NCBI RefSeq assembly: GCF_018389385.1
Contig: NZ_CP062698.1
Coordinates: 499,501-563,500 of the forward strand
Direction: 5' to 3'
DNA length: 64,000 nucleotides
DNA from: Anthocerotibacter panamensis C109
Lineage (GTDB): Bacteria; Cyanobacteriota; Cyanobacteriia; Gloeobacterales; Anthocerotibacteraceae
Under the pieces are notes generated by a model. The model was given only the letters and a program-made list of their open reading frames with translations. It did no database searches and was not told the origin of the DNA. Positions within the stretch are counted from its first letter, which is position 1. Every line of letters begins with the position of its first letter. Below are positions 1 through 64,000 of the stretch, in pieces. Both the position numbers and the translations under genes were made by a program.

Positions 1-237
1 TTTGTAGATGGCCCACCCTGGTTGAATCATGTCCACTCCCACCACACCGTTACTCATCACCACACCGACAATACCGAATGTACTATACAGTACCCTGTAT
101 ATGGTGTCGCAACTGCAAAAGGACACAGGTTGTTTGAGCCTTTTTGACTAGCAGCCCAGCGTCCAGAATAGGTACCGGATGCGTCGCCTAAAGCTGCTCG
201 GTCTAAAATGAGCCTAGAGGCTCGATAGTTCCCAACT
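1..237. other. leading intergenic/unassigned segment
   Basis: No gene is recognised here. Plus-strand frame 1 is open from the window edge to a stop at 145-147 and could be the tail of an upstream gene, but the translation resembles nothing I know. An 18-bp dyad (TATACAG, four-base spacer, CTGTATA) lies at 84-101 and could be an operator or hairpin for the yqeK-rsfS pair that follows. Confidence 0.4.
84..101. promoter_or_regulatory. perfect 7-bp inverted repeat, possible operator
   Basis: TATACAG and CTGTATA are separated by TACC, giving perfect twofold symmetry about 140 bases upstream of yqeK. The arms are AT-rich, so a repressor site is as plausible as an RNA hairpin. Nothing identifies the binding protein. 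Confidence 0.25.
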
Positions 238-813
238 ATGCGCGAACAGGTTTTGGATTGGCTTAAGGTACAGGTCCCCCGCAAGCGTCTCCAGCACATC
301 CTGGGGGTCGAAAAAACAGCGGCGCAAATGGCTTATCACTATGGCCTAGATATCCAAAAAGCTGCGCGGGCGGGGCTGTTGCACGACCTAGCCAAGTGCT
401 TTTCTAGCGAGCAACTATTGGGTGAAGCGCTGCGCTTTGGGATTGAGCTGGATGACGTGACGCGGGCTAATCCTCACCTGCTCCATGCCGAAGTAGGGGC
501 GGGCCTTGCCCGCGAACTCTTTGCAGAGGAAGACCCTCAGGTGCTAGCAGCCATCGCCAACCATACGTTGGGCCGTCCCGCCATGGATGATTTGAGTTGT
601 ATTCTCTACGTGGCGGACTGGATCGAGCCCACCCGCCTCGCACCCGAACTCAATGAGCTCAGAACCTTGGCCTTCCAGGATTTACATAGAGCAGTTTTGC
701 TAGGATGTAGATTGAGCGTGGCGGATCTCCTGGTTGAGGAGCGTCCGATTCACCCACGCACGATCCTGACTCGCAACTGGTTATTGTCCCAGGCACCCGT
801 AGGAGTAGCATAG
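238..813 (+). CDS. yqeK: YqeK-type HD-domain hydrolase (symmetrical Ap4A hydrolase family)
   Basis: This 191-residue protein has the HD-domain signature of the YqeK family: LLHDLAK near residue 48, a HAEVGAG segment near residue 82, ANHTLGRPAMDDL near residue 107, and YVADWIEPTR near residue 125. The His and Asp residues in these blocks are the expected metal ligands. YqeK proteins cleave diadenosine tetraphosphate symmetrically to two ADP, controlling alarmone levels. The gene is followed after three bases by rsfS, the neighbour YqeK has in very many bacteria, so the two are almost certainly one transcript. The ATG at 238 gives the usual family length. Confidence 0.93.
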   Translation: MREQVLDWLKVQVPRKRLQHILGVEKTAAQMAYHYGLDIQKAARAGLLHDLAKCFSSEQLLGEALRFGIELDDVTRANPHLLHAEVGAGLARELFAEEDPQVLAAIANHTLGRPAMDDLSCILYVADWIEPTRLAPELNELRTLAFQDLHRAVLLGCRLSVADLLVEERPIHPRTILTRNWLLSQAPVGVA

Positions 814-816
814 CCC

Positions 817-1233
817 TTGGATGAAAAGAAGCTGGTGGAGCTGATTGCTCAAGCCGCCGATGAAAAAAAAGGAACCGACATCGTCCGCATTGCCCTAGGA
901 CAGGTTTCGGTCCTAGCCGATTATTTTGTACTGATTACCGGACAGTCGCGTGCTCAAGTGCGGGCCATTGCAGGCAGCATCGCGGATATGGCGAAGCTGC
1001 ATGACCGGGTGGCCTTACATATTGAGGGCATGGGTGATGCCAGTTGGATCTTGCAGGACTTTGGGGATGTGATTGTACATACTTTTTTGCCCCAGGAGCG
1101 CGGGTTTTATCAACTGGAGGCTTTTTGGGGCCATGCCCCCCGCCAAATCTATGTCCCCGGCCCACCTCCGTCTTGGGAAGATTGGGTCGCGACAGAGGCC
1201 GTCAAAGAAGTCCCTGTGCGGGTACTCCCCTAA
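817..1233 (+). CDS. rsfS: ribosomal silencing factor RsfS
   Basis: This 138-residue protein belongs to the RsfS/DUF143 family, which binds ribosomal protein uL14 and blocks joining of the 30S and 50S subunits under starvation. Family blocks visible are DIVRIALGQVSVLADYFVL near residue 21, the SRAQVRAIA stretch, GMGDASWILQDFGDVIVH near residue 70, and ERGFYQLEAFWG. The start is a TTG four bases after the yqeK stop; an ATG at 821 is out of frame. The C-terminus runs about 20 residues beyond the core domain with a proline-rich tail. Confidence 0.93.
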   Translation: MDEKKLVELIAQAADEKKGTDIVRIALGQVSVLADYFVLITGQSRAQVRAIAGSIADMAKLHDRVALHIEGMGDASWILQDFGDVIVHTFLPQERGFYQLEAFWGHAPRQIYVPGPPPSWEDWVATEAVKEVPVRVLP

Positions 1234-1406
1234 AAGTTTTGGGCGCTCTTCTGACGCCGCCGCGACAGATAGGAGCGGCTCTGCTTCATAGTCAGAGGGT
1301 ACGGTGAAGTTCGTATTTTGAGGCTCTACCTCCTAGGGCGGATGCTCTAGTCCCTAAGACCTATTAGATCTAGGAGAAATTTTAGCTACCCACGCTGCTC
1401 ACAACC

Positions 1407-2195
1407 ATGGATAACCTCAAAGCTACTTTTGCCCAGCAGGGTTACCTGTCCTTTCGCCAAGTCTTCTGCCCGCAAGAGATCACGCTCTTGCTAGCAGGCA
1501 TTGACAGAGCCAGGAGCCGTTTGCATCAGTTGAGTCGGGGCCGAATGTTCTTTTACGACAACCTCTTTCAAAAAAATGACGACCTACAAGCCTTTATCAG
1601 TCAACCCAAAATCTTGGACCTGTTGACCCCCATTGCCGGTCCAGACCTCTTTGTGCGCTGGGACCAGTTGGTGGTCAAGGAACCAGGTGGGGTCGAATTT
1701 CCCTGGCATCAGGACAACAGCTACAACGACCTGATTGAGCCTCATTTCCAGCTTTGGATTGCGCTCACCCCAATGACTCCAGAGAATGGGGGGCTTTGGG
1801 TCCAGCCTGGGAGCCATCGATCTGGCCTGCTCCCCCATATCCAAGTCGATAAACACATGGTCTGCACCACCCAACCCGGCACCCCGGTCTTTATTCAGGC
1901 CGAACCGGGGGATGTCGTGCTCTTCTCGTCCTATCTGTTGCACCACACCGCACCCAACCGGACCCAACAGAGTCGTTGGGCCTATGTTGTCGAATACATG
2001 TCCCAGGACCAGCTAGACCCCTATTTGCGTGCCCCCTACTTTATTGCCTCCCGCCAAGGTCTTCCCGCGCCTCAGTTTACCCATTTTTATCGCGGGCGGC
2101 TCAAGCTGCGCAACCATGTGAACTATCTCGTGCCACGGATGCAGCGCGTGCTGCGCCGGACTAAAAAACTTTGGCATCGGTTTGTCCATCTGTGA
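1407..2195 (+). CDS. phytanoyl-CoA dioxygenase (PhyH) family protein
   Basis: This 262-residue protein is predicted to be an Fe(II)/2-oxoglutarate-dependent oxygenase. The iron-binding facial triad is visible as H101 and D103 in WHQDNSYND and H179 in LLHHTAPN, and R190 eleven residues later fits the 2-oxoglutarate carboxylate ligand. The GGLWVQPGSHRSG segment before the second histidine is characteristic of PhyH proteins. The substrate cannot be told from sequence; bacterial members hydroxylate varied small molecules and lipids. The gene stands alone between rsfS and a convergent DUF72 gene. Confidence 0.85.
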   Translation: MDNLKATFAQQGYLSFRQVFCPQEITLLLAGIDRARSRLHQLSRGRMFFYDNLFQKNDDLQAFISQPKILDLLTPIAGPDLFVRWDQLVVKEPGGVEFPWHQDNSYNDLIEPHFQLWIALTPMTPENGGLWVQPGSHRSGLLPHIQVDKHMVCTTQPGTPVFIQAEPGDVVLFSSYLLHHTAPNRTQQSRWAYVVEYMSQDQLDPYLRAPYFIASRQGLPAPQFTHFYRGRLKLRNHVNYLVPRMQRVLRRTKKLWHRFVHL

Positions 2196-2217
2196 CCGGA
2201 TTTGCGTGTCCCGATCG

Positions 2218-3081
2218 TCAGAGCAAGCCCAACTGTACGGGTGTACCGGCAGGTAGCTGGTCGCAGGGGAAAGGCCGTTCCTCCTGGCCCAATCCGCGCT
2301 TGAGCAGCGTGGCAGTGCCGGGGGAAAAGCCCTGGAAGTGGTTATCTACCAGCACATAGGCAGTGAGGTGGGGGCGCTCTCGTAGGGCTGTGGCCCAGGT
2401 GCTCAGGATCTCCTCCCGGTCGATTTGCAGATGGGTAAAGCGGGTCAGCCCGCCCTCTTTCGCGCCCATGATCCGTACATAAAGCCAGTCGGTGGGCAGG
2501 TGGTCCAGCCAAGCTAAGCTGAGGGCGCTCGGTAGCCAGGGTGTCTCCCCAAGGGTCAGGGCTACTCGGTAGCGGTGCAGGAGTTCCAGCGTCTGAAGCG
2601 TAAACCATGGGGAACTGCGAAACTCGATAGCAAAGGGCAGGTCTGTGGGCAGATAGGGCATAAAGCGCTCCAGGGACGCCCTTTCCTCTACCCCGAAAGA
2701 GGGAGGCAGTTGGATGAGGACAGCAGCAAGTTTGGACCCCAGCAGACGCGCCCGGTCACAGAACTGCGCCAGGGTAGCCTGTCCCCGCCTCAGGCGTGCT
2801 TCGTGGGTGAGCAGACGGGGTAGTTTGAGCGTAAAGCGAAAGGGCGCGGGGGTCTGGTCGCGCCACTGTTCGACGACCGATGCCTTGGGGATGGCGTAAA
2901 ACGTCGCATCCACCTCCACCAAATCAAAAGTCTGGCTGTAGCGGGCCAATTCCTCAGTAGGGCGGGTGTCGGCACCATAAAAGGGGGCCGCAAGAGCAGC
3001 TAAGACGCCTGTCTGCACACGCCAATCAGGATAGCGCCAGCCCTGGCAGCCCACGTAGACCGGGGGACACACAGCCTTCAC
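2218..3081 (-). CDS. DUF72 domain-containing protein
   Basis: This 287-residue TIM-barrel-like protein is of the DUF72 (YecE) family. The N-terminal VGCQGWRYPDW, the VEVDATFYAIP block near residue 55, LIQLPPSF near residue 120 and AIEFRSSPWF near residue 150 match the family. The molecular function of DUF72 proteins is not established, although they are widespread and sometimes associated with nucleases or DNA metabolism. Its stop faces the end of the PhyH gene with a 22-base gap, so the two are convergent. Confidence 0.85.
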   Translation of the reverse strand: MKAVCPPVYVGCQGWRYPDWRVQTGVLAALAAPFYGADTRPTEELARYSQTFDLVEVDATFYAIPKASVVEQWRDQTPAPFRFTLKLPRLLTHEARLRRGQATLAQFCDRARLLGSKLAAVLIQLPPSFGVEERASLERFMPYLPTDLPFAIEFRSSPWFTLQTLELLHRYRVALTLGETPWLPSALSLAWLDHLPTDWLYVRIMGAKEGGLTRFTHLQIDREEILSTWATALRERPHLTAYVLVDNHFQGFSPGTATLLKRGLGQEERPFPCDQLPAGTPVQLGLL

Positions 3082-3144
3082 AACCTAAAGCAACCAACCG
3101 CAGTACGCTTCGATCCTACTGTAGGGTGGCTGTGGTGGTGGTAC

Positions 3145-6100
3145 TCATGCTGACAATAGGGGCAGCGAGACCGTAAAGGTGGCCCCTTTCCCTTCTCCCT
3201 CACTGTGGGCGAGGACTGTCCCGCCGTGGAGTTCCACCAGATGCCGGACAATGGCGAGACCCAGGCCCAGACCCCCATAAGTCCGGCTGGTAGTCCCGTC
3301 GGCCTGCCGGAAGCGCTCAAAGACATGGGGTAGAAATTCGGGGTGAATACCCTGCCCCGTATCCACTACCTGCACCTGGGCTGTGCTTGTGCTCAAAACC
3401 AGGGTGACCTGGACGGCTCCTCCACTGGAGGTGAACTTGATGGCATTGGACAATAAGTTCCAGACCACCTGCTGGAGCCGGTCGCTATCTCCCATGACCA
3501 GATGGGACCGGCTGGAGCAATTGGTCATGAGTTGGACCCCACGGGCTTCGGCCATGGGGCGTACTGCGTCAATGGCCGCTTCGATAATCGGAGGTAGGGC
3601 GACCGGATGGACATTGAGGCGGATCTTGCCGGTGACGATGCCAGAGACATCCAGGAGGTCTTCGATGAGTTGGGCCTGAGCGCGGGCATTGCGCTCAATC
3701 GTCTCCAGGGCACGGGCTACGGTTTCTTCATCCAGACGACGGGTCCGCAGTAGGCGTGCCCAGCCTAGTATGGCGTTGAGAGGGGTCCTCAATTCGTGGG
3801 AGATCGTCGCCAAAAACTCATCTTTCATCATGCTCGCCTGCTGGGCGGTGCGGTAGAGGCGGGCGTTGTCTAGGGCGACAGCCGCCCGCCGAGTCAGGTC
3901 CTCCGCCAAAGCAAATTCCACAGCGCTGTACACTCGGCCCGATGCCCCGGTAGCGAAGGTAATAGCCCCAAGCGTCCGCCCCCGGATCTTCATCGGCAGG
4001 CACATATAGGAATGGAGATCTAGTCCTTGGAGTGCCATGCGGTGGACTTCGTCCCGAGCCATAGCCTGGAGTAAAGCGTCGTCCACATGGGGAATCAGTT
4101 CAGGCCGTCCTGTAGTGAGGACACGGACGGGTCCATGGGAGATGGTTGGAGCATGAGGGCCTGTCAGCGACCAAGCCCGGTGCACCTGTTCTGGACGGGG
4201 ATGTACGATGCTCAGACGGCGAAAGCCTCCGTCTGCCTCGATCAGATCGATGAGGCACCAATCTGCCAGATAAGGCACCACCAAATGGGCGACCGCTTCC
4301 AGACGGGTCTCCTGGTCAAAAGAAGCAGCAAGTACATCACTGGCCTCGGCTAAAAAGGCGGCACGACCTTGGGCAGCCTCCGCTTCCCGGCGTGCGCACT
4401 CGGCTACCGCTAGGGCGGACTGTTCGCGCACTAACTGCATCCGTTCTTCTTCCATGCGGGTGCGCAGCGCTTCGTCGCGGACACGCTCTGTGATATCGCG
4501 GATGACGGCTAGCCCCCCGATTACCCTCCCCTGCGCCCCGTAGAAAGGGGAATAGTAGCCTTGGAAAAATCCAGACCGCCCTGTCGCAGGCACGGTGAAA
4601 GGCCGGTCTTCGGTCCTGATCTGCGCTCCACAGAGCACTGCTTGATAGTGACGGTCCTCGCCAATCTCCTTGAGAAAAGGAAACACCTCGGTCGCCACCC
4701 GACCGAGCACCTGCTCCTTGCTCAGCCCTGTGATCCGCTCCATTCCAGCGCTCCAGGCGGTATAGCGGCACTCCTGGTCAAAGGCGATAATGCCGTCGAT
4801 GCTGCTGTCGATGAGCCGTTCTGAAAATTCTTTTTCGTCGCGCAAGCGCTCCTCAGCTTCACGGCGCTCGGTGATATCCAAGACTAACGAGGCCACCCCA
4901 ATGACCTGGTTGTTGCGGTCAACAAGAGGGGTGTTGTACCACTCGCAGTAGATGAGCCGTCCATCTCGGGTGCAGTTGACTATAGTGCGGCTTTGTCCGC
5001 CCTGTCCTTGCAGATGCCGCTCACAGACCATCTGCATCTGTGAACGGTACTCTTGCGGCACAAAGTCCGTGGGGTGCATCCCCAAAGCCTCGGCCTGAGT
5101 GTAGCCAAAAATCCGCTCTGCCGCAGGGTTCCACTGGCTGACCCGAAACCTCACGTCCCACTCGATCACCGCTAGAGGCGTCTGCTGGAGGTGGAGGGAG
5201 AGCATCTGTTCGGAGTGACGCAGGGCCTCTTCGCGTAGAGCCAACTCACCCACGACCCGCTCTTGTTCTGTAATCTGGGACTGGAGGGCGGCATGGGTAG
5301 TATGCATGCGCTTGCGGACCCGATGCTCCAGGTTGCCCTTGACCCGCCAGAGCAGGTCCTGTGCCTGTTTTTGCTGGGTGACCTCGGTCATGACTGCACC
5401 TACCCCCCAAAGTTGTTGCTCCCGTGTATAGACGGGGTAGTAGCTCACCTGCCAGTGCCGGGGCTGGTCTGATTCAGCCTCCCCTTCAAGCTCCCGGTCC
5501 AGAATGGTTGCTCCCGTGGCAAGCACCTGCTGTAGCAAAGGCTCCACAACCTGCGCCAGATGGGGTTGTACTTCGGCTAGTGTCCGCCCAAGGTACTCCT
5601 CCGACGAGCGGTTATTCATCCGGGCGAAGGCGGGATTGACGCGCATAAAGCGCAACTCCCGGTCCCAAAAAGCCAGACCAATCGGGGTATTGGTTTGGAG
5701 GGCATCGAGGAGCGCCAACGCCTCCTCCTGATGGTTGAGGGCTGCCTGGACTTCGCTGTAGCGCCGGGAACATTCAGCTTGGTCGTGCTTCTGCTGGCTG
5801 AGGTCCAGAACAAAGCCCACGACATATTCTGGACTCCCCGTCACCAAGGCAGTCCCGGTGAGCATGGGGACGCGGCGGCCATCCTTGCGGATGTATTCCT
5901 TTTCGTAGGGCGTACAGACCTGGTTGTTAAACAGTTCTTGGAGTGCCTGGGCGTCTCGGGCATAATATTCAGGCGGAGTCATTTGCTCGCAAGAGACGGT
6001 TTGGGTTGCGAGGTCGGCCTCGGTATAGCCCAGCAGGTTGAGAAAAATAGGGTTGCCGTAGGTAATATGGCCTACTGCGTCCGCAAAAAACACCCCCAAC

Positions 6101-6534
6101 AGATTGGTATCCACCAAGAGCCTGAGTAAAGCTTCTCGCTCCCGTGTCAGGGTGTGCTTTGCCTGCCCGTTTTTCACCCACAGACTGATCAGAAGACCTA
6201 TCAAACCAAACAAGAGGAGTGCAAAAATATCTGCTATTTCTTCAAAAGCTACCATATAGTGCGGGCTGGTCAGATAGTAGACCCCGCCCCCCATCCCTAC
6301 TCCAGTCGCAAGCAGTCCCGGCCCTCTCCCCCCGTACCACACAGTGACTATAACAGCCGTAAGCAGGAGCAAGAAGCGGCTTGGAGCCAGGAATGTCCAC
6401 AGCCAGGAGGTCAGCACAAGCGCAAGCGCAATGGTCATCAGAGCGACACCATAGGGTATCCAGACGACAAAAGACGACTTCTTCATAGTGCTAGGCTCCG
6501 CGACGCTCTGGTACAGAACGACGGGACGTACCAT
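3145..6534 (-). CDS. multi-PAS/GAF membrane sensor histidine kinase
   Basis: This is a 1129-residue sensor kinase. Residues about 25-120 contain four hydrophobic segments resembling the DUF4118/KdpD-type membrane domain. Four PAS regions follow (about 135-250, 275-395, 430-550 and 560-680), then a GAF domain (about 730-880). The HisKA block ISHELRTPLNAI carries the phosphoacceptor H913. The HATPase has NLLSNAIKF (N box), DTGQGI (G1) and GLGLGLAIV (G2). No receiver domain is present and no response regulator lies adjacent. A second start at 6486 has a better Shine-Dalgarno (GGAG nine bases upstream) and would drop 16 residues. The signal sensed is unknown. Confidence 0.9.
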   Translation of the reverse strand: MVRPVVLYQSVAEPSTMKKSSFVVWIPYGVALMTIALALVLTSWLWTFLAPSRFLLLLTAVIVTVWYGGRGPGLLATGVGMGGGVYYLTSPHYMVAFEEIADIFALLLFGLIGLLISLWVKNGQAKHTLTREREALLRLLVDTNLLGVFFADAVGHITYGNPIFLNLLGYTEADLATQTVSCEQMTPPEYYARDAQALQELFNNQVCTPYEKEYIRKDGRRVPMLTGTALVTGSPEYVVGFVLDLSQQKHDQAECSRRYSEVQAALNHQEEALALLDALQTNTPIGLAFWDRELRFMRVNPAFARMNNRSSEEYLGRTLAEVQPHLAQVVEPLLQQVLATGATILDRELEGEAESDQPRHWQVSYYPVYTREQQLWGVGAVMTEVTQQKQAQDLLWRVKGNLEHRVRKRMHTTHAALQSQITEQERVVGELALREEALRHSEQMLSLHLQQTPLAVIEWDVRFRVSQWNPAAERIFGYTQAEALGMHPTDFVPQEYRSQMQMVCERHLQGQGGQSRTIVNCTRDGRLIYCEWYNTPLVDRNNQVIGVASLVLDITERREAEERLRDEKEFSERLIDSSIDGIIAFDQECRYTAWSAGMERITGLSKEQVLGRVATEVFPFLKEIGEDRHYQAVLCGAQIRTEDRPFTVPATGRSGFFQGYYSPFYGAQGRVIGGLAVIRDITERVRDEALRTRMEEERMQLVREQSALAVAECARREAEAAQGRAAFLAEASDVLAASFDQETRLEAVAHLVVPYLADWCLIDLIEADGGFRRLSIVHPRPEQVHRAWSLTGPHAPTISHGPVRVLTTGRPELIPHVDDALLQAMARDEVHRMALQGLDLHSYMCLPMKIRGRTLGAITFATGASGRVYSAVEFALAEDLTRRAAVALDNARLYRTAQQASMMKDEFLATISHELRTPLNAILGWARLLRTRRLDEETVARALETIERNARAQAQLIEDLLDVSGIVTGKIRLNVHPVALPPIIEAAIDAVRPMAEARGVQLMTNCSSRSHLVMGDSDRLQQVVWNLLSNAIKFTSSGGAVQVTLVLSTSTAQVQVVDTGQGIHPEFLPHVFERFRQADGTTSRTYGGLGLGLAIVRHLVELHGGTVLAHSEGEGKGATFTVSLPLLSA

Positions 6535-6990
6535 TTGTTGTACCTTGCTGGATAGAAGTGGACAGCCATGGCAGATAGCTCAGGTGCAGGCACAGATTAG
6601 GGAAGCAAGAGCAAATTGGGCTCGCTATGGGGGAAAGGAACAATCTCTATATAAGAGACCATGGGTTACTTCGTGTTGATGCGGTCATTAAGTATATGTT
6701 GAGCTAAAGGACCCTGATTCCCTAGCTCTCTGGAGAGAGATGACAAATACGGTTTGTTATGGTAGCAAATAAAGCAACTAGAACAAGGGCGACAGGCTAT
6801 TTCAAGAGACAGTAAAGCCAGCGTACCACCAAACCTACGCAACATCCGCCTTGGGGAATAACGTTACCCACTCGTGTTGTGCCTGTATAGAGATCTAGGT
6901 CAAGCATCCTTTCGCCTAAAGTGAACTCGCCTAAAGTGAACGGGTGTCTGCACCAAGAATTCTGGGCTACTCCACCACGAGGATGCTGCT
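6535..6990. other. 456-base divergent intergenic region
   Basis: No gene is seen between the divergent histidine-kinase and DUF2231 genes. The region holds a short palindrome at 6644-6658 (TCTCT and AGAGA arms), a second at 6726-6739 (CTCTCT, GG, AGAGAG) and a perfect tandem 15-bp repeat at 6912-6941. Promoters for both genes are expected here, but no convincing -35/-10 pair could be assigned by eye. Confidence 0.5.
6912..6941 (+). repeat. perfect tandem 15-bp direct repeat upstream of DUF2231 gene
   Basis: TCGCCTAAAGTGAAC occurs twice with no spacer, ending 49 bases before the ATG at 6991. Direct repeats of this size and position are typical binding sites for an activator or repressor dimer in head-to-tail arrangement, but a chance slippage duplication is also possible. 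No matching third copy was noticed elsewhere in the window. Confidence 0.5.
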
Positions 6991-7512
6991 ATGACCCGAC
7001 ATCCCAACATACCGCCTTTGATCGAAAGTGAGGATAGCGAAGCTCGCGACCCTGGGATCCAGAGTAGCGTCCATATCGCAGGACATCCCATCCATCCGAT
7101 TCTAGTCGCGTTCCCGATAGCGACGTTGGTCCTGGCGCTAGGCAGCGATTTGGGCTATTGGGTCAGCGCTGACCCCTTTTGGGCTAGGACTTCACTGTGG
7201 TTGATCGCCGTGGGGTTGGGGGCAGCTATCCTCGCGGCAGTCACGGGAATGCTGGACTTTTTGCGCATCAAACGGGTCCGCCAACGCACCGCTGGGCGGG
7301 CGCACATGCTCACGAATGCGGCGATTTTGGTGCTGACGCTCCTCAATCTCGGGGTCCGTCTCGGTGACCCGGTAGCGGGCATCTATCCCCTTGGCTTGCC
7401 CCTATCGATTCTCGTAGCCTTGCTTTTGGGCCTCTCTGGGTGGTGGGGGGGAGAACTGGTCTACCGCCACAAAGTGGGTGTCATCGGCTATGGCAGCAGA
7501 ACCGGAAGCTAG
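6991..7512 (+). CDS. DUF2231 membrane protein
   Basis: This 173-residue protein has about four transmembrane helices and matches the DUF2231 family. After a polar N-terminus of about 30 residues comes HIAGHPIHPILVAFPIA, with the conserved histidines and HPILVAFP that mark the family, followed by hydrophobic segments near residues 35-57, 70-92, 105-122 and 133-160. The biochemical role of DUF2231 proteins is not established; the conserved histidines of related membrane proteins suggest haem or metal binding, which is inference here. The tandem repeat just upstream suggests dedicated regulation. Confidence 0.8.
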   Translation: MTRHPNIPPLIESEDSEARDPGIQSSVHIAGHPIHPILVAFPIATLVLALGSDLGYWVSADPFWARTSLWLIAVGLGAAILAAVTGMLDFLRIKRVRQRTAGRAHMLTNAAILVLTLLNLGVRLGDPVAGIYPLGLPLSILVALLLGLSGWWGGELVYRHKVGVIGYGSRTGS

Positions 7513-7563
7513 CATCACGACGCAAAACACCGAGCAGCACATTGTCTAGTCCACGTTCCTTGC

Positions 7564-9489
7564 CTACTTGGTCACGGTCGAGGGTACCTGTTGGCGCTGC
7601 ATCACATCGAGGATGCGTTGGGCAATGCGGTCTCCGGTGAGGCCCAATTCGGCAAGGAGCTGTTCGCGCTTGGCATGGTGGACAAATTCATCGGGGACGC
7701 CAATGCGATAGACTGGGACTCGGACTTCTACATCATTCAAAGTCTCTAATACTCCTGAACCGAAACCACCGGGCAGACAGCCTTCCTCGACGGTGACGAC
7801 CCCGTAGCGGCTCTCACGGGCCAAAGCAATAAAGAGTTCAGTGTCTAGGGGTTTGACAAAGCGGGCATTGACTACCGTGCAACTCAGACCGTGTTCGTGC
7901 AACATTTGGGCTGCTTGCAGACTCGGGTAGACCATCGAACCAATCGCGAAAATCACCCAATCGTTGCCGCGCCGCAGGACTTCTGCTTTCCCAATGGGCA
8001 AAGGCTCGATCCCTTCGGCTAGCAGCGCTGCACCCGGACCTGTCCCGCGCGGATAGCGCACGGCAATCGGGCTACTCGTATGGGCGACCCCGGTTGCGAT
8101 CATCTGCTGGAATTCCGCCTCGTCCTTGGGCGCCATGATGACGATATTCGGGATGAGACGCAGATAACTGTAATCAAAGACCCCGTGATGGGTTGGCCCA
8201 TCCTCCCCGACTACCCCTGCGCGGTCCATACAGAAGAAGACCGGAACGTTTTGAATACAGACATCGTGGATAATTTGGTCAAAAGCCCGTTGCAAAAAGG
8301 TTGAATAGATAGCTGCCACCGGGCGCATCCCCTGGAGCGCCATCCCCGCCGCCAGCGTGACCGCGTGTTGTTCGGCGATACCCACATCCACAAAACGGTC
8401 GGGGAATTTAGCTTGGAATTTGTCCAGACTAGTGCCCGTCGCCATAGCAGCGGTAATGCCCACAATTTTGGGGTTGTGCTCGGCTAAGTGAATTAAGGTC
8501 TGCGCGAAGACATCCTGATACTTGGGAGGGGCAGGCTTCTTAGCGGGGAAGATTTTGCCGGTCGCCACATCGAAGCAAGGCGGCGCATGATAAAAGACCT
8601 GACTCTGTTCCGCTGCTGGATAGCCCTTGCCCTTGGTCGTGACCACATGCATAAACACTGGACCTTCTAGGGAATGGGCCAGTTTTAGATAATTGAGCAG
8701 TTCTTCAAAGTCATGCCCATCGACCGGACCTAGATAAGTAAAGCCCAACTCCTCGAAGACCACCCCAGCCTTGGAGCGCGCGACGGTCAGGTATTTCACC
8801 GAGTCCTTGAGGCGCCCCATCTCCGGGGCCATCGCCTCGCCTACCAAGGGGATGTTGCGGATCTGATGCTCGATATTCTCCGTCAAGAACTTGACTGGCG
8901 GTGACAGGCGCAGACGATTGAGGTGCTGTGTGAGTGCCCCTACATTTTGAGAGATGGACATCTCGTTGTCGTTGAGGATGACCAAGAGATTGGTTTTGGG
9001 CAAGTGTCCGCTGTGGTTGAGTGCTTCTAGCGCCATGCCCCCGGTGAGCGCTCCATCGCCGATGACAGCCGTGACCTTGTAGTTATCTGCCTGATAGTCC
9101 CGAGCCATCGCCATGCCCAAAGCAGCGGAAATACTGGTCGAGGCATGACCGGCACCCCAGTGGTCAAAGCGGTTCTCGGTTAATTTTAAGTACCCTGCCA
9201 CACCATCTTTCTGCCGGAGCGTGTGAAAATTTTCATAGCGACCTGTCAGCATTTTATGGGCATAGGCTTGGTGCCCCACATCCCAGCAGACTTTGTCCCG
9301 GTCCAGATCTAGTGTTTTATAAAGAGCCAGGGTCAACTCTACCACCCCTAATCCCGGAGCGAGATGGACCCCACCAATCGTTGCCGCTGTTCTGAGATGC
9401 TTGTCACGTATCTGTTGGGCCAGGTCCTTAAGCTGCACAATGGAAAGGTTGCGTAACTGATTGGGATGGGAAAGTTCACTCAGATGCAT
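7564..9489 (-). CDS. dxs: 1-deoxy-D-xylulose-5-phosphate synthase
   Basis: This is DXP synthase, the first enzyme of the MEP isoprenoid pathway, joining pyruvate and glyceraldehyde 3-phosphate with thiamine diphosphate. From the ATG at 9489 it is 641 residues, the usual length; the open frame runs 27 residues further upstream, but that extension is not family-like. The ThDP motif is [18 protein letters not shown], and the transketolase-type central and C-terminal domains follow ([15 protein letters not shown] with the catalytic Glu, and [13 protein letters not shown]). In cyanobacteria this pathway supplies carotenoids, phytol and quinones. It is transcribed away from DUF2231, and a small hypothetical gene lies just upstream. 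Confidence 0.96.
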
Positions 9490-9602
9490 GTACGTCCCTG
9501 GGAATAGCCATCCTTTACTATAACCAGCAAATGGGAAGGCAACGATGATTTCTCCTGTTAAAACAGGCAAAACTGGGGGCCAAATGCCGCCTAGCGGTCT
9601 TC

Positions 9603-9932
9603 TCAGGACTCGCCTGCGGTCTGCCGCTCTAGGGTGATCTGCAAGGTCAGGCGGCGCGAACGGTCCAGAACCCGGCGCAATTGCTGGGTGAGTTCATAAA
9701 AATCGGCCCGTAGGATCTCATGGAAACTGGTAAAGGGTTCCTGAGTGCGCAGAGCACGGCTGAGGATGACACGCTTTTCATTGATTTGGCGGGCCAGATG
9801 GTAGCAGGAGGCGCGCTCGGCAATCAATTGTTCGAGGCCCACTTCCCTCTCCGACGCGGGGATCACTAAAATAATACCCCGCACCTTGGGTATGGGGAGC
9901 ACCAGAAAAATTGATAGATCCCTGCCATCCAA
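9603..9932 (-). CDS. hypothetical protein, 109 aa
   Basis: This short frame lies upstream of dxs on the same strand and has no strong opposing frame. It begins with a TTG; a start further in is possible. The N-terminal half is hydrophobic ([10 protein letters not shown] and IILVIPA), the C-terminal half is charged and probably helical, with many Arg and Glu residues. I do not recognise a family. Its reading frame shows normal codon use for the region, so I consider it likely but unproven. It could be co-transcribed with dxs. Confidence 0.45.
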
Positions 9933-10064
9933 TTAACTAGACTGATTCCTCCAGCCATCCCTAGACAGCAGCAGAAAAGCTCCTTGAGCTTTCTGAGCAT
10001 TTCCTCCTCTTTGTGCAAGAACTTTGATGGGGCAATGACTGCACCCCTGTTCTATACTCAGAGC

Positions 10065-10349
10065 ATGTATAGCCCACCCTACTTCTTGATCATGGCGGCG
10101 CTAGGAAGCGCTCTGGCCTTTGGTACAGCCTTCAGCGGAGTACTCGGTTTGTTCTTGAAGGACAAGGAACGCAAGACTGACCGCCTGATCGCCCCCTACC
10201 TTGGTATTGTGCTCTCCTCGGTTGTTTTTATTGGGGCAGGGCTCCAGATTTTGGGTATTTACGGTACGCTTCCCTATTTGTTTGCTTTGGCCTTTGTGGT
10301 ACTCCTGGCGGCTTTTGTATGGTTTAACCTGCTGCGTGAGTATACCTGA
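10065..10349 (+). CDS. small membrane protein, 94 aa
   Basis: From the ATG at 10065 this is a 94-residue protein with three predicted membrane helices (about 5-26, 45-66 and 70-88) and a charged loop LKDKERKTDR between the first two. In-frame starts at 9984 and 10035 would add a non-hydrophobic leader. It resembles small cyanobacterial membrane proteins of unknown function; I cannot name the family with confidence. It is divergent from the hypothetical gene upstream of dxs. Confidence 0.6.
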   Translation: MYSPPYFLIMAALGSALAFGTAFSGVLGLFLKDKERKTDRLIAPYLGIVLSSVVFIGAGLQILGIYGTLPYLFALAFVVLLAAFVWFNLLREYT

Positions 10350-10535
10350 GCAGGTCATGGAGCGGTTGACTGGATCGCCTCGGGATGATCTGCTCGTCGC
10401 AGCCTTAACACCCGACGGCTAAACCTGCCATCTCTCACCCGCCAGATCCCCCTTGCCCGCCTGCCAGTGTTCTATAGGTGCTGTTAGTATCCGTACCGTT
10501 TGGGTGAGATGAGCGACTCAGCCAGGGGGTTAGGT

Positions 10536-11843
10536 ATGACTACACGTCAGACAGCCAATCGGGTACAGCACGCCAAGGTTTTACTCTCGGCCTATGCTTG
10601 CCGTCCTGACCGGGGCTCAGAGCCTGGAGTCGGATGGAATATCGCTCAGGAATTAGTCAGGCACTGCGCCCAAGTCTGGGTCGTCACCCGTGCTGAAAAC
10701 CGCCCCATGATTACCGAAGCGCTACAACAGACCCCCGTGCCCCGCCTCCATTTCGTGTACCATGACCTGCCCGATTGGGCTGTCTGGCGGCGGCAAGTGC
10801 GCCTGCATTACTACCTCTGGCAGACCAGTGTTTACTTCATGGCGCGCACGTTGCATCAGGAGGTCGGCTTTGATCTGGTGCAACATGTGACCTATGGCCG
10901 CTATTGCGTACCGAGTTCGCTGGCTTTCCTGCCGGTACCCTTTATCTGGGGGCCGGTAGGCGGGGCAGAGGCAGCACCGCGCGCCTTCCGCGAAGACTTT
11001 GGCCTCGCAGGTAAGCTCTTTGAAATGTTGCGCGACTTGAGTTGCTGGATTGGGGAGCGCGACCCTTTGGTGCGGTTGACCGCAGCGCGTAGCGCTCTGG
11101 CCCTCGCGGTCACTGACGAGACTGCGGCTCGCCTCCAAGCACTTAAAGTCAGACGCGTCGCAACAACCCTGAGTTCCAATGGCATTCACACCCACGAACT
11201 GGCGCAGTTTCAGCAGTTGACGGCTCCTGCTCAAAATCGGCCCGTGCGCTTTATTAGCACCGGACGGCTACTGCACTGGAAGGGCTTTCACCTGGGCTTG
11301 AGAGCCTTTGCCCAAGCACAGTTACCCGCAGGAGAGTTTTGGATGGTCGGTGACGGCCCGGAGCGCAAGCGACTCGAAGCTCTAGCGGCAGCCTTAGGCA
11401 TTGCCAAGCAAGTTAAATTCCTGGGAGCCCTGACGCGTGAGCAAGCCCTAGCGGCCCTGGGAGCCTGTGATGTGCTGGTGCATCCCAGCCTCCACGATTT
11501 TTCCCCAGCAGTCTGTCTGGAGGCTATGGCTGCGGGGCGGCCTGTGATTTGTCTGGATATCGGCGGTGCTGCCAACCAAATCACGCCCGAAACGGGCATA
11601 AAAGTGGCTGCTCAAACCCCTGAGCAGACGGTCCAAGACATGGTGGCAGCCATGGTCCGTCTGGAGCGAGACCCCGGACTGCGCAGGCGCATGGGGCAGG
11701 CGGGGCAGCAACGGGTTCAAGAGTTCTTTCGCTGGGAAAACAAAGGCCGGGATTTGGTCTGCTTTTATCAGGAAGTCTTGAGCGCTGCTGGAGCCAACAG
11801 CCTTGGGGGAGAGGCAGACCGCAGGAAGCGTCTGCCACACTGA
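10536..11843 (+). CDS. glycosyltransferase family 4-like protein
   Basis: This 435-residue protein has a GT-B fold glycosyltransferase layout. The N-terminal domain starts VLLSAYACRPDRGSEPGVGW, a block typical of GT4 enzymes; the C-terminal nucleotide-sugar domain has the STGRLLHWKGF segment and the EAMAAGRPVIC region with the E-x7-E pattern. It probably transfers a hexose to a lipid or polysaccharide acceptor in the cytoplasm. The ATG at 10536 follows an AGGGGG ribosome-binding site at 10524-10529; starts at 10500 (TTG) and 10509 are less well supported. It is not linked to the large polysaccharide locus, which starts 16 kb away. Confidence 0.85.
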   Translation: MTTRQTANRVQHAKVLLSAYACRPDRGSEPGVGWNIAQELVRHCAQVWVVTRAENRPMITEALQQTPVPRLHFVYHDLPDWAVWRRQVRLHYYLWQTSVYFMARTLHQEVGFDLVQHVTYGRYCVPSSLAFLPVPFIWGPVGGAEAAPRAFREDFGLAGKLFEMLRDLSCWIGERDPLVRLTAARSALALAVTDETAARLQALKVRRVATTLSSNGIHTHELAQFQQLTAPAQNRPVRFISTGRLLHWKGFHLGLRAFAQAQLPAGEFWMVGDGPERKRLEALAAALGIAKQVKFLGALTREQALAALGACDVLVHPSLHDFSPAVCLEAMAAGRPVICLDIGGAANQITPETGIKVAAQTPEQTVQDMVAAMVRLERDPGLRRRMGQAGQQRVQEFFRWENKGRDLVCFYQEVLSAAGANSLGGEADRRKRLPH

Positions 11844-11864
11844 CCTTATTGAGGAGCAAATTTT

Positions 11865-12881
11865 ATGTTTGAGCGGCAAGGTAGAAGGGACTTTGTCAAA
11901 CGTCTGGGATACGGAGCTGCAATCCTTGCCATCGGGGGCACCGCCTTGCCCACAGCAGCAGCAGGTGAAATTCCCCGTCGGGTGTTGCGCCCCGGGGTCG
12001 AGGTCTCGATTCTCGGGATTGGTGGAGCGCACTTGAGTGGGACCAAAAGTGAGCAAGAGGCGATCCAAATCGTTCAGGAAGCTGTCGATGCCGGGGTCAA
12101 CTTCATGGACAATGCCTGGGAGTACCACGACGGGCAGAGTGAGGAGCGCATGGGCAAAGCCCTCAAGGGACGGCGCGACAAAGTCTTTTTGATGACCAAG
12201 GTCTGTACCCATGGACGCAACCGCAAAGTGGCGATGCAACAATTGGAGGATTCCCTGCGCCGACTCCAGACCGACCACCTCGACCTCTGGCAGGTCCACG
12301 AGGTCATCTACGAGAACGACCCTGACTTGCATTTCGCGGCGGGGGGTGTCATAGAAGCACTCGATCAGGCCCGCAAAGAAGGCAAAGTCCGCTTTGTTGG
12401 CTTCACCGGCCACAAGGACCCTGCCATCCATCTGAAGATGCTCGCCCGAGGCTATCCCTTTGATACGTGTCAGATGCCGCTCAATTGCTTCGATGCAAGC
12501 TTCCGCTCTTTTGAGATGCGGGTTTTGCCTGAACTCCAGCGCCGGGGTATTGCCGCCCTTGGGATGAAGAGTCTGGGCGGTGCGGGTCAGCCGGTCAAAA
12601 AGGGGATCCTCAGCGCCGAAGAAGCGCTGCGCTATGCCATGAGCCTGCCTGTAGTGACCACCATCAGCGGGATTGATTCGCTCGAAGTGCTCCGGCAAAA
12701 CCTGAAAGTCGCTCGGGGCTTTGTACCCCTGACCGGGCAACAGATGCAGACTTTACGCGAGCGATACGCTCCTTTGGCTGCCGATGGTCGCTTTGAGCTT
12801 TACAAAACCTCTATGCGCTACGACGGGAAACCGGGTCGCAAGCAACACGACTTCCCCAGTCAAGCAGCGTTGGCGCTGTGA
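11865..12881 (+). CDS. aldo/keto reductase with twin-arginine leader
   Basis: This 338-residue protein starts with a twin-arginine-like leader (RRDFVKRLG, then a hydrophobic stretch ending near TAAAG), suggesting Tat export and periplasmic location. The mature part is an aldo/keto reductase: the catalytic tetrad appears as D and Y in FMDNAWEYHDG, K in LMTKVCTHG and H in LWQVHEV. It ends without the usual C-terminal ferredoxin domain found in some relatives. Exported aldo/keto reductases of this type are known in many bacteria, but the physiological substrate is not known. It is 22 bases downstream of the glycosyltransferase gene. Confidence 0.85.
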   Translation: MFERQGRRDFVKRLGYGAAILAIGGTALPTAAAGEIPRRVLRPGVEVSILGIGGAHLSGTKSEQEAIQIVQEAVDAGVNFMDNAWEYHDGQSEERMGKALKGRRDKVFLMTKVCTHGRNRKVAMQQLEDSLRRLQTDHLDLWQVHEVIYENDPDLHFAAGGVIEALDQARKEGKVRFVGFTGHKDPAIHLKMLARGYPFDTCQMPLNCFDASFRSFEMRVLPELQRRGIAALGMKSLGGAGQPVKKGILSAEEALRYAMSLPVVTTISGIDSLEVLRQNLKVARGFVPLTGQQMQTLRERYAPLAADGRFELYKTSMRYDGKPGRKQHDFPSQAALAL

Positions 12882-12952
12882 TAGATGCCGCTATCTTGTT
12901 TCCTATCTGGAGACTTCGCGGTACCGTGGGGATCGTCACGAGGAGCAAAACT

Positions 12953-13687
12953 ATGGAAATCACCACGCAATCTGTCACCCTTCCCGTCGCGGATCAGTCC
13001 ATGGGTAGCTATTTGGCCCAGCCGATTACCCCCGGTTCCTACCCAGGGGTATTGGTCCTGATGGAGATCTTTGGCGTCAACAGCCACATCCGCAGTGTGA
13101 CCGAGCGCCTTGCCCAGCAAGGGTATGTCGCGCTAGCTATCGATTACTACCACCGCACGGCTCCCGGCATGGAGTTGGGGTACACCCAGCCGGATGTTGA
13201 GCAGGGCTTTGCGCAGGCCCAAAAGACAACCGCAGCAGACCTCATAGCAGACTTAGAAGCCGGTATTCAGTATCTACAGACCCAACCACAGGTCCGTGCA
13301 GACCGTATCGGGACGATTGGATTTTGCTTTGGGGGGCATGTTGCCTATCTCGCGGCGACGCTGCCCCAAGTCCGAGCGACTGTTTCTTACTACGGCGGCG
13401 GGATTGCTCAATATGCTCCAGGCGGTGGCCCCCCGACATTGACCAAAACCCCCCAGATCCAGGGGGCTGTCCTCTGCTTTTTTGGAAACCAGGATAGCTC
13501 GATCCCCCCAGCCCAAAATCAGGCCATCGAAGCCGCGCTCCAGGAACACCACATCGACCATCAGGTCTACCGCTACGAGGCCGGTCATGGTTTCTTTTGC
13601 GATCAGCGCGGCAGCTACGACCCCCAGGCGGCAGCCGCAAGTTGGGAGCAAGCCAAGACCTTCCTGCACGATAAATTGGCGCTTTGA
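12953..13687 (+). CDS. dienelactone hydrolase family protein
   Basis: This 244-residue alpha/beta-hydrolase is of the dienelactone hydrolase type. The catalytic triad is visible: Cys in GFCFGGH, Asp in FFGNQDSSIPP and His in EAGHGFF. The ATG at 12953 is preceded by AGGAG at a good distance and gives the normal length; the longer open frame that starts at 12878 overlaps the preceding gene and is not family-like. Members hydrolyse lactones or esters, and many act outside aromatic catabolism, so the substrate here is open. It converges on bioD with almost no gap. Confidence 0.88.
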   Translation: MEITTQSVTLPVADQSMGSYLAQPITPGSYPGVLVLMEIFGVNSHIRSVTERLAQQGYVALAIDYYHRTAPGMELGYTQPDVEQGFAQAQKTTAADLIADLEAGIQYLQTQPQVRADRIGTIGFCFGGHVAYLAATLPQVRATVSYYGGGIAQYAPGGGPPTLTKTPQIQGAVLCFFGNQDSSIPPAQNQAIEAALQEHHIDHQVYRYEAGHGFFCDQRGSYDPQAAAASWEQAKTFLHDKLAL

Positions 13688-13692
13688 TGTCT

Positions 13693-14355
13693 TCAGAGCA
13701 GATATTCCAGGTCTAGACCCGCGGTGGCTTCAGCTAGGGCTAGGGCATTCCACGCGGGCAGATAGGGGAAACATCCCAATACGGGCAGACGGCATAGGTT
13801 GGCGATGAGGTCCACCGGTGCCCAACGTTCGCAGTCTTCAGGAGTGACAGGTTCGGGCTGGTTGAGGACGATGCCCACGGTTTTGAGGCCGTAGTGTCGG
13901 GCAAACACGCTATGGGCCACTAACTGACCGATTACCCCCAGACGGACGGGGGCCACCAAAAGCACCGGCACCCGCCAGTCACGCGCCAGGTCAGCTACCG
14001 TGTAGTCGCGGGTTAGAGGACAACCCAAACCGCCCACACCCTCCAAAAAGATCTGTTCTTTTTGGGTACTGAGTCGCTGATACCCCTGCCAGATTTGGCT
14101 TAGCTCCACTGCTGCTCCTTCCTTTTCGGCGGCTAGCGGCGGAGCTAGGGGCGCGTCGTAGGTCAGTGGGCAGAAAAGCTCCTGGTCTAGTGTGAGGATG
14201 CGCCGGTAGGTGGCTACGTCATCCGGTCCACAGGCCAAAAGTTTCATCAGACCCACGCTCTCAGAGCGATAGTACTGCCAGTAGGCGGTGAGACCCAAGG
14301 CCAAGGCAGTTTTGCCAACGCCCGTATCGGTCCCGGTAATGAGAAGAGTACGCAT
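13693..14355 (-). CDS. bioD: ATP-dependent dethiobiotin synthetase
   Basis: This 220-residue enzyme carboxylates 7,8-diaminopelargonate to dethiobiotin in biotin synthesis. The P-loop GTDTGVGKTALALGL sits at residues 7-21; VGLMKLLACGPDD follows in place of the usual KP(V/I)..G segment, and EGVGGLGCPLTRDYTVADLA corresponds to the conserved E-G-x-G-G block. Length matches the family. No other biotin genes lie nearby; it is nine bases downstream of the oxidoreductase gene on the same strand and may be co-transcribed with it. Some substitution of the usual KPV motif makes the exact substrate slightly less certain. Confidence 0.85.
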   Translation of the reverse strand: MRTLLITGTDTGVGKTALALGLTAYWQYYRSESVGLMKLLACGPDDVATYRRILTLDQELFCPLTYDAPLAPPLAAEKEGAAVELSQIWQGYQRLSTQKEQIFLEGVGGLGCPLTRDYTVADLARDWRVPVLLVAPVRLGVIGQLVAHSVFARHYGLKTVGIVLNQPEPVTPEDCERWAPVDLIANLCRLPVLGCFPYLPAWNALALAEATAGLDLEYLL

Positions 14356-14364
14356 GGCTAGCCG

Positions 14365-15417
14365 TCAGCTCGGAACCAGGCTCAGGTCTTCCATGGGATT
14401 GAGCAAACGCGTACCGTCAAGCGCTGTTTTCTCAATAAAATCGGCGAGGCGCAGCGCCTTAAGGGCTTGCTCCCCCCCGACCGAAGGCTGCATTCCACCG
14501 CGGACACAGTTGATGAAGTGCTCCAACTCGGCGTAGAGCGGCTCGATATTGCTGGTATGGACCTTCTCGATTAAGCCGTCCTGACGATAGAGGACCTGCC
14601 CATAGTCGGTCAGATAGTTGGAAGTGGTCTGACGATGAATGAGGATCTCGTTGTTTAAAAAATCAGCCTCGACCAAGGAACTCTTACAGTGCGCGGCAAT
14701 ACGGCGAATCTTGCGATGGGTGACTTTGCTGGCAGTCAAGGTGGCAATCAGGCCATTCTCAAAGCCCAAGGTCGCTGTCACATAGTCCAGATAATCCAAA
14801 CCCGAAGCACAGTTCCCGGAAGCTGTCATCTTTACGACTCGATGGGGAATCAGTTCGAGGATGAGGTCGATGTCGTGGATCATCAGGTCAAATACTACGG
14901 ATACATCGTTCGCCCGCGCTGAGTAAGGGCTCATGCGGTGCGCTTCAAGCGCAAGTAGATCCTCGCGTTTGAGGACATTGGTGAGTTCGCGGAAGGCAGG
15001 GTTGAAGCGCTCGATATGCCCGACTTGGAGAATGCGGTTGGATTCGACGGCAGCATTGACCAGAATTTCAGCTTCGGCAATGCTTGCGGCAATGGGCTTT
15101 TCGATCAGGGTGTGGACCCCATTTTTGAGGCAGTCAAGGCCCACCTGACAATGCAGACGGGTCGGGACTGCGATGCAGACCGCTTCGACGTGCTGGAGTA
15201 GTTCCCGGTAGTCTTTGTAATAGTGAACACGATACTGATTGGCGGTGTTGAGGCCCCGTTCCATATTGACATCGGAAACCCCTACCAGTTCTACATCTTT
15301 GAGGAGCCCTAGCACCCGAGTATGGTGCTGACCCATGTTTCCCACCCCAATCACGCCTACAGGTATGGGCCGCTGGGAGGAACGTGCCGATGGTGGGTTA
15401 TACATGTGTAAAGCCAA
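14365..15417 (-). CDS. Gfo/Idh/MocA family oxidoreductase
   Basis: This 350-residue NAD(P)-dependent dehydrogenase has an N-terminal Rossmann fold (VGVIGVGNMGQHH near residue 20) and the EKPIA motif with the catalytic-region lysine near residue 105, then the GFO/IDH/MocA C-terminal sheet domain. Members oxidise or reduce sugars and sugar nucleotides, and the GHIERFNPAF segment is shared with relatives that act on UDP-sugars, so a sugar-nucleotide 3-dehydrogenase is possible but unproven. It lies just upstream of bioD on the same strand. Confidence 0.85.
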   Translation of the reverse strand: MALHMYNPPSARSSQRPIPVGVIGVGNMGQHHTRVLGLLKDVELVGVSDVNMERGLNTANQYRVHYYKDYRELLQHVEAVCIAVPTRLHCQVGLDCLKNGVHTLIEKPIAASIAEAEILVNAAVESNRILQVGHIERFNPAFRELTNVLKREDLLALEAHRMSPYSARANDVSVVFDLMIHDIDLILELIPHRVVKMTASGNCASGLDYLDYVTATLGFENGLIATLTASKVTHRKIRRIAAHCKSSLVEADFLNNEILIHRQTTSNYLTDYGQVLYRQDGLIEKVHTSNIEPLYAELEHFINCVRGGMQPSVGGEQALKALRLADFIEKTALDGTRLLNPMEDLSLVPS

Positions 15418-15508
15418 TGTTACGTTCAGGTGCAGTCATGGTATCACAAACGGGGAACAGCTCAGCCCAGCCCAATCGTACCCTGGGTTCGCCTGACTGG
15501 GAGGGCCA

Positions 15509-15721
15509 TTAGCTGCGTTTGCCCTTGGTCTTTTCGAGGACTTGCAGGTCTTGAGGATTAAAAGAAACCAGCTTGGTCCAGTTTCCCCCCATAAAAATAA
15601 CTGCTACACGCCCGTCAATGAGCCGCTGCACTTGGCCCTCAAAGCCGTAGTAGATATCGTCAGGGTTGGTCACTTGGACAGGCATACCGGGTCGAATGGC
15701 GCTCATGAAAGACTCGCTCAA
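15509..15721 (-). CDS. ndhS: NAD(P)H-quinone oxidoreductase subunit S
   Basis: This 70-residue protein matches NdhS (CRR31-like), the small SH3-like subunit at the ferredoxin-docking site of the photosynthetic NDH-1 complex on the thylakoid or cytoplasmic membrane. Recognisable parts are PGMPVQVTNPDDIYYGFEG, the AVIFMGGNWTKLVSF segment and the short basic tail. It is one of the best taxonomic markers in the window because NdhS is restricted to oxygenic phototrophs. It is monocistronic in appearance, 91 bases upstream of the oxidoreductase start on the same strand. Confidence 0.92.
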   Translation of the reverse strand: MSESFMSAIRPGMPVQVTNPDDIYYGFEGQVQRLIDGRVAVIFMGGNWTKLVSFNPQDLQVLEKTKGKRS

Positions 15722-15802
15722 ATCTCTCCCCAGCGTAGCACCGGATCAGCGTGCTCCCGTCCTTCAACACTTATCAGCCTCATCCAAAATCGTTTTGTAT
15801 AG

Positions 15803-15808
15803 TATAAT
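15803..15808 (+). promoter_or_regulatory. candidate -10 element for the DUF4327 gene
   Basis: A perfect TATAAT sits 55 bases upstream of the ATG at 15864. No good -35 hexamer is present 17 bases further upstream, so it may depend on an activator or an extended -10. The gene has a clear GAGGAG ribosome-binding site at 15853-15858. Confidence 0.4.
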
Positions 15809-15863
15809 ACAGTCAGCTTCAAAGCTCTCATCGGGAGCATGACCGTTGAGTTGAGGAGTTTGC

Positions 15864-16085
15864 ATGCTTCAAGCTGTCCGTTTTGCATTGCCCGAGATCA
15901 CGAACGAAGTGCGCTGGCTGGTCAACAAGGGCCGACTGCGCCGCAACCAACCTGTCGCAGCCTTGGCTTACTTCTATACCCCGGTAGAGTGGCAGGGTGT
16001 CCTCGAAGAACTATGCTTGCACGATTACACGCTCCAGAGCCCCATCTGCGAACTGTTAGCCGTTGAAGACTGGCCGAACGACTGA
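15864..16085 (+). CDS. DUF4327 family protein
   Basis: This 73-residue protein aligns by memory with the cyanobacterial DUF4327 family: the ITNEVRWLVNKG segment, then NQPVAALAYFYTPVEW, and the closing VEDWPND all sit at family positions. DUF4327 has no known function; the family is confined to cyanobacteria as far as I know. A GAGGAG ribosome-binding site fixes the start. It converges on purD with four bases between the stops. Confidence 0.75.
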   Translation: MLQAVRFALPEITNEVRWLVNKGRLRRNQPVAALAYFYTPVEWQGVLEELCLHDYTLQSPICELLAVEDWPND

Positions 16086-16089
16086 CCGC

Positions 16090-17364
16090 TCAGACCGTCA
16101 CCTGGAGCGCCTTAAAGCCGATATCCCGACGGTAGTACATGTCGGGAAAGTATAGTTGAGCAATAGCTTGATAGCTTGCTTGGAGGGCATCAGCCAAGGT
16201 CGCACCGCTGCCGGTCACCCCCAAAACGCGGCCTCCTTGTGTGACCCAATCTACCCCTTCACGAGCGGTCCCCGCATGAAAGACCGTTGCGTAGCCGGAT
16301 ACTTTTTCTAGTCCTTTGATAGGGTCGCCCTTGCGGTAGGAGCCGGGATAGCCCCCAGCAGCTACCACCACGCAGGCAGCACAACCTGGGTGCCATTCTA
16401 GGGGAAGGTCAGCCAAAGTTCCATCTAGTAGCGCTCGAGCGATCCGGGCAAAGTCAGTTTTGAGTAGAGGTAGAACCACCTGGGTCTCCGGGTCACCCAA
16501 ACGGCAGTTGAATTCCACCACAGCGGGCTCACCATTGGGATCAATCATCAGCCCTGCGTAGAGGACCCCCCGATAGTCGATGCTCCGCCGCCGTAGGGCG
16601 TCGAGGGTAGGCTGGAGCACGCGGGTCTGAACTTTAGCCATGATCTGAGCGGTGGCAAGGGGGACCGGCGCGTAGGTGCCCATCCCGCCGGTATTGGGGC
16701 CAGTATCGCCTTCGCCAATGGTTTTGTGGTCCTGTGCGGCGACTAACGGGACAATTGTGGTGCCATCGGTCAGTGCTAGGACTGAGAGTTCTTCGCCGAC
16801 TAGAAATTGCTCAATGACCACAGTCGCCCCAGAGCCCCCTAAGGCAAAGCAGGTCTGGAGCGCATCGAGAGCTTCAGCCCGGTCGTAGGCGATGACCACG
16901 CCTTTACCCTGAGCCAGACCATCCGCTTTGATCACCCGAGGCCAGATACCCTGGTCTAGACTGGCTTGTGCTTGAAGCGGATCGGTGAAGACCTGTGCTT
17001 GCGCCGTAGGCACCCCCGCCTCAACCATGAGTTGCTTGGCCCAGGCTTTAGAACTCTCAATCTGAGCTCCAGCCTGTGTGGGGCCAATAATAGGCAACCC
17101 CCGCGCTCGAAAGTAGTCCACGATACCCAGCGCCAGAAACTGTTCTGGGCCAACAAAAGTCCAAGCCAAGTGTTCTTGCTGGGCAAAATCGGCTAGACGA
17201 GGGAAGTCCAGCGGGTCGATAGACAGGTTGCACGCTTTTGGGGTGGTTGCGGTCCCTCCGTTCCCAGGTGCGACAAAAATCGTTTCTACTAAAGGCGACT
17301 GGCTCAACTTCCAGACCAGACAGTGTTCACGCCCACCTGAACCCACGACTAAAAGTTTCATCAC
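16090..17364 (-). CDS. purD: phosphoribosylamine--glycine ligase
   Basis: GAR synthetase catalyses the second step of purine synthesis, joining phosphoribosylamine and glycine with ATP. The 424-residue protein starts with KLLVVGSGGREHCLVWKL, has the ATP-grasp central region (KADGLAQGKGVVIA) and the signature blocks GDTGPNTGGMG and FNCRLGDPETQ. Length and domain order are standard and no fusion to purM or purN is present. The start is one of two adjacent ATG codons. Confidence 0.96.
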   Translation of the reverse strand: MMKLLVVGSGGREHCLVWKLSQSPLVETIFVAPGNGGTATTPKACNLSIDPLDFPRLADFAQQEHLAWTFVGPEQFLALGIVDYFRARGLPIIGPTQAGAQIESSKAWAKQLMVEAGVPTAQAQVFTDPLQAQASLDQGIWPRVIKADGLAQGKGVVIAYDRAEALDALQTCFALGGSGATVVIEQFLVGEELSVLALTDGTTIVPLVAAQDHKTIGEGDTGPNTGGMGTYAPVPLATAQIMAKVQTRVLQPTLDALRRRSIDYRGVLYAGLMIDPNGEPAVVEFNCRLGDPETQVVLPLLKTDFARIARALLDGTLADLPLEWHPGCAACVVVAAGGYPGSYRKGDPIKGLEKVSGYATVFHAGTAREGVDWVTQGGRVLGVTGSGATLADALQASYQAIAQLYFPDMYYRRDIGFKALQVTV

Positions 17365-17505
17365 ACGCTCTGTTGCTACGCCATCAAACTGTCCACAAGG
17401 GGCTTGAAGGTCTGGTCTCTATCTTAAGGTGGTTGGGGTGCGGTTGAGACCTTGCGGGCCTAGGACAGGAAGCTTATAGTAGGGCGAAGTGCTCTGCTGT
17501 TCTCC

Positions 17506-18849
17506 ATGTACACCCCCGGTTTGACCTGCTTTCGTCAAGATTTGGTCGTCACCCCTATCACCAACCGCCGCTCGCAACTGCGGATCTATCTGGTGAAGGA
17601 CCTGGTTACCCAGCAGACTTTTGAGTTTAGTGAACAGGAGTACTTTCTCTGTCAGGCCATGGACGGTAGTACCACGCTGGCTGAGATCCAGGCATCGCTA
17701 CAAGAGCGGTTTGATCTGCATATCAGCCTGAAGGACTTGGAAGAATTCAGCCGCAAGATTGCCGAGTTACTGGAGCCCTGTAAGCGTCAGGGGATAGCAG
17801 GCTTGGAGGGCTTGGACACCAATCCGCTGTGGGATGTAGACGACCTCTTTGAGGATGAGGATGAGGAGGAAGTGGTAGCCTCCAAAAAGTCCAAACCTCA
17901 TGTCAAGCCCCGCGCCTTTCGCTGGTATTGGTTTAATCCCAGACCCATCTATAACGGGTTGGCTAAGGTCTTTGTCCCCCACGCTTGGTTCTTCCGCTTT
18001 TTGGTCCTGTGCATGATCCCGGCAACTCCGGCAGCCCTATTTTTGTATTTCACCAACCAGGAAAAGATGTGGGGCACCCTGACCTACTCCTATACGGCGG
18101 AAGACTTTTTCCTGGCGCTGATCTTTCACCTGATGACCATCAATATTGCCAGCCGAATTATTCAGGGTACGGCTATCACCGGCTTTGGTGGGACTGTGGA
18201 CGAATTTGGATTGCAGTTGCGCTTTGGGATGGTGCCGCGCTTTTATATTGACCGCCATGGCGGGCGTACCCTGAGCCGCGAGGGGATGCTTTGGTCGGTG
18301 GCTTGCCCGCTACTTGACCGTCTGGGGTTCTTTATTCTGGGGATGTTGTTCTGGTACTTAACCTACAACTCGGGGACCAAGATCGCGTCTACGGCCCTAT
18401 TTTTTGCCCACTCGGGGCTCTTTGGGTTTATCGCCCTCTCGATCCCGGTTTGGGGGGAGGGGTACCGGGTATTTACGCTCTACTTCCGTCTGCCGACTTC
18501 GCTGATTCAGCAAGCGATCCAGGCTTTTGTACAGACGCTCAAGGGCCGTCCTTTACCTTTTTTCATGACTTGGCAAAAGAAACTGGGTCTGATCGCCTAC
18601 GGCGTGGTCGTCATGTTTTTGTGGACTTCGTTGATGATCGGGGCGGCTACAGCTACGGCTACGGCGCTCAATGCCAGCTACCCTGGTATTCTGGGGCGGG
18701 GCACGGCTTTTATTCTCACCTTCCTGATTGGGAGCTTGGGCTTTTCTTGGGCTAGGAATAAGTTCCTCAAGATGCTGAAGAAGACGAGCAAACGGTACAA
18801 CCGCAAGCAACTGGAAGCCAAGGAATTAGAAGCAGCCCAGCAGGCATGA
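17506..18849 (+). CDS. PqqD-domain/M50-like membrane protein with degenerate active site
   Basis: The 447-residue protein begins with a PqqD-like domain (about 20-95; LVTQQTFEFSEQEYFLCQAM and TLAEIQASL). After an acidic linker (about 115-135) come six or more membrane helices. The stretch around residues 205-255 (LIFHLMTINIASRIIQG, then GGTVDEFGLQLRFGMVPRF) lines up with the site-2-protease-like M50 membrane peptidases found with HlyD-type exporters, where one expects HELGH. Here the HExxH is replaced by FHLMT, so it is probably catalytically dead. The C-terminus is a charged coiled coil. No exporter gene is adjacent. The M50 relation is from memory of the family and moderately secure. Confidence 0.6.
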   Translation: MYTPGLTCFRQDLVVTPITNRRSQLRIYLVKDLVTQQTFEFSEQEYFLCQAMDGSTTLAEIQASLQERFDLHISLKDLEEFSRKIAELLEPCKRQGIAGLEGLDTNPLWDVDDLFEDEDEEEVVASKKSKPHVKPRAFRWYWFNPRPIYNGLAKVFVPHAWFFRFLVLCMIPATPAALFLYFTNQEKMWGTLTYSYTAEDFFLALIFHLMTINIASRIIQGTAITGFGGTVDEFGLQLRFGMVPRFYIDRHGGRTLSREGMLWSVACPLLDRLGFFILGMLFWYLTYNSGTKIASTALFFAHSGLFGFIALSIPVWGEGYRVFTLYFRLPTSLIQQAIQAFVQTLKGRPLPFFMTWQKKLGLIAYGVVVMFLWTSLMIGAATATATALNASYPGILGRGTAFILTFLIGSLGFSWARNKFLKMLKKTSKRYNRKQLEAKELEAAQQA

Positions 18850-18876
18850 CCGCTATTCTCTTTTTATCCGGTGCCC

Positions 18877-19305
18877 ATGGACCTCAAGATTAAAAAGTTA
18901 CACCCCCAAGCCCGCCTGCCTGTCTATGCCCACCCCGGCGATGCGGGGTTGGATCTGTTTGCTCTAGAAGCGATCCTACTCAAAGCTGGTGCCCGTGCTC
19001 TGGTCAAAACTGGGATCGCCCTCGATCTGCCCGAAGGCACTGAAGCACAGGTCCGCCCCCGCAGTGGTTTGGCGCTCAACTATGGGATCACGGTGCTCAA
19101 TAGCCCAGGGACGATAGACCAAGCATTTCGGGGTGAAATCGGTGTCATCTTGATCAACCATTCCGACCAGGATTTTCAGGTCACCTCAGGGATGAAGATT
19201 GCCCAAATGGTCGTACAGCCGGTATTTAGAGTGCGCGTAGTCGAGGTCGAAGAGCTTTCCACCTCGGTGCGCGGGGCGGGGGGATTTGGCTCGACTGGGC
19301 TGTGA
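18877..19305 (+). CDS. dut: deoxyuridine 5'-triphosphate nucleotidohydrolase
   Basis: dUTPase hydrolyses dUTP to dUMP and PPi, keeping uracil out of DNA and feeding thymidylate synthesis. The five trimeric dUTPase motifs are visible: HPGDAGLDLF, RPRSGLALNYG, NSPGTIDQAFRGEIGVILIN (with the catalytic Asp), IAQMVVQPV, and the P-loop-like RGAGGFGSTG at the C-terminus. The 142-residue length is normal. The ATG at 18877 is used here; a GTG six bases earlier is possible. Confidence 0.95.
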   Translation: MDLKIKKLHPQARLPVYAHPGDAGLDLFALEAILLKAGARALVKTGIALDLPEGTEAQVRPRSGLALNYGITVLNSPGTIDQAFRGEIGVILINHSDQDFQVTSGMKIAQMVVQPVFRVRVVEVEELSTSVRGAGGFGSTGL

Positions 19306-19371
19306 GGATGTCACAAACGGGGTCAGCCTCACGCTAGCTATACTAGGCCAGTACTCCTATGGCTAACTTCC

Positions 19372-21039
19372 ATGGCCGAGCTGCCGGACTTCTCTAACTA
19401 TGGATATCAAATGCTCCGAGAGCTGGGCCATAACCGCGCTGGGGGCCGGGTAACCTACCTGGCAGCGGAAGCCTCGGGGACAAAGCCTGTAGTCATCAAA
19501 CAATTCCAATTTGCCAAGGCGGGCTCAGCCTGGGCCGAATACGAAATATATAACCGCGAAGTTCAGGTTTTGCAGAGCCTCAACCATCCTGGGATTCCCC
19601 GTTATCTGGCATCTTTAGAGACCCCGGAGGGGTTCTGTATGGTCCAGGAATATAAAGATGCGCCCTCCCTGGCTACCGCCCGCAGTTTCTCGGCTGCGCA
19701 CGTAAAAACCATTGCCGAGGCGCTCCTGGAAATTTTGGTCTATCTGCAAGAGCGGGTTCCGGTGGTTATTCACCGCGACCTCAAGCCAGAAAATATCCTG
19801 GTGGATGAGCAGTTGCGGGTGTATCTGGTGGATTTTGGCTTTGCCCATAGCGGTCCCGGAGAAGTCGCTATGAGCAGTGTCGCCAAGGGGACTTTGGGCT
19901 TTATGCCCCCGGAACAGTTGCTCAACCGTCAGCTCACCGAAGCCTCGGACCTCTATGGGCTGGGGGCGACCTTGATCTGTCTGGTCACGGGCACCAAATC
20001 CTTTGACGTAGGCCAACTCATCAACGAACAATACCGCTTTAGCTTCCAACATCTGCTACCGGGGCTGGACCCTGCCTTCTGTGCTTGGCTACAAAAACTG
20101 GTGGAGCTAAACCCCAAAGACCGCTATCTCAATGCAGCGGCAGCCCTAGACGCTTTGCATTCTCTGGGGCAACAAGCTCAGGACACGCTCTTAGCGCAAA
20201 GGGAAGAGACGATCGTAGTAGGTGCTGGGCACTTCCCCTACTTCTCCTTGGCGCTGGTGTATCTTCTGACCTTGGGGACTAGCAGTATCTGGATGTCCTT
20301 TGTGGAACGGGGTGGTCCCTGGGTCTGGCTGGCTTCGGCTCCTCTGGCTTCGGCGGCGGTGATGGGAGCCTTGGGAGCGGGGCGGGGAGCCAAGGTGGGG
20401 GCACTGGCTGGGGGTGTATTGGGAAGCACAGCTATTTTCTTGATCTACGTTTTTAGGCGAGGGAGCGGCCCTCCATTCATCGATATGGCAACGGTCCTTA
20501 CGACGAGCACTGCTTTGGGGGCCATTGCCGGGACTGCGACAGAAACCTTGTTCCGCGATGGAGTCGCCCCATCGATTGCCGGGGCCTCCAAGGGGGTCAG
20601 GCGACTGATTGGAGCGGGGTTGGGGGCTCTGGCTGGAGGCGGTTTCGTTGGCATCATGGGCGTGATTGCAATGTCTGGGGTGCGGGTCGTCGGATTACTC
20701 GGAGCGCTTTCGGGCGGCTGGGTTGGGGCGGTAGCGGGTGCCTTGCCGGGGGCTGTGGCGGGCGCTGTGATTGCCGGAGCAGCCTTGGATAAACCACCCC
20801 ATAGCCTGCTTGCTCAGTTGAAGGGTCAGGGCTTTAGCAGCCGAGCCATACTTTTGAGGGTTCTTCCAGTCATTATGCTGGCCTTAAGTTTGGGTTTTGC
20901 TGCTCGCTTGAGCCCTTTTCTGGCGTTAGGTGGTGCGGCTTTGGGGCTGGGGATTCCTGTGACGGCTCGTGTTCTGCACTGGCGTCGCCGGCTGCGCGCG
21001 TTGCCGGATGCACCGCAAGCACAAGAATCTCTCCTGTGA
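19372..21039 (+). CDS. Ser/Thr protein kinase with multi-pass glycine-rich membrane domain
   Basis: Residues about 10-270 form a eukaryotic-like protein kinase: VVIKQFQF carries the ATP-binding lysine, HRDLKPENILVD the catalytic loop, DFGFAHSG the metal-binding DFG, and GTLGFMPPEQL the activation segment. The glycine-rich loop is weak (LGHNRAGGRVTY). Residues about 285-535 contain roughly eight hydrophobic, Gly/Ala-rich helices with repeated GA(L/V)AG(A/G) patterns. No extracellular sensor domain is visible, so the membrane part may itself sense membrane state or transport something. A TATACT at 19339-19344 could be its -10 element. Confidence 0.85.
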   Translation: MAELPDFSNYGYQMLRELGHNRAGGRVTYLAAEASGTKPVVIKQFQFAKAGSAWAEYEIYNREVQVLQSLNHPGIPRYLASLETPEGFCMVQEYKDAPSLATARSFSAAHVKTIAEALLEILVYLQERVPVVIHRDLKPENILVDEQLRVYLVDFGFAHSGPGEVAMSSVAKGTLGFMPPEQLLNRQLTEASDLYGLGATLICLVTGTKSFDVGQLINEQYRFSFQHLLPGLDPAFCAWLQKLVELNPKDRYLNAAAALDALHSLGQQAQDTLLAQREETIVVGAGHFPYFSLALVYLLTLGTSSIWMSFVERGGPWVWLASAPLASAAVMGALGAGRGAKVGALAGGVLGSTAIFLIYVFRRGSGPPFIDMATVLTTSTALGAIAGTATETLFRDGVAPSIAGASKGVRRLIGAGLGALAGGGFVGIMGVIAMSGVRVVGLLGALSGGWVGAVAGALPGAVAGAVIAGAALDKPPHSLLAQLKGQGFSSRAILLRVLPVIMLALSLGFAARLSPFLALGGAALGLGIPVTARVLHWRRRLRALPDAPQAQESLL

Positions 21040-21254
21040 CCCGCGCCTTCAGCATCGAAGACCGCCCCATTACAGCCTCCGGCACGCTATGGGGAAAGGC
21101 TGGGGGGGCGGCTCAAAGAGGCTTGCTATAGCTGTCGTAGTAGCTCTTCCGGTAATTTGAATGTCCCATTGAGTTGCTGCATCCCAAGAGATGTCTTGAA
21201 GGTCCGCCTTCTTTAGCTAAAACTAGGCAAGATAAGGCCGCTTATGATGAGCCC

Positions 21255-21705
21255 ATGACGCGCATGCATCACGACCAATTTGCCAAACAGTTGCTTGACC
21301 CCTTTGGTACAACCGTCACAGCCCTCGAAGTGCCCAGTGAAAATCGTCAGATAGACCTAGGACACGCTGTGGTTGCGGACTTTGGGGCGCGGACGCGTGC
21401 AGCAGCAGGCGATTGGCGAGGTCTTGGACTTAGCCAGGGATGAGCCATTGCGTATCATGGTGTTGAGGCTTTTGGCAAACTGGAAAATCCGGTTAGAGCA
21501 GACCGAGCAAGCGGAGGGTAAGGAGATGGCAGTACAGCGAAGCCTATCTAGCCTGGGAGCAGGCAACTTTGGAGCGTGGAGAGCGCATTGGAGAGGCGCG
21601 AGGCAACTTGAAGCAGTTCCAGCCCTGCAAGGGCGGGGTTTTACAGTGCTAGAGATTGCCGAAATTCTGGGACTGTCCGTGGAGCAAGTACAGGCTGTCC
21701 TATAG
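21255..21705 (+). pseudogene. broken Rpn/DUF4351-type protein gene
   Basis: Fragments of one cyanobacterial family (proteins related to Rpn-type recombination-promoting nucleases, with a C-terminal helical tail) lie in three frames. The start MTRMHHDQFAKQLLDPFGT with SENRQIDL is in one frame from 21255; LWLRTLGRGRVQQQAIGEV is in the next; YSEAYLAWEQATLERGER is in the third from 21533; and LQGRGFTVLEIAEILGLSV returns to the second frame. The nuclease core between the first two pieces is missing. Several independent frameshifts plus the deletion make this a clear relic. Family name is from memory. Confidence 0.75.
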
Positions 21706-21866
21706 TCTTTTGTGGGATGTGACCTTGGGTTTGTGGTACGGATTCTGGAATAAGCGGGAGCAAGGGTGGCTATGACTGGGAAGGCCATAAGCAGGCTTGC
21801 TCATCCCACTGCCTGGACCAATTCCGGGCGGGATGGCATAGTTAACTATATGCATAGAGCCGTACC

Positions 21867-22355
21867 GTGCACGTTCTAGGGATTGATCCGGGTTTTGCCA
21901 CCGTTGGGTATGGAGTTCTGGATGTGGCGGTAGGGGCGGCAATCCAGGTCAAAGACTATGGGGTGATCACGACTCCGGCCCATACCAACATGGAGCGCCG
22001 TCTGGTCACGCTCTATACGGACCTCACAGAGTTATTGCACCAGTGGCAGCCGGATTTGATTGTCCTGGAGAAATTCTTTTTTTACCGCATGAGCAATACG
22101 ATCCCTGTAGCTCAGGCGCGGGGCGTGATTTTGCTATGTCTGGGGCAACATGGAGCCGCCTATGTCGAATTCAGTCCGCCCCAAGTGAAACAAACCCTCA
22201 CCGGCTACGGCAAAGCCACCAAGCAGCAGGTACAAGAGGCGGTCCAACGTGAATTAGCCCTGACTACCCTACCCCGCCCGGATGACGCTGCCGATGCGCT
22301 CGCCCTTGCCCTGACCGGATATCTGGTCCAACGCTCCTATGTCGCTCCAGCTTAA
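21867..22355 (+). CDS. ruvC: crossover junction endodeoxyribonuclease RuvC
   Basis: RuvC resolves Holliday junctions in recombination. The 162-residue protein has the RNase H-like fold with catalytic acids in LGIDPGFATVGYG (D6 region), VLEKFFFYR (Glu near residue 70) and PDDAADALALAL (Asp pair near residue 141). The start is a GTG at 21867, which gives the normal length. Its end overlaps the start of the following helicase by 17 bases, so translation is probably coupled. Confidence 0.95.
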   Translation: MHVLGIDPGFATVGYGVLDVAVGAAIQVKDYGVITTPAHTNMERRLVTLYTDLTELLHQWQPDLIVLEKFFFYRMSNTIPVAQARGVILLCLGQHGAAYVEFSPPQVKQTLTGYGKATKQQVQEAVQRELALTTLPRPDDAADALALALTGYLVQRSYVAPA

Positions 22356-25317
22356 TAGCGAAGACCCTGTCTTTGGCCCCACAACCCTGACGGTGCTGGG
22401 GGTGCCCCGCCTGTTGGTGCGTCGGGTCGAGACGGGACTCGTCTTTGGGCTTGTCGCCGCGAAGCGCTGTCTGGAATTTACCCTGCGCCAAGCTCATGTC
22501 CCGTCTTGTCTGGCGGTTTTGGTTGGGATGGAAGCGCACATGTCCCAGGAGCAAGGGCGGGCTATTTTCCGCATGGAGCACCGGGAGGAGGGCATCTATC
22601 TGGAAATCTCCTACGGCGGACCTAAAAGTACCCTGGGGGTGGTGCTTACCCCAGCCGATGCACAGGCGATGGTAGAACCTTTGGGGTCCGCAGACCCGAA
22701 GTACGGCTACAAACAAACCTTGGTCAACCTAGCGAAACTCAGCCGCCCACCCGAGGTAGTACCGGAACCCCTCCCTTCCTGGCTCAAGACAGGAGCCATC
22801 GTTATGCTCCAGGACAAAGTACAAGCGCATGTGTTGCATGTCCTCCAAGACACGGTCATTCTCCAGCGCGGTCCTGACACGGTAACCCTGAATGCTGTGC
22901 GTGCCCGCCTCGCGGATGGCTATCTCACCTTGCCCACGACAGAGGTCAGGGCTATCACGCAGTGGCTGGAGGAAGTCCGGGAGCCACGTTTCCGCAGATT
23001 TCTTCAGCATATGGGGGAGCGGCTCAGTCACATCGAGGTCACACCCGCGCAGCCTGCCCAATTCGTCGCACTCCTTGAAGACATCCATCCTGCGGTAGCC
23101 CAAGCCCTGCGCTATCAAGAGATCCCCTATTTCTACAGCCATCAAGTAGCAGCGCTAGAGCATATCCGCGCCCACCGCAACCTGATCCTGACCACGCCGA
23201 CCAGTTCTGGGAAAACGTTGAGTTTTTTGCCGGGAGTAACCGAGCGCATCCTCACCACCGACCAAACCGTGCTATGTCTCTACCCGCTCAAGGCGCTCCA
23301 GACCGACCAACAACTGGAACAGCGGCTTTTTATCCAAGGGCTACCCGAGCAGGTGCGTTTTGTCACGGGGAATATCTCGCGGGATATTCAGGGCCAAGAA
23401 CGTCTCAGTATCCTCAACGACCCCCAACTTCGTATCCTCAACCTCAACCCCGACGTCCTGCACTGGCTCTTGCTCCACATCCAAAAAGTCGCCTATGGCG
23501 GGTTTCGGAACTTTCTGAGTCGGTTGGGTGTGGTGGTCTTGGATGAGGCTCATGCCTATGTGGGCAGTTTTGGGGCAAAAGTGGCGGCCTTGATTCGGCG
23601 GCTGCATCTAGCGGTCCAGACCTGTGCGGGCGACCCGGACCGGCTCCAATATATCCTCGCTTCGGCTACCGTCGGGAATCCTGCGACGATGGCCCAACGG
23701 CTGACCGGGCGGGAATTTCAGCTCATTGACAAGTCGGGAGCCAAGCGTGGGGAGCGGACTTTTGCTGCCCTAAAATCCAGCGAGACGCTGATCCCCGATG
23801 CGGCAAGCGTAGGGCTACAATGGCTGAATCTGGGCCTGACCGGGATCATCTTTGTCAATACCCGCAAGTTGGGGCAGGCTATTACCGGGCGGATTTTTCA
23901 GGAGCTGCACCAACAGGGTAAGGCGACGTGGACGGCTCAGGTGGCGTTTTTTAAGTCGGGACTCTTGCTTCAGGAGCGTCTAAATATTCAAGAGCGGCTC
24001 AAGTCCGGGCAACTGCGTCTGATTGTCAGCACCTCCAGCCTAGAAGCAGGGATCAATATTCCAGCCTTGGATGCCTGTTTGATTGCTGGGTATCCGGGTT
24101 CGGTGATGAGCCTCAGACAGCGCGCGGGGCGCTGCGGACGGACGGGTCCGGGGCTCGTGGTCTTTTTACCGGGTAGGGGTAACCCTTTGGATGAATATTT
24201 CGCGCGCGCCCCAGAACAGCTCTTTACCCGTGCTCCCGAGGCGGTCCATTTTAACTACACCTTCCCGACGATTCTGGGTAGCCATCTGCTGTGTGCGGCG
24301 ACAGAGTCCCGGCTCGCCCCGGAGCAAGTCTCAACGTTTTTTGGGAAAGCTGCTGTCCCCATACTCGAGCATCTCCTGGCGACCGGAGCCCTGGCTTTGG
24401 GACCAAAAGGTCTGCTCTATGCCCGCCAATCGGCTCATGGCGAGATTGCCTTCAGAGGCGGGTCGGGCGAAACCTATCGGGTGCGCGGGGAGAATGGGGA
24501 GCCCATGGAGGAACTCCAGGCAATCCATGCCTACCGCGAAGCGCATCCTGGGGCGATCTATCGCGTTTTGAAAGGGGGCAAGGAATCCTGTTATGTCGTC
24601 CAACGCCTGGACCCCGCTACCCGCGAGATTTTCCTCCAGCCGACGCCCTCCACCTACACCACGACGATTCCCATCACCGACTTCACGATCCTCCCTGAAA
24701 ACCGCCTTGCCCAACGGGTCTGGAAACTACCCGACGGGGCGGGGATACGCTTTAGGCTCTACTTTGGTACGGTGCGCCAACAGGTGGTCGGCTATCGCTA
24801 TCAAGATGGTCGCACCCAAAGCGAGGAAGTCCGCTTTGAAACCCCACTCCCGCCCATCGAACTGCTGACTCCGGTCCTGGCTGTAGACATCAACGAAGCG
24901 ATGCACCACTTCCTGGAAGAGTATCTACAGACCAATCAAAGCGGGATCACCCGCGCCCTACACACCCTGGAGCACCTCGTCAGCGCGGCAGTCAGCCTGC
25001 ATGTGCTCTGCGCCCGCCAGGATGTAGACGGGGTCACCCTTGCACACCACACCGAACTGCGCGCGGGTGGATTTTTCCTGTTTGACACGGCGGTGGGCGG
25101 GACCGGCGTCTCGGAAGCTATTTACGAAACCCCGCGCCCCTTCTTGGAGTCCGGCTATACGCTCGCAGCGGAATGCGACTGCACTGAGGGTTGTCCTTCC
25201 TGCTGCCTGAACCCCAAGTGCACCGACTTCAACCAAAGCTTGGATAAAGCACTGGGACTCAAATTGCTGGGCTATATCCTGGCTCAAGATTGGCAGGAAT
25301 TAGAGCGGGCGGATTGA
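22339..25317 (+). CDS. DEAD/DEAH-box helicase with MZB/DUF1998 C-terminus
   Basis: This 992-residue protein has the Hrq1/YprA-like helicase layout. Walker A is TPTSSGKTLSF near residue 290, DEAH follows near residue 402, and motif III reads ASATVGNP. The second RecA domain has STSSLEAGINIPALDACL and QRAGRCGRTG. The C-terminal Zn-binding MZB (DUF1998) domain ends with ECDCTEGCPSCC and PKC, giving the four-cysteine site. About 260 N-terminal residues precede the helicase core and are not recognised. Relatives unwind 3'-5' and act in DNA repair. Overlap with ruvC suggests a joint role in recombination or repair. Confidence 0.88.
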   Translation: MSLQLNSEDPVFGPTTLTVLGVPRLLVRRVETGLVFGLVAAKRCLEFTLRQAHVPSCLAVLVGMEAHMSQEQGRAIFRMEHREEGIYLEISYGGPKSTLGVVLTPADAQAMVEPLGSADPKYGYKQTLVNLAKLSRPPEVVPEPLPSWLKTGAIVMLQDKVQAHVLHVLQDTVILQRGPDTVTLNAVRARLADGYLTLPTTEVRAITQWLEEVREPRFRRFLQHMGERLSHIEVTPAQPAQFVALLEDIHPAVAQALRYQEIPYFYSHQVAALEHIRAHRNLILTTPTSSGKTLSFLPGVTERILTTDQTVLCLYPLKALQTDQQLEQRLFIQGLPEQVRFVTGNISRDIQGQERLSILNDPQLRILNLNPDVLHWLLLHIQKVAYGGFRNFLSRLGVVVLDEAHAYVGSFGAKVAALIRRLHLAVQTCAGDPDRLQYILASATVGNPATMAQRLTGREFQLIDKSGAKRGERTFAALKSSETLIPDAASVGLQWLNLGLTGIIFVNTRKLGQAITGRIFQELHQQGKATWTAQVAFFKSGLLLQERLNIQERLKSGQLRLIVSTSSLEAGINIPALDACLIAGYPGSVMSLRQRAGRCGRTGPGLVVFLPGRGNPLDEYFARAPEQLFTRAPEAVHFNYTFPTILGSHLLCAATESRLAPEQVSTFFGKAAVPILEHLLATGALALGPKGLLYARQSAHGEIAFRGGSGETYRVRGENGEPMEELQAIHAYREAHPGAIYRVLKGGKESCYVVQRLDPATREIFLQPTPSTYTTTIPITDFTILPENRLAQRVWKLPDGAGIRFRLYFGTVRQQVVGYRYQDGRTQSEEVRFETPLPPIELLTPVLAVDINEAMHHFLEEYLQTNQSGITRALHTLEHLVSAAVSLHVLCARQDVDGVTLAHHTELRAGGFFLFDTAVGGTGVSEAIYETPRPFLESGYTLAAECDCTEGCPSCCLNPKCTDFNQSLDKALGLKLLGYILAQDWQELERAD

Positions 25318-25327
25318 GGACGCATGA

Positions 25328-25729
25328 CTACGACTTCAGGTGGGCTCTGCGGCTCATGTAATAGGTGAACTCACTGACGGAGGGATTGGGCACATCCGGG
25401 TTGGTGGTTTGGGTTGTACGCTTCCAGTCTTCGCGTTGGGCAAGCGCAATAGAGGTTGTTCCATCTGTGAACTGACGGATCAAGATCCAAAGGTCGCCAT
25501 CGTTGCCACAGAAGAATTTCTCGATCCAGCAGTTGCTGTCTACATAGGTCCCCTGAGTTGCTAGAAGAGTCGCTTTTTTGCGTGTAATAGTTGTGTTTTG
25601 AGCAATCTCATTAGCCCCGTTATAAAACAGGAAATGCTTGGGGCTACCCACTCGTAATAACCCTAGATCACAATAGGGGCAGGTGAATCTGTACGCCCTG
25701 CGGCGCTTACTCCGTTTGTGTACCATCAC
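25328..25729 (-). CDS. hypothetical protein with CxxC motif, 133 aa
   Basis: This small gene converges on the helicase gene. The protein begins with a basic patch (HKRSKRRR) followed by FTCPYCDLG, half of a zinc-ribbon-like site; a second CxxC is not present, although single cysteines occur in SNCWIEKFFCGNDG. The remainder is mixed alpha/beta with GDLWILIRQF. I do not recognise a family. The frame is free of competing genes and has ordinary codon use, so I believe it is real. Confidence 0.55.
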   Translation of the reverse strand: MMVHKRSKRRRAYRFTCPYCDLGLLRVGSPKHFLFYNGANEIAQNTTITRKKATLLATQGTYVDSNCWIEKFFCGNDGDLWILIRQFTDGTTSIALAQREDWKRTTQTTNPDVPNPSVSEFTYYMSRRAHLKS

Positions 25730-25918
25730 ACACCTCAGATCAAGGAGAGCGGGGTTAGAGCATGCTTAATTCTTGAACAGAAATATGCCCACGAGATGTT
25801 GCTTGAGGAATTTAGCAAAATGGTTGGATCTGGAGTCGTATACGATCCAAGTTGGATTTGGCGGAGGGCTATAGACGACTATATTTAGAACGTTGAATCC
25901 CGTAAATACGGTCAAAGG

Positions 25919-25938
25919 CGTAGGATCACTATCCTACG
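25919..25938. other. 8-bp perfect stem-loop
   Basis: CGTAGGAT and ATCCTACG flank a CACT loop. No T-run follows on either strand, so it is not a standard intrinsic terminator. It could be a protein site or part of a transcript end for the convergent genes to its left. Confidence 0.3.
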
Positions 25939-26120
25939 GGAAGAATGGGAAGCAAAAGCAATGAAAAGTAACCGATTGAGCTGGTTGACCGATGGGGCTA
26001 AAATGCGTAATTTGCCCTGCGTGAATTTACGTAGAAGCAAGTCATAGAGCCTTTCTCAGAGCAGTACAACACCGCGAATCATCGCTCAGATCTCGGGTAA
26101 ACAGCCCATAGCAGCCATTT

Positions 26121-26156
26121 AATGTATCTTTTGATACGTTTTTGGGCGGTAGGCGT
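26121..26156 (+). promoter_or_regulatory. stem-loop with T-tract followed by ops-like GGCGGTAG
   Basis: AATGTATC and GATACGTT pair over a TTTT loop (one G-U pair), followed by a run of five T residues at 26139-26143, which would suit a weak terminator or pause hairpin. Directly after it comes GGGCGGTAGGCGT (26144-26156), whose GGCGGTAG core equals the enterobacterial ops element recognised by RfaH in surface-polysaccharide operons. The next bases do not fit ops fully and RfaH is not known to me in cyanobacteria, so the resemblance may be chance. Confidence 0.25.
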
Positions 26157-26245
26157 GGGTATAGTGTTTACGTGGATTACTTAGGTACTCTCACTTAATC
26201 AATCAGCCCTCAACAATCTAATAGCTTTTGCCTGTGGGGTACAGT

Positions 26246-26343
26246 GAGCAGTCTGATGACTTCTGACTAGGGCTCCAAGGAACAGCAAGAGGTGACGCCT
26301 TGAGTGCACTTTTACTGTATTCAAATCATCAAAATTGGTTTGA
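26246..26343 (+). ncRNA. structured leader element, copy A
   Basis: A 5' hairpin (GAGC-AGTC paired with GACT and GCTC, 26246-26275) is followed by a highly conserved block starting ACAGCAAGAG at 26282 and ending CTTTTACTGTATTCAA, then a 3' stem in which TCAAATCA pairs with TGGTTTGA. Copy B at 29949-30065 has the same layout, and the 3' stem differs only by changes that keep pairing. It lies 114 bases upstream of the sugar nucleotidyltransferase start. It could be a cis-acting leader RNA of the polysaccharide genes; I know of no described motif that matches. Confidence 0.5.
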
Positions 26344-26370
26344 AACTTGAGAGGATAATGGTAAAAAATT

Positions 26371-26410
26371 GCAGATAGCAAAAGTCAAAATTTTGATTTT
26401 GGCTATCTGC
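26371..26410 (+). promoter_or_regulatory. 40-base near-perfect inverted repeat
   Basis: GCAGATAGCAAAAGTCAAAA faces TTTTGATTTTGGCTATCTGC. Eighteen of twenty positions pair by Watson-Crick rules, one is G-T and one is mismatched, with no loop needed. It ends 46 bases before the start codon at 26457. As RNA it would be a long AT-centred hairpin, a possible attenuator or processing site; as DNA it could bind a regulator. It lacks a T-run suited to a terminator. Confidence 0.6.
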
Positions 26411-26456
26411 TGCATGGGCTTTGTACTATTTTTCTGGTTTAAGGAGTTACCAACTG

Positions 26457-27422
26457 ATGAAAGCGTATATTCTGGCTGCGGGTAAAGGTACTCGCCTCCG
26501 GCCTCTGACGGATCAATTGGCTAAGCCTATGATACCCCTGATGAATAGGCCACTGGTCTCATTTCTGCTTGCACATCTACGCCCCCATATCTCTCATGCC
26601 CGCTTCAATGTGGCTTGCAACAAACAAAGCTTTATTCGCTATCTTCAAGGGCTGAAGGGCGTGAGTTTTTTGGATGAAGGCACCGATCCGCTCGGGTCGG
26701 CGGTCACGCTGAGCCAAGACCGGGACTACTGTAAGCAGGGGACGACCTTGGTGCTGTGTGGGGATCTGCTTTGTAACGCAGATATCAAGGCTATGATCCG
26801 CTTCCATGAACAGAAGCAAGCCTTGGTCACTTTGGCTGTCTGTAGAGTCCCGGATGCCCGGAGCTATGGAGTCGTAGTCACGGCTGAAGACCAGCGCATC
26901 CTAGGCTTTTACGAAAAACCAGCTACTCCCCCTAGTTCTTTCATCAGTTGTGGCATTTACCTGCTCTCCCCCCAGGTATTTGACTATTGGCAACCGGAGT
27001 GGACGGACCTGGGAAGCCACGTCTTCCCCAGCCTGGTCGCCCTGAATTTACCCTTGTATGCATGGCTGCTGGACCCCCTAGCTTTTTGGAGCGATATCGG
27101 GACACCGTTGACCTATTTACAGGCTCACTTAGCCCTCGCTGCTGGGGTCAACCACATTGACGCTACGGCTCAGGTCGCAGCTACAGCCCGACTCCAACAG
27201 ACTGTGGTCGGGGCCACCGCCATTATTCAGCCCGGGGTGGAACTGCAACAGTGTGTCGTCTGGCCGGGGAGTAAGGTGGCGCAAGGAACCCGGCTGTGCA
27301 ATGCCATCATCACGCCTACAGACATCGTGGAAGTCACTAGCCTGCGTTCTGGTGACAGTATGAACTTGATTTCGAATCAGCCGCTGCGACCACTTCCTCA
27401 AAGCTTGCGGACTTCTGTCTGA
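26457..27422 (+). CDS. NDP-sugar pyrophosphorylase (nucleotidyltransferase family)
   Basis: This 321-residue protein starts MKAYILAAGKGTRLRPLTD, the nucleotide-binding signature of sugar-1-phosphate nucleotidyltransferases, with KPMIPLMNRP just after. LVLCGDLLCN near residue 100 carries the Mg-binding Asp. Residues about 235-305 form several hexapeptide turns of a left-handed beta-helix, as in mannose-1-phosphate guanylyltransferases and glucose-1-phosphate enzymes. It would activate a sugar for the polysaccharide locus it heads. AAGGAG ten bases upstream fixes the start at 26457, so the longer frame from 26421 is not used. Sugar specificity cannot be read from sequence. Confidence 0.88.
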   Translation: MKAYILAAGKGTRLRPLTDQLAKPMIPLMNRPLVSFLLAHLRPHISHARFNVACNKQSFIRYLQGLKGVSFLDEGTDPLGSAVTLSQDRDYCKQGTTLVLCGDLLCNADIKAMIRFHEQKQALVTLAVCRVPDARSYGVVVTAEDQRILGFYEKPATPPSSFISCGIYLLSPQVFDYWQPEWTDLGSHVFPSLVALNLPLYAWLLDPLAFWSDIGTPLTYLQAHLALAAGVNHIDATAQVAATARLQQTVVGATAIIQPGVELQQCVVWPGSKVAQGTRLCNAIITPTDIVEVTSLRSGDSMNLISNQPLRPLPQSLRTSV

Positions 27423-27450
27423 AGGCACTGTAGGCACGTAAGCAACCATC

Positions 27451-27472
27451 TTGTGCTCAACTTGTGCTCAAC
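27451..27472 (+). repeat. tandem 11-bp duplication
   Basis: TTGTGCTCAAC occurs twice in direct succession in the short gap between the nucleotidyltransferase and the sugar transferase. It creates a GTG-started in-frame extension of the sugar transferase (from 27453) that is probably not translated. Likely a slippage duplication. Confidence 0.5.
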
Positions 27473-27485
27473 CATAGCGGGTGGA

Positions 27486-28886
27486 ATGATGGATAATCAG
27501 GCTCCGCAGTTTGGTCCGCTAGCCGATTTACCGGCCTTAGACCTGCGTACCCCCCAATGGCTGGGGCACTGTGCCAGCCTGTTGCCGCTTCTCAGTTGTG
27601 ACGCCCTGGGGCTGGGGATTACGTGGAGTTGGGCCTATCAGCTCAACTTTTTGCCAGCCTGGAGCTGGGTGGATCAGTTTGTCGCTTCGATGCTGGCCTG
27701 CGTCCTATGTTTTGGGCTGTCGGGCCTCTACCGCTGCCACGACCGTACCCCGCGCCTGCTGCGGATATGGGCGGGCTTGGGGGTTGCCTTCGGGGGGCTG
27801 TTGCTGCTCCATTTCGGCTGGGGGCTCCTGCCATCTCTTGAGCGCAAGACTTTTTTCACCGCGCTGGCGCTGGCATTGGTGCTCCTACCGGGGCTACGCC
27901 TTCTGCTGAGTGCTATCTTGCGCCCGATGTGGAGCTATGGGCTCGGGCGTGTCCCGGCCTATCTGGTGTGCAGTCGTGAACGCCTGACGCTCCTGAAGCC
28001 TTGGTTGACTAAGCAAGAGGGGCGTACCCTGGTGGGCTATGAATATTCGTCGGGGGATGCATGGCTGGAGGTCGCCACCCGTATCCTCCGTACCGGAGCC
28101 ACCGAGGTCATCCTCGACAATTGGCCCTACGCGGATAACCTCCTGTTCCTCTGGCAAAATCTCTGCTGGAAGGGTGTGCGCTTGCGCGTTCTGCAAGGGG
28201 ATGGAGTGCTGTGGTCTCAGGGTGCGGTCCCGCAGTTCTTCCAAGGGCAGCCGATTTTGGAGTTTGAGCCGCCTGCGCTATTTCAGCTACGCTTTGGGCT
28301 GAAGCGCGCCTTGGATATACTCGTGGCTGCTGTGGGTCTGTTGTTGTTGCTCCCCTTGTTCGCAGTTGTTGGCTTGTTGATCCTGTTGAGTTCGCCCGGT
28401 CCGATTTTCTTTACCCAAATGCGCGTCGGGGTCCAGGGCAAACTTTTCAAAATGTATAAGTTCCGCAGCATGTACGCCGATGCCGAAAAGCGCCGTCAAG
28501 AACTGATGGGGGCCAACGAGGCCAAGGGTCCGCTCTTCAAGATCAAAAATGACCCGCGCATAACTCCCCTTGGTCGCTGGTTGCGCCGCTACTCGCTCGA
28601 TGAGTTACCCCAATTGATCAATGTTTTGGCTGGGGAGATGAGCTTGGTTGGCCCCCGTCCTGCGCTTCCTAGCGAAGTGGCTGTGTACAGTCCCTGGGAT
28701 TGTCAACGTCTTTTGGTGTTACCGGGTATCACCGGCTTGTGGCAAATCTCAGGCCGCTCTGATATCGGTTTTAAGGACGCGGTGCGCTGCGACCTCTACT
28801 ATGTCCAACATTGGTCCTTGATGCTGGATCTGGAAATTCTGCGGCGGACCTTGATGGTAGTGCTCTCTAAAAAAGGGGCTTATTAG
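27486..28886 (+). CDS. undecaprenyl-phosphate sugar phosphotransferase (WbaP/WcaJ-type)
   Basis: This 466-residue polyisoprenyl-phosphate hexose-1-phosphate transferase would start the repeat unit on the lipid carrier. The N-terminal part has four to five membrane helices (about 25-155), then a Rossmann-like cytoplasmic region, one more hydrophobic hairpin (ILVAAVGLLLLLPL near residue 285) and the catalytic bacterial sugar-transferase domain: SPGPIFFTQMRVG, KMYKFRSMYADAE, LRRYSLDELPQLINVL and GPRPALPSE. The order and length are standard for two-domain enzymes. Two adjacent ATG codons (27486, 27489) are the likely starts. Confidence 0.92.
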   Translation: MMDNQAPQFGPLADLPALDLRTPQWLGHCASLLPLLSCDALGLGITWSWAYQLNFLPAWSWVDQFVASMLACVLCFGLSGLYRCHDRTPRLLRIWAGLGVAFGGLLLLHFGWGLLPSLERKTFFTALALALVLLPGLRLLLSAILRPMWSYGLGRVPAYLVCSRERLTLLKPWLTKQEGRTLVGYEYSSGDAWLEVATRILRTGATEVILDNWPYADNLLFLWQNLCWKGVRLRVLQGDGVLWSQGAVPQFFQGQPILEFEPPALFQLRFGLKRALDILVAAVGLLLLLPLFAVVGLLILLSSPGPIFFTQMRVGVQGKLFKMYKFRSMYADAEKRRQELMGANEAKGPLFKIKNDPRITPLGRWLRRYSLDELPQLINVLAGEMSLVGPRPALPSEVAVYSPWDCQRLLVLPGITGLWQISGRSDIGFKDAVRCDLYYVQHWSLMLDLEILRRTLMVVLSKKGAY

Positions 28887-28966
28887 CGACCTATATCCCC
28901 AGGTTGGCTGTTGCGTTTGTGCTTGATTGCAATGCTCGCTAGCAACATCCATTACATCCAGAAATC

Positions 28967-29665
28967 ATGACATCGACACTTGCAGAAGTCCAAAGAAAAG
29001 TAAAGACCTACCTCTTCAAGCAGATCAGTAGACAGCGCCTCAAAAAACCAACGTTTACCCTGATATCCAATAATTGTTGGGGTGCGGAGGTATACCAATT
29101 ACTCGGACTACAGTACAGAACGCCTTTTGTTGGTCTTTTTTTACATGCTCCGTGCTATATCGAGCTGTTAAAAAATCTGCAAAGTGTGCTGTATTCACCT
29201 CTGGATTTTGTATCTATGTCTATCTATCCAAAAACCAATGAGCAGAGGAAAAAAAATGAGCACTATTATCCGATTGGCAGACTAAAAAACAATATTGAGG
29301 TCCACTTTCTCCACTACGAAAGTAAGGAGGAGGCTCAAGAAAAATGGTATCGCCGCCTGCAAAGAACTGACCTGTCTCATGAGTCCCTATTTATTCAATT
29401 CTCGGAGAGGGACTTGTGTACCTATGAGCTGTTGGAGAAATTTGAATTACTGAGCTTTGGCAATAAAATTTGTTTTACCACCCAAGCCTATCCTCACTTG
29501 TCCTCAAGTATTGAAATCGATCAATATGTGGGACGTGCTGAAGTGGATGACGGCTTAAAACTGTTTAGGGCTTGCCATCGATACTTCGATGTAGTCCAAT
29601 GGCTAAATAGCGGAGATGGCAAACCAGATTTTATAGGTACTACGATCGGTAATTTACTCACCTAA
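28967..29665 (+). CDS. DUF1919 domain protein (exopolysaccharide-associated)
   Basis: This 232-residue protein belongs to the DUF1919 family, found in capsule and O-antigen loci of many bacteria. Recognisable blocks are FTLISNNCWGAEVYQLLGL near residue 27, TPFVGLFLHAPCY, YPIGRLKNNIEVHFLHYES near residue 100 and AQEKWYRRLQR. The family's function is unproven; a transferase role on sugars is often assumed from context. Codon use is clearly more AT-rich than the neighbours on either side (many Lys and Asn AAA/AAT codons), suggesting separate acquisition. Confidence 0.8.
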   Translation: MTSTLAEVQRKVKTYLFKQISRQRLKKPTFTLISNNCWGAEVYQLLGLQYRTPFVGLFLHAPCYIELLKNLQSVLYSPLDFVSMSIYPKTNEQRKKNEHYYPIGRLKNNIEVHFLHYESKEEAQEKWYRRLQRTDLSHESLFIQFSERDLCTYELLEKFELLSFGNKICFTTQAYPHLSSSIEIDQYVGRAEVDDGLKLFRACHRYFDVVQWLNSGDGKPDFIGTTIGNLLT

Positions 29666-30299
29666 ACGAGGCTCACCACCGATTTAGTCCGGTGGATCAT
29701 GTTATGCACATGAATATTCTTGCTTAGATAATATTGAATATAGACTGCAAGAAAATCATGACGAAAGCGAAAAAATAATGACCAAACTTTAGCTTGAAAT
29801 GTCACTTTAGGCCAAAAAATGTAGCCGCGAATACACCTCTTTAGGAGATGCTTGAGTTATCGTTATTACGTGGTTTTCTTAAGTAGTTTAGCTTAAGTGT
29901 TTTATGTGACGTAAAACCAAATATACACCCACTACTCGGGGTTGCCATGAGCAGTAGCGAAGAGGTTATGCTCTTGTCTGCTTCTGCTACTTTCAATCTC
30001 CTGTAGACAGCAAGAGTTGACGCCTAGAGTGCGCTTTTACTGTATTCAAGCCAGTATTGGTTTGAGGCAGATAAAAATAATTTTATTTTTAGAAATACAT
30101 ATTTGTTTAGAAAATTGGTGGGAATCGAGAAACATTTTTCTGCCCCTAACGGGTCAGTGACAGAGCAATCAGAAATCTCAAACCCTCTAGCAAGCTTTAG
30201 ATAGTGCTCAGACACTCCATCTAGCTCATCGGTAGAACGAGCTGAGCAAATCATTCGCGGTCTACTGCCTGTAATTTTACAAGCCTCCAGAGGTGTTGG
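29666..30299. other. 634-base AT-rich intergenic region with leader element
   Basis: No gene is seen. Just after the DUF1919 stop, CCACCG and CGGTGG form a 6-bp stem (29676-29695) without a T-run. The middle is AT-rich and featureless to me. The second copy of the structured element lies at 29949-30065, then an all-AT hairpin at 30072-30091 (nine-base arms) that mirrors the long hairpin after copy A. A promoter for the operon beginning at 30300 is expected here. Confidence 0.5.
29949..30065 (+). ncRNA. structured leader element, copy B
   Basis: The 5' hairpin pairs AGCAGTAGC with GCTTCTGCT (one mismatch) around an inner AAGAG/CTCTT stem (29950-29988). The conserved block from 30007 differs from copy A at only three of the first 43 positions. 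The 3' stem pairs TCAAGCCA with TGGTTTGA over a GTAT loop; relative to copy A, A-U has become G-U and U-G has become C-G. It precedes the WecG-type gene by 235 bases. Conserved single strands with preserved pairing speak for an RNA element, although only two copies are available. Confidence 0.5.
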
Positions 30300-31145
30300 A
30301 TGGAAATTTGGGTCGAGATGATGAACCTTCCCCCTGAAAAGCTTCCTACCTTAGATGTCTTACTCCTGGGTAGACGGATAACGTGCATTACGATTCCAGC
30401 ACTGCTTGAGGCCATCTCTAACGTCTGTCGTGAAGGCCGAAAACTCCTGGTTTCCTCCTATAACGTCCACAGTTTTAATCTTTCCATGCAGTTACCTTGG
30501 TTTTACGATTTCCTCAAAAGTGTAGATATTGCCCCTTGCGATGGTATGGGCATTATGGGCGCGATCCGCTACATGGGCGTAGCCTTGCCCCTTGACTACC
30601 GCGCCTCTACTACCCTCTTGATGCCCAGACTGTTGGAGCAGTGCAATGACCAAGGTACTGCTCTATTTTTGCTCGGTGCGAAACCAGAGGAATCAAAAGT
30701 TGCCGTGCAGCGGGTTAAACATGCCTACCCCAATCTTGTCGTAGGCGGTCATCATGGTTATTTCTCCCATAAAGATAAAGACCAAAGAGCGGCGGTCATC
30801 CGTCACATTAATCAGTTTCGGCCTCAGATCTTGATCGTGGGTATGGGTTCTCCGCTTCAGGAAGCCTTTCTACATCACTATCGCCATGAGCTTGATGCGA
30901 ACGTCTTGATGACCGCAGGGGCTGTAATAGACCGACTGGCGGGGATGGTCCCGGACTGCCCGGAGCGGCTTCAAAATATGGGGCTGGAATGGTTCTATCG
31001 CCTCTGCCGGGAACCGAAACGGCTCTCGTTGCGCTACTTGCTGGGAAATCCTGCCTTTGCCCTCCATGTAGCCCTAGCGAAGAATTTAGTCACCCCCAAG
31101 GACCTGCTGGATATCCGTCCTTCTGCGTTAATCACCTCATTATGA
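30300..31145 (+). CDS. WecG/TagA/CpsF family glycosyltransferase
   Basis: This 281-residue GT26 enzyme typically adds the second sugar (N-acetylmannosamine or a uronic acid) to the lipid-linked primer. Blocks seen are PCDGMGIMGAIRYMG near residue 80, ALFLLGAKPEESK near residue 120, GGHHGYF, ILIVGMGSPLQEAF near residue 177, and the C-terminal DRLAGMVPDCPERLQNMGLE with the arginine-rich tail used for membrane contact. AGAGG seven bases upstream supports the start at 30300. Its stop overlaps the start of the next gene (ATGA), so translation is coupled. Confidence 0.92.
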   Translation: MEIWVEMMNLPPEKLPTLDVLLLGRRITCITIPALLEAISNVCREGRKLLVSSYNVHSFNLSMQLPWFYDFLKSVDIAPCDGMGIMGAIRYMGVALPLDYRASTTLLMPRLLEQCNDQGTALFLLGAKPEESKVAVQRVKHAYPNLVVGGHHGYFSHKDKDQRAAVIRHINQFRPQILIVGMGSPLQEAFLHHYRHELDANVLMTAGAVIDRLAGMVPDCPERLQNMGLEWFYRLCREPKRLSLRYLLGNPAFALHVALAKNLVTPKDLLDIRPSALITSL

Positions 31146-32197
31146 ATATCCTCCACGCGCTTTATCAGTGTCGAACGGGTGCCGGAGCGCTACAGGTGGT
31201 CGTCGATCTAGCCCGCTCTGCCCGTGCTCAGGGCTATGGCGTCACGGTGTTGGGGCCAACGGCGCTAGAGGCTGATGCTCCAGAGGTAGAGCGATTTTTC
31301 ACCGGGAATAAGATCCTGGACGGGTGGCGGCTCGCCCGCTACCTCTATCGCAAGCGCTGCGATATTGTTCATGTCCATGACCGCTACTGCTCCTTGCTGG
31401 TGAGCCTCATCCCCCAAGCCCCTCCCTCGGTGCAGACCAATCAATTTGCTTACCGCACCCACCGCCGCCTGACGCGTTTTGCGCAGTGTGTGGTGGGTTG
31501 TTCTGAGGCGATGGACCGCCACCACGCTGAATTTTTTGGGCTGCCTGCTTCACGGCGGACCGTGATTCCCAACGGGGTCAGCTTTCGACAGGCAGACTTG
31601 GCGCAGGCAAGCCTCCTCCACACCCGCTTCCAAGGATGGGTGCGCGGACGCCGGCTCTGTCTGACCGTAGCCCGTCTCGCCTACCAAAAGGGGCATATTT
31701 TCCTGCTGGAGGCGATAGCCCGTCTGCCTCCCACTGTGCGCTCGGGGTGGTGCTTTGTCCTGGCGGGAGAGGGTGAGCTCGAGCCCCAACTGCGGGCGCA
31801 GGCTGAACGTCTGGCTATTGTGGACGAGATTTTGTTTTTGGGCCACACCACACAGGTGCCGGAGTGGCTGTCCCTGGCGGAGGCATTTGTTTTGCCCTCG
31901 CGCTATGAAGGCTTGCCCTTGGCGCTGTTGGAGGCGATGGCGGCGGGTTTGCCCTGTCTTGGTACTGCCATTGACGGCATACGCGAAGTCCTGGTGGAGG
32001 GCAAGAACGGTCTACTTTGTCGCCCCGAGGACCCTGAGGACCTCTGTCACACCTTGGAGACTTTACTGGCGAATCAGCCCCTACGGCGGCGCTTAGGCCC
32101 CCAAGCACGGGCGGACTACGAACGCTCCTACACCCTAGAGCGCACATGGCAAGCCTATGAAGCCCTCTACCGGCGGCTACTCCTCCCTACCGGATGA
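31142..32197 (+). CDS. glycosyltransferase family 4
   Basis: This 351-residue GT-B enzyme starts MNILHALYQCRTGAGALQVV at the ATGA overlap with the previous gene; a longer upstream frame (from 30989) is read out of the WecG gene and is spurious. The C-terminal domain has LTVARLAYQKGHIFLLEA and FVLPSRYEGLPLALLEAMAA with the E-x7-E nucleotide-sugar motif. It would extend the repeat unit in the cytoplasm. Donor and acceptor are unknown. Confidence 0.9.
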   Translation: MNILHALYQCRTGAGALQVVVDLARSARAQGYGVTVLGPTALEADAPEVERFFTGNKILDGWRLARYLYRKRCDIVHVHDRYCSLLVSLIPQAPPSVQTNQFAYRTHRRLTRFAQCVVGCSEAMDRHHAEFFGLPASRRTVIPNGVSFRQADLAQASLLHTRFQGWVRGRRLCLTVARLAYQKGHIFLLEAIARLPPTVRSGWCFVLAGEGELEPQLRAQAERLAIVDEILFLGHTTQVPEWLSLAEAFVLPSRYEGLPLALLEAMAAGLPCLGTAIDGIREVLVEGKNGLLCRPEDPEDLCHTLETLLANQPLRRRLGPQARADYERSYTLERTWQAYEALYRRLLLPTG

Positions 32198-32218
32198 GCC
32201 TCTACTCCTTTCACCCCA

Positions 32219-34210
32219 ATGAGATGTCCCATGCCCAAACCTCCTAAATTTAGTGTGGTTATCCCCGCCTACAACGTCGCTGCGTACATCGCTGCGTGCC
32301 TGAGATCCGTCTTCGCCCAATCGGATGGGGACTTTGAAGTGCTGGTCGTAGACGACGGCTCGACCGATCAAACCGCTCGAGTCGTCCTGAGTTTTGCAGA
32401 CCCCCGCCTCCATCTCATCCAACAGCGCAATGGAGGGCTGGCAGCAGCCCGCAACACAGGCATCCGGGCGGCGCAAGGGGAGTTGGTAGCTTTTTTGGAT
32501 GGGGATGACTGCTGGCATCCCGACAAACTCGCCGCCCACCGCCAAGCCCTCGACCAAGACCCGCAAGCTTCGATTAGCTACGACTGGTCCGTCTTAATCA
32601 ACACTCAAGGCGAGCACACCCCGTTCTTCTTGGACCAAACCCGCGTCACACTGACCCATGAGCGCCTTATTCCCAAGAATTATTTAGGCAATGGGAGTAC
32701 TGCTGTAGTGCGGCGGCTGGTCTTAGAACAGTGCGGGGGCTTTGATGAGCAGCTCAAGCGCTGTGTCGATCAGGAGTTGTGGGTGCGGCTGGCCTTTCGC
32801 GGCCATCGCTTCCGGCTGGTGCCCCGCGTGCTGACGGAGTACCGAGTCCGCCCGGATAGTTTTACTGCCGATACCCAACGCATGTTGCAAGGAATCGAAG
32901 ATTTTCTAGACCGGATCAGCACCTATGCCCCTGAGAGCGTGGCACGTCTGCGCCCCTTGACCCGCGCTTGCACCCATCGCTGGATCGCGCGCGTCGCTTT
33001 TGTGGCGGGGGATTATCCAAGCGCGCGCTGTCATGGACAACAGGCGCTAGCAAGTGATTTCACCGTCCTCTGGCGCGACCCACGAGCCGCCCTCACGCTA
33101 GCGGCCATAGCCCTGCAAGCGCTCACGCCACGTCCGCTCTTTGGCCGCTTATTAAATATAGGCCAACGTTTGCTCAAAGCCCGCTTGGAGACGCGTGCTC
33201 TTAGCCCGTTGCTGCTGCTGCTCTGGACGGGTCATCCGGTCCTCGCGCAGGCACCCGCCCAATCTAACTTTGCCCTGTCCGCTACCTCGGGGGGGGGATA
33301 TTTATTGGGGACGGGGGACCGCGTCCGGGTCACCGTCTATGGCTATGACGACCTATCGGGCGAACAAGTGGTCCTCGGGGATGGGCAGATCAATCTGCCG
33401 CTGATCGGAGCCTTCAAAGTGGAGGGCATAACCCTGGAAGCAGCCCGTCAGGAACTCTCAGAACGGCTCACGCCCTACGTCAACCGCCCCCAAGTCGGAC
33501 TCTCGGTCGTCAGCCCCCGCCCCTTGCGCGTCAGTGTCGTCGGGGAGGTCAATCAGCCCGGTCCACAGGTGCTCTCACTGGCTCCGGTCAACACTGCTGC
33601 TACCCCGTTGCTGTTGACCTTGAGCAAAGCCCTGATCAGTGCGGGCGGGATCACCCCTTCTGCCGATCTTGCCCATGTCGAACTGCACCGCCATCAACCG
33701 GATGGCTCGGTTGTGGTCAAGACGCTCAACTTGTGGCAAAACTTGAGCAAACAGTCCGACTTTGTGGACCCGGTTCTCCAAGACCAGGACACCATTGTGG
33801 TCGCGACACTCCCGCAGGGCAGCGACCAAAACCTCCAACTCGCGCTGCGCTCGACCTTGGCTCCCGACCAGATCGCAGTGGCGGTGGGCGGGGAGGTCCA
33901 CAGACCGGGGGCGGTCATGATTGCGCCTAGCCGCACGGCCCTCGATGCCCTAGCCGCAGCGGGAGGGCCTATTGACGGGGCAGACCTGAGTAATATCACG
34001 CTACTTAGGCAACAAGACGGACGCCTGCAAGCCCAACGGCTCAACCTCAATTCCGCCAATGATAGTACCCAAAATCCAGTCCTCCGGCCCGGAGACAGTA
34101 TTTTGGTGCCGCGCTCTGGCTGGCAGAGTTTCTTTGATACCACCTTGGGGACTGTGTTACGTCCGTTTAACAGTCTGGCGCAGATTCTCTTTTTCTTTAC
34201 GCGGCTTTAA
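32219..34210 (+). CDS. fused GT2 glycosyltransferase and Wza-like polysaccharide export protein
   Basis: One 663-residue frame holds two proteins normally separate. Residues about 10-320 are a GT-A family 2 transferase ([34 protein letters not shown]). Residues 328-345 form a hydrophobic stretch ending VLAQA, exactly like a signal peptide with a cleavage site. From about 360 comes a Poly_export domain (LLGTGDRVRVTVYGYDDLSG), then two SLBB domains (VVGEVNQPGPQVL, VGGEVHRPGAVMI) and a C-terminal helix. In-frame TTG codons at 33170 and 33185 could start a free export protein, but no Shine-Dalgarno precedes them. No lipobox cysteine is present. Either a true fusion or lost stop codon. Confidence 0.88.
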   Translation: MRCPMPKPPKFSVVIPAYNVAAYIAACLRSVFAQSDGDFEVLVVDDGSTDQTARVVLSFADPRLHLIQQRNGGLAAARNTGIRAAQGELVAFLDGDDCWHPDKLAAHRQALDQDPQASISYDWSVLINTQGEHTPFFLDQTRVTLTHERLIPKNYLGNGSTAVVRRLVLEQCGGFDEQLKRCVDQELWVRLAFRGHRFRLVPRVLTEYRVRPDSFTADTQRMLQGIEDFLDRISTYAPESVARLRPLTRACTHRWIARVAFVAGDYPSARCHGQQALASDFTVLWRDPRAALTLAAIALQALTPRPLFGRLLNIGQRLLKARLETRALSPLLLLLWTGHPVLAQAPAQSNFALSATSGGGYLLGTGDRVRVTVYGYDDLSGEQVVLGDGQINLPLIGAFKVEGITLEAARQELSERLTPYVNRPQVGLSVVSPRPLRVSVVGEVNQPGPQVLSLAPVNTAATPLLLTLSKALISAGGITPSADLAHVELHRHQPDGSVVVKTLNLWQNLSKQSDFVDPVLQDQDTIVVATLPQGSDQNLQLALRSTLAPDQIAVAVGGEVHRPGAVMIAPSRTALDALAAAGGPIDGADLSNITLLRQQDGRLQAQRLNLNSANDSTQNPVLRPGDSILVPRSGWQSFFDTTLGTVLRPFNSLAQILFFFTRL

Positions 34211-34224
34211 AGGAGTTCCTGACC

Positions 34225-36333
34225 ATGCTAAATCTCTATGTTCCAGAGCGCCGCTCCTTTGGAGAACGGGTCCTGCTGCTCCTCAACCGGGAGCGCAAGG
34301 TACTGTTGGGCGCGTTCACGATTCTGCTGGGCTCGTCGGTGCTTGCGATCTCGCTTCTGCCCAATACCTATGAGGCGCACTCCAAAATCTTGATCGAGTC
34401 CCCGCGCACCACCGAAGAACTGACGCGCGGTACGCAGGTCGGGCTTTCGCTGTTGCAGTCCATCGGCGAACGGGTCAACCCAATCAATACCCAAGTCGAG
34501 CTGATGGGCTCCTATCCGCTGTACCAAAAAGCCCTCGCCCGACTCAAGGTCTCCGAAGAAGAAGCGCCCTACGAGAAATTAGAGGTCAAACCTGTCCTAG
34601 GCACAGACTTGATCGAGGTGGATTACCGCAGTGGCTCCCCGGCGCTAGCAGCCAAAGTCGCAGCTTCTGTCGTCACGGTCTACACCGCAGAGAACCTGAA
34701 GGGGAATCGCGAGAAAGTGACCGAAGCGCGCAAGCTACTGGAAAAACAGCTCCCCGGACTCCTGACGACGATGCGTGCGGCCCAAGACCGGCTCGAACGC
34801 TTCCAAAAAGCCAATCGCTACCTAGGCAGTGCGCTCGAATCAGAATCGCTGACGCGTGAGCTCAACGAATTAGAGAGCAAAGTCAGCGCCGCACGCTCCG
34901 AAGTCGCCTTTACCGAGCGCAAACGGGCTGCTCTGAGTGCACAGTTCCCTGCCCCGCTCTCCCAGGCTATCAATAGCGCGGGCCTCAGCCAGGAGCCCGG
35001 ATATCAGGAACTCCAGACCCAACTGCTGCAAGCGGAGGGCAAACTAGCCGAACTCCAGAGCAACTTCGGGCCTCAAAATCCTCAAGTCCTCAATGCTATC
35101 CAGCGGCGTGACCAGCTCAAAACCCTGCTCAAAGGGCGGGTCGTCGGTATCCTCGGTGCGAAAGCTGAACGCTTTACTACCGCGCTGGACCCCTTGCGCC
35201 AGCGGCTGGCGGAACAGTGGTTTACCCAGGAGGCTGAGCACACCGCTCAGATCGCCCGCCTCAGCGAACTGACCAAGGCGCAACAAAAACTCCAAGAGCG
35301 TGCCCGCCAATTACCCCAACTCAACAAGCAACAGACGCAGTTGCAGATGACCGCAGAAAACGCCCAGAAAGAGTACGAGACCTTCAGGGAGAACTATACC
35401 AACAGCCGTCTTGCCGAACAGTTACGCCTCAGCAACGTCCGGGTCATCGAGCCCGCCTTGGTCCCCACCGAGCCAGATGCACCAAATCGCAAGCTCTTAT
35501 TTGCCCTGGCGCTGGTGGGCAGCGGGGGTATTGCTTTGTTCCTCACCTGGCTGCACACGCGGCGGTCTGATACGTTGGAGGGCTTGATCGAACTGCAAGA
35601 TGCGTTACCCATCCCGGTGCTCTCGGTCGTCCCGCAGCTTGGGGATGGGCGGCTGGTTGGACGGGAACGGCGTGAAGGCGACCCGCTGATCGGCAGCTAC
35701 GACCTGCTCCAGGCCCATCTGCGGATGCTCCCCCGCGAAGTCCAGACTCTGGCGGTCTGTAGTTGGGGGCAAGATGAGGGCTGCTCCTCCGTAGCAGCCA
35801 ACTTAGCTTGGCTCGAGATCCAGGCGGGCCGCCGTGTCCTGCTCATCGATGCCGGGGGCAGTGTTCCTGGTCAGATGGAGTTTTGGCAGTTTAACCGCTC
35901 TGTAAAAACCTCAGCCGCACGCTTTGGGGCAGATACTCCGTGGCAGGGGCTTTTGGGTGAAGTGCTCCCCGGTCTAGATATTCTCCCCTGTGGCAATTTG
36001 CACGCCTACAAAGACTGGTTGGTTCTGCTGGCACGTGCCCGTGAGCACTACGACGTGATCCTCCTCGATTGCCCGCCTGTGAGCTATGGCCCCAAAGCAA
36101 CCTTGCTTGCGTCGCTCTCAGATGGCGTACTGTGGGTCACCTGTCCAGAACGCCTAGGCCGCCGTGGTGCCCAGACTGCCGCCGAGCACCTGCGGACCTG
36201 GGGGACCCGCCTGTTGGGGCAGGTAGTCCTCGGGAGTAAAAATCCCTCGTTGCCCGAACTCGATCCTGCCCCGGCCCTGACCGAAGCTCCTCCTCCTTCG
36301 CTTCCTGGCACGCTGCGCGGAGAAAATTCATGA
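34225..36333 (+). CDS. Wzc-like polysaccharide copolymerase with degenerate kinase domain
   Basis: This 702-residue protein has the Wzz-type layout: membrane helix near residues 27-45, a periplasmic part with long coiled coils (about 150-400), a second helix near 428-446, and a cytoplasmic BY-kinase-like domain from about 475. In that domain the Walker A reads SWGQDEGCSSVAANLA: the catalytic lysine position holds C520. Walker A' reads LLIDAGG instead of LLIDAD. Walker B (VILLDCPP) is kept. No C-terminal tyrosine cluster is present. It probably regulates chain length and contacts the export protein encoded just upstream (14-base gap) but cannot be expected to phosphorylate. Confidence 0.88.
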   Translation: MLNLYVPERRSFGERVLLLLNRERKVLLGAFTILLGSSVLAISLLPNTYEAHSKILIESPRTTEELTRGTQVGLSLLQSIGERVNPINTQVELMGSYPLYQKALARLKVSEEEAPYEKLEVKPVLGTDLIEVDYRSGSPALAAKVAASVVTVYTAENLKGNREKVTEARKLLEKQLPGLLTTMRAAQDRLERFQKANRYLGSALESESLTRELNELESKVSAARSEVAFTERKRAALSAQFPAPLSQAINSAGLSQEPGYQELQTQLLQAEGKLAELQSNFGPQNPQVLNAIQRRDQLKTLLKGRVVGILGAKAERFTTALDPLRQRLAEQWFTQEAEHTAQIARLSELTKAQQKLQERARQLPQLNKQQTQLQMTAENAQKEYETFRENYTNSRLAEQLRLSNVRVIEPALVPTEPDAPNRKLLFALALVGSGGIALFLTWLHTRRSDTLEGLIELQDALPIPVLSVVPQLGDGRLVGRERREGDPLIGSYDLLQAHLRMLPREVQTLAVCSWGQDEGCSSVAANLAWLEIQAGRRVLLIDAGGSVPGQMEFWQFNRSVKTSAARFGADTPWQGLLGEVLPGLDILPCGNLHAYKDWLVLLARAREHYDVILLDCPPVSYGPKATLLASLSDGVLWVTCPERLGRRGAQTAAEHLRTWGTRLLGQVVLGSKNPSLPELDPAPALTEAPPPSLPGTLRGENS

Positions 36334-37709
36334 GACAGGCTATGATCCTGCCCCAGAGCGGATTGCTCCCGGTGGGGCAGACGGTCTTTGGGCTTCCTCC
36401 CTTGGATATCCCCGCCGAGCGGATACTGTTTTGGAGCATCGTGCTGGTCCCGCTGTGGTGGATTTTGGGCATCCAGATCGTAGTCTTCCCGCTGGTCGGC
36501 TGGTATCTGTTTATCCGTAGTTTGCGCCGCCCCTATCAGGTTCCTTTGCTCTTGGGCTGGAATTTTTGGTGGCTCTATATCGGGGCTTGGTCGCTTTCTC
36601 TGTTGGTCAATTTGGTCAGCGGGGGCGCTGAACTCGGACGCAGTATCACTACGTTAGGTTCGATTTTTGGGGTCTGGGCGCTGATCGTGATCCTGTGGTC
36701 GGCAATGCGCCGTCTGGGTATCCGCTATCAGGTGGTCATCCGGGCGGTCTGTGTGCTCGGGCTGTGCCAATTGCTGGCGGTGGTCGTCGGGGAGTCCTAC
36801 TTGAAACTGACGGGTTCTTTACTCCAGACCGATAGCCTGCTCGTCACGCTGTTCCCTGCGCTCCCGAGAGGCTTCTTAAAAGCCCAACTCTATTACCTGG
36901 ATCAAGTCGGCTGGGACCTCGACCGGGTTCCGCGCCTCATATCGTTTTACTACTGGTCTCCTATTGCCGGGACCATGAGTGCCTTCATCTGCGCCGCCGC
37001 CTTGAGTGAGCGCAACCGGCTTTGGCAAGTGCTGGCTTTGTTGGGTGGGCTGACCACTGCTTGGTATGCAGCGGCTCGGGTCGGTCAAGTGGCGCTGGTC
37101 CTTGGCGTGATCGTTGCTGTATTGCTGATGGGGGGTCTGGGCCGAAAAATTTTGCTGGCGGGGATCCTGCCGGTGGCTCTAGGGGCACCCCGGATTATCC
37201 AGGCGCTAGTGAGCTACTTCTTTGAGTACCGCAGCGATTCAGGGAAGTTGCGTAATCTGCTCTATGAGCGGACCTATGAGGCTTTTCTGGACTCCCCGCT
37301 GTTGGGGTATGGCACCCATGGTCGGGATGAAGTGTTGGTGCTGCCTTTGGGTTCTCATTCTCAGATCTATTCGACGCTTTACCAAACTGGGGTGCTGGGC
37401 ACGGTCATCCTGGTGCTGGCTTGGGTGATACTCTCCTTTACTATCGGGCGGCTGGCCTTGCAATTTCCCGAGGTTGCCCCGGTCTTTGGAGCCTGGGTGG
37501 GGCTGACTATAGTTATGTTTAGCGGGGAACTAGAAGCTGCGAGCGTGACGGTCTTTGTGCTGGGGGCTTGGTTGGGCTGTGCTTGGAATCGGGTGGATGA
37601 ACTTCGTACCCAACCCGTGGGACAACCGCGCCTGGAGGCCCCACTCCCCTGGGAATGGGTAGACCGCAGACGTCCCATAGACATAGCGGGGACAAAATTC
37701 AATGCCTGA
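36330..37709 (+). CDS. Wzy-like/O-antigen ligase family membrane protein
   Basis: This 459-residue protein has about ten to twelve membrane helices and a large hydrophilic loop, as expected of O-antigen polymerases or ligases. The conserved region near the C-terminal half (LLYERTYEAFLDSPLLGYG and GSHSQIYSTLYQTGVLG, about 305-355) matches the Wzy_C/O-antigen ligase signature with the key H-S. It would polymerise lipid-linked repeats on the periplasmic face. The ATGA overlap with the copolymerase gene implies coupling. Confidence 0.85.
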   Translation: MRQAMILPQSGLLPVGQTVFGLPPLDIPAERILFWSIVLVPLWWILGIQIVVFPLVGWYLFIRSLRRPYQVPLLLGWNFWWLYIGAWSLSLLVNLVSGGAELGRSITTLGSIFGVWALIVILWSAMRRLGIRYQVVIRAVCVLGLCQLLAVVVGESYLKLTGSLLQTDSLLVTLFPALPRGFLKAQLYYLDQVGWDLDRVPRLISFYYWSPIAGTMSAFICAAALSERNRLWQVLALLGGLTTAWYAAARVGQVALVLGVIVAVLLMGGLGRKILLAGILPVALGAPRIIQALVSYFFEYRSDSGKLRNLLYERTYEAFLDSPLLGYGTHGRDEVLVLPLGSHSQIYSTLYQTGVLGTVILVLAWVILSFTIGRLALQFPEVAPVFGAWVGLTIVMFSGELEAASVTVFVLGAWLGCAWNRVDELRTQPVGQPRLEAPLPWEWVDRRRPIDIAGTKFNA

Positions 37710-39213
37710 CGATACGCCCCCCCCAAGCATCAATGCACCTAAAGCTCAGACCTTGCGCTCCCAAACCGTGGCGGGGGTGCGCTGGGCGGGGAGCTTTCAG
37801 GCGCTACAGCAGACCTTAAATCTGGGCGCGAGCATGGTCATGGCCCGCCTCCTGCTGCCTGAGGACTATGGCCTCGTGGCGATGGTCAGTGTTTTCACGG
37901 GAATCGTTTTTTTTGTGCTTGACCTGGGGCTCGGGGTCGCCTTGGTCCAATCCCGGCACCTCACGCAGCGGCAGATCTCCAGTACCTTCTGGCTCAATAC
38001 GGGCTTGGGGCTGGGGCTGACGGTCCTAGGACTGGGGCTCTCTTGGCCCCTTGCGCTGCTCTACCACACCCCGCAAGTCCAAGTCGTGGCGATGGTGATG
38101 TCCTGCAACTTCTTCCTGTCTGCCCTGGGAGCTACGCAACGGACCCTCTTGACCCGGCAGATGCGCTTTCGCACGCTGGAGTTTTGCTCGCTGGTGGGGG
38201 AGGTCACCGCGATCGCAGTGGCGATTGCTCTGGCTATGGCGGGGGCTGGGCTCTGGAGCTTGGTGGCGCGGATGGGGGTGAGCATCGGGCTGCGGACGAT
38301 TTTACCGTGGGGGGCTTCGGCTTGGCGTCCGAGCTGGGAGTTTAGTTGGGCGGAGGTCCGCGTCTTTTTTGGATTTGGACGCGATGTGCTCTTCGGCAGA
38401 ATGCTCGGGCATATCGCGCGCAACAGTGACAATTTCTTGATTGGACGGTTTATCAATGCCACGCAACTGGGCTATTACACCCTGGCCTACAACTTGATGA
38501 GCCTGCCGCTACAGCGTTTTGTCTATATGCTGAGCGAGGTTTTATTCCCGGCGCTCTCGCGTTTACAGGAAGACCCAGCCAGACTTTGCGCGGTGTGGTT
38601 TCGCGGAAGCCGTCTCATTATGGCGGTGACGACGCCGCTGTTGGTGGGTCTGATGGTGCTTGCCCCGCCTTTAGTCCAAGTCGTCTATGGTGAGCGCTGG
38701 CTACCGGCGGTGCCGGTATTGCGGATTCTGGCTTGCTGTGGGGCGATTCAAGTGTTTGATGCGCTCAATGCGCCGGTGCTGATGGCGCTCAACCGCACGC
38801 GACTGATGATGAAGCTCACGCTGGTGAATACTGTGGCTGCGGTCTGCTCCTTCCTGGTGGGCTTGCCGGTGGGGATCTTGGGGGTCGCGGCCTGTTTCAC
38901 GGGGGTCACGCTCATCACGACTCGGTACGGCCTCAAGCGAACGCTGGGGTGTCTGGGTCTGGGCTTGGAGCACTTGTGGCTAAATCTGCGGGGTGTGATG
39001 GGAGCCACAGGGGGTATGGGGCTGGTTTTGTGGATGCTGGTGGCGTGGGCTCCACTCAGCGATGCCCTGCTTTTGGGGGTGGGCATTCCCCTGGGGATGG
39101 GGCTGTATCTGCTCTTGCTGGGCTGGTTGGCCCCGGTGGTGCTCCGGGAAGCCCTGGAGGTACTGCCGGAGGGACTGGTGAAGCGTTGGCAAGGGCTTTG
39201 GGCTAGAGCCTGA
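37702..39213 (+). CDS. Wzx-type flippase (polysaccharide transporter family)
   Basis: This 503-residue MOP-superfamily exporter has about 12-14 membrane helices. The N-terminal VRWAGSFQALQQTLNLGASM and LLPEDYGLVAMVSVFTG with RQISSTFWLN are typical of WzxC/RfbX-type flippases, which move lipid-linked repeat units across the inner membrane. It overlaps the end of the polymerase gene by eight bases. The only GCGATCGC octamer I noticed in the window lies in this gene near 38210. Confidence 0.9.
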   Translation: MPDDTPPPSINAPKAQTLRSQTVAGVRWAGSFQALQQTLNLGASMVMARLLLPEDYGLVAMVSVFTGIVFFVLDLGLGVALVQSRHLTQRQISSTFWLNTGLGLGLTVLGLGLSWPLALLYHTPQVQVVAMVMSCNFFLSALGATQRTLLTRQMRFRTLEFCSLVGEVTAIAVAIALAMAGAGLWSLVARMGVSIGLRTILPWGASAWRPSWEFSWAEVRVFFGFGRDVLFGRMLGHIARNSDNFLIGRFINATQLGYYTLAYNLMSLPLQRFVYMLSEVLFPALSRLQEDPARLCAVWFRGSRLIMAVTTPLLVGLMVLAPPLVQVVYGERWLPAVPVLRILACCGAIQVFDALNAPVLMALNRTRLMMKLTLVNTVAAVCSFLVGLPVGILGVAACFTGVTLITTRYGLKRTLGCLGLGLEHLWLNLRGVMGATGGMGLVLWMLVAWAPLSDALLLGVGIPLGMGLYLLLLGWLAPVVLREALEVLPEGLVKRWQGLWARA

Positions 39214-39243
39214 AAAGTGATGCTGTTGGCAGGAGCGCAAACT

Positions 39244-40116
39244 ATGGCGGACTGGCCGTTGGTTTCGGTGGTGGTGCCGGTGTTTAACGCAGAGCAGGTC
39301 TTGGTGACCTTGCTCCCATCGCTGGCGAGTCTGGACTATCCGCGGCTGGAGGTGCTGCTCGTGGACAATAACTCGACGGACCGGACGGCTGAAATGCTGG
39401 CGGCAAGTGGTTTTACGGTGCTCTTTGAGGCGCGTCCGGGCTGTGGTACGGCCCGCAATGCGGGTATCCGTCAGGCACGGGGGGAGTTTATTGCCTGCAC
39501 GGATGCGGACTGTGTGGTAGATCCTGGCTGGATCAAGGATTTGCTCGCGGGATTTGATGGGCCGACGATTGGGGCGGTGGCGGGCACAATTGAGCCCTAC
39601 GCCCTTGAGCATCCGATAGAGTGCTACGAGGCGGTGCGCCTCAATGATCCGGGCCATCGCGCCCACCATATCTTTTTGCCTACAGCCTGCACCGCCAACG
39701 TCATGTATCGCGCCGAAATCTTCCAACAGGTGGGGCTCTTGCTGGACCGCTCGGGGGGGGAGGAGACCGACCTCAACTGGCGGATGCAGACCCAAACTTC
39801 CTACCGCATTCATTTTCTGGCGACCGGGGGCCGGGTGCGCCACCGCTACCGCGCCAACCTGGGGGCTTTTTGCCGTTCTCAGCGCTATAAGGCCCGGACC
39901 TTAGTGGACCTCTACCGGCGCTGGGGGCTACGTGTCCCGACGGGTCGCAAGGAACTGTGGCGGGCGGTGCGGGCGAGTTTGCTTTTTGTGCCTGCGGTGG
40001 TACAGGGCTGTCTGCTGCGCCGGGGGCTAGTCGCAAGTTGCTGGCAGGCGTGGCTGGATATTGTCGTGCCCTGGATCCGCTACCAGGGAATCTGCGAGGG
40101 GCGTAAGCTGTTATGA
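39244..40116 (+). CDS. glycosyltransferase family 2
   Basis: This 290-residue GT-A enzyme has VSVVVPVFNAEQVLV, VDNNSTDRTAEML and CTDADCVVDPGW (DxD), then GGEETDLNWRM in the acceptor part and two C-terminal hydrophobic segments for membrane contact. AGGAG at 39231-39235 places the start at the ATG at 39244 rather than the GTG at 39217. The end overlaps the next gene by four bases. Confidence 0.9.
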   Translation: MADWPLVSVVVPVFNAEQVLVTLLPSLASLDYPRLEVLLVDNNSTDRTAEMLAASGFTVLFEARPGCGTARNAGIRQARGEFIACTDADCVVDPGWIKDLLAGFDGPTIGAVAGTIEPYALEHPIECYEAVRLNDPGHRAHHIFLPTACTANVMYRAEIFQQVGLLLDRSGGEETDLNWRMQTQTSYRIHFLATGGRVRHRYRANLGAFCRSQRYKARTLVDLYRRWGLRVPTGRKELWRAVRASLLFVPAVVQGCLLRRGLVASCWQAWLDIVVPWIRYQGICEGRKLL

Positions 40117-41225
40117 AAGTCGCCTTGGTCCATGACTGTCTGGCGGAATACGGCGGGGCGGAGCGGGTGTTGGAGGTGCTGCACCGGCTCTATCCTGAGG
40201 CTCCAGTCTACACGGCCTTTGTGGATACCAAGCGCCTAGGGGTGCAGGCGGAGCGCTTTACTGGCTGGGATGTGCATACCACGATGGCCCAAAGCATACC
40301 GGGGATTGCCCGCTGCCACCATACCCTACGCTTTTTGATTCCTTATTTCTGGGAAGGGCTCGACCTGTCTGGGTACGACCTTGTGCTGTCTTCTTCAAGT
40401 GGCTACCTGAGCAAATCGGTCCTCACCCGACCGGAGACCCTCCATATCACCTACTGCCATACGCCACCTCGCTATCTGTGGGGCTACCGGGCGAGACCTT
40501 CTACTGTTTGGTATCGGCAGGTGTACGAGGGTTGGGTCAACAACGCGCTACGGCAGTATGACTTTTGCGCTTCACAGCGGGTGGACCACTTTATCGCCAA
40601 CTCCCACACCGTCGCCCGCCGCATCGCTAAGTTCTATCGGCGCACGGCTACGGTCATCCCGCCCCCGGTGAACGTGCGCGGCGAGGGCAGGGCGGGCGAC
40701 TCCTACTATCTCTATGTCGGGCGGCTCACCCGACCCAAACAAGTAGACCTAGCAGTGCACGCCTGCAATCGGCTCAAGCATCCGCTGTGGATCGTGGGTG
40801 AGGGCAGCGAGGAGGCGCGGTTGCGGTCTTTGGCTGGTCCACAGGTGCGTTTTTTGGGGGCGCTTCCTGATCAGCAAATCGCGGCGGTCTACGCTGGAGC
40901 CAAGGGTCTGCTCTATCCCTGTGCCCACGAAGACTTCGGGATAGTGCCGGTGGAGGCCCTCGGGCATGGTGTCCCTGTCCTTGCCCTCGCCCAAGGCGGG
41001 GTGTGTGAGAGCATCCTGGCCCCGCAAACCGGTTTATTTTTCTCTGAACCCACCGTCGAAAGTCTCTGCACAGCACTAGAACAGTTTGATCGGATGCACT
41101 TTTCGGCTAGAGCCTGTCATCAGCGGGCACAGGAATTTTCGGAGTCAGTTTTTTTGACCCGGATACAACAATTTATCGACCAATGTCTGGAGATCCATCT
41201 TCAGCAATTTAGCGGCTGTCGCTAA
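40113..41225 (+). CDS. glycosyltransferase family 4
   Basis: This 370-residue GT-B enzyme starts KVALVHDCLAEYGGAERVLE and has ITYCHTPPRYLWGY in the N-domain, then YLYVGRLTRPKQVDLAV and HEDFGIVPVEALGHGVPVLA (E-x7-E) in the C-domain. This subgroup is common in exopolysaccharide loci; donor is often GDP-mannose or a deoxy sugar, which cannot be confirmed here. It starts within the stop of the previous GT2 gene. Confidence 0.9.
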   Translation: MKVALVHDCLAEYGGAERVLEVLHRLYPEAPVYTAFVDTKRLGVQAERFTGWDVHTTMAQSIPGIARCHHTLRFLIPYFWEGLDLSGYDLVLSSSSGYLSKSVLTRPETLHITYCHTPPRYLWGYRARPSTVWYRQVYEGWVNNALRQYDFCASQRVDHFIANSHTVARRIAKFYRRTATVIPPPVNVRGEGRAGDSYYLYVGRLTRPKQVDLAVHACNRLKHPLWIVGEGSEEARLRSLAGPQVRFLGALPDQQIAAVYAGAKGLLYPCAHEDFGIVPVEALGHGVPVLALAQGGVCESILAPQTGLFFSEPTVESLCTALEQFDRMHFSARACHQRAQEFSESVFLTRIQQFIDQCLEIHLQQFSGCR

Positions 41226-41268
41226 AAATACGGGCGGATGCTGTGGAATTTTTACCTGGAGGTTTGTG

Positions 41269-42036
41269 ATGAAGACCGTGATTTTAGCGGGCGGATTGGG
41301 GACGCGGCTGAGCGAGGAAACAACGCTTAAACCCAAGCCGATGGTCGAGGTGGGTGGTAGGCCGCTCCTGTGGCATATCCTGAATATTTATGCGGCCTAT
41401 GATCTCGATGAATTCGTACTGGCTTTGGGCTACAAAAGTGAGGTAGTCAAGGAATATTTCCTAAACTTTTATGCGCTCAACAATGACCTCTCTATCGACT
41501 TGGCCCACGGCGGTACCACCGTCCACCATGGTCAACAGCCCAAATGGAACGTGCATCTGGTGAATACTGGACTACATACCCAGACAGGGGGGCGGATCAA
41601 GTACTTACAAAAGTGGTTGGGGAATGAGACTTTTATGATGACCTATGGCGATGGCGTTGCGGATATCAATATTCATAAACTCCTCGCATTCCATAAGGCT
41701 CATGGCAAGCTAGCTACGGTTACAGCTGTGCGTCCTCCGGCCCGTTTTGGAGCGCTTCGTTTTGAAGGTGATCACATTACGGAGTTTATGGAAAAACCAC
41801 AGACTGGAGAAGGTTGGATCAATGGTGGTTTCTTCGTTCTGGAGCCTGAAGTCCTAGACTTTATCACGGACGAAAATACCATTTGGGAGCGTGAACCTCT
41901 TGAGAAGCTGGCCTTTGTGAATCAACTGATTGCCTACAAACACGACGGTTTCTGGCAACCGATGGATACGATCCGCGACAAGCGTCTACTAGAAACACTT
42001 TGGGAATCAGGACAAGCACCATGGAGGGTCTGGTAA
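41269..42036 (+). CDS. rfbF: glucose-1-phosphate cytidylyltransferase
   Basis: This 255-residue enzyme makes CDP-glucose from glucose 1-phosphate and CTP, the first step to CDP-linked 3,6-dideoxyhexoses. The nucleotide-binding start [20 protein letters not shown] and [13 protein letters not shown] are diagnostic for RfbF rather than for dTDP- or UDP-enzymes, as is [13 protein letters not shown] near residue 125. GGAGG six bases upstream supports the ATG at 41269. It forms a tight set with rfbG and rfbH. Confidence 0.95.
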
Positions 42037-43037
42037 TGAATCTTTTCTGGCAGGATCGTTCGGTTCTTATAACCGGCTGTACGGGGCTACTCGGCAGTTG
42101 GATGACGCAGGAGTTGGTAGAGCGCGGGGCGCGGGTTGTCGGTCTGGTGCGCGACTGGATTCCACAATCACGACTTTTTACGGAGGGTCTATCCGCTCAG
42201 ATCGCGACGGTTTATGGACGGGTTGAAGACCTTGCGACCCTAGAGCGGATCATCAATGAATACGAAGTAGACACGGTCCTGCATCTGGCTGCACAAACGA
42301 TTGTTGGGGTGGCTAATCGAGAGCCTTTAGGAACCTTTGAGACCAATATTAAAGGGACTTGGAATCTATTGGAAGCCTGTCGCCGAGTCGGTGGGGTAAG
42401 CCGGATTATCGTGGCTTCGAGTGATAAGGCGTATGGCGATCAGGAGATTTTACCCTATGCAGAAGATACGCCCCTCAATGGCGAGCATCCCTACGATGTT
42501 TCTAAGAGTTGTGCAGACCTGATCTGCCGGATGTACTACACTACCTATCGACTGCCGGTCTGTGTAACCCGCTGCGGCAACTTTTATGGCGGCGGCGACC
42601 TCAATTTTAATCGCTTGGTTCCTGATACGATACGGTCTGCATTTCGGGAGAAGCCCGTCGTGATTCGTAGCGATGGAACCTATATCCGAGATTATTTTTA
42701 TGTCAAGGATGGGGTATTGGCTTACCTACATCTTGCAGAGCAGATGGACCGCCCGGAAATCTGGGGAGAAGCTTTTAATTTTAGCAATGAGTTGCAGATC
42801 CCTGTCCTGGGTATGGTCCGAAAAATTCTCAACTTAATGGGCAAAACGCACCTTCATCCTGTCGTCCTAAATCAGGCTCAACACGAGATCAAACACCAAT
42901 ATCTATCTGCTAAAAAAGCACGTCAAAAACTAAACTGGCAGCCCAAGTATAAATTGGATGAAGCCTTATTAGAGACGATTGATTGGTACCGCACCTTCCT
43001 AAAAGCCGGTCTGCTATCTGCTGTCACCCACTCCTGA
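42036..43037 (+). CDS. rfbG: CDP-glucose 4,6-dehydratase (RfbG-like)
   Basis: This 333-residue extended short-chain dehydrogenase would convert CDP-glucose to CDP-4-keto-6-deoxyglucose. The NAD site is [17 protein letters not shown], the active-site serine/threonine region is [10 protein letters not shown], and the catalytic YxxxK is [10 protein letters not shown]. It begins at a TAATG overlap with rfbF (42036), so the longer frame from 42000 is not used. The [11 protein letters not shown] segment is typical of RfbG. Specificity is assigned mainly from its position between rfbF and rfbH. Confidence 0.9.
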
Positions 43038-43046
43038 ACTTCTCCC

Positions 43047-44390
43047 ATGAAACCATCCGTATCGCGTTCATTCAGTGCTTCAGAGCAAGAGCAACGGCTC
43101 CGGGCTCATGTCTTTAGCGCAGTGCTGGAATACTATGACCATAAATTTCAGCAACGTCCTTTTATACCGGGTCAAACCTATGTCCCTGTCGCAGGAAAAG
43201 TGTTTGATGCCGAGGAGTTACTACAGTTGGTGGATGCTTCGCTGGATTTTTGGCTGACGACGGGACGGTATGCGCTGGAGTTCGAGCAGCGCTTTGCGGA
43301 TTGGATGGGCGTCAAGCATTGTCTGTTGGTGAATTCGGGCTCGTCTGCCAATTTGGTGGCGCTGTCGGCTTTGACTTCGCCCACGTTGGGAGATAGACGG
43401 CTTCGTCCCGGCGATGAAGTGATCACGGTGGCAGCGGGTTTTCCGACTACGGTAAATCCGATCTTTCAGAATCAACTGATCCCGGTCTTCTTGGATATCA
43501 AACCGTCTACCTACGACTTAAACACCCATCAATTGGCAGCAGCGCGCTCAGAGCGGACGCGGGCGGTGATGGTGGCGCACACGTTGGGCAATCCCTTTGA
43601 TTTGGCGACAATCATGGCATTTTGTGAAGAGCATGACCTCTGGCTCATTGAGGACAACTGCGATGCTGTAGGCAGCCTTTATCGGGGGCGCAAGACGGGG
43701 AGCTTCGGGCATCTAGCGACGGTGAGTTTTTATCCGGCGCACCACATCACGATGGGCGAGGGAGGAGCCGTCTTGACAAGTGATACCCGCCTGAAAAAAA
43801 TTGTGGAGTCGTTTCGAGACTGGGGGCGGGATTGCTGGTGCGCGCCGGGGGTGGATAACACCTGTAATAAGCGGTTTGGCTGGCAGCTTGGAGCGTTACC
43901 CTTTGGCTATGACCACAAGTACACCTACTCCCATGTGGGCTACAACCTCAAACTGACGGATATGCAAGCGGCAGTAGGGTGCGCTCAATTGGCAAAGCTT
44001 CCGCAGTTTGTGGCGCAGCGGCGGCAAAACTTCCAGTTCTTGTATGAGCAACTCCAGGATCTACAGGATGTGTTGGTGCTACCAGAAGCGACTGTAGGTT
44101 CACAGCCAAGTTGGTTTGGTTTTTTGCTTGCGGTGCGTGAGGGTGCGCCCTTTACGCGCAATGCGCTGGTGCAGCATTTGGAAGAGCGGCGGATTGGGAC
44201 GCGTTTGCTGTTTGGGGGAAATCTGGTGCGTCAGCCTGCCTATCAGCACCTGAACTATCGGGTGGTCGGGGCGCTGACGGAAACCGATAAGGTGATGCAC
44301 CATGCTTTCTGGATCGGTTTATATCCTGGTTTGACCGAAGAGATGCTCGCTTACGCAGTCAATACCCTCCATAAATTCTGCAAAAAATGA
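43047..44390 (+). CDS. rfbH: CDP-4-keto-6-deoxy-D-glucose 3-dehydrase (E1)
   Basis: This 447-residue PMP-dependent, iron-sulfur enzyme removes the C3 hydroxyl to give, with a reductase, CDP-4-keto-3,6-dideoxyglucose. It is a DegT-family protein in which the usual PLP lysine is a histidine: [15 protein letters not shown], with H232 in the lysine position, as in E1. The cluster-binding cysteines lie in [19 protein letters not shown]. The partner reductase (E3, rfbI/ascD) is not in the window, so electrons must come from a gene elsewhere or ferredoxin. Confidence 0.95.
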
Positions 44391-45430
44391 ACCCAATCAT
44401 CCAAGAAGACTTAGCCTACATAACCCAGCTCCCTTTGCCGTGGTCTAACTTGGCCCACAAAACTGTTCTGGTTTCAGGCGCTAATGGATTTTTACCTGCC
44501 TACATGGTTGAAACTTTTCTTTTTTTAAATCAGACGATGGATTTAAAAATCAAGATACTAGCCTTAGTCAGGAATCTCGGTAAGGCTCAAAAAAGATTCT
44601 CCCATTATCTAGTGAGCAAGGAGCTAAACTTCTTGGTACAAGATGTCTGTAATCCCTTAAATTATCCAGAAAAAATCGACTACATCATCCATGCTGCCAG
44701 TCAAGCAAGCCCTAAATACTATGGTCAAGACCCGGTGGGAACGCTCCTTGCTAACGTCCAAGGAACTTATAATCTACTGACCGTAGCTGAGCAAAATAAA
44801 GTAGAGGGATTCCTGTTTTTTAGTAGTAGCGAGGTCTACGGACAAGTCCCATCAGACCACACCTTGATCAAGGAGGAAGATTATGGCTACCTCGACCCTA
44901 CAAAAGTTAGGTCATGCTATGCAGAAAGTAAAAGAATGGGTGAAAATATGTGTATTTCATGGCTCCATCAAAAAGGGGTACCTACGATGATAGTGAGACC
45001 CTTTCACACCTATGGACCCGGAATGAGTTTAGAGGATGGTAGGGTTTTTGCTGATTTTGTAGCTGACCTTATCCACAACCGAGATATCATTATGAAAAGT
45101 GATGGCAAAGCACAAAGAGCATTTTGTTATTTAGCTGACGCTATTCAAGGCTATTTCACAGTCCTTTTAAAAGGGCTTCCTGGGCAAGCCTATAATATTG
45201 GAAATCCCTCTTGCGAGACCAGCATTCTCAGCTTAGCAAAGCAGTTGATTGCCCTTTTCCCAGAAAAACAGCTCAAGCTTATCGAGATGGAAGCCAGAAA
45301 TAGCAACTATTTAAAAAGTCAGGTTTCGAGGGTTAGTCCAGATATAAGCAAAGCCATCAGTCTTGGGTGGAAGCCTCAAACTTCAATCACCGTGGGATTT
45401 AAAAGAACCGTAGCAAGTTTTTTGGAATAA
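44387..45430 (+). CDS. NAD-dependent epimerase/dehydratase in CDP-sugar module
   Basis: This 347-residue extended SDR starts with a 25-residue leader, then the NAD site [16 protein letters not shown], active-site SSSEVYG near residue 145 and YAESKRMGE near residue 180. It overlaps the end of rfbH (ATGA) and precedes the split transketolase. Its similarity is to UDP-glucuronate decarboxylases and NDP-sugar 4-dehydratases/reductases; from position it may reduce or epimerise a CDP-deoxysugar. From here on the DNA is more AT-rich than in rfbFGH. Confidence 0.85.
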
Positions 45431-45456
45431 AGCTACAAATGCTGAGAGGAATAACC

Positions 45457-46269
45457 ATGCCTATTTTTGAAGCAAACAAGCTACGAAGAAGTGTGTTAGA
45501 GATGGCTTACGCTGGTTCCACAGTTCATATTGGCTGTGCTTTCTCGATCATTGAAATTCTAGCGGTCTTGTATCGTTCTCATCTAAATTTAGGCAGTGGA
45601 CAACCAGAATCGTCCACGCGAGATTATTTTGTATTGAGTAAAGGTCATGGAGTTATGGCTCAGTATGCCTGCTTGCGAGAATTGGGATGGCTATCAGATT
45701 GGGATATCCATAACTATTTTGGAAATGGCACCAAGCTCAAGGGACTTTCTGATGCTCATGTGTCCGGTTTGGAAGTAAGTTCAGGGTCGTTGGGGCATGG
45801 TCTATCGGTTGGTGTGGGATTGGCACTTGCCGCTAAACGTAAGGGTACAAGTCAACGCTGTTTTGCTCTTGTCGGCGATGGGGAGATCAATGAAGGTCCT
45901 GTATGGGAAGCTCTACTATTTGCAAATCATTTTGAGTTGAGTAACCTGACCATAATTATTGACAAGAATGGCTATCAAGCCATGGGCACAACGGATGAAG
46001 TAATGAAGCTAGGGAGTATAACTGAAAAGTTTAAAGCCTTCGGATTTGAGACCCGCGAGGTAGATGGACATAGTGAGACCGCATTAGAGGCAGTCCTTCA
46101 AGAGCTTACGCAATATCCTTCTCCCCATCCTAAAGCGATTGTTGCTCATACCATAAAAGGTAAAGGAGTCTCCTTTATGGAAGGGGATAATCGCTGGCAT
46201 TACACGCGCCTGACCGCAGAAACTTTTCAAGCAGCTATGGACGAGTTAGAGAGGAACCTACACTCATGA
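45457..46269 (+). CDS. transketolase, N-terminal (thiamine-diphosphate) subunit
   Basis: This 270-residue protein is the N-terminal third of a transketolase: STVHIGCAFSIIEILAVLY, SKGHGVMAQYA, GSLGHGLSVGVG, and the ThDP motif GDGEINEGPVWEAL with the asparagine in IIDKNGYQ. It needs the C-terminal subunit encoded next (four-base overlap). Placed after rfbFGH and an SDR, it probably moves a two-carbon unit onto a 4-keto sugar instead of serving the pentose phosphate pathway, which is inference. AGAGG nine bases upstream supports the ATG at 45457. Confidence 0.92.
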   Translation: MPIFEANKLRRSVLEMAYAGSTVHIGCAFSIIEILAVLYRSHLNLGSGQPESSTRDYFVLSKGHGVMAQYACLRELGWLSDWDIHNYFGNGTKLKGLSDAHVSGLEVSSGSLGHGLSVGVGLALAAKRKGTSQRCFALVGDGEINEGPVWEALLFANHFELSNLTIIIDKNGYQAMGTTDEVMKLGSITEKFKAFGFETREVDGHSETALEAVLQELTQYPSPHPKAIVAHTIKGKGVSFMEGDNRWHYTRLTAETFQAAMDELERNLHS

Positions 46270-47180
46270 GAAAAGCTTTTTCAGATGCTTTAGTTAAAGC
46301 AGCTTTAGCCGATGAACGGATTGTCCTCTTAACTGGAGATCACGGCTATAGCTTATTTGATGAATTTCGTAAGCATTGCCCAAAGCAGTATATAAATGCA
46401 GGGATCGCAGAACAAAACATGGTCGGAGTGGCGGCTGGTCTAGCTAAAGCTGGTTTTCGCCCAATCGTTTATGGATTGAGTGCTTTTGTTCCGATCCGAG
46501 TTTTAGAACAGATTAAGCTTGATGTTTGCTATGAGTCATTGCCTGTTATCTTTATTGGCGATGGTGCCGGAGTTGTTTACAGCAGTTTGGGGTCTAGCCA
46601 TCAAAGTACGGAAGATATTGCTGTACTGCGACCGCTCCCGGATATAGCTATTCTTTCACCGGCTGATTCTCATGAAATAACCCAATGCATGAGATTAGCT
46701 TTTGATGCTAAATATCCTATTTATGTGCGCATGGGTAAGGCTGATTTGGGCCCTGTGCATGAAGCTGCTACCCCTATGGAGTGGGGTAAATTATGTCAAG
46801 TAAAAACTGGCTATGGAAAAATAGCTTTTATCGCTACAGGTTCTATGGTTAGAGCTGCTCTTGAGGTTGCAAAGAATTGGTTAGATAGTCCAGTTTGGAG
46901 CGTACCTTTTATAAAGCCCCTGGACACAGAAAAACTTGTTTCTCTATGCCAACACTATCAAGCATTAGTGGTTCTCGAAGAACATTCAATTTATGGTGGT
47001 TTGGGCTCAGCAGTAGCAGAAATTGCTGGAACTTATGCTCCGACAAGAGTGCTGCGTATTGGGGTACAAGACCGATTTTCTCATTATTGCGGTAGTTATT
47101 CATATCTGTTACAGGAACATCAGTTGAGTTGTGAGGCTATATTCAACCAAGTTTCAGAGTACCTAAATAACGCGCCTTAA
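46266..47180 (+). CDS. transketolase, C-terminal subunit
   Basis: This 304-residue partner carries the pyrimidine-binding and C-terminal domains: YINAGIAEQNMVGVAAGLAK with the catalytic Glu that activates ThDP, SLGSSHQSTEDIAVLRPLP, and VVLEEHSIYGGLGSAVAE. The split arrangement is common in archaea and in some polysaccharide and antibiotic-sugar loci. The two subunits are translationally coupled by an ATGA overlap. Confidence 0.92.
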   Translation: MRKAFSDALVKAALADERIVLLTGDHGYSLFDEFRKHCPKQYINAGIAEQNMVGVAAGLAKAGFRPIVYGLSAFVPIRVLEQIKLDVCYESLPVIFIGDGAGVVYSSLGSSHQSTEDIAVLRPLPDIAILSPADSHEITQCMRLAFDAKYPIYVRMGKADLGPVHEAATPMEWGKLCQVKTGYGKIAFIATGSMVRAALEVAKNWLDSPVWSVPFIKPLDTEKLVSLCQHYQALVVLEEHSIYGGLGSAVAEIAGTYAPTRVLRIGVQDRFSHYCGSYSYLLQEHQLSCEAIFNQVSEYLNNAP

Positions 47181-47212
47181 GTCTATAAATGTTGAGAACT
47201 AGGAGATAAAAA

Positions 47213-48253
47213 ATGACAGAAGAAATTTTGAGAGATCCAGAGCGAGTACAGCATTATAAAAATTTCTTTCCTACTATTGCTCCAGTTCCTGAAGGCATAG
47301 CTCGTCCCTTTTGGTCTGTCATGATTCCTGTTTATAATCGAACTACTTATCTTGAGGAAACACTCCGGTCTGTATTGATTCAAGATCCCGGACCTGAGTC
47401 TATGCAGATCGAGGTTATTGATAACTCTTATAATAAAATTGACGTCGAATCTTTCGTGAGTATTATAGCCGGAGATAGAGTATCTTTCTATAGACAACCT
47501 AAAAGTTTGGAAGTTGCTGGAAATTGGAATACCTGTATCGAACGAGCCCGAGGGTATTGGGTACATATTTTGCATGATGATGACCTTGTTCTTCCTAACT
47601 TCTATCAGCAATTTTATAACACCCTGAAGCGTAGATCCAAGGTTGGTGCAGTGATTTGTCGGCATACTTCTATTGATAACTTCAGAAACAAAGAATATTT
47701 ATCAAGTCTTGAGCGAGAAACGCCTGGTTTTCTTGATAATTGGATCGAGCGCATTGCTACGCAACAGCGAATTCAATGCCCTGCTATCGTAGTACGTCGT
47801 GCGGCATACGAAACGATTGGGGGGTTTAGTCCCGAACTCACATATTCTGTTGACTGGGAAATGTGGAAACGCATCGCCGTGCATTATCCCATTTGGTTTA
47901 TTCCTGAGATTCTCGCATACTATCGAGTGCACCAGCAGTCCATGACAACTAAGTTGTTATCTACAAATACTGACTTTTTAGATATACATAAATCTCTAGA
48001 ACTTTCCAAGTATTACCTCCCTCCACAATCTGCTAAGGCTCTGAATGCTAAGGCTGCTGAGGTCTATGCGCTTTGGAGTATGGGTCAAGTACAGACCATG
48101 TTCGCTGAGGGAAAAATCTATCCTGCCCTTGCTCGCTTGGTAGAAGCTCTAAAATTTAGTCCCTCCCAAGCAGTATTTAAGCGTACAGTTTCAACTCTTT
48201 TACGTGTTTTACTTCGTAGACCGCTCATGCGCCGCCTCGATAGTTCGAACTAA
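47213..48253 (+). CDS. glycosyltransferase family 2
   Basis: This 346-residue GT2 has a 30-residue leader, then WSVMIPVYNRTTYLEETL, EVIDNSYNKID, AGNWNTCIERARGYWVH and LHDDDLVLPNFY (DxD). The C-terminal 90 residues are helical. AGGAG upstream supports the start. It follows the transketolase pair and could transfer the unusual sugar they help make, which is inference from gene order. Confidence 0.88.
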   Translation: MTEEILRDPERVQHYKNFFPTIAPVPEGIARPFWSVMIPVYNRTTYLEETLRSVLIQDPGPESMQIEVIDNSYNKIDVESFVSIIAGDRVSFYRQPKSLEVAGNWNTCIERARGYWVHILHDDDLVLPNFYQQFYNTLKRRSKVGAVICRHTSIDNFRNKEYLSSLERETPGFLDNWIERIATQQRIQCPAIVVRRAAYETIGGFSPELTYSVDWEMWKRIAVHYPIWFIPEILAYYRVHQQSMTTKLLSTNTDFLDIHKSLELSKYYLPPQSAKALNAKAAEVYALWSMGQVQTMFAEGKIYPALARLVEALKFSPSQAVFKRTVSTLLRVLLRRPLMRRLDSSN

Positions 48254-48281
48254 AAGTTACTACCCATTCCTGGAGCTTCCC

Positions 48282-49769
48282 ATGCTTTTCAACTCTTATC
48301 TATTCACTTTTGTTTTCCTGCCGATTACTTTGTTAGTGTTCCTCTTACTAGGCAGGCGCGGCTTTTATCAGTCGGCTTTAGGTTGGCTGGTAGCTGCATC
48401 ATTTTTCTTCTATGGCTGGTGGAATCCTAGTTCTTTGATCCTGCTGACTAGCTCTATTTCCTTCAATTATGGCCTGGGTATCTTGCTAACCAAGATGCAG
48501 CGAGAGCAAAAATCTAACTCCAAATTTATCCTCACCATAGGTGTCGTCGTTAATCTTTCTTTGCTTGCCTATTTTAAGTATACTGACTTTATTATTTTGA
48601 GTGTGAATAACGTATTTAATACTAACTATAATTTACAGCATATCATTCTTCCATTAGGAGTATCTTTCTTTACTTTTAATCAGATTGCTTATCTGGTTGA
48701 TGCCTCAAGAGGAGCGGTAAAGGAGTATAATTTTTTTAAATACTGCTTGTTTGTTACCTTCTTTCCTCATCTCATTGCAGGGCCTATTGTTCATCATAAA
48801 GAACTTATTCCTCAATTCGAGAAGTTAGCCTATGGTCCTGTCTCCAACAATTTAATTTTTGGATCGACCATTTTTATTATTGGTCTGTTTAAAAAGACTG
48901 TAATTGCTGATAGTTTAGCGACGCCTGCTTCCCTTGCCTTTAAAGCAGTCTATGATGGAACTTCTTTAGGACTTTTCGATGCCTGGATTGGTGTTCTTTC
49001 CTACACACTACAACTCTACTTTGACTTCTCAGGCTATTGCGACATGGCAATTGGTGCAGCGCTTATGTTTGGGATTTGCTTTCCTCTTAATTTTAATTCT
49101 CCCTACAAAGCTGTAAATATTATTGACTTCTGGAAGCGCTGGCATATCACACTTTCACAATTCCTCAGAGATTACATTTATATTCCTCTTGGTGGAAATC
49201 GTAAAGGTCAGTTCCGACGCTACCTCAATCTGATGATAACGATGCTGTTGGGAGGACTTTGGCATGGTGCTGGGTGGACCTTTGTTATTTGGGGTGGGTT
49301 GCACGGGATTTATCTGGTCATTAATCACGCTTGGCATGCTCTTCGACGTGCTCTGGGGCAGGACCTCAATCAGAGTAGCTGGTGGAGCCGTGGCTTAGCT
49401 CAACTGGTGACGTTCCTTGCTGTTATTGTAGCCTGGATATTTTTTCGGGCTGAGAGTCTACCTGCTGCCCTGCTCATGCTTGAAGGTATGATCGGCCTCC
49501 ATGGTGTGACTCTGGTTAAGTTCTCAGACCAAGGGCCCCTGGGGCTCTCTATACTTTTTGGGTCATTACTTATCTGCTGGTTTGCTCCAAATACCCAAGA
49601 GTGGTTGGCAAAATCTCCCATCTATTCTTCTGGGACAATTAAGAATAATCTGCCTGCTAAATGGCAATGGAAACCAACCACAGGCTTTGCTATTGTTGTC
49701 GGGATCATGGCTGGTTTAGCCATCATGTATATGATTCGCCCAACTGAGTTCCTTTACTTTCAGTTCTGA
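48282..49769 (+). CDS. MBOAT family O-acyltransferase
   Basis: This 495-residue membrane-bound O-acyltransferase of the AlgI/DltB/PatA kind has about ten helices. Key blocks are FFPHLIAGPIVHHKELI, DFSGYCDMAIGAALMFG, DFWKRWHITLSQFLRDY and LLGGLWHGAGWTFVIWG with the conserved His. The ATG at 48282 is preceded by TGGAG; the longer frame from 48204 overlaps the GT2 gene and is not used. It probably passes an acyl group across the membrane for polysaccharide acetylation, with the SGNH-like proteins that follow as acceptors or transferases. Confidence 0.92.
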   Translation: MLFNSYLFTFVFLPITLLVFLLLGRRGFYQSALGWLVAASFFFYGWWNPSSLILLTSSISFNYGLGILLTKMQREQKSNSKFILTIGVVVNLSLLAYFKYTDFIILSVNNVFNTNYNLQHIILPLGVSFFTFNQIAYLVDASRGAVKEYNFFKYCLFVTFFPHLIAGPIVHHKELIPQFEKLAYGPVSNNLIFGSTIFIIGLFKKTVIADSLATPASLAFKAVYDGTSLGLFDAWIGVLSYTLQLYFDFSGYCDMAIGAALMFGICFPLNFNSPYKAVNIIDFWKRWHITLSQFLRDYIYIPLGGNRKGQFRRYLNLMITMLLGGLWHGAGWTFVIWGGLHGIYLVINHAWHALRRALGQDLNQSSWWSRGLAQLVTFLAVIVAWIFFRAESLPAALLMLEGMIGLHGVTLVKFSDQGPLGLSILFGSLLICWFAPNTQEWLAKSPIYSSGTIKNNLPAKWQWKPTTGFAIVVGIMAGLAIMYMIRPTEFLYFQF

Positions 49770-49808
49770 CGATCCCATACCACACGAGTTATACATAAGG
49801 AAAGGGAG

Positions 49809-50879
49809 ATGAACAATACATACCTGCGGACATTACTACTTACCACGACAGCGATGATAATATTGCTCTGTTTACCTGCTATTCTTATTGATCCTTATCG
49901 AGTCTTTGGGCTAGTTGATTTCAATAAAAAGAATTTTGAGCCCAATACACGCTATCTAAAGATAGAGCATTTACTGAAGCGTAATGACTATAATGCTTAT
50001 ATTTTTGGAACATCACGAGTAGGATTTTATGATGTTAGGTCTGCCAATAAATTTTCGGGAAATCATTACTATAATATGACAGCGAGTGGACAGAATGATA
50101 TAGGTCTAAGAAAAGAACTTGAATGGGTTCTTACCAATAAAAACCCCCGCCAAATTATTATTGCTTTAGATTATGATGTATTCCATCATAAAGCTATCAA
50201 TACAGATTTGTTGCGTCAGGAACATCCCCTAGTAGCCGGGGAATCATGGCTTAAGTTCTATGCGCTAAACTTACTGTTTCAACCCAAGTCCTTACTCACA
50301 TGCATTCAGCTCAATTTTGATCGCAAAAACTACTACGTTTTTGATCCTGAAACGGGTCAAGCCAAAGTGTATGTCGATAATGAGATTCCAAGTTCATCCG
50401 GCCCTAGCAGAGTGATCAAACAAGATAAGTCACCAGAACGTTTACATCTACCTGTAAAGATGAATCTTCCCTTACCTAATACCAGTCTTCATGAAATCCA
50501 ACGGATTGCTAAACTTTCAAGCCGCCCTCATTTGGAGAGAATCATAATTATCAATCCCTATTACCATCGTCTTTTCCTGCGATTTAATATTGATTCTTAC
50601 ACCACTTGGTTGAGAAAGATGGTTGATATGTTTGGAAGTATATGGGACTTTTCAGGAATCAATTCGGTTACTACTAATGACGAAAACTATATTGATTTTT
50701 CTCACTTTTCAAAGCCCGTTGGGGATCTTGTTCTCCAAAGAATTTTTGCTTCAGAAAAATCGTTCAGATCTATCCCAGATGACTTTGGCGTTAAAGTGAC
50801 TAAAGACAATGTTGAAGAACATATTCGCCACTTACGCTTGGAATATGAACGCCAGCTAAAAGTAGCGTACACTCCCTGA
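49809..50879 (+). CDS. SGNH-hydrolase-like partner protein, copy 1
   Basis: This 356-residue protein has one N-terminal membrane anchor (LLLTTTAMIILLCLPAIL) and an extracytoplasmic domain. YIFGTSRVGFYD near residue 66 looks like the SGNH block I (Ser in G-x-S), and DFSHFSKPVGD near residue 302 resembles block V with the D-x-x-H pair. AlgX/PatB-type proteins of this layout work with MBOAT enzymes in O-acetylation. A strong AAGGAAAGGGAG site precedes the ATG. It is closely similar to the next gene. Confidence 0.7.
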   Translation: MNNTYLRTLLLTTTAMIILLCLPAILIDPYRVFGLVDFNKKNFEPNTRYLKIEHLLKRNDYNAYIFGTSRVGFYDVRSANKFSGNHYYNMTASGQNDIGLRKELEWVLTNKNPRQIIIALDYDVFHHKAINTDLLRQEHPLVAGESWLKFYALNLLFQPKSLLTCIQLNFDRKNYYVFDPETGQAKVYVDNEIPSSSGPSRVIKQDKSPERLHLPVKMNLPLPNTSLHEIQRIAKLSSRPHLERIIIINPYYHRLFLRFNIDSYTTWLRKMVDMFGSIWDFSGINSVTTNDENYIDFSHFSKPVGDLVLQRIFASEKSFRSIPDDFGVKVTKDNVEEHIRHLRLEYERQLKVAYTP

Positions 50880-50913
50880 AATCCACTGACTTTATTTACA
50901 CGTACTCCTCAAA

Positions 50914-51996
50914 ATGAAAAACACTTATCTCCATTTCCTGGTGGCTACTACGCTCTTGACAGCAGCCCTACTCTGTCTCCCTGCGATCCTGATCGATCCC
51001 TACCGAATCTTTGGCTTGACAAACTTTAACAAAAAGAATTTTGAGCCTAATACTCGTTATCTAAAGATAGAGTATTTACTCAAGCATGATGATTATAACG
51101 CTTATATTTTTGGATCTTCACGAGCAGCCTACTATGATGTACACTTAGTTAATAGAATGACAAAAAACTTTTATTATAATATGACGGCTAGTGGTCAAAA
51201 TGCACTTGGAGTCCTCCAGGAGCTTGAATGGGTTCTAGCCAACAAACATCCTCGACAAGTCATTTTGATGCTGGATTATGATATCTCTCATCGCAGGTTT
51301 TCAGAGACAGATTTGCTGAGACGTGAACATCCCTTGGTATCAGGAGAATCGAAGCTTAAATTCTATGCTTCATATATGCTATTTGAGCCTAAACTGTTAT
51401 TGCATTGCCTTAAAGCTAATCTCTTTAAACGAGATACATACTATACTTTTGATCCGAACACAGCCCAATCCGCTATAGAAACCCGTCCCGCACTTGCTCC
51501 TGCGACTAAAGTGAATTTAGAGTCAACGCTAAAACGTTTACAATTTCCCGAAAAGTTGGACCTACCTCTGCCTAAAGCTAGCCTTGAGGAATATCAGCGC
51601 ATGGCTGATCTGACTAAGAAATCAAAAACAGAGCGAATTGTTATTATCCATCCCTATTATTACCGTCTTTTTTCTGTTTTTGATATTGATGACTATACTA
51701 ACTGGCTTAGAAATACTGTCAATATTTTTGGTGTGGTTTGGGACTTTTCTGGCGTTAACTCTGTTACCTCTAATGGTAATAACTATGAGGATATTTTACA
51801 TTTCTCTAAGGCCATAGGAATGCTGGTGCTCAGTAAAGTTTTTGGCTCGACTGAATTTGTCGCACACGTACCAGATGATTTCGGAGTCAAAGTCACTAAA
51901 GAGAATGTGGAGGCTCACATCCAGCAGATTCGTAAAGAATACAACCGCTATCAACAGATGCACCACTATCTAAAAACTGAGCATCCCTCCTCCTGA
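50914..51996 (+). CDS. SGNH-hydrolase-like partner protein, copy 2
   Basis: This 360-residue paralogue of the preceding gene shares long identical stretches (FEPNTRYLKIE, DDYNAYIFG or NDYNAYIFG, YYNMTASGQN, ELEWVL) and the same architecture: N-terminal anchor, GSSRAAYYD near residue 67, EDILHFSKAIG near residue 297. The two diverge most in the middle (about 190-230), which could reflect different acyl or sugar specificity. The pair arose by tandem duplication. Function as transferase or esterase remains inference from the MBOAT context. Confidence 0.7.
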   Translation: MKNTYLHFLVATTLLTAALLCLPAILIDPYRIFGLTNFNKKNFEPNTRYLKIEYLLKHDDYNAYIFGSSRAAYYDVHLVNRMTKNFYYNMTASGQNALGVLQELEWVLANKHPRQVILMLDYDISHRRFSETDLLRREHPLVSGESKLKFYASYMLFEPKLLLHCLKANLFKRDTYYTFDPNTAQSAIETRPALAPATKVNLESTLKRLQFPEKLDLPLPKASLEEYQRMADLTKKSKTERIVIIHPYYYRLFSVFDIDDYTNWLRNTVNIFGVVWDFSGVNSVTSNGNNYEDILHFSKAIGMLVLSKVFGSTEFVAHVPDDFGVKVTKENVEAHIQQIRKEYNRYQQMHHYLKTEHPSS

Positions 51997-52071
51997 CAAA
52001 CCGTTTTATGCTCTCGACCTATGCCTTAGGGCAATAGGTATTGTTTTTTCCCTGATTCTACGGAGTTAACT

Positions 52072-53040
52072 ATGTCCCTGACCAGTCTTGTCACCGGCTG
52101 TGCCGGATTTATTGGTTCTCATTTGACTGAATATCTGCTTGCTCAGGGTCATCGGGTAATTGGTATAGATTGTTTTACCGATTACTATAGTCGTGCGCTC
52201 AAGCGCAATAACTTGTTGGAAATACTGAAACATCCTCAGTTTCATCTGTTAGAAGAAGATATTTGTCATGTCCCTTGGCCTACGGTGCTCGATGGGGTGG
52301 ACTTTCTGTTTCATCAGGCGGCACAGGCTGGAGTGCGTTCCAGTTGGGGAACCTCCTTTCACCACTACACGTACAACAATATTGAGGCCACCCAAATACT
52401 GCTAGAGGCGGCTCGCAATGCTCCGGGGTTACTCCGATTTATTTTCGCCTCGACCTCTTCTATTTATGGCGAGGCTGAAGCTTTCCCCACCCCAGAATCC
52501 GTCACCCCCCGGCCTGTCTCTCCCTATGGCATTACCAAACTAGCAGCAGAGCGGTTGGGTCAGCTTTACTACCACGTTTATGGGGTGCCATTTGTTGCTC
52601 TGCGCTACTTTTCGGTCTACGGTCCACGTCAACGTCCTGACATGGGTTTTCACAAGTTCATTCAGGCTATCCTAGCGGGGCGAAAAATCGAAGTCTATGG
52701 CGATGGCTACCAGTCCCGCGACTTCACCTATGTGGCCGATATCGTAACGGCTAATCTCCAGGCTGCTTTCACCCCAAATCCAGTTGAGGGCGAGGTCATC
52801 AATATTGGCGGAGGTAGTCGCGTCGTGCTCAACGATGCCCTCGACTTGATGGGCCAGCTAACGGGTTGTCCTATTCACCGTGTCCACAGTCACCGTCAAG
52901 CCGGGGACGCCCTCCATACCAGTGCGGATATTTCTAAGGCTAAAGCGTTATTGGCCTACCACCCCCAGTACGACCTCGCCCACGGCCTGCAAGCAGAAAT
53001 TACCTGGCTTCAAGAGACCCTGTCGCTGGTTCAGCCCTGA
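52072..53040 (+). CDS. NAD-dependent sugar-nucleotide epimerase
   Basis: This 322-residue extended SDR has SLVTGCAGFIGSHLTEYLL, FASTSSIYGEAE, and YGITKLAAERLG (YxxxK), plus RYFSVYGPRQRPDM. These are shared by UDP-glucuronate 4-epimerases and UDP-glucose 4-epimerases; the length and RYFSVYGPRQRPDM favour the uronate epimerase group. CGGAG precedes the ATG. The DNA returns to the more GC-rich composition at this gene. Confidence 0.87.
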   Translation: MSLTSLVTGCAGFIGSHLTEYLLAQGHRVIGIDCFTDYYSRALKRNNLLEILKHPQFHLLEEDICHVPWPTVLDGVDFLFHQAAQAGVRSSWGTSFHHYTYNNIEATQILLEAARNAPGLLRFIFASTSSIYGEAEAFPTPESVTPRPVSPYGITKLAAERLGQLYYHVYGVPFVALRYFSVYGPRQRPDMGFHKFIQAILAGRKIEVYGDGYQSRDFTYVADIVTANLQAAFTPNPVEGEVINIGGGSRVVLNDALDLMGQLTGCPIHRVHSHRQAGDALHTSADISKAKALLAYHPQYDLAHGLQAEITWLQETLSLVQP

Positions 53041-53094
53041 ACCGCCTGCGGTTATGTAGATTCAAGTTACCTAGATAGCTGGAGGTGTCTGCAC

Positions 53095-53982
53095 ATGAAG
53101 AGTCCTCGGTATCGTTGTGGGGGCTGGCTTCTGGCCTGGTTTCTCACGAGTTTTTGCCCTGTGCTGGCCCAGACATTTCGCCATGGAGTCTTTGCCGGCA
53201 ATGACACCAATGTTGCGTCCGCCATACCTGTTTTGCAGGGTGAAAATGTCCAGTCCGTGCGGGTATGGGCGAACATTAGTTGGACTCAGTACACAGAGTC
53301 CATTGCTTTTCAGCAAGCCCGTGATTTTAAGGCGCGGGGGTTTCATGTGACCTTGCTGGTCAATACCAGTGTCGTGCCCACCTATACCCAGGCTAAAGCC
53401 TATTTTGATTGGGCGCAGACGGTTCCGGGGCTCAAGGATGCAGTGGACCAATGGGAGATCCTCAACGAGCTAAATCTCCCTCAGTACTGGAGTGGAACCG
53501 TTCAGCAATACGTCCAAAACGTCCTCAAAGCAGCGTGGGATTCGCTTGCGCCCAATGGTGAAATAGTGGTGGGTGGTTCTACGACTACCTGGCAACTCGG
53601 AGCCAACAACGTCTACGGGATCAATACCACCTACAATCAGGCCCTCCGCGACGCAGGCTACCTCAACTATGTCCACTACGCCAATATCCATCCCTACACC
53701 AATACGGTCACGGATATGGAGAAGTTCATCACGGATGTGAAAGCTATCTACACCACCAAACCGATTCTGGCTACAGAGTGGAACTTTAAGCAGATGCCTA
53801 ACTGGCAGACATGGAACACAGCTATCGTAACGGTCTACCCTTTTCTGCGTCAGTATCTAGCCGGAGCCTACTTCTATCGGCTCCTCCAGACTTCAGGTCA
53901 AGGAGGATGGCCGGGGTTAGTGACCCAAAGCTATCAGCCGCAGCAGCCCTTCTACGATACCTGGAGACAACTTTCGCTGTGA
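53095..53982 (+). CDS. secreted clan GH-A-like glycoside hydrolase
   Basis: This 295-residue protein has a signal peptide (basic start, GGWLLAWFLTSFC, cleavage near VLAQT) and a TIM-barrel glycosidase fold. WEILNELNLP places a candidate acid/base E125 after Asn, and ILATEWNF places a nucleophile E228, with the spacing expected of clan GH-A families such as GH39 or GH5. It probably trims or releases the polysaccharide made by the locus in the periplasm or outside. The exact family is uncertain. Confidence 0.75.
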   Translation: MKSPRYRCGGWLLAWFLTSFCPVLAQTFRHGVFAGNDTNVASAIPVLQGENVQSVRVWANISWTQYTESIAFQQARDFKARGFHVTLLVNTSVVPTYTQAKAYFDWAQTVPGLKDAVDQWEILNELNLPQYWSGTVQQYVQNVLKAAWDSLAPNGEIVVGGSTTTWQLGANNVYGINTTYNQALRDAGYLNYVHYANIHPYTNTVTDMEKFITDVKAIYTTKPILATEWNFKQMPNWQTWNTAIVTVYPFLRQYLAGAYFYRLLQTSGQGGWPGLVTQSYQPQQPFYDTWRQLSL

Positions 53983-54092
53983 GCAAGTGAACTTAAAGAC
54001 ACTCCCGCATGATGAGTATCAGGAGCGGATTGGATTTTTGGGCTTACTCCTCTACTTACCCGGTCCCTAAATCCTCATATGGTGTTACCCCG

Positions 54093-55127
54093 ATGCCTCA
54101 ACCGTTTGCGAAGATTGGTATTCTTACCTTTCACCATGGTGAAAACTTCGGCTCTTTACTGCAAGCCTATGCTCTTTCACAGGTGCTTAACCAGGAAGGA
54201 TATTGCTGTGAATTTATCGATTACCGTCCTTACCGGGCCTTGCTTTATTACCTCAAAGATATTTATCTGACCCCCCGTTGTTGGGTCTATGGCGAGAAGT
54301 CTAAAAATATGCGGAAATTTATCGCTGAACACTTCCCCCTGGGCGAAAAAATATATTATACCCAGGAGGAGTTAAAGTCCTTTAAAAATCCCTATGACCT
54401 CATCATTTGTGGCAGTGATGAAATTTGGAACATTAACTCAATTCGCAAATTCGATCCTATTTATTTTCTGGATTTTTTGGAGCACTATAATATCCCTAAA
54501 GTCGCCTATGCTGCTAGTTTTGGCTCTACCAATGGTCTTGGGGCGCATCGGGAACGCATCGCTGGTTATATCAAGAACTTTGACCATTTGGCAGTTCGAG
54601 ACAGCAATAGTCAGCGTTTACTGGAGAAGGAACTTGGTCGCACATCCATCAAGGTTCTGGACCCGACTTTCTTAGTGGATTTTACGCCCATTATTCGCAG
54701 GCCAAAAGCCGAAGGATATATCCTCGTCTATGGACGTTTAAAGTTCTGGCAAAGGCAACAAGTTCAGCGCTTTGCGCGTGACCAAAACCTAAAGATTGTG
54801 GCGGCTGGGTACTTCTTCGCAGGCGCAGACCTCAATGCTTTGGCGGTTGGCCCTGAGGAATGGCTGGGCTACTTCTCGCAGGCTGTCTATGTCTTTACGG
54901 ACCACTATCATGGCGTTATTTTTTCTATCCTCTTCAAAAAATCTTTTACCCTCTTCCCCCGTGCGAGAAAAGAAAACAAGATCCAGGATTTGCTCCATGA
55001 TTTGGGTTTGGAAGACCGCACTCAGTCCAGCACAGAGATTGATTACCAACCCATCTACCAAAAGCTAGCCCAAGCTATCGCCACCTCACGAACTTATCTA
55101 AAGGAGGTGCTCCATGGCACCTATTAG
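54093..55127 (+). CDS. polysaccharide pyruvyl transferase family protein
   Basis: This 344-residue protein belongs to the CsaB/WcaK-type pyruvyl transferases, which attach pyruvate ketals from phosphoenolpyruvate to sugars. Blocks seen: IGILTFHHGENFGSLLQAYA, EFIDYRP, CGSDEIWN near residue 108, and TDHYHGVIFSILFKK near residue 270. The upstream open frame from 54009 lacks family similarity, so the ATG at 54093 is preferred. It overlaps the next gene by 14 bases. Confidence 0.87.
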   Translation: MPQPFAKIGILTFHHGENFGSLLQAYALSQVLNQEGYCCEFIDYRPYRALLYYLKDIYLTPRCWVYGEKSKNMRKFIAEHFPLGEKIYYTQEELKSFKNPYDLIICGSDEIWNINSIRKFDPIYFLDFLEHYNIPKVAYAASFGSTNGLGAHRERIAGYIKNFDHLAVRDSNSQRLLEKELGRTSIKVLDPTFLVDFTPIIRRPKAEGYILVYGRLKFWQRQQVQRFARDQNLKIVAAGYFFAGADLNALAVGPEEWLGYFSQAVYVFTDHYHGVIFSILFKKSFTLFPRARKENKIQDLLHDLGLEDRTQSSTEIDYQPIYQKLAQAIATSRTYLKEVLHGTY

Positions 55128-55953
55128 CGTGCTCACTACCCGAAATCTGTCGTTTTTTCGGACGCTCAATCGCTTTGCCCACTATGGAGAAATTCATACC
55201 CTGGCTGAATTTGAGGAGTATTGCCACTGGGCGCGCGCCAACCGTATCCCCATCTATATCCTCGGCAACGGCTCCAACACCTTTTTCGCCCGTCGCACCG
55301 TCCAAACCCTAGTGCTCAAGAACTGTCTGGAACGCACTATCGTCGCTCTGCCCGGTGAGCGGTTAGAGGTCTCTTCCTCCGCGCTGGTAGCAGATGTGCT
55401 CAAGTACTGCTTCAGCCATGGTCTGGATAGTTTTTACTATCTGGCCTCCGTACCGGCAACCATCGGCGGTGCGCTAGCGATGAATGCCGGTCGAGGCAAG
55501 ACCCATGGGCTCACGATCTTTGACTATGTCGAGAGTGTTACCTTCTATGCCGAGGGGCAGGTACACACCCTCATGGCCCAGCAAATCCCCCTGGAGTACC
55601 GACAGACCCCCTTCACCGGACAACACACCCGCCTAATCCTCAAAGCGGTCTTCAAATTTCCGCCCCGAGAACTCCCCACCAATCCTATCTACACCCGCCG
55701 GGAGTGGGCCAAACTCCATCAGGATTACGCCGCCCCCAACTGTGGCTCCATCTTCAAGACCTACGCGGGTCCTCTGCTCAGACCTCTAAAGGGTTTGCGG
55801 CTCGGTCAAGCCTGCTATTCGCCCAAAACAGAGAATTGGATTTTAAATAATGCAGACCATGGCTTACCCATCTTGCTGCTGATTTGGATGGCCCAAGGGG
55901 TACACCGGCTACTGGGGATGCGGGCCATTCTGGAAATCATCCTGGTCCGTTAA
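55114..55953 (+). CDS. MurB-like FAD-binding protein
   Basis: This 279-residue protein resembles UDP-N-acetylenolpyruvoylglucosamine reductase: ILGNGSNTFFA, the PATIGGALAMNAGRGKTHG flavin-binding block, and NCGSIFK with the proton-donor Ser. The C-terminal part departs from MurB: KTENWILN stands where KHAGFIVN-type sequence is expected, and the final Glu of the LE-x-E-V block seems replaced (AILEIILVR). It is therefore unlikely to be the housekeeping murB. AAGGAGG lies just before the ATG, inside the pyruvyl transferase gene, so both are co-translated. Confidence 0.78.
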   Translation: MAPISVLTTRNLSFFRTLNRFAHYGEIHTLAEFEEYCHWARANRIPIYILGNGSNTFFARRTVQTLVLKNCLERTIVALPGERLEVSSSALVADVLKYCFSHGLDSFYYLASVPATIGGALAMNAGRGKTHGLTIFDYVESVTFYAEGQVHTLMAQQIPLEYRQTPFTGQHTRLILKAVFKFPPRELPTNPIYTRREWAKLHQDYAAPNCGSIFKTYAGPLLRPLKGLRLGQACYSPKTENWILNNADHGLPILLLIWMAQGVHRLLGMRAILEIILVR

Positions 55954-56010
55954 AAGCCAGACTGTCACGCCCTTTCTTCCCTGCCATCAAACCTTTATCT
56001 CGGAGCCCCC

Positions 56011-57045
56011 ATGCACGGACCCACCGAAGCCATCATCGCGGTGACGTTGAACTGTAATGCCCGCTGTGTCATGTGCGATATCTGGAAAAACAACATCCAA
56101 GGAGAACTGGCTGCTCACGAATATGCTGCCTTGCCCGCAAGTCTTAGAAGTATCAACATCACAGGTGGGGAACCTTTTTTGCGCCCTGACTTAGCCGAGG
56201 TGCTACGGGTCATCCGCCGGACCTGCCCTAAGGCTCGGCTGGTGATCTCGACCAATGGATTTCTGGAAAACCGCTATGTCCCTATCCTCCGCGAAGTCCT
56301 CACAACCATCCCCGACTTGGGGATACGCCTTTCTATCGATGGGCTAGGGGAAGTCCACGACCGCGTCCGGGGGGTGCGCGGGGGCTTCGCTAAATGTCTG
56401 CGTGTGCTTGATACGCTCAAGGGCTTAGGGGTGCGTGACCTGGGCTTTAACCTCACTATCTTGGAGCAAAACCTGGACCAGATTCTGCCGGTCTATAACC
56501 TCACCCAGAGCTTGGGCATCGAACTTGGGGTGACCGTGGCGACGGACTCGAGTCTGTACTTCGGGCAGAACAAAGAAGCCCTACGCCCCAAAGACCGAGA
56601 CACGCTCAGCCTACAACTTGCCACCCTCACTGCCTTGGAATACCGACAATGGCAGCCGCGCCGTTGGTTCAGGGGTTGGTTTGAGAAGGAGTTACTCACC
56701 TATATCCTCGAAAAGCAACGGCCCTTACCCTGTGAGGCGGGCCGCAGTTTCTTTTATTTGGACTCCTTGGGCACCGTCTATGCCTGCCATCTGTTGCCCG
56801 GTCGGTTGGGCAACCTACGCACCCAATCTTTTCAGCAACTGTGGGATGGATCTACCGCTGCTGCCGTGCGCAGGCAAATCCAGGACTGCCAGAAGTGTTG
56901 GATGGCTTGCACCGCGAGACCCTCTATGACCACCCACCTGCTTGAAGTGATCCCCCAAGTGCTTCTAGACAAAGTCCAGGCCCACCTCACTCCCATGCCC
57001 GCTCCCAAGGCCCCACAGCTTGCGCCGGGGGTCGAACTACCCTGA
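56011..57045 (+). CDS. radical SAM/SPASM protein
   Basis: This 344-residue protein has the radical SAM cluster motif CNARCVMCDIW near residue 12, with TGGEPFLRPDL and STNGFLENRYV. The C-terminal region has extra cysteines (CHLLPGRLG, then CQKCWMAC) of a SPASM-type domain for a second iron-sulfur cluster. Such proteins modify peptides, sugars or other small molecules. It ends the polysaccharide locus and no RiPP precursor was noticed near it, so sugar modification is more likely. Confidence 0.88.
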   Translation: MHGPTEAIIAVTLNCNARCVMCDIWKNNIQGELAAHEYAALPASLRSINITGGEPFLRPDLAEVLRVIRRTCPKARLVISTNGFLENRYVPILREVLTTIPDLGIRLSIDGLGEVHDRVRGVRGGFAKCLRVLDTLKGLGVRDLGFNLTILEQNLDQILPVYNLTQSLGIELGVTVATDSSLYFGQNKEALRPKDRDTLSLQLATLTALEYRQWQPRRWFRGWFEKELLTYILEKQRPLPCEAGRSFFYLDSLGTVYACHLLPGRLGNLRTQSFQQLWDGSTAAAVRRQIQDCQKCWMACTARPSMTTHLLEVIPQVLLDKVQAHLTPMPAPKAPQLAPGVELP

Positions 57046-57084
57046 ACGGCCTCAACCCTCGGACATCCTTGGACGACATCCAAG

Positions 57085-58056
57085 TTAAGGAACCCCTTTT
57101 TTGAGCTCCAGGCTGTTGAGCAGTTGGGGTTGGCCCTCAAGAGCAACCTCAGCAATCGCCGTGAAGTCCTCAATCCAATCATCCAACACTTTCAAAGCCC
57201 GGTCTCGAAGCTCATTGACCTCCCGGACCCGATTCTTTTGGGTTTGCAGGGTACTGACCATCTCCTCTACCGCCCGGAGTTGGCCTTGCGCAGCCTGGAC
57301 TTTGGCTGGAGTAATGCTATAGATACTGAGCCCCTGCAAGACCTGAGGAGATTGAAGCGCAGTGGCATAAAACCGTTGGACCTGCTTCAGCCATAGCGCA
57401 ATATCCTCTTGGCGCGGGCTGTCGAGGGCTAACTGCTGACCTAACCCAGCATTATTTTTAAAAGCAACCCTAGCAATCTTCACCAGCCGTTGGTAGCTGT
57501 CATCGGCAGCATCCCAGACCTGATTGAGCCGCTCTGTGATTGCCAATTGGTCAGCATAGGCCGTCTGCTGGCGTTTTTGGGCGGCAAGAGCCGCCTCATA
57601 GAGTGCCTTACCCTGGCTGAGCCGCTCAGGAGTATAACCATAACCAGCCAGTGCACTGCGGATTTGAGCATTGGTGAGCGTCGTATCGAGCGCAGTCTGC
57701 GCATGGTCCAGACGGCTTTGCACGCTATAGGGCGGCTGAGGCTTGAGGCTAAAAACCAACAGAACGCCCCCCAACCCCAGTCCCATCACCGCCAAAAACA
57801 CCAGACTCACCCGCAACAGGCGTTGGCGGAGGATCTTGCGCTTACGCCGCCCGCCCCGCGAAGCCGCATGAAAGCGGGCTTGACAGACCTGGCAGCGGTA
57901 GGGCCGTTTGTAGACCAGAGACCACAACTGGTCAGCCAAAGTAGCCCGGTGAGAAACACGGGTTTTACTGCTGCCACACCGAGGGCAGGGGACTACCACA
58001 TGTAGCTGCCGGTTTCGTTGTACCGAACGGGTCTCCAGACTCTGGCCCTCACTCAT
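57085..58056 (-). CDS. zinc-ribbon, single-pass membrane protein of unknown function
   Basis: This 323-residue protein begins with a zinc ribbon (PCPRCGSSKTR near residue 23 and YRCQVCQARFH near residue 53), then a basic patch (RRKRKILRQRLLR), one membrane helix (SLVFLAVMGLGLGGVLLVF, about 85-104) and a long helical, probably coiled-coil, region to the end. The charge pattern places the ribbon in the cytoplasm and the coiled coil outside. I do not recognise a family beyond the ribbon. It converges on the radical SAM gene and diverges from the kinase. Confidence 0.7.
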   Translation of the reverse strand: MSEGQSLETRSVQRNRQLHVVVPCPRCGSSKTRVSHRATLADQLWSLVYKRPYRCQVCQARFHAASRGGRRKRKILRQRLLRVSLVFLAVMGLGLGGVLLVFSLKPQPPYSVQSRLDHAQTALDTTLTNAQIRSALAGYGYTPERLSQGKALYEAALAAQKRQQTAYADQLAITERLNQVWDAADDSYQRLVKIARVAFKNNAGLGQQLALDSPRQEDIALWLKQVQRFYATALQSPQVLQGLSIYSITPAKVQAAQGQLRAVEEMVSTLQTQKNRVREVNELRDRALKVLDDWIEDFTAIAEVALEGQPQLLNSLELKKGVP

Positions 58057-58203
58057 CTAAACGTCCAGTGTCTTTAAGTACATTCTTATAAAATACCCTG
58101 CACCGCCAATCCTGATAGTGCTGATTTTGGATCAATCCCTCTGTAGCGGGTATCCCTGATCAAGGGGGTTACCCCGGATTTCACTTCCCCGGTTATAGTA
58201 AAT

Positions 58204-60864
58204 GTGCCCGTAAATCCTGTTCCCATGGATATCCCCTCCCCGGAACCGTTGCTAGGTGTGCTGATTGGCGGTCGTTACCGTGTCGCCCGGTTCATCAATG
58301 GCGGGGGCATGGGCCGCGTCTTTGAAGCGGCAGACACACGGCTTGCAGACAAGACCGTAGCGATCAAAGTCCTGTTTCAGGAAGTGGGCGGCGGGTCTCG
58401 CATTACCGAGCAGCTCCAGCGCCGGTTCGAGGAGGAGGCGCAGCTGAGCGCGATCCTGGGGGGTCATCCGCGCATTATTCAGGTCACCGACTATGGTTTT
58501 TATGAGAACCGTCCCTATTTGGTAATGGAATACCTAGGGATGCCCCCCTACGGTCAAAACTTCAGTGAGCTGATCCGCAAGGATGGGGCAGTCCGGGCGG
58601 AACGGGTGGTCCATCTGACGCTCCAGATCTGTGAAGGGCTCCACCATGCCCACTGTATCCGCACCCGGCTGGGCGACCGCAATATCCGAGGCGTGGTCCA
58701 CCGGGATGTAAAACCGAGCAATCTCTTTCTTATCAGCGAAGGGACGTTAGGGGAGACCGTCAAGATCCTCGACTTTGGGATCGCCAAAGCCCTCAGCGAT
58801 GTGACCAGTATCCTGGGCACCAACCGGGGCTTCGTGGGGACCTCCGACTATGCCTCTCCAGAGCAGTTGCGCGGAGAAAATCTAGACCCGCGCTCGGATA
58901 TCTATTCGCTGGGTATTGTCCTCTACCAAATGCTGACCGGGCACATGCCCCTCAAGCCGCGCACCAATTCTTTTCCGGGCTGGTATCACGCCCACAACTA
59001 CCAAGAGCCCATCGCTCTGAGCGAATATCCCACAGTACAGCCCATCCCAGATGCCCTCGTCGGGGTGGTGATGTCCTGTCTGCACAAAGACCTAGAACGC
59101 AGACCTGCGAATATGGAGGTCCTGAGTCAGTTACTCCAGGCGACTTTGACGGGTGCACCGTACCCATTGCCCCCGCGTATGCTCACGCAGACACAGGCAG
59201 ACCCGCAAGCACCCCAGCAGCAGGAGGCAGAGCGCCTGGAGCAGGAATTCAAATCCGCTCAGGCCGAGTTAGAGGCGGGGTACCAGCAGACCCGCGAAGA
59301 CCTGATGAGCCGTGAGCAGTTGGCCCAGCAGTTGGCCCAACAGTTGCGCGAGGAGCAGCAAGAGGCTCTAGCCCGCTGGTCGGAGGCCCACCGCCCGGAG
59401 CAAGAGCAGTGGTTGGCACAACGAAACGCGGGCCGTAGTGCCCAAGACGAGCAACTCAAGGCCCTCCAGGAGCGTGAAACTGAGCTGGAGCGTTTTTATC
59501 AGACCGAAAAAGAAAATCTGACCCAAGAGCGGACAGCCCTCGAACAACAGCTCCAGACCCTGGCTGACGAGATCGCCCACTACGAAGCCCAAATCCAGCG
59601 CGAGCAGGCCAAAGTCGCGGCGGAATACCAGAAAGACTTGCGTGGAATCCAAGAGCAACTCAACACCCTCAGTCAGGAGCAGGCGCGCCTGGAGGCCCGA
59701 CTCCAGGCCGAGCGTGCCCGTCTGGAGGCACGCTACCTACGGGCACGCGAGCGCTTGGAGACCCGTTTTACCCCGCCCCGCTCGACTCAAGTCCCCCGCC
59801 CGCCCGAAGCCCGCACCGCACCTTCTCAGGCCCCCCGCCCACCCGCGTCCAACCCCCCAACCAATGGCGGTCTACCTGAAGAGACCGTCATCCGCTATCG
59901 GGGTGCCACCATTCGCGTCCCAGCTCATTCCGCAGTACCCCAGACCCGCCCGCCCGCCGACAGTCGTCCTACCCTCCTAACCGCACATGAAGGTACCGTC
60001 TGGTCCCTTGCCCTCAGCGCAGATGGGCAGACCCTAGTGAGCGCAGGAGCAGACCACACCGTAAAACTCTGGAACGTAAGCACCGGACAGGTCATCCGTA
60101 CGCTGGGCAACTGGTTTGGTGGTGGACATAGCGCTCAGGTTTTCGCGGTTGCCTTGGGAGGGCCCTATTTGGCCTCAGGGGGCCTAGACCGGACCATCAA
60201 AATCTGGCAGGTGGGCACAGGCAAGCAGTTGCGCTCCCTCAATGGGCACACCGAAGATGTCAACTGTCTGGCTTTCACCCCGGACGGGCGGCACTTGGTG
60301 AGCGGGAGTCTGGACCGCTCCTTACGCGTTTGGCAGACTGAGTCTGGGCGCTTACGCCATGTCCTACGCGGGCACCAAGATCTCGTGCGCTCCGTCGCAG
60401 TCCTACCCGATAACCGGACGGTAGTCAGCGGGAGTGCCGACCGGACGATCCGTTTCTGGGACCTGGAGACGGGGGAATCCCTGCGGGCGGTCAATGGACA
60501 TGCCGGTCAAGTCTGGGCCATTGCGCTGACCCCGGATGGTCAAATGGTAGCGAGTGGTAGCGGGGACCGGACGATCCGCCTTTGGGCCAGTGAAACCGAA
60601 CAACTCCTGGATACCCTCACCGGCCACAATGCTCCCGTCTATACCCTGGCTTTTAGTCGGGATGGTCAGCTCTTAGCAAGCGGCAGTGACAACAACATCA
60701 GACTTTGGGACGGCAAGACCCGCAAATTTCTAGGAACCCTGACGGGAGACGGCGGTCAAGTCTGGTCACTCGTCTTTAGCCCTGACCGCCAGACTCTGGT
60801 GAGCGGATGGGAGAACGGCAAGATCCGGTTGTATACCGTACCCCAAGTTGCGCTCGATTCGTAG
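58204..60864 (+). CDS. Ser/Thr protein kinase with coiled coil and WD40 propeller
   Basis: This 886-residue protein has a kinase domain at about 20-310 (INGGGMGRVFEAAD, VAIKVLFQE, HRDVKPSNLFLIS, LDFGIAKALS, GTSDYASPEQL), a Gln/Glu-rich coiled coil (about 340-525), a Pro-rich linker and seven WD40 repeats from about 595 (DGQTLVSAGADHTVKLWN, LDRTIKIWQ, LDRSLRVWQ and so on), enough for one closed propeller. No membrane helix is visible, so it is probably cytoplasmic, with the propeller binding partner proteins. The GTG at 58204 or ATG at 58225 may be the start. Kinase-WD40 fusions are typical of cyanobacteria. Confidence 0.93.
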   Translation: MPVNPVPMDIPSPEPLLGVLIGGRYRVARFINGGGMGRVFEAADTRLADKTVAIKVLFQEVGGGSRITEQLQRRFEEEAQLSAILGGHPRIIQVTDYGFYENRPYLVMEYLGMPPYGQNFSELIRKDGAVRAERVVHLTLQICEGLHHAHCIRTRLGDRNIRGVVHRDVKPSNLFLISEGTLGETVKILDFGIAKALSDVTSILGTNRGFVGTSDYASPEQLRGENLDPRSDIYSLGIVLYQMLTGHMPLKPRTNSFPGWYHAHNYQEPIALSEYPTVQPIPDALVGVVMSCLHKDLERRPANMEVLSQLLQATLTGAPYPLPPRMLTQTQADPQAPQQQEAERLEQEFKSAQAELEAGYQQTREDLMSREQLAQQLAQQLREEQQEALARWSEAHRPEQEQWLAQRNAGRSAQDEQLKALQERETELERFYQTEKENLTQERTALEQQLQTLADEIAHYEAQIQREQAKVAAEYQKDLRGIQEQLNTLSQEQARLEARLQAERARLEARYLRARERLETRFTPPRSTQVPRPPEARTAPSQAPRPPASNPPTNGGLPEETVIRYRGATIRVPAHSAVPQTRPPADSRPTLLTAHEGTVWSLALSADGQTLVSAGADHTVKLWNVSTGQVIRTLGNWFGGGHSAQVFAVALGGPYLASGGLDRTIKIWQVGTGKQLRSLNGHTEDVNCLAFTPDGRHLVSGSLDRSLRVWQTESGRLRHVLRGHQDLVRSVAVLPDNRTVVSGSADRTIRFWDLETGESLRAVNGHAGQVWAIALTPDGQMVASGSGDRTIRLWASETEQLLDTLTGHNAPVYTLAFSRDGQLLASGSDNNIRLWDGKTRKFLGTLTGDGGQVWSLVFSPDRQTLVSGWENGKIRLYTVPQVALDS

Positions 60865-61025
60865 TTGATTGGCTTAATGATCTCAACCTACTTCAATCCA
60901 CAACTTATTGTGCAGCACTGTTACCGCAATTAACCTAGAAGCTTTCCATTAAAAACATCAGGCTATGATTTACGCTTAATCCTTGATACTTCTCTCATAG
61001 AGTTTTAAAAGAAGATGGTGGACAT

Positions 61026-61811
61026 GTGGTTGGAAAATTTGTCATGCTCAGCCCTGTACTATCGACTCCTTGGCACGCCTTGCAGAACGTGAAGCAGCGG
61101 ATCTTTGGTTCGAGAATTCCCCCTATTTCTGTCGCCGCCCGCAGTACACGCAAATCCCTACTCCTCTCTATGGACGACGACTCCTCTCGGCCTTCTGCTC
61201 AGCAGATTCAACTTGCGCTAGATACTGTCATTCAGGCAGCACAGCAGGTCTCGATAGCAGACATTGAGCGTCCGGGTATCCCCGATTGGTTCTACGTTTG
61301 GCCGGGGGAGCATTACCGCCTGTTGGCTGCGTTTATGGTGGTGCTTCAGCCGAAAACGGTCCTTGAAATTGGTACGTTCAAGGGGCTTTCAGCCTTGGCA
61401 ATGAAGAAATATCTTCCCGCTACAGGGAGGATTGTCACCTTTGACCTCAAACCCTGGCAGTCCTTTGAGGACACTTTTTTGTGCTCGGATGACTTTGCGG
61501 ATGGTCGTTTGAGCCAGGAACTTGGTAACCTTGCCGACCCGGATTTTGTGGAGGAACATCGGACGCTCTTGGAGGCAACAGACTTTTTCTTTATTGACGG
61601 CCCGAAGGACAATATCACGGAGTACAAAATCATCGAGAATTTCCAGAACCTCAACTTTAAAAACGCCCCTATCCTGCTTTTTGACGATACCCGTCTGTGG
61701 AACATGCTGAAATTTTGGCGGACCCTCCCTTTCCCAAAACTGGACCTGACCTCCTTTGGTCACTGGAGCGGAACCGGGCTGGTAGAGTGGCGGCAGCGCC
61801 CCCTCGGGTAA
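61026..61811 (+). CDS. class I SAM-dependent methyltransferase-like protein
   Basis: This 261-residue protein has a Rossmann-like methyltransferase core: VLEIGTFKGLSALAMKKYLP near residue 105 is the SAM-binding motif I, IVTFDLKPW follows with an acidic residue for the ribose hydroxyls, and FFFIDGPKDN near residue 190 and LLFDDTRLWNM form later strands. Relatives include CmcI- and MdmC-type O-methyltransferases. The first 80 residues are not recognised. The start is the GTG at 61026 or the ATG at 61044. Target unknown. Confidence 0.75.
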   Translation: MVGKFVMLSPVLSTPWHALQNVKQRIFGSRIPPISVAARSTRKSLLLSMDDDSSRPSAQQIQLALDTVIQAAQQVSIADIERPGIPDWFYVWPGEHYRLLAAFMVVLQPKTVLEIGTFKGLSALAMKKYLPATGRIVTFDLKPWQSFEDTFLCSDDFADGRLSQELGNLADPDFVEEHRTLLEATDFFFIDGPKDNITEYKIIENFQNLNFKNAPILLFDDTRLWNMLKFWRTLPFPKLDLTSFGHWSGTGLVEWRQRPLG

Positions 61812-61892
61812 GCGCTGCTGGCGGCTGAAACCGTCTCAGGTTCCCCCACCTCCGGCGTAGACCATCATCGCCCTGATTGAGCCCGGAAGCGT

Positions 61893-62102
61893 TTGGCGAT
61901 AGTGGTGTGTCTGAACCTTATCCTGGGATGCTCTGGAAGGGCGTTTGTTTCCTATAAAGTCCACGAACGGGCTACGCTGGAGAGCAAGACCTTAGTGATG
62001 CGAAAAAACACCCGCGAGACCAAAGCAGACTACCGGTCGATGAACTACACCGCGATTGGGGGAGACAATGACCCAGAAACGACTGGCAGACCTGCTGTTT
62101 GA
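61893..62102 (+). CDS. possible small lipoprotein, 69 aa
   Basis: A TTG-started frame encodes a short hydrophobic leader ending LNLILGCSG, which fits a lipobox with Cys13, followed by a charged mature part of about 55 residues. It overlaps the next gene by 35 bases. There is no recognised family and no clear Shine-Dalgarno, so this may be spurious. Confidence 0.25.
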   Translation: MAIVVCLNLILGCSGRAFVSYKVHERATLESKTLVMRKNTRETKADYRSMNYTAIGGDNDPETTGRPAV

Positions 62103-62481
62103 AGAACCACAGAAAACTACAGAGGTTGCGGCTGAACCCGTGCCCACCTCCCCCCGCAAGCGTCTACCAACTAAGGCCGACCTTGAGGCAACTATCACTG
62201 AGTTGCAGCTAGCTCTTGCCCAACGGGAAGAGCAACTCCAGACCCTGGATGGGGTGCGCGAACAACAGGTGCAACACGCCAGCATCAGTAATTTGCAAGC
62301 ACAACTAGAACAGGTCCAAAAAGAAGCCCTCCAACTCGCCCAGGCCAACACCCGGCTGACTCTAGAGCTGACCGCGCTCAAAAAAGAAAACGAAATGCTC
62401 AAAAGCGGAGGACCGAAATCTATCCGCCCGCCTTTGCCCTTACCCCCAGCGATGCCCGCCGATCCGATCTGGTTGTTGTAG
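62068..62481 (+). CDS. coiled-coil hypothetical protein, 137 aa
   Basis: The ATG at 62068 is preceded by GGGGGAG. The protein starts TQKRLADLLFEE, has a Pro-rich linker (VPTSPRKRLPTK) and then a coiled coil of about 75 residues with heptad Leu spacing and a Pro-rich tail (PPLPLPPAMPADP). No catalytic motif is present. The short N-terminal segment could be a docking peptide. I do not recognise the family. Confidence 0.6.
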   Translation: MTQKRLADLLFEEPQKTTEVAAEPVPTSPRKRLPTKADLEATITELQLALAQREEQLQTLDGVREQQVQHASISNLQAQLEQVQKEALQLAQANTRLTLELTALKKENEMLKSGGPKSIRPPLPLPPAMPADPIWLL

Positions 62482-62625
62482 GCACCGTGGTACCGCTGTT
62501 GCTTCTGGGAATCTTAGATTTTGACTCGTGCTGCCGCCGTTTTCCCTATATCTTTAGGTCAGGACACGCTTAAGCTGCAAGTCCCTGCTCGTGTACAACA
62601 GGTTAGGGTGGATTTCGTAGTACCT

Positions 62626-63456
62626 ATGATCAAGTACAGGTGGTTTTGGTGGACAGCAGTCCTGGGGCTCCTGGAGCTGATTAATCTAGCACCTCCAGCT
62701 CAAGCCTTTGTCGTCCGGGTCTTGGTTGAAGGCCCCCGACCCGCTTTAGACATCGCAGTCTCCGTACCCGCGACGTTGGTTCAGGATGATGGTAAGCTCA
62801 TCGCCCTTGCGCCCCTGCGCTTCCATCGCATCACCCCCAACATGCATGGCACCCTCACCCTGAAGAATGATGGACGCGGCTACACCATGGTCGGGGGGCG
62901 CTGGTACCCCGACACAGTCCGCTTTGAGCCGCTAGGCGGAGGGATAGCGGCGGTCAATTGGGTGGAGAGCGAGACCTATTTGCGTGGGGTTGTCCCCCGC
63001 GAGATGCCCGCCTCTTGGAATCTGAATGCCTTGATGGCTCAGGCTATCGCCGCTCGTACCTACGCCTATATCAGCCGCCTGGAACGCAAGTGGGGACCCC
63101 ACTACGATTTAGTGGACGATGAGCGCGATCAAGTCTATGGGGGCTTTGCCCAACTCGATGCCCGCTCCGGGCAAAGCCGCAATCTAGTTCATCCCCGGTC
63201 TGATCAAGCTGTAGTCAGCACCACAGGTGTGATTTTAGGTCGGGGGGATGTGCGTGGGTTTTATCGGGCACGGGCGGTTACCGCTTGGATCAGCGATGGC
63301 AAGGGCTACTTTCTCCCGCAAACGCGGGGGCGGGTAATGGACCAAAATGTAACCCAACACATGGCTGCGTCCGGTTGGAATTACAATCAAATTCTCGACT
63401 ATTGGTACAAAACTCCCCTCTACCGCTTGCAAGAACCCGCTCCTCGGTCTGGATAG
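62626..63456 (+). CDS. secreted SpoIID/LytB domain protein
   Basis: This 276-residue protein has a signal peptide (FWWTAVLGLLELINL, cleavage near PAQAF) and a SpoIID domain: YLRGVVPREMPASWNLNAL and AQAIAARTYA are the hallmark blocks, with YDLVDDERDQVYGG and AVVSTTGVIL later. SpoIID proteins are peptidoglycan lytic transglycosylases; the catalytic Glu would be E in VPREMP. In non-sporulating bacteria the family acts in cell-wall turnover. The frame is open from 62521 but the signal peptide fixes the start at 62626. Confidence 0.9.
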   Translation: MIKYRWFWWTAVLGLLELINLAPPAQAFVVRVLVEGPRPALDIAVSVPATLVQDDGKLIALAPLRFHRITPNMHGTLTLKNDGRGYTMVGGRWYPDTVRFEPLGGGIAAVNWVESETYLRGVVPREMPASWNLNALMAQAIAARTYAYISRLERKWGPHYDLVDDERDQVYGGFAQLDARSGQSRNLVHPRSDQAVVSTTGVILGRGDVRGFYRARAVTAWISDGKGYFLPQTRGRVMDQNVTQHMAASGWNYNQILDYWYKTPLYRLQEPAPRSG

Positions 63457-63674
63457 CCCCTGACCTAGGCCAGTAATAGCACAGTTGAAGCGGCCTACTA
63501 TGAAGTCTGTACGTAGTTTTACGTAGAAAATCAGGCGTAGCCTACGCGGATACACGTATAAAAGAGAATGAAAAGCTGGAGGAAGTACGTACTCGTTAAG
63601 CAAAGATAGCGCGATAGGACACTTTGTTGCAGGGGTACTCTTGTAACGAATCTGTAACGCAGGAATTCCTCCCT
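63457..63674. other. intergenic region with cluster of CGTA-core palindromes
   Basis: Between the SpoIID-like and G8 genes lie TACGTAG twice (63510-63516, 63520-63526), GCGTAG-C-CTACGC (63535-63547), ACACGTAT and AGTACGTACT (63584-63593). The repeated CGTA/TACG core suggests a multi-site operator or AT-poor hairpins. No promoter could be assigned with confidence. Confidence 0.4.
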
Positions 63675-64000
63675 ATGCGCCATATGAGGCTGCAGTTAAC
63701 TTCCCTGGGTTTGTTAAGTGCTCTATTCGCGGCCTTTGGACTGCCCGCTCAAGCCGGGATGACCATGACCCACAACCATTCGCCCCAACTGGCTGCGCGT
63801 AGTGTGACATCTACGGCTCAAAGTGCAGTGAGCGGGGTCCTACAGCGTTGGTCCGACCCCGCTACTTGGGGAGGAGTCTTGCCTCAGGCTGGGTCCGTCG
63901 TGACCATCCCGGCGGGTCAGACCGTATTACTAGATATTAGCCCTCCAGCCCTCAAGAGTCTTACCGTCCAGGGTCAGCTCACTTTTGATAAACGGGACCT
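63675..64000 (+). CDS. secreted G8-domain protein, 5' part only
   Basis: The gene is cut by the window edge after 108 codons. A signal peptide (basic start, LLSALFAAFGLPAQA) is followed by a spacer and the start of a G8 domain: WSDPATWGGVLPQAGS, VTIPAGQTVLLD and LTVQGQLTFD match the Trp- and Gly-rich pattern. G8 domains occur in large extracellular proteins (with carbohydrate-binding or Pel-like parts) in bacteria and animals. AGGA lies ten bases upstream of the ATG. The rest of the protein cannot be seen. Confidence 0.8.
   Translation, partial: MRHMRLQLTSLGLLSALFAAFGLPAQAGMTMTHNHSPQLAARSVTSTAQSAVSGVLQRWSDPATWGGVLPQAGSVVTIPAGQTVLLDISPPALKSLTVQGQLTFDKRD

Follow-up and report, generated by a model that had tools for sequence, protein, structure and literature searches.

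The closest precedent for the gene described here is found in Gluconacetobacter hansenii, where AcsA and AcsB are made as one polypeptide that undergoes proteolytic processing (PMC4877109). That polypeptide joins a GT2 polysaccharide synthase to a periplasmic partner from the same pathway and is processed in two; the AcsA synthase is processive and spans the membrane several times, and AcsB remains in complex with it as a periplasmic subunit anchored in the inner membrane. FbcH, the cytochrome b/c1 polyprotein of Bradyrhizobium, likewise yields two proteins from a single chain through a split at an internal signal peptide, but its respiratory function is unrelated, and our search of the literature on FbcH found nothing useful.

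Polysaccharide exporters of the OPX type combine a Poly_export domain with SLBB domains and fall into three classes, and the excerpted text of the survey that defines them includes no class in which a glycosyltransferase precedes these domains (PMC9603273). The exporter Wza and its partner Wzc together form a channel that crosses the envelope without a break (PMC12881504).

Here we describe a gene that encodes a GT2 and a Wza-type exporter in a single frame. It lies in a 64,000-nucleotide stretch of the deep-branching cyanobacterium Anthocerotibacter panamensis C109 (hereafter the window), whose genome is a single contig of 4,187,797 bases. The open-access text searched yielded no account of a chain that combines a GT2 with a Wza-type exporter, a pairing that is probably resolved by ordinary signal peptidase processing.

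Architecture and conservation of the fused frame

The frame is open throughout its 663 codons and stop, with ATG 32219 or ATG 32231 as candidate start codons. It encodes a complete GT2 from residue 1 to about residue 325, a signal-peptide core at residues 327-343, and then the exporter (Table 1). On the same chain, Pfam profiles matched the GT2 family PF00535 at 12-118 (E=1.5e-34), PF10111 at 12-241 (E=6.6e-28), Poly_export PF02563 at 359-430 (E=1e-19), and SLBB_2 PF22461 at 554-630 in two stretches, while no NCBIfam equivalog attained its cutoff with the fused protein. The original prediction, that one open frame holds a GT2, a signal-peptide-like stretch, and Poly_export and SLBB domains, was borne out by the frame, the Pfam matches and hydropathy, and we judge sound the topology it drew, with a cytoplasmic transferase and a periplasmic exporter on one chain.

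The same fusion is present in a second genome (G005; 4,724,791 bases), which belongs to another family of the same deep-branching order, Gloeobacterales, and which we take to be Gloeobacter kilaueensis. The two proteins are 59% identical end to end, and the second is also free of stops. Codon positions of the GT2 bodies differ by 0.58 at the third position and by 0.24 at both the first and the second; the corresponding values for the exporter bodies are 0.60, 0.33 and 0.22. This excess of third-position change indicates that both halves are under purifying selection. A sequencing error at the junction, which had been raised as a possibility to check, was ruled out and dropped because the second genome carries the same full-length open fusion. 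The rarity of the fusion, seen in 2 genomes across the samples of order, class and phylum, would suit a sequencing error or a recent stop loss with no biological meaning, but its recurrence in a separate assembly and the conservation of both bodies, with third-position change in excess, make an artefact or a decaying gene very improbable. The fusion is real, old and maintained.

Searches of Gloeobacterales, of several hundred additional genomes of cyanobacteria, of plasmids and of other scanned loci revealed no further GT2-exporter fusion. The class and phylum draws comprised 390 and 386 cyanobacterial genomes, respectively, with overlap, and distant fusions could be missed because three candidates per genome were scored in these large draws. 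A GTDB contig scan, which may omit the window's own relatives, returned generic GT2 matches only, because its patterns were derived from the GT2 half. Fused copies were not found in three genomes of the genus of G005 (G003 and G004, presumably Gloeobacter violaceus and Gloeobacter morelensis, and G006). Their best exporter matches (L030, L031 and L033) lie in other neighbourhoods that lack the WecG-GT4-GT2-Wzc-Wzy order, a pattern that suggests a patchy distribution, with possible loss or transfer of the cluster. A GT4-GT2 frame of 705 aa in the MAG G111 (L043, 406-2523) was rejected as a candidate: FEKPGSSTK replaces FEKTWQQYE at the GT4 end, indicating a probable frameshift, and the frame is probably no true fusion.

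The two halves and their gene cluster

The GT2 half has a GT-A fold profile together with the DDG and DxD motifs of the family. Its motifs VDDGS, LDxDD and VDxELW are retained and are invariant in the alignment with G005. By sequence it matches GT2 enzymes such as chondroitin synthase (2z86), and its fold matches include K4CP.

In the exporter half, Poly_export is followed by at least one SLBB domain, as in OPX proteins, and Escherichia coli Wza (2j58) is the best match by fold and among the best by sequence. Class 1 OPX proteins (Wza type; 2j58), as characterized in the excerpted survey, begin with a signal sequence, followed by Poly_export, SLBB repeats and then a C-terminal helix (PMC9603273), and the fused exporter resembles them in its domains. 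At the place of the class 1 helix it has a predicted helix of 28 residues, which is of low confidence and lacks a Pfam Wza_C match. The signal sequence is not at the start of the chain; its core begins at residue 327, behind the GT2. Most class 1 members are, according to the same excerpts, predicted Sec/SPII lipoproteins with their own start (PMC9603273), whereas the fused exporter follows a GT2 and has a predicted SPI-type site that lacks a lipobox cysteine. The G000 genome also encodes at least four other such exporters (loci L002-L005), none of them fused to a GT2.

The order WecG-GT4-[GT2::exporter]-Wzc-Wzy is common to the window and G005. In three other cyanobacterial genomes (G070, G246 and G111) the order is WecG-GT4-GT2-Wzc-Wzy, and their stand-alone GT2s are orthologous to the fused one (56-63% identity) but have their own stop codon, with no exporter gene before wzc. 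In G072 and G049 the cluster reads WecG-GT4-Wzc-Wzy. The thought that relatives might show a stop codon and separate genes thus held in part: the free GT2 with its stop does occur, but no exporter gene comes after it. In a tree built from four neighbouring cluster genes, a split with full support separates the window and G005 from the other clusters, which is consistent with the fused cluster having arisen once; a tree of the GT2 alone, with support of 67-73, does not resolve this grouping.

Other features of the cluster were also observed. The Wzc-like proteins of both fused clusters have a degenerate Walker A motif, EGCSSVAANLA, in which Lys is replaced by Cys (in G005, L028 at about 16880-17150). 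The Wzc-like protein of the window also lacks a tyrosine-rich tail, and together these traits suggest that it is a pseudokinase partner. A DUF1919 protein (PF08942, E=3.5e-49) is encoded at 28967-29665, between a WbaP-like initiating transferase and WecG.

Table 1. Positions in the window of the fused gene, its parts and the neighbouring cluster genes.
Feature	Position	Strand	Basis
WecG/TagA glycosyltransferase, upstream gene	30300..31145	+	Synteny and profile
GT4 glycosyltransferase, upstream gene	31139..32197 (as queried; exact start a few codons inside)	+	Pfam and synteny
Whole fused ORF, GT2::signal peptide::Wza-type exporter	32219..34210	+	Frame, Pfam and full-length G005 homologue
GT2 catalytic domain, residues 12-241	32252..32941	+	PF00535/PF10111; invariant motifs; high-confidence model
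Remaining GT2 including C-terminal helices, residues 242-326	32942..33196	+	Alignment with free GT2s of G070/G246; modelled helices
In-frame TTG, candidate internal start, weak, unconserved	33170..33172	+	Codon and ribosome-binding-site comparison
Signal-peptide h-region ALSPLLLLLWT, residues 327-337	33197..33229	+	Hydropathy; resemblance to free exporters' signal peptides
c-region and predicted signal peptidase I site VLA↓QAPAQ	33239..33262	+	Similar sites in free Gloeobacterales exporters; low-confidence coil
Poly_export domain, residues 359-430	33293..33508	+	Pfam; Wza 2j58 match
Second SLBB domain, residues 554-630	33878..34108	+	Pfam/profile
C-terminal helix, residues 635-662, where the Wza outer-membrane helix sits	34121..34204	+	Low-confidence prediction; similar tails on other exporters
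Wzc-like polysaccharide co-polymerase, degenerate ATPase, downstream gene	34225..36333	+	Pfam and synteny
Wzy/O-antigen-ligase-type polymerase, downstream gene	36330..37709	+	Synteny and profile

The junction and the fate of the chain

Free GT2 orthologues of the cluster terminate at about residues 322-326 of the fusion, just ahead of the hydrophobic core; in G070 and G246 the tail aligns to residues ~303-326 and then meets a stop. In the fusion, the chain continues into the hydrophobic stretch ALSPLLLLLWT and then GHPVLAQAPAQ. This fused segment, LSPLLLLLWTGHPVLA↓QAPAQSNFALSATSGGGYLLGTGDR (arrows mark predicted cleavage sites), has the same layout as the signal peptide of a free Gloeobacterales exporter, LASVLAALVLAAPVFA↓QQAAPPVFDLGASQDGYLLGPGDR, and likewise matches that of another, MVKASFRLASVLAALVLAAPVFA↓QQAAPPVFDLGASQDGYLLGPGDR; cleavage sites in the free exporters are VFA↓QQ, VLA↓QP and similar. 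The ends of the GT2 orthologues and the matching signal peptides together place the junction inside the n-region of the exporter's signal peptide. As judged from these alignments, the fusion retains the exporter's h- and c-regions, and the GT2 tail replaces the n-region and start codon.

Identity between the two fusions drops to 17% in the linker, as a signal peptide would lead one to expect, while the two flanking bodies reach 65% and 61%. With about 10 residues the h-region is short, and the six 19-residue segments of highest hydropathy in the A. panamensis protein all lie elsewhere; in the G005 fusion the top-ranking segment does include the core. The predicted cut is after residue 343 (VLA↓QAPAQ), with AQA↓P, after residue 345, as the alternative. 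Proline at +1 disfavours cleavage by signal peptidase, which argues against AQA↓P and places the cut at VLA↓Q. The AlphaFold model shows two bodies of high confidence, each placed independently of the other, and a linker of low confidence at 328-357 (pTM 0.55, mean pLDDT 87). The C-terminal helices of the GT2 span 288-302 and 305-336, and the latter runs on through the hydrophobic core.

We propose, with a probability of roughly 0.6, that the product of the gene is a polyprotein, cleaved by signal peptidase, and that the gene belongs to an exopolysaccharide cluster of the Wzx/Wzy type. The original prediction had weighed cleavage, an uncleaved tether and TTG starts, and of these cleavage appears best supported, by the homologous linker, with its short core and freely varying sequence, whereas the other two are disfavoured. 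In the proposed history, an exporter gene would have come to sit between GT2 and wzc, and the junction would have lost the GT2 stop and the exporter start, so that the C-terminal helix of the GT2 now serves as the n-region of the signal peptide. After translation the GT2 would fold in the cytoplasm, and the internal signal peptide would thread through Sec with its positive side in. Signal peptidase I would then cut, most likely at VLA↓QAPAQ. The freed exporter would assemble as a periplasmic or outer-membrane channel with the neighbouring Wzc-like protein, and the hydrophobic remnant would stay on the GT2 and anchor its C-terminus in the membrane. Counting against cleavage are the following: a folded domain of 320 residues before a signal peptide is unusual, the prediction depends on VLA↓Q since AQA↓P is disfavoured, the core of the G005 fusion reaches the top hydropathy segment, and the modelled helix through the core would also suit a membrane anchor.

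That last observation bears on the possibility that the core is a signal anchor and that the intact chain couples a cytoplasmic GT2 to a periplasmic exporter in the Wzx/Wzy pathway. Such a tether would account for a frame retained in two distant genomes, with no stop and start regained, and for the single long helix modelled across the junction. According to the excerpted survey, OPX proteins commonly lack an outer-membrane helix, so the exporter need not be in the outer membrane (PMC9603273). We nevertheless consider a tether unlikely, as the core is short and signal-peptide-like with its c-region kept, only ~15 residues separate it from Poly_export, and the C-terminus of this exporter is predicted, at low confidence, to form a helix like that of Wza. 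In Wza (2J58) the chain begins beside the outer membrane, and an inner-membrane tether therefore misfits a Wza-like octamer. It also fits badly with the continuous Wza-Wzc channel (PMC12881504).

The chain could instead supply the GT2 while a free exporter is also initiated in frame, at TTG 33170 or a similar codon, with its own signal peptide. The TTG codons at 33170 and 33185 that had been suggested as exporter starts are indeed present and in frame, with a third at 33209 (residues 318, 323 and 331). Initiation at 33170 would place a normal n-region (LLKARLETR) ahead of the core, and this codon is preceded by an AGG (duplex energy -2.4). The three candidates score -2.4, +0.6 and +0.5, against -5.7 to -8.7 for most neighbouring genes, with the caveat for Shine-Dalgarno comparisons that the fusion's own start is weak too and that a GT2 gene at 39217 scores -2.4. 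None of the TTG codons is conserved in G005, where the sole in-frame start near the junction, the ATG at residue 302, sits in the conserved GT2 tail and lacks a ribosome-binding site (+0.3). With unconserved codons and weak ribosome-binding sites, internal initiation is disfavoured as the main route, and we regard dual products as doubtful.

Comparison with AcsAB and significance

The fusion differs from AcsAB in that its GT2 is small and has no membrane-spanning domain of its own, and its partner is a Wza-type exporter of the Wzx/Wzy pathway. For the fusion, the open frame, the homology of the linker to signal peptides and the conservation of the whole layout are established, and use of the signal peptide and cleavage are predicted. 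If it is cleaved, the fusion would be a second polysaccharide-pathway case beside AcsAB, and it would hold the output of both proteins at 1:1 and bring the transferase to the membrane. The fusion is a natural system in which to ask whether a Sec signal peptide still functions when a cytoplasmic enzyme of 320 residues precedes it, and whether a Wzx/Wzy transferase and exporter benefit from fixed stoichiometry or co-location, in a setting where gain and loss of the fusion can be traced inside one cyanobacterial order.
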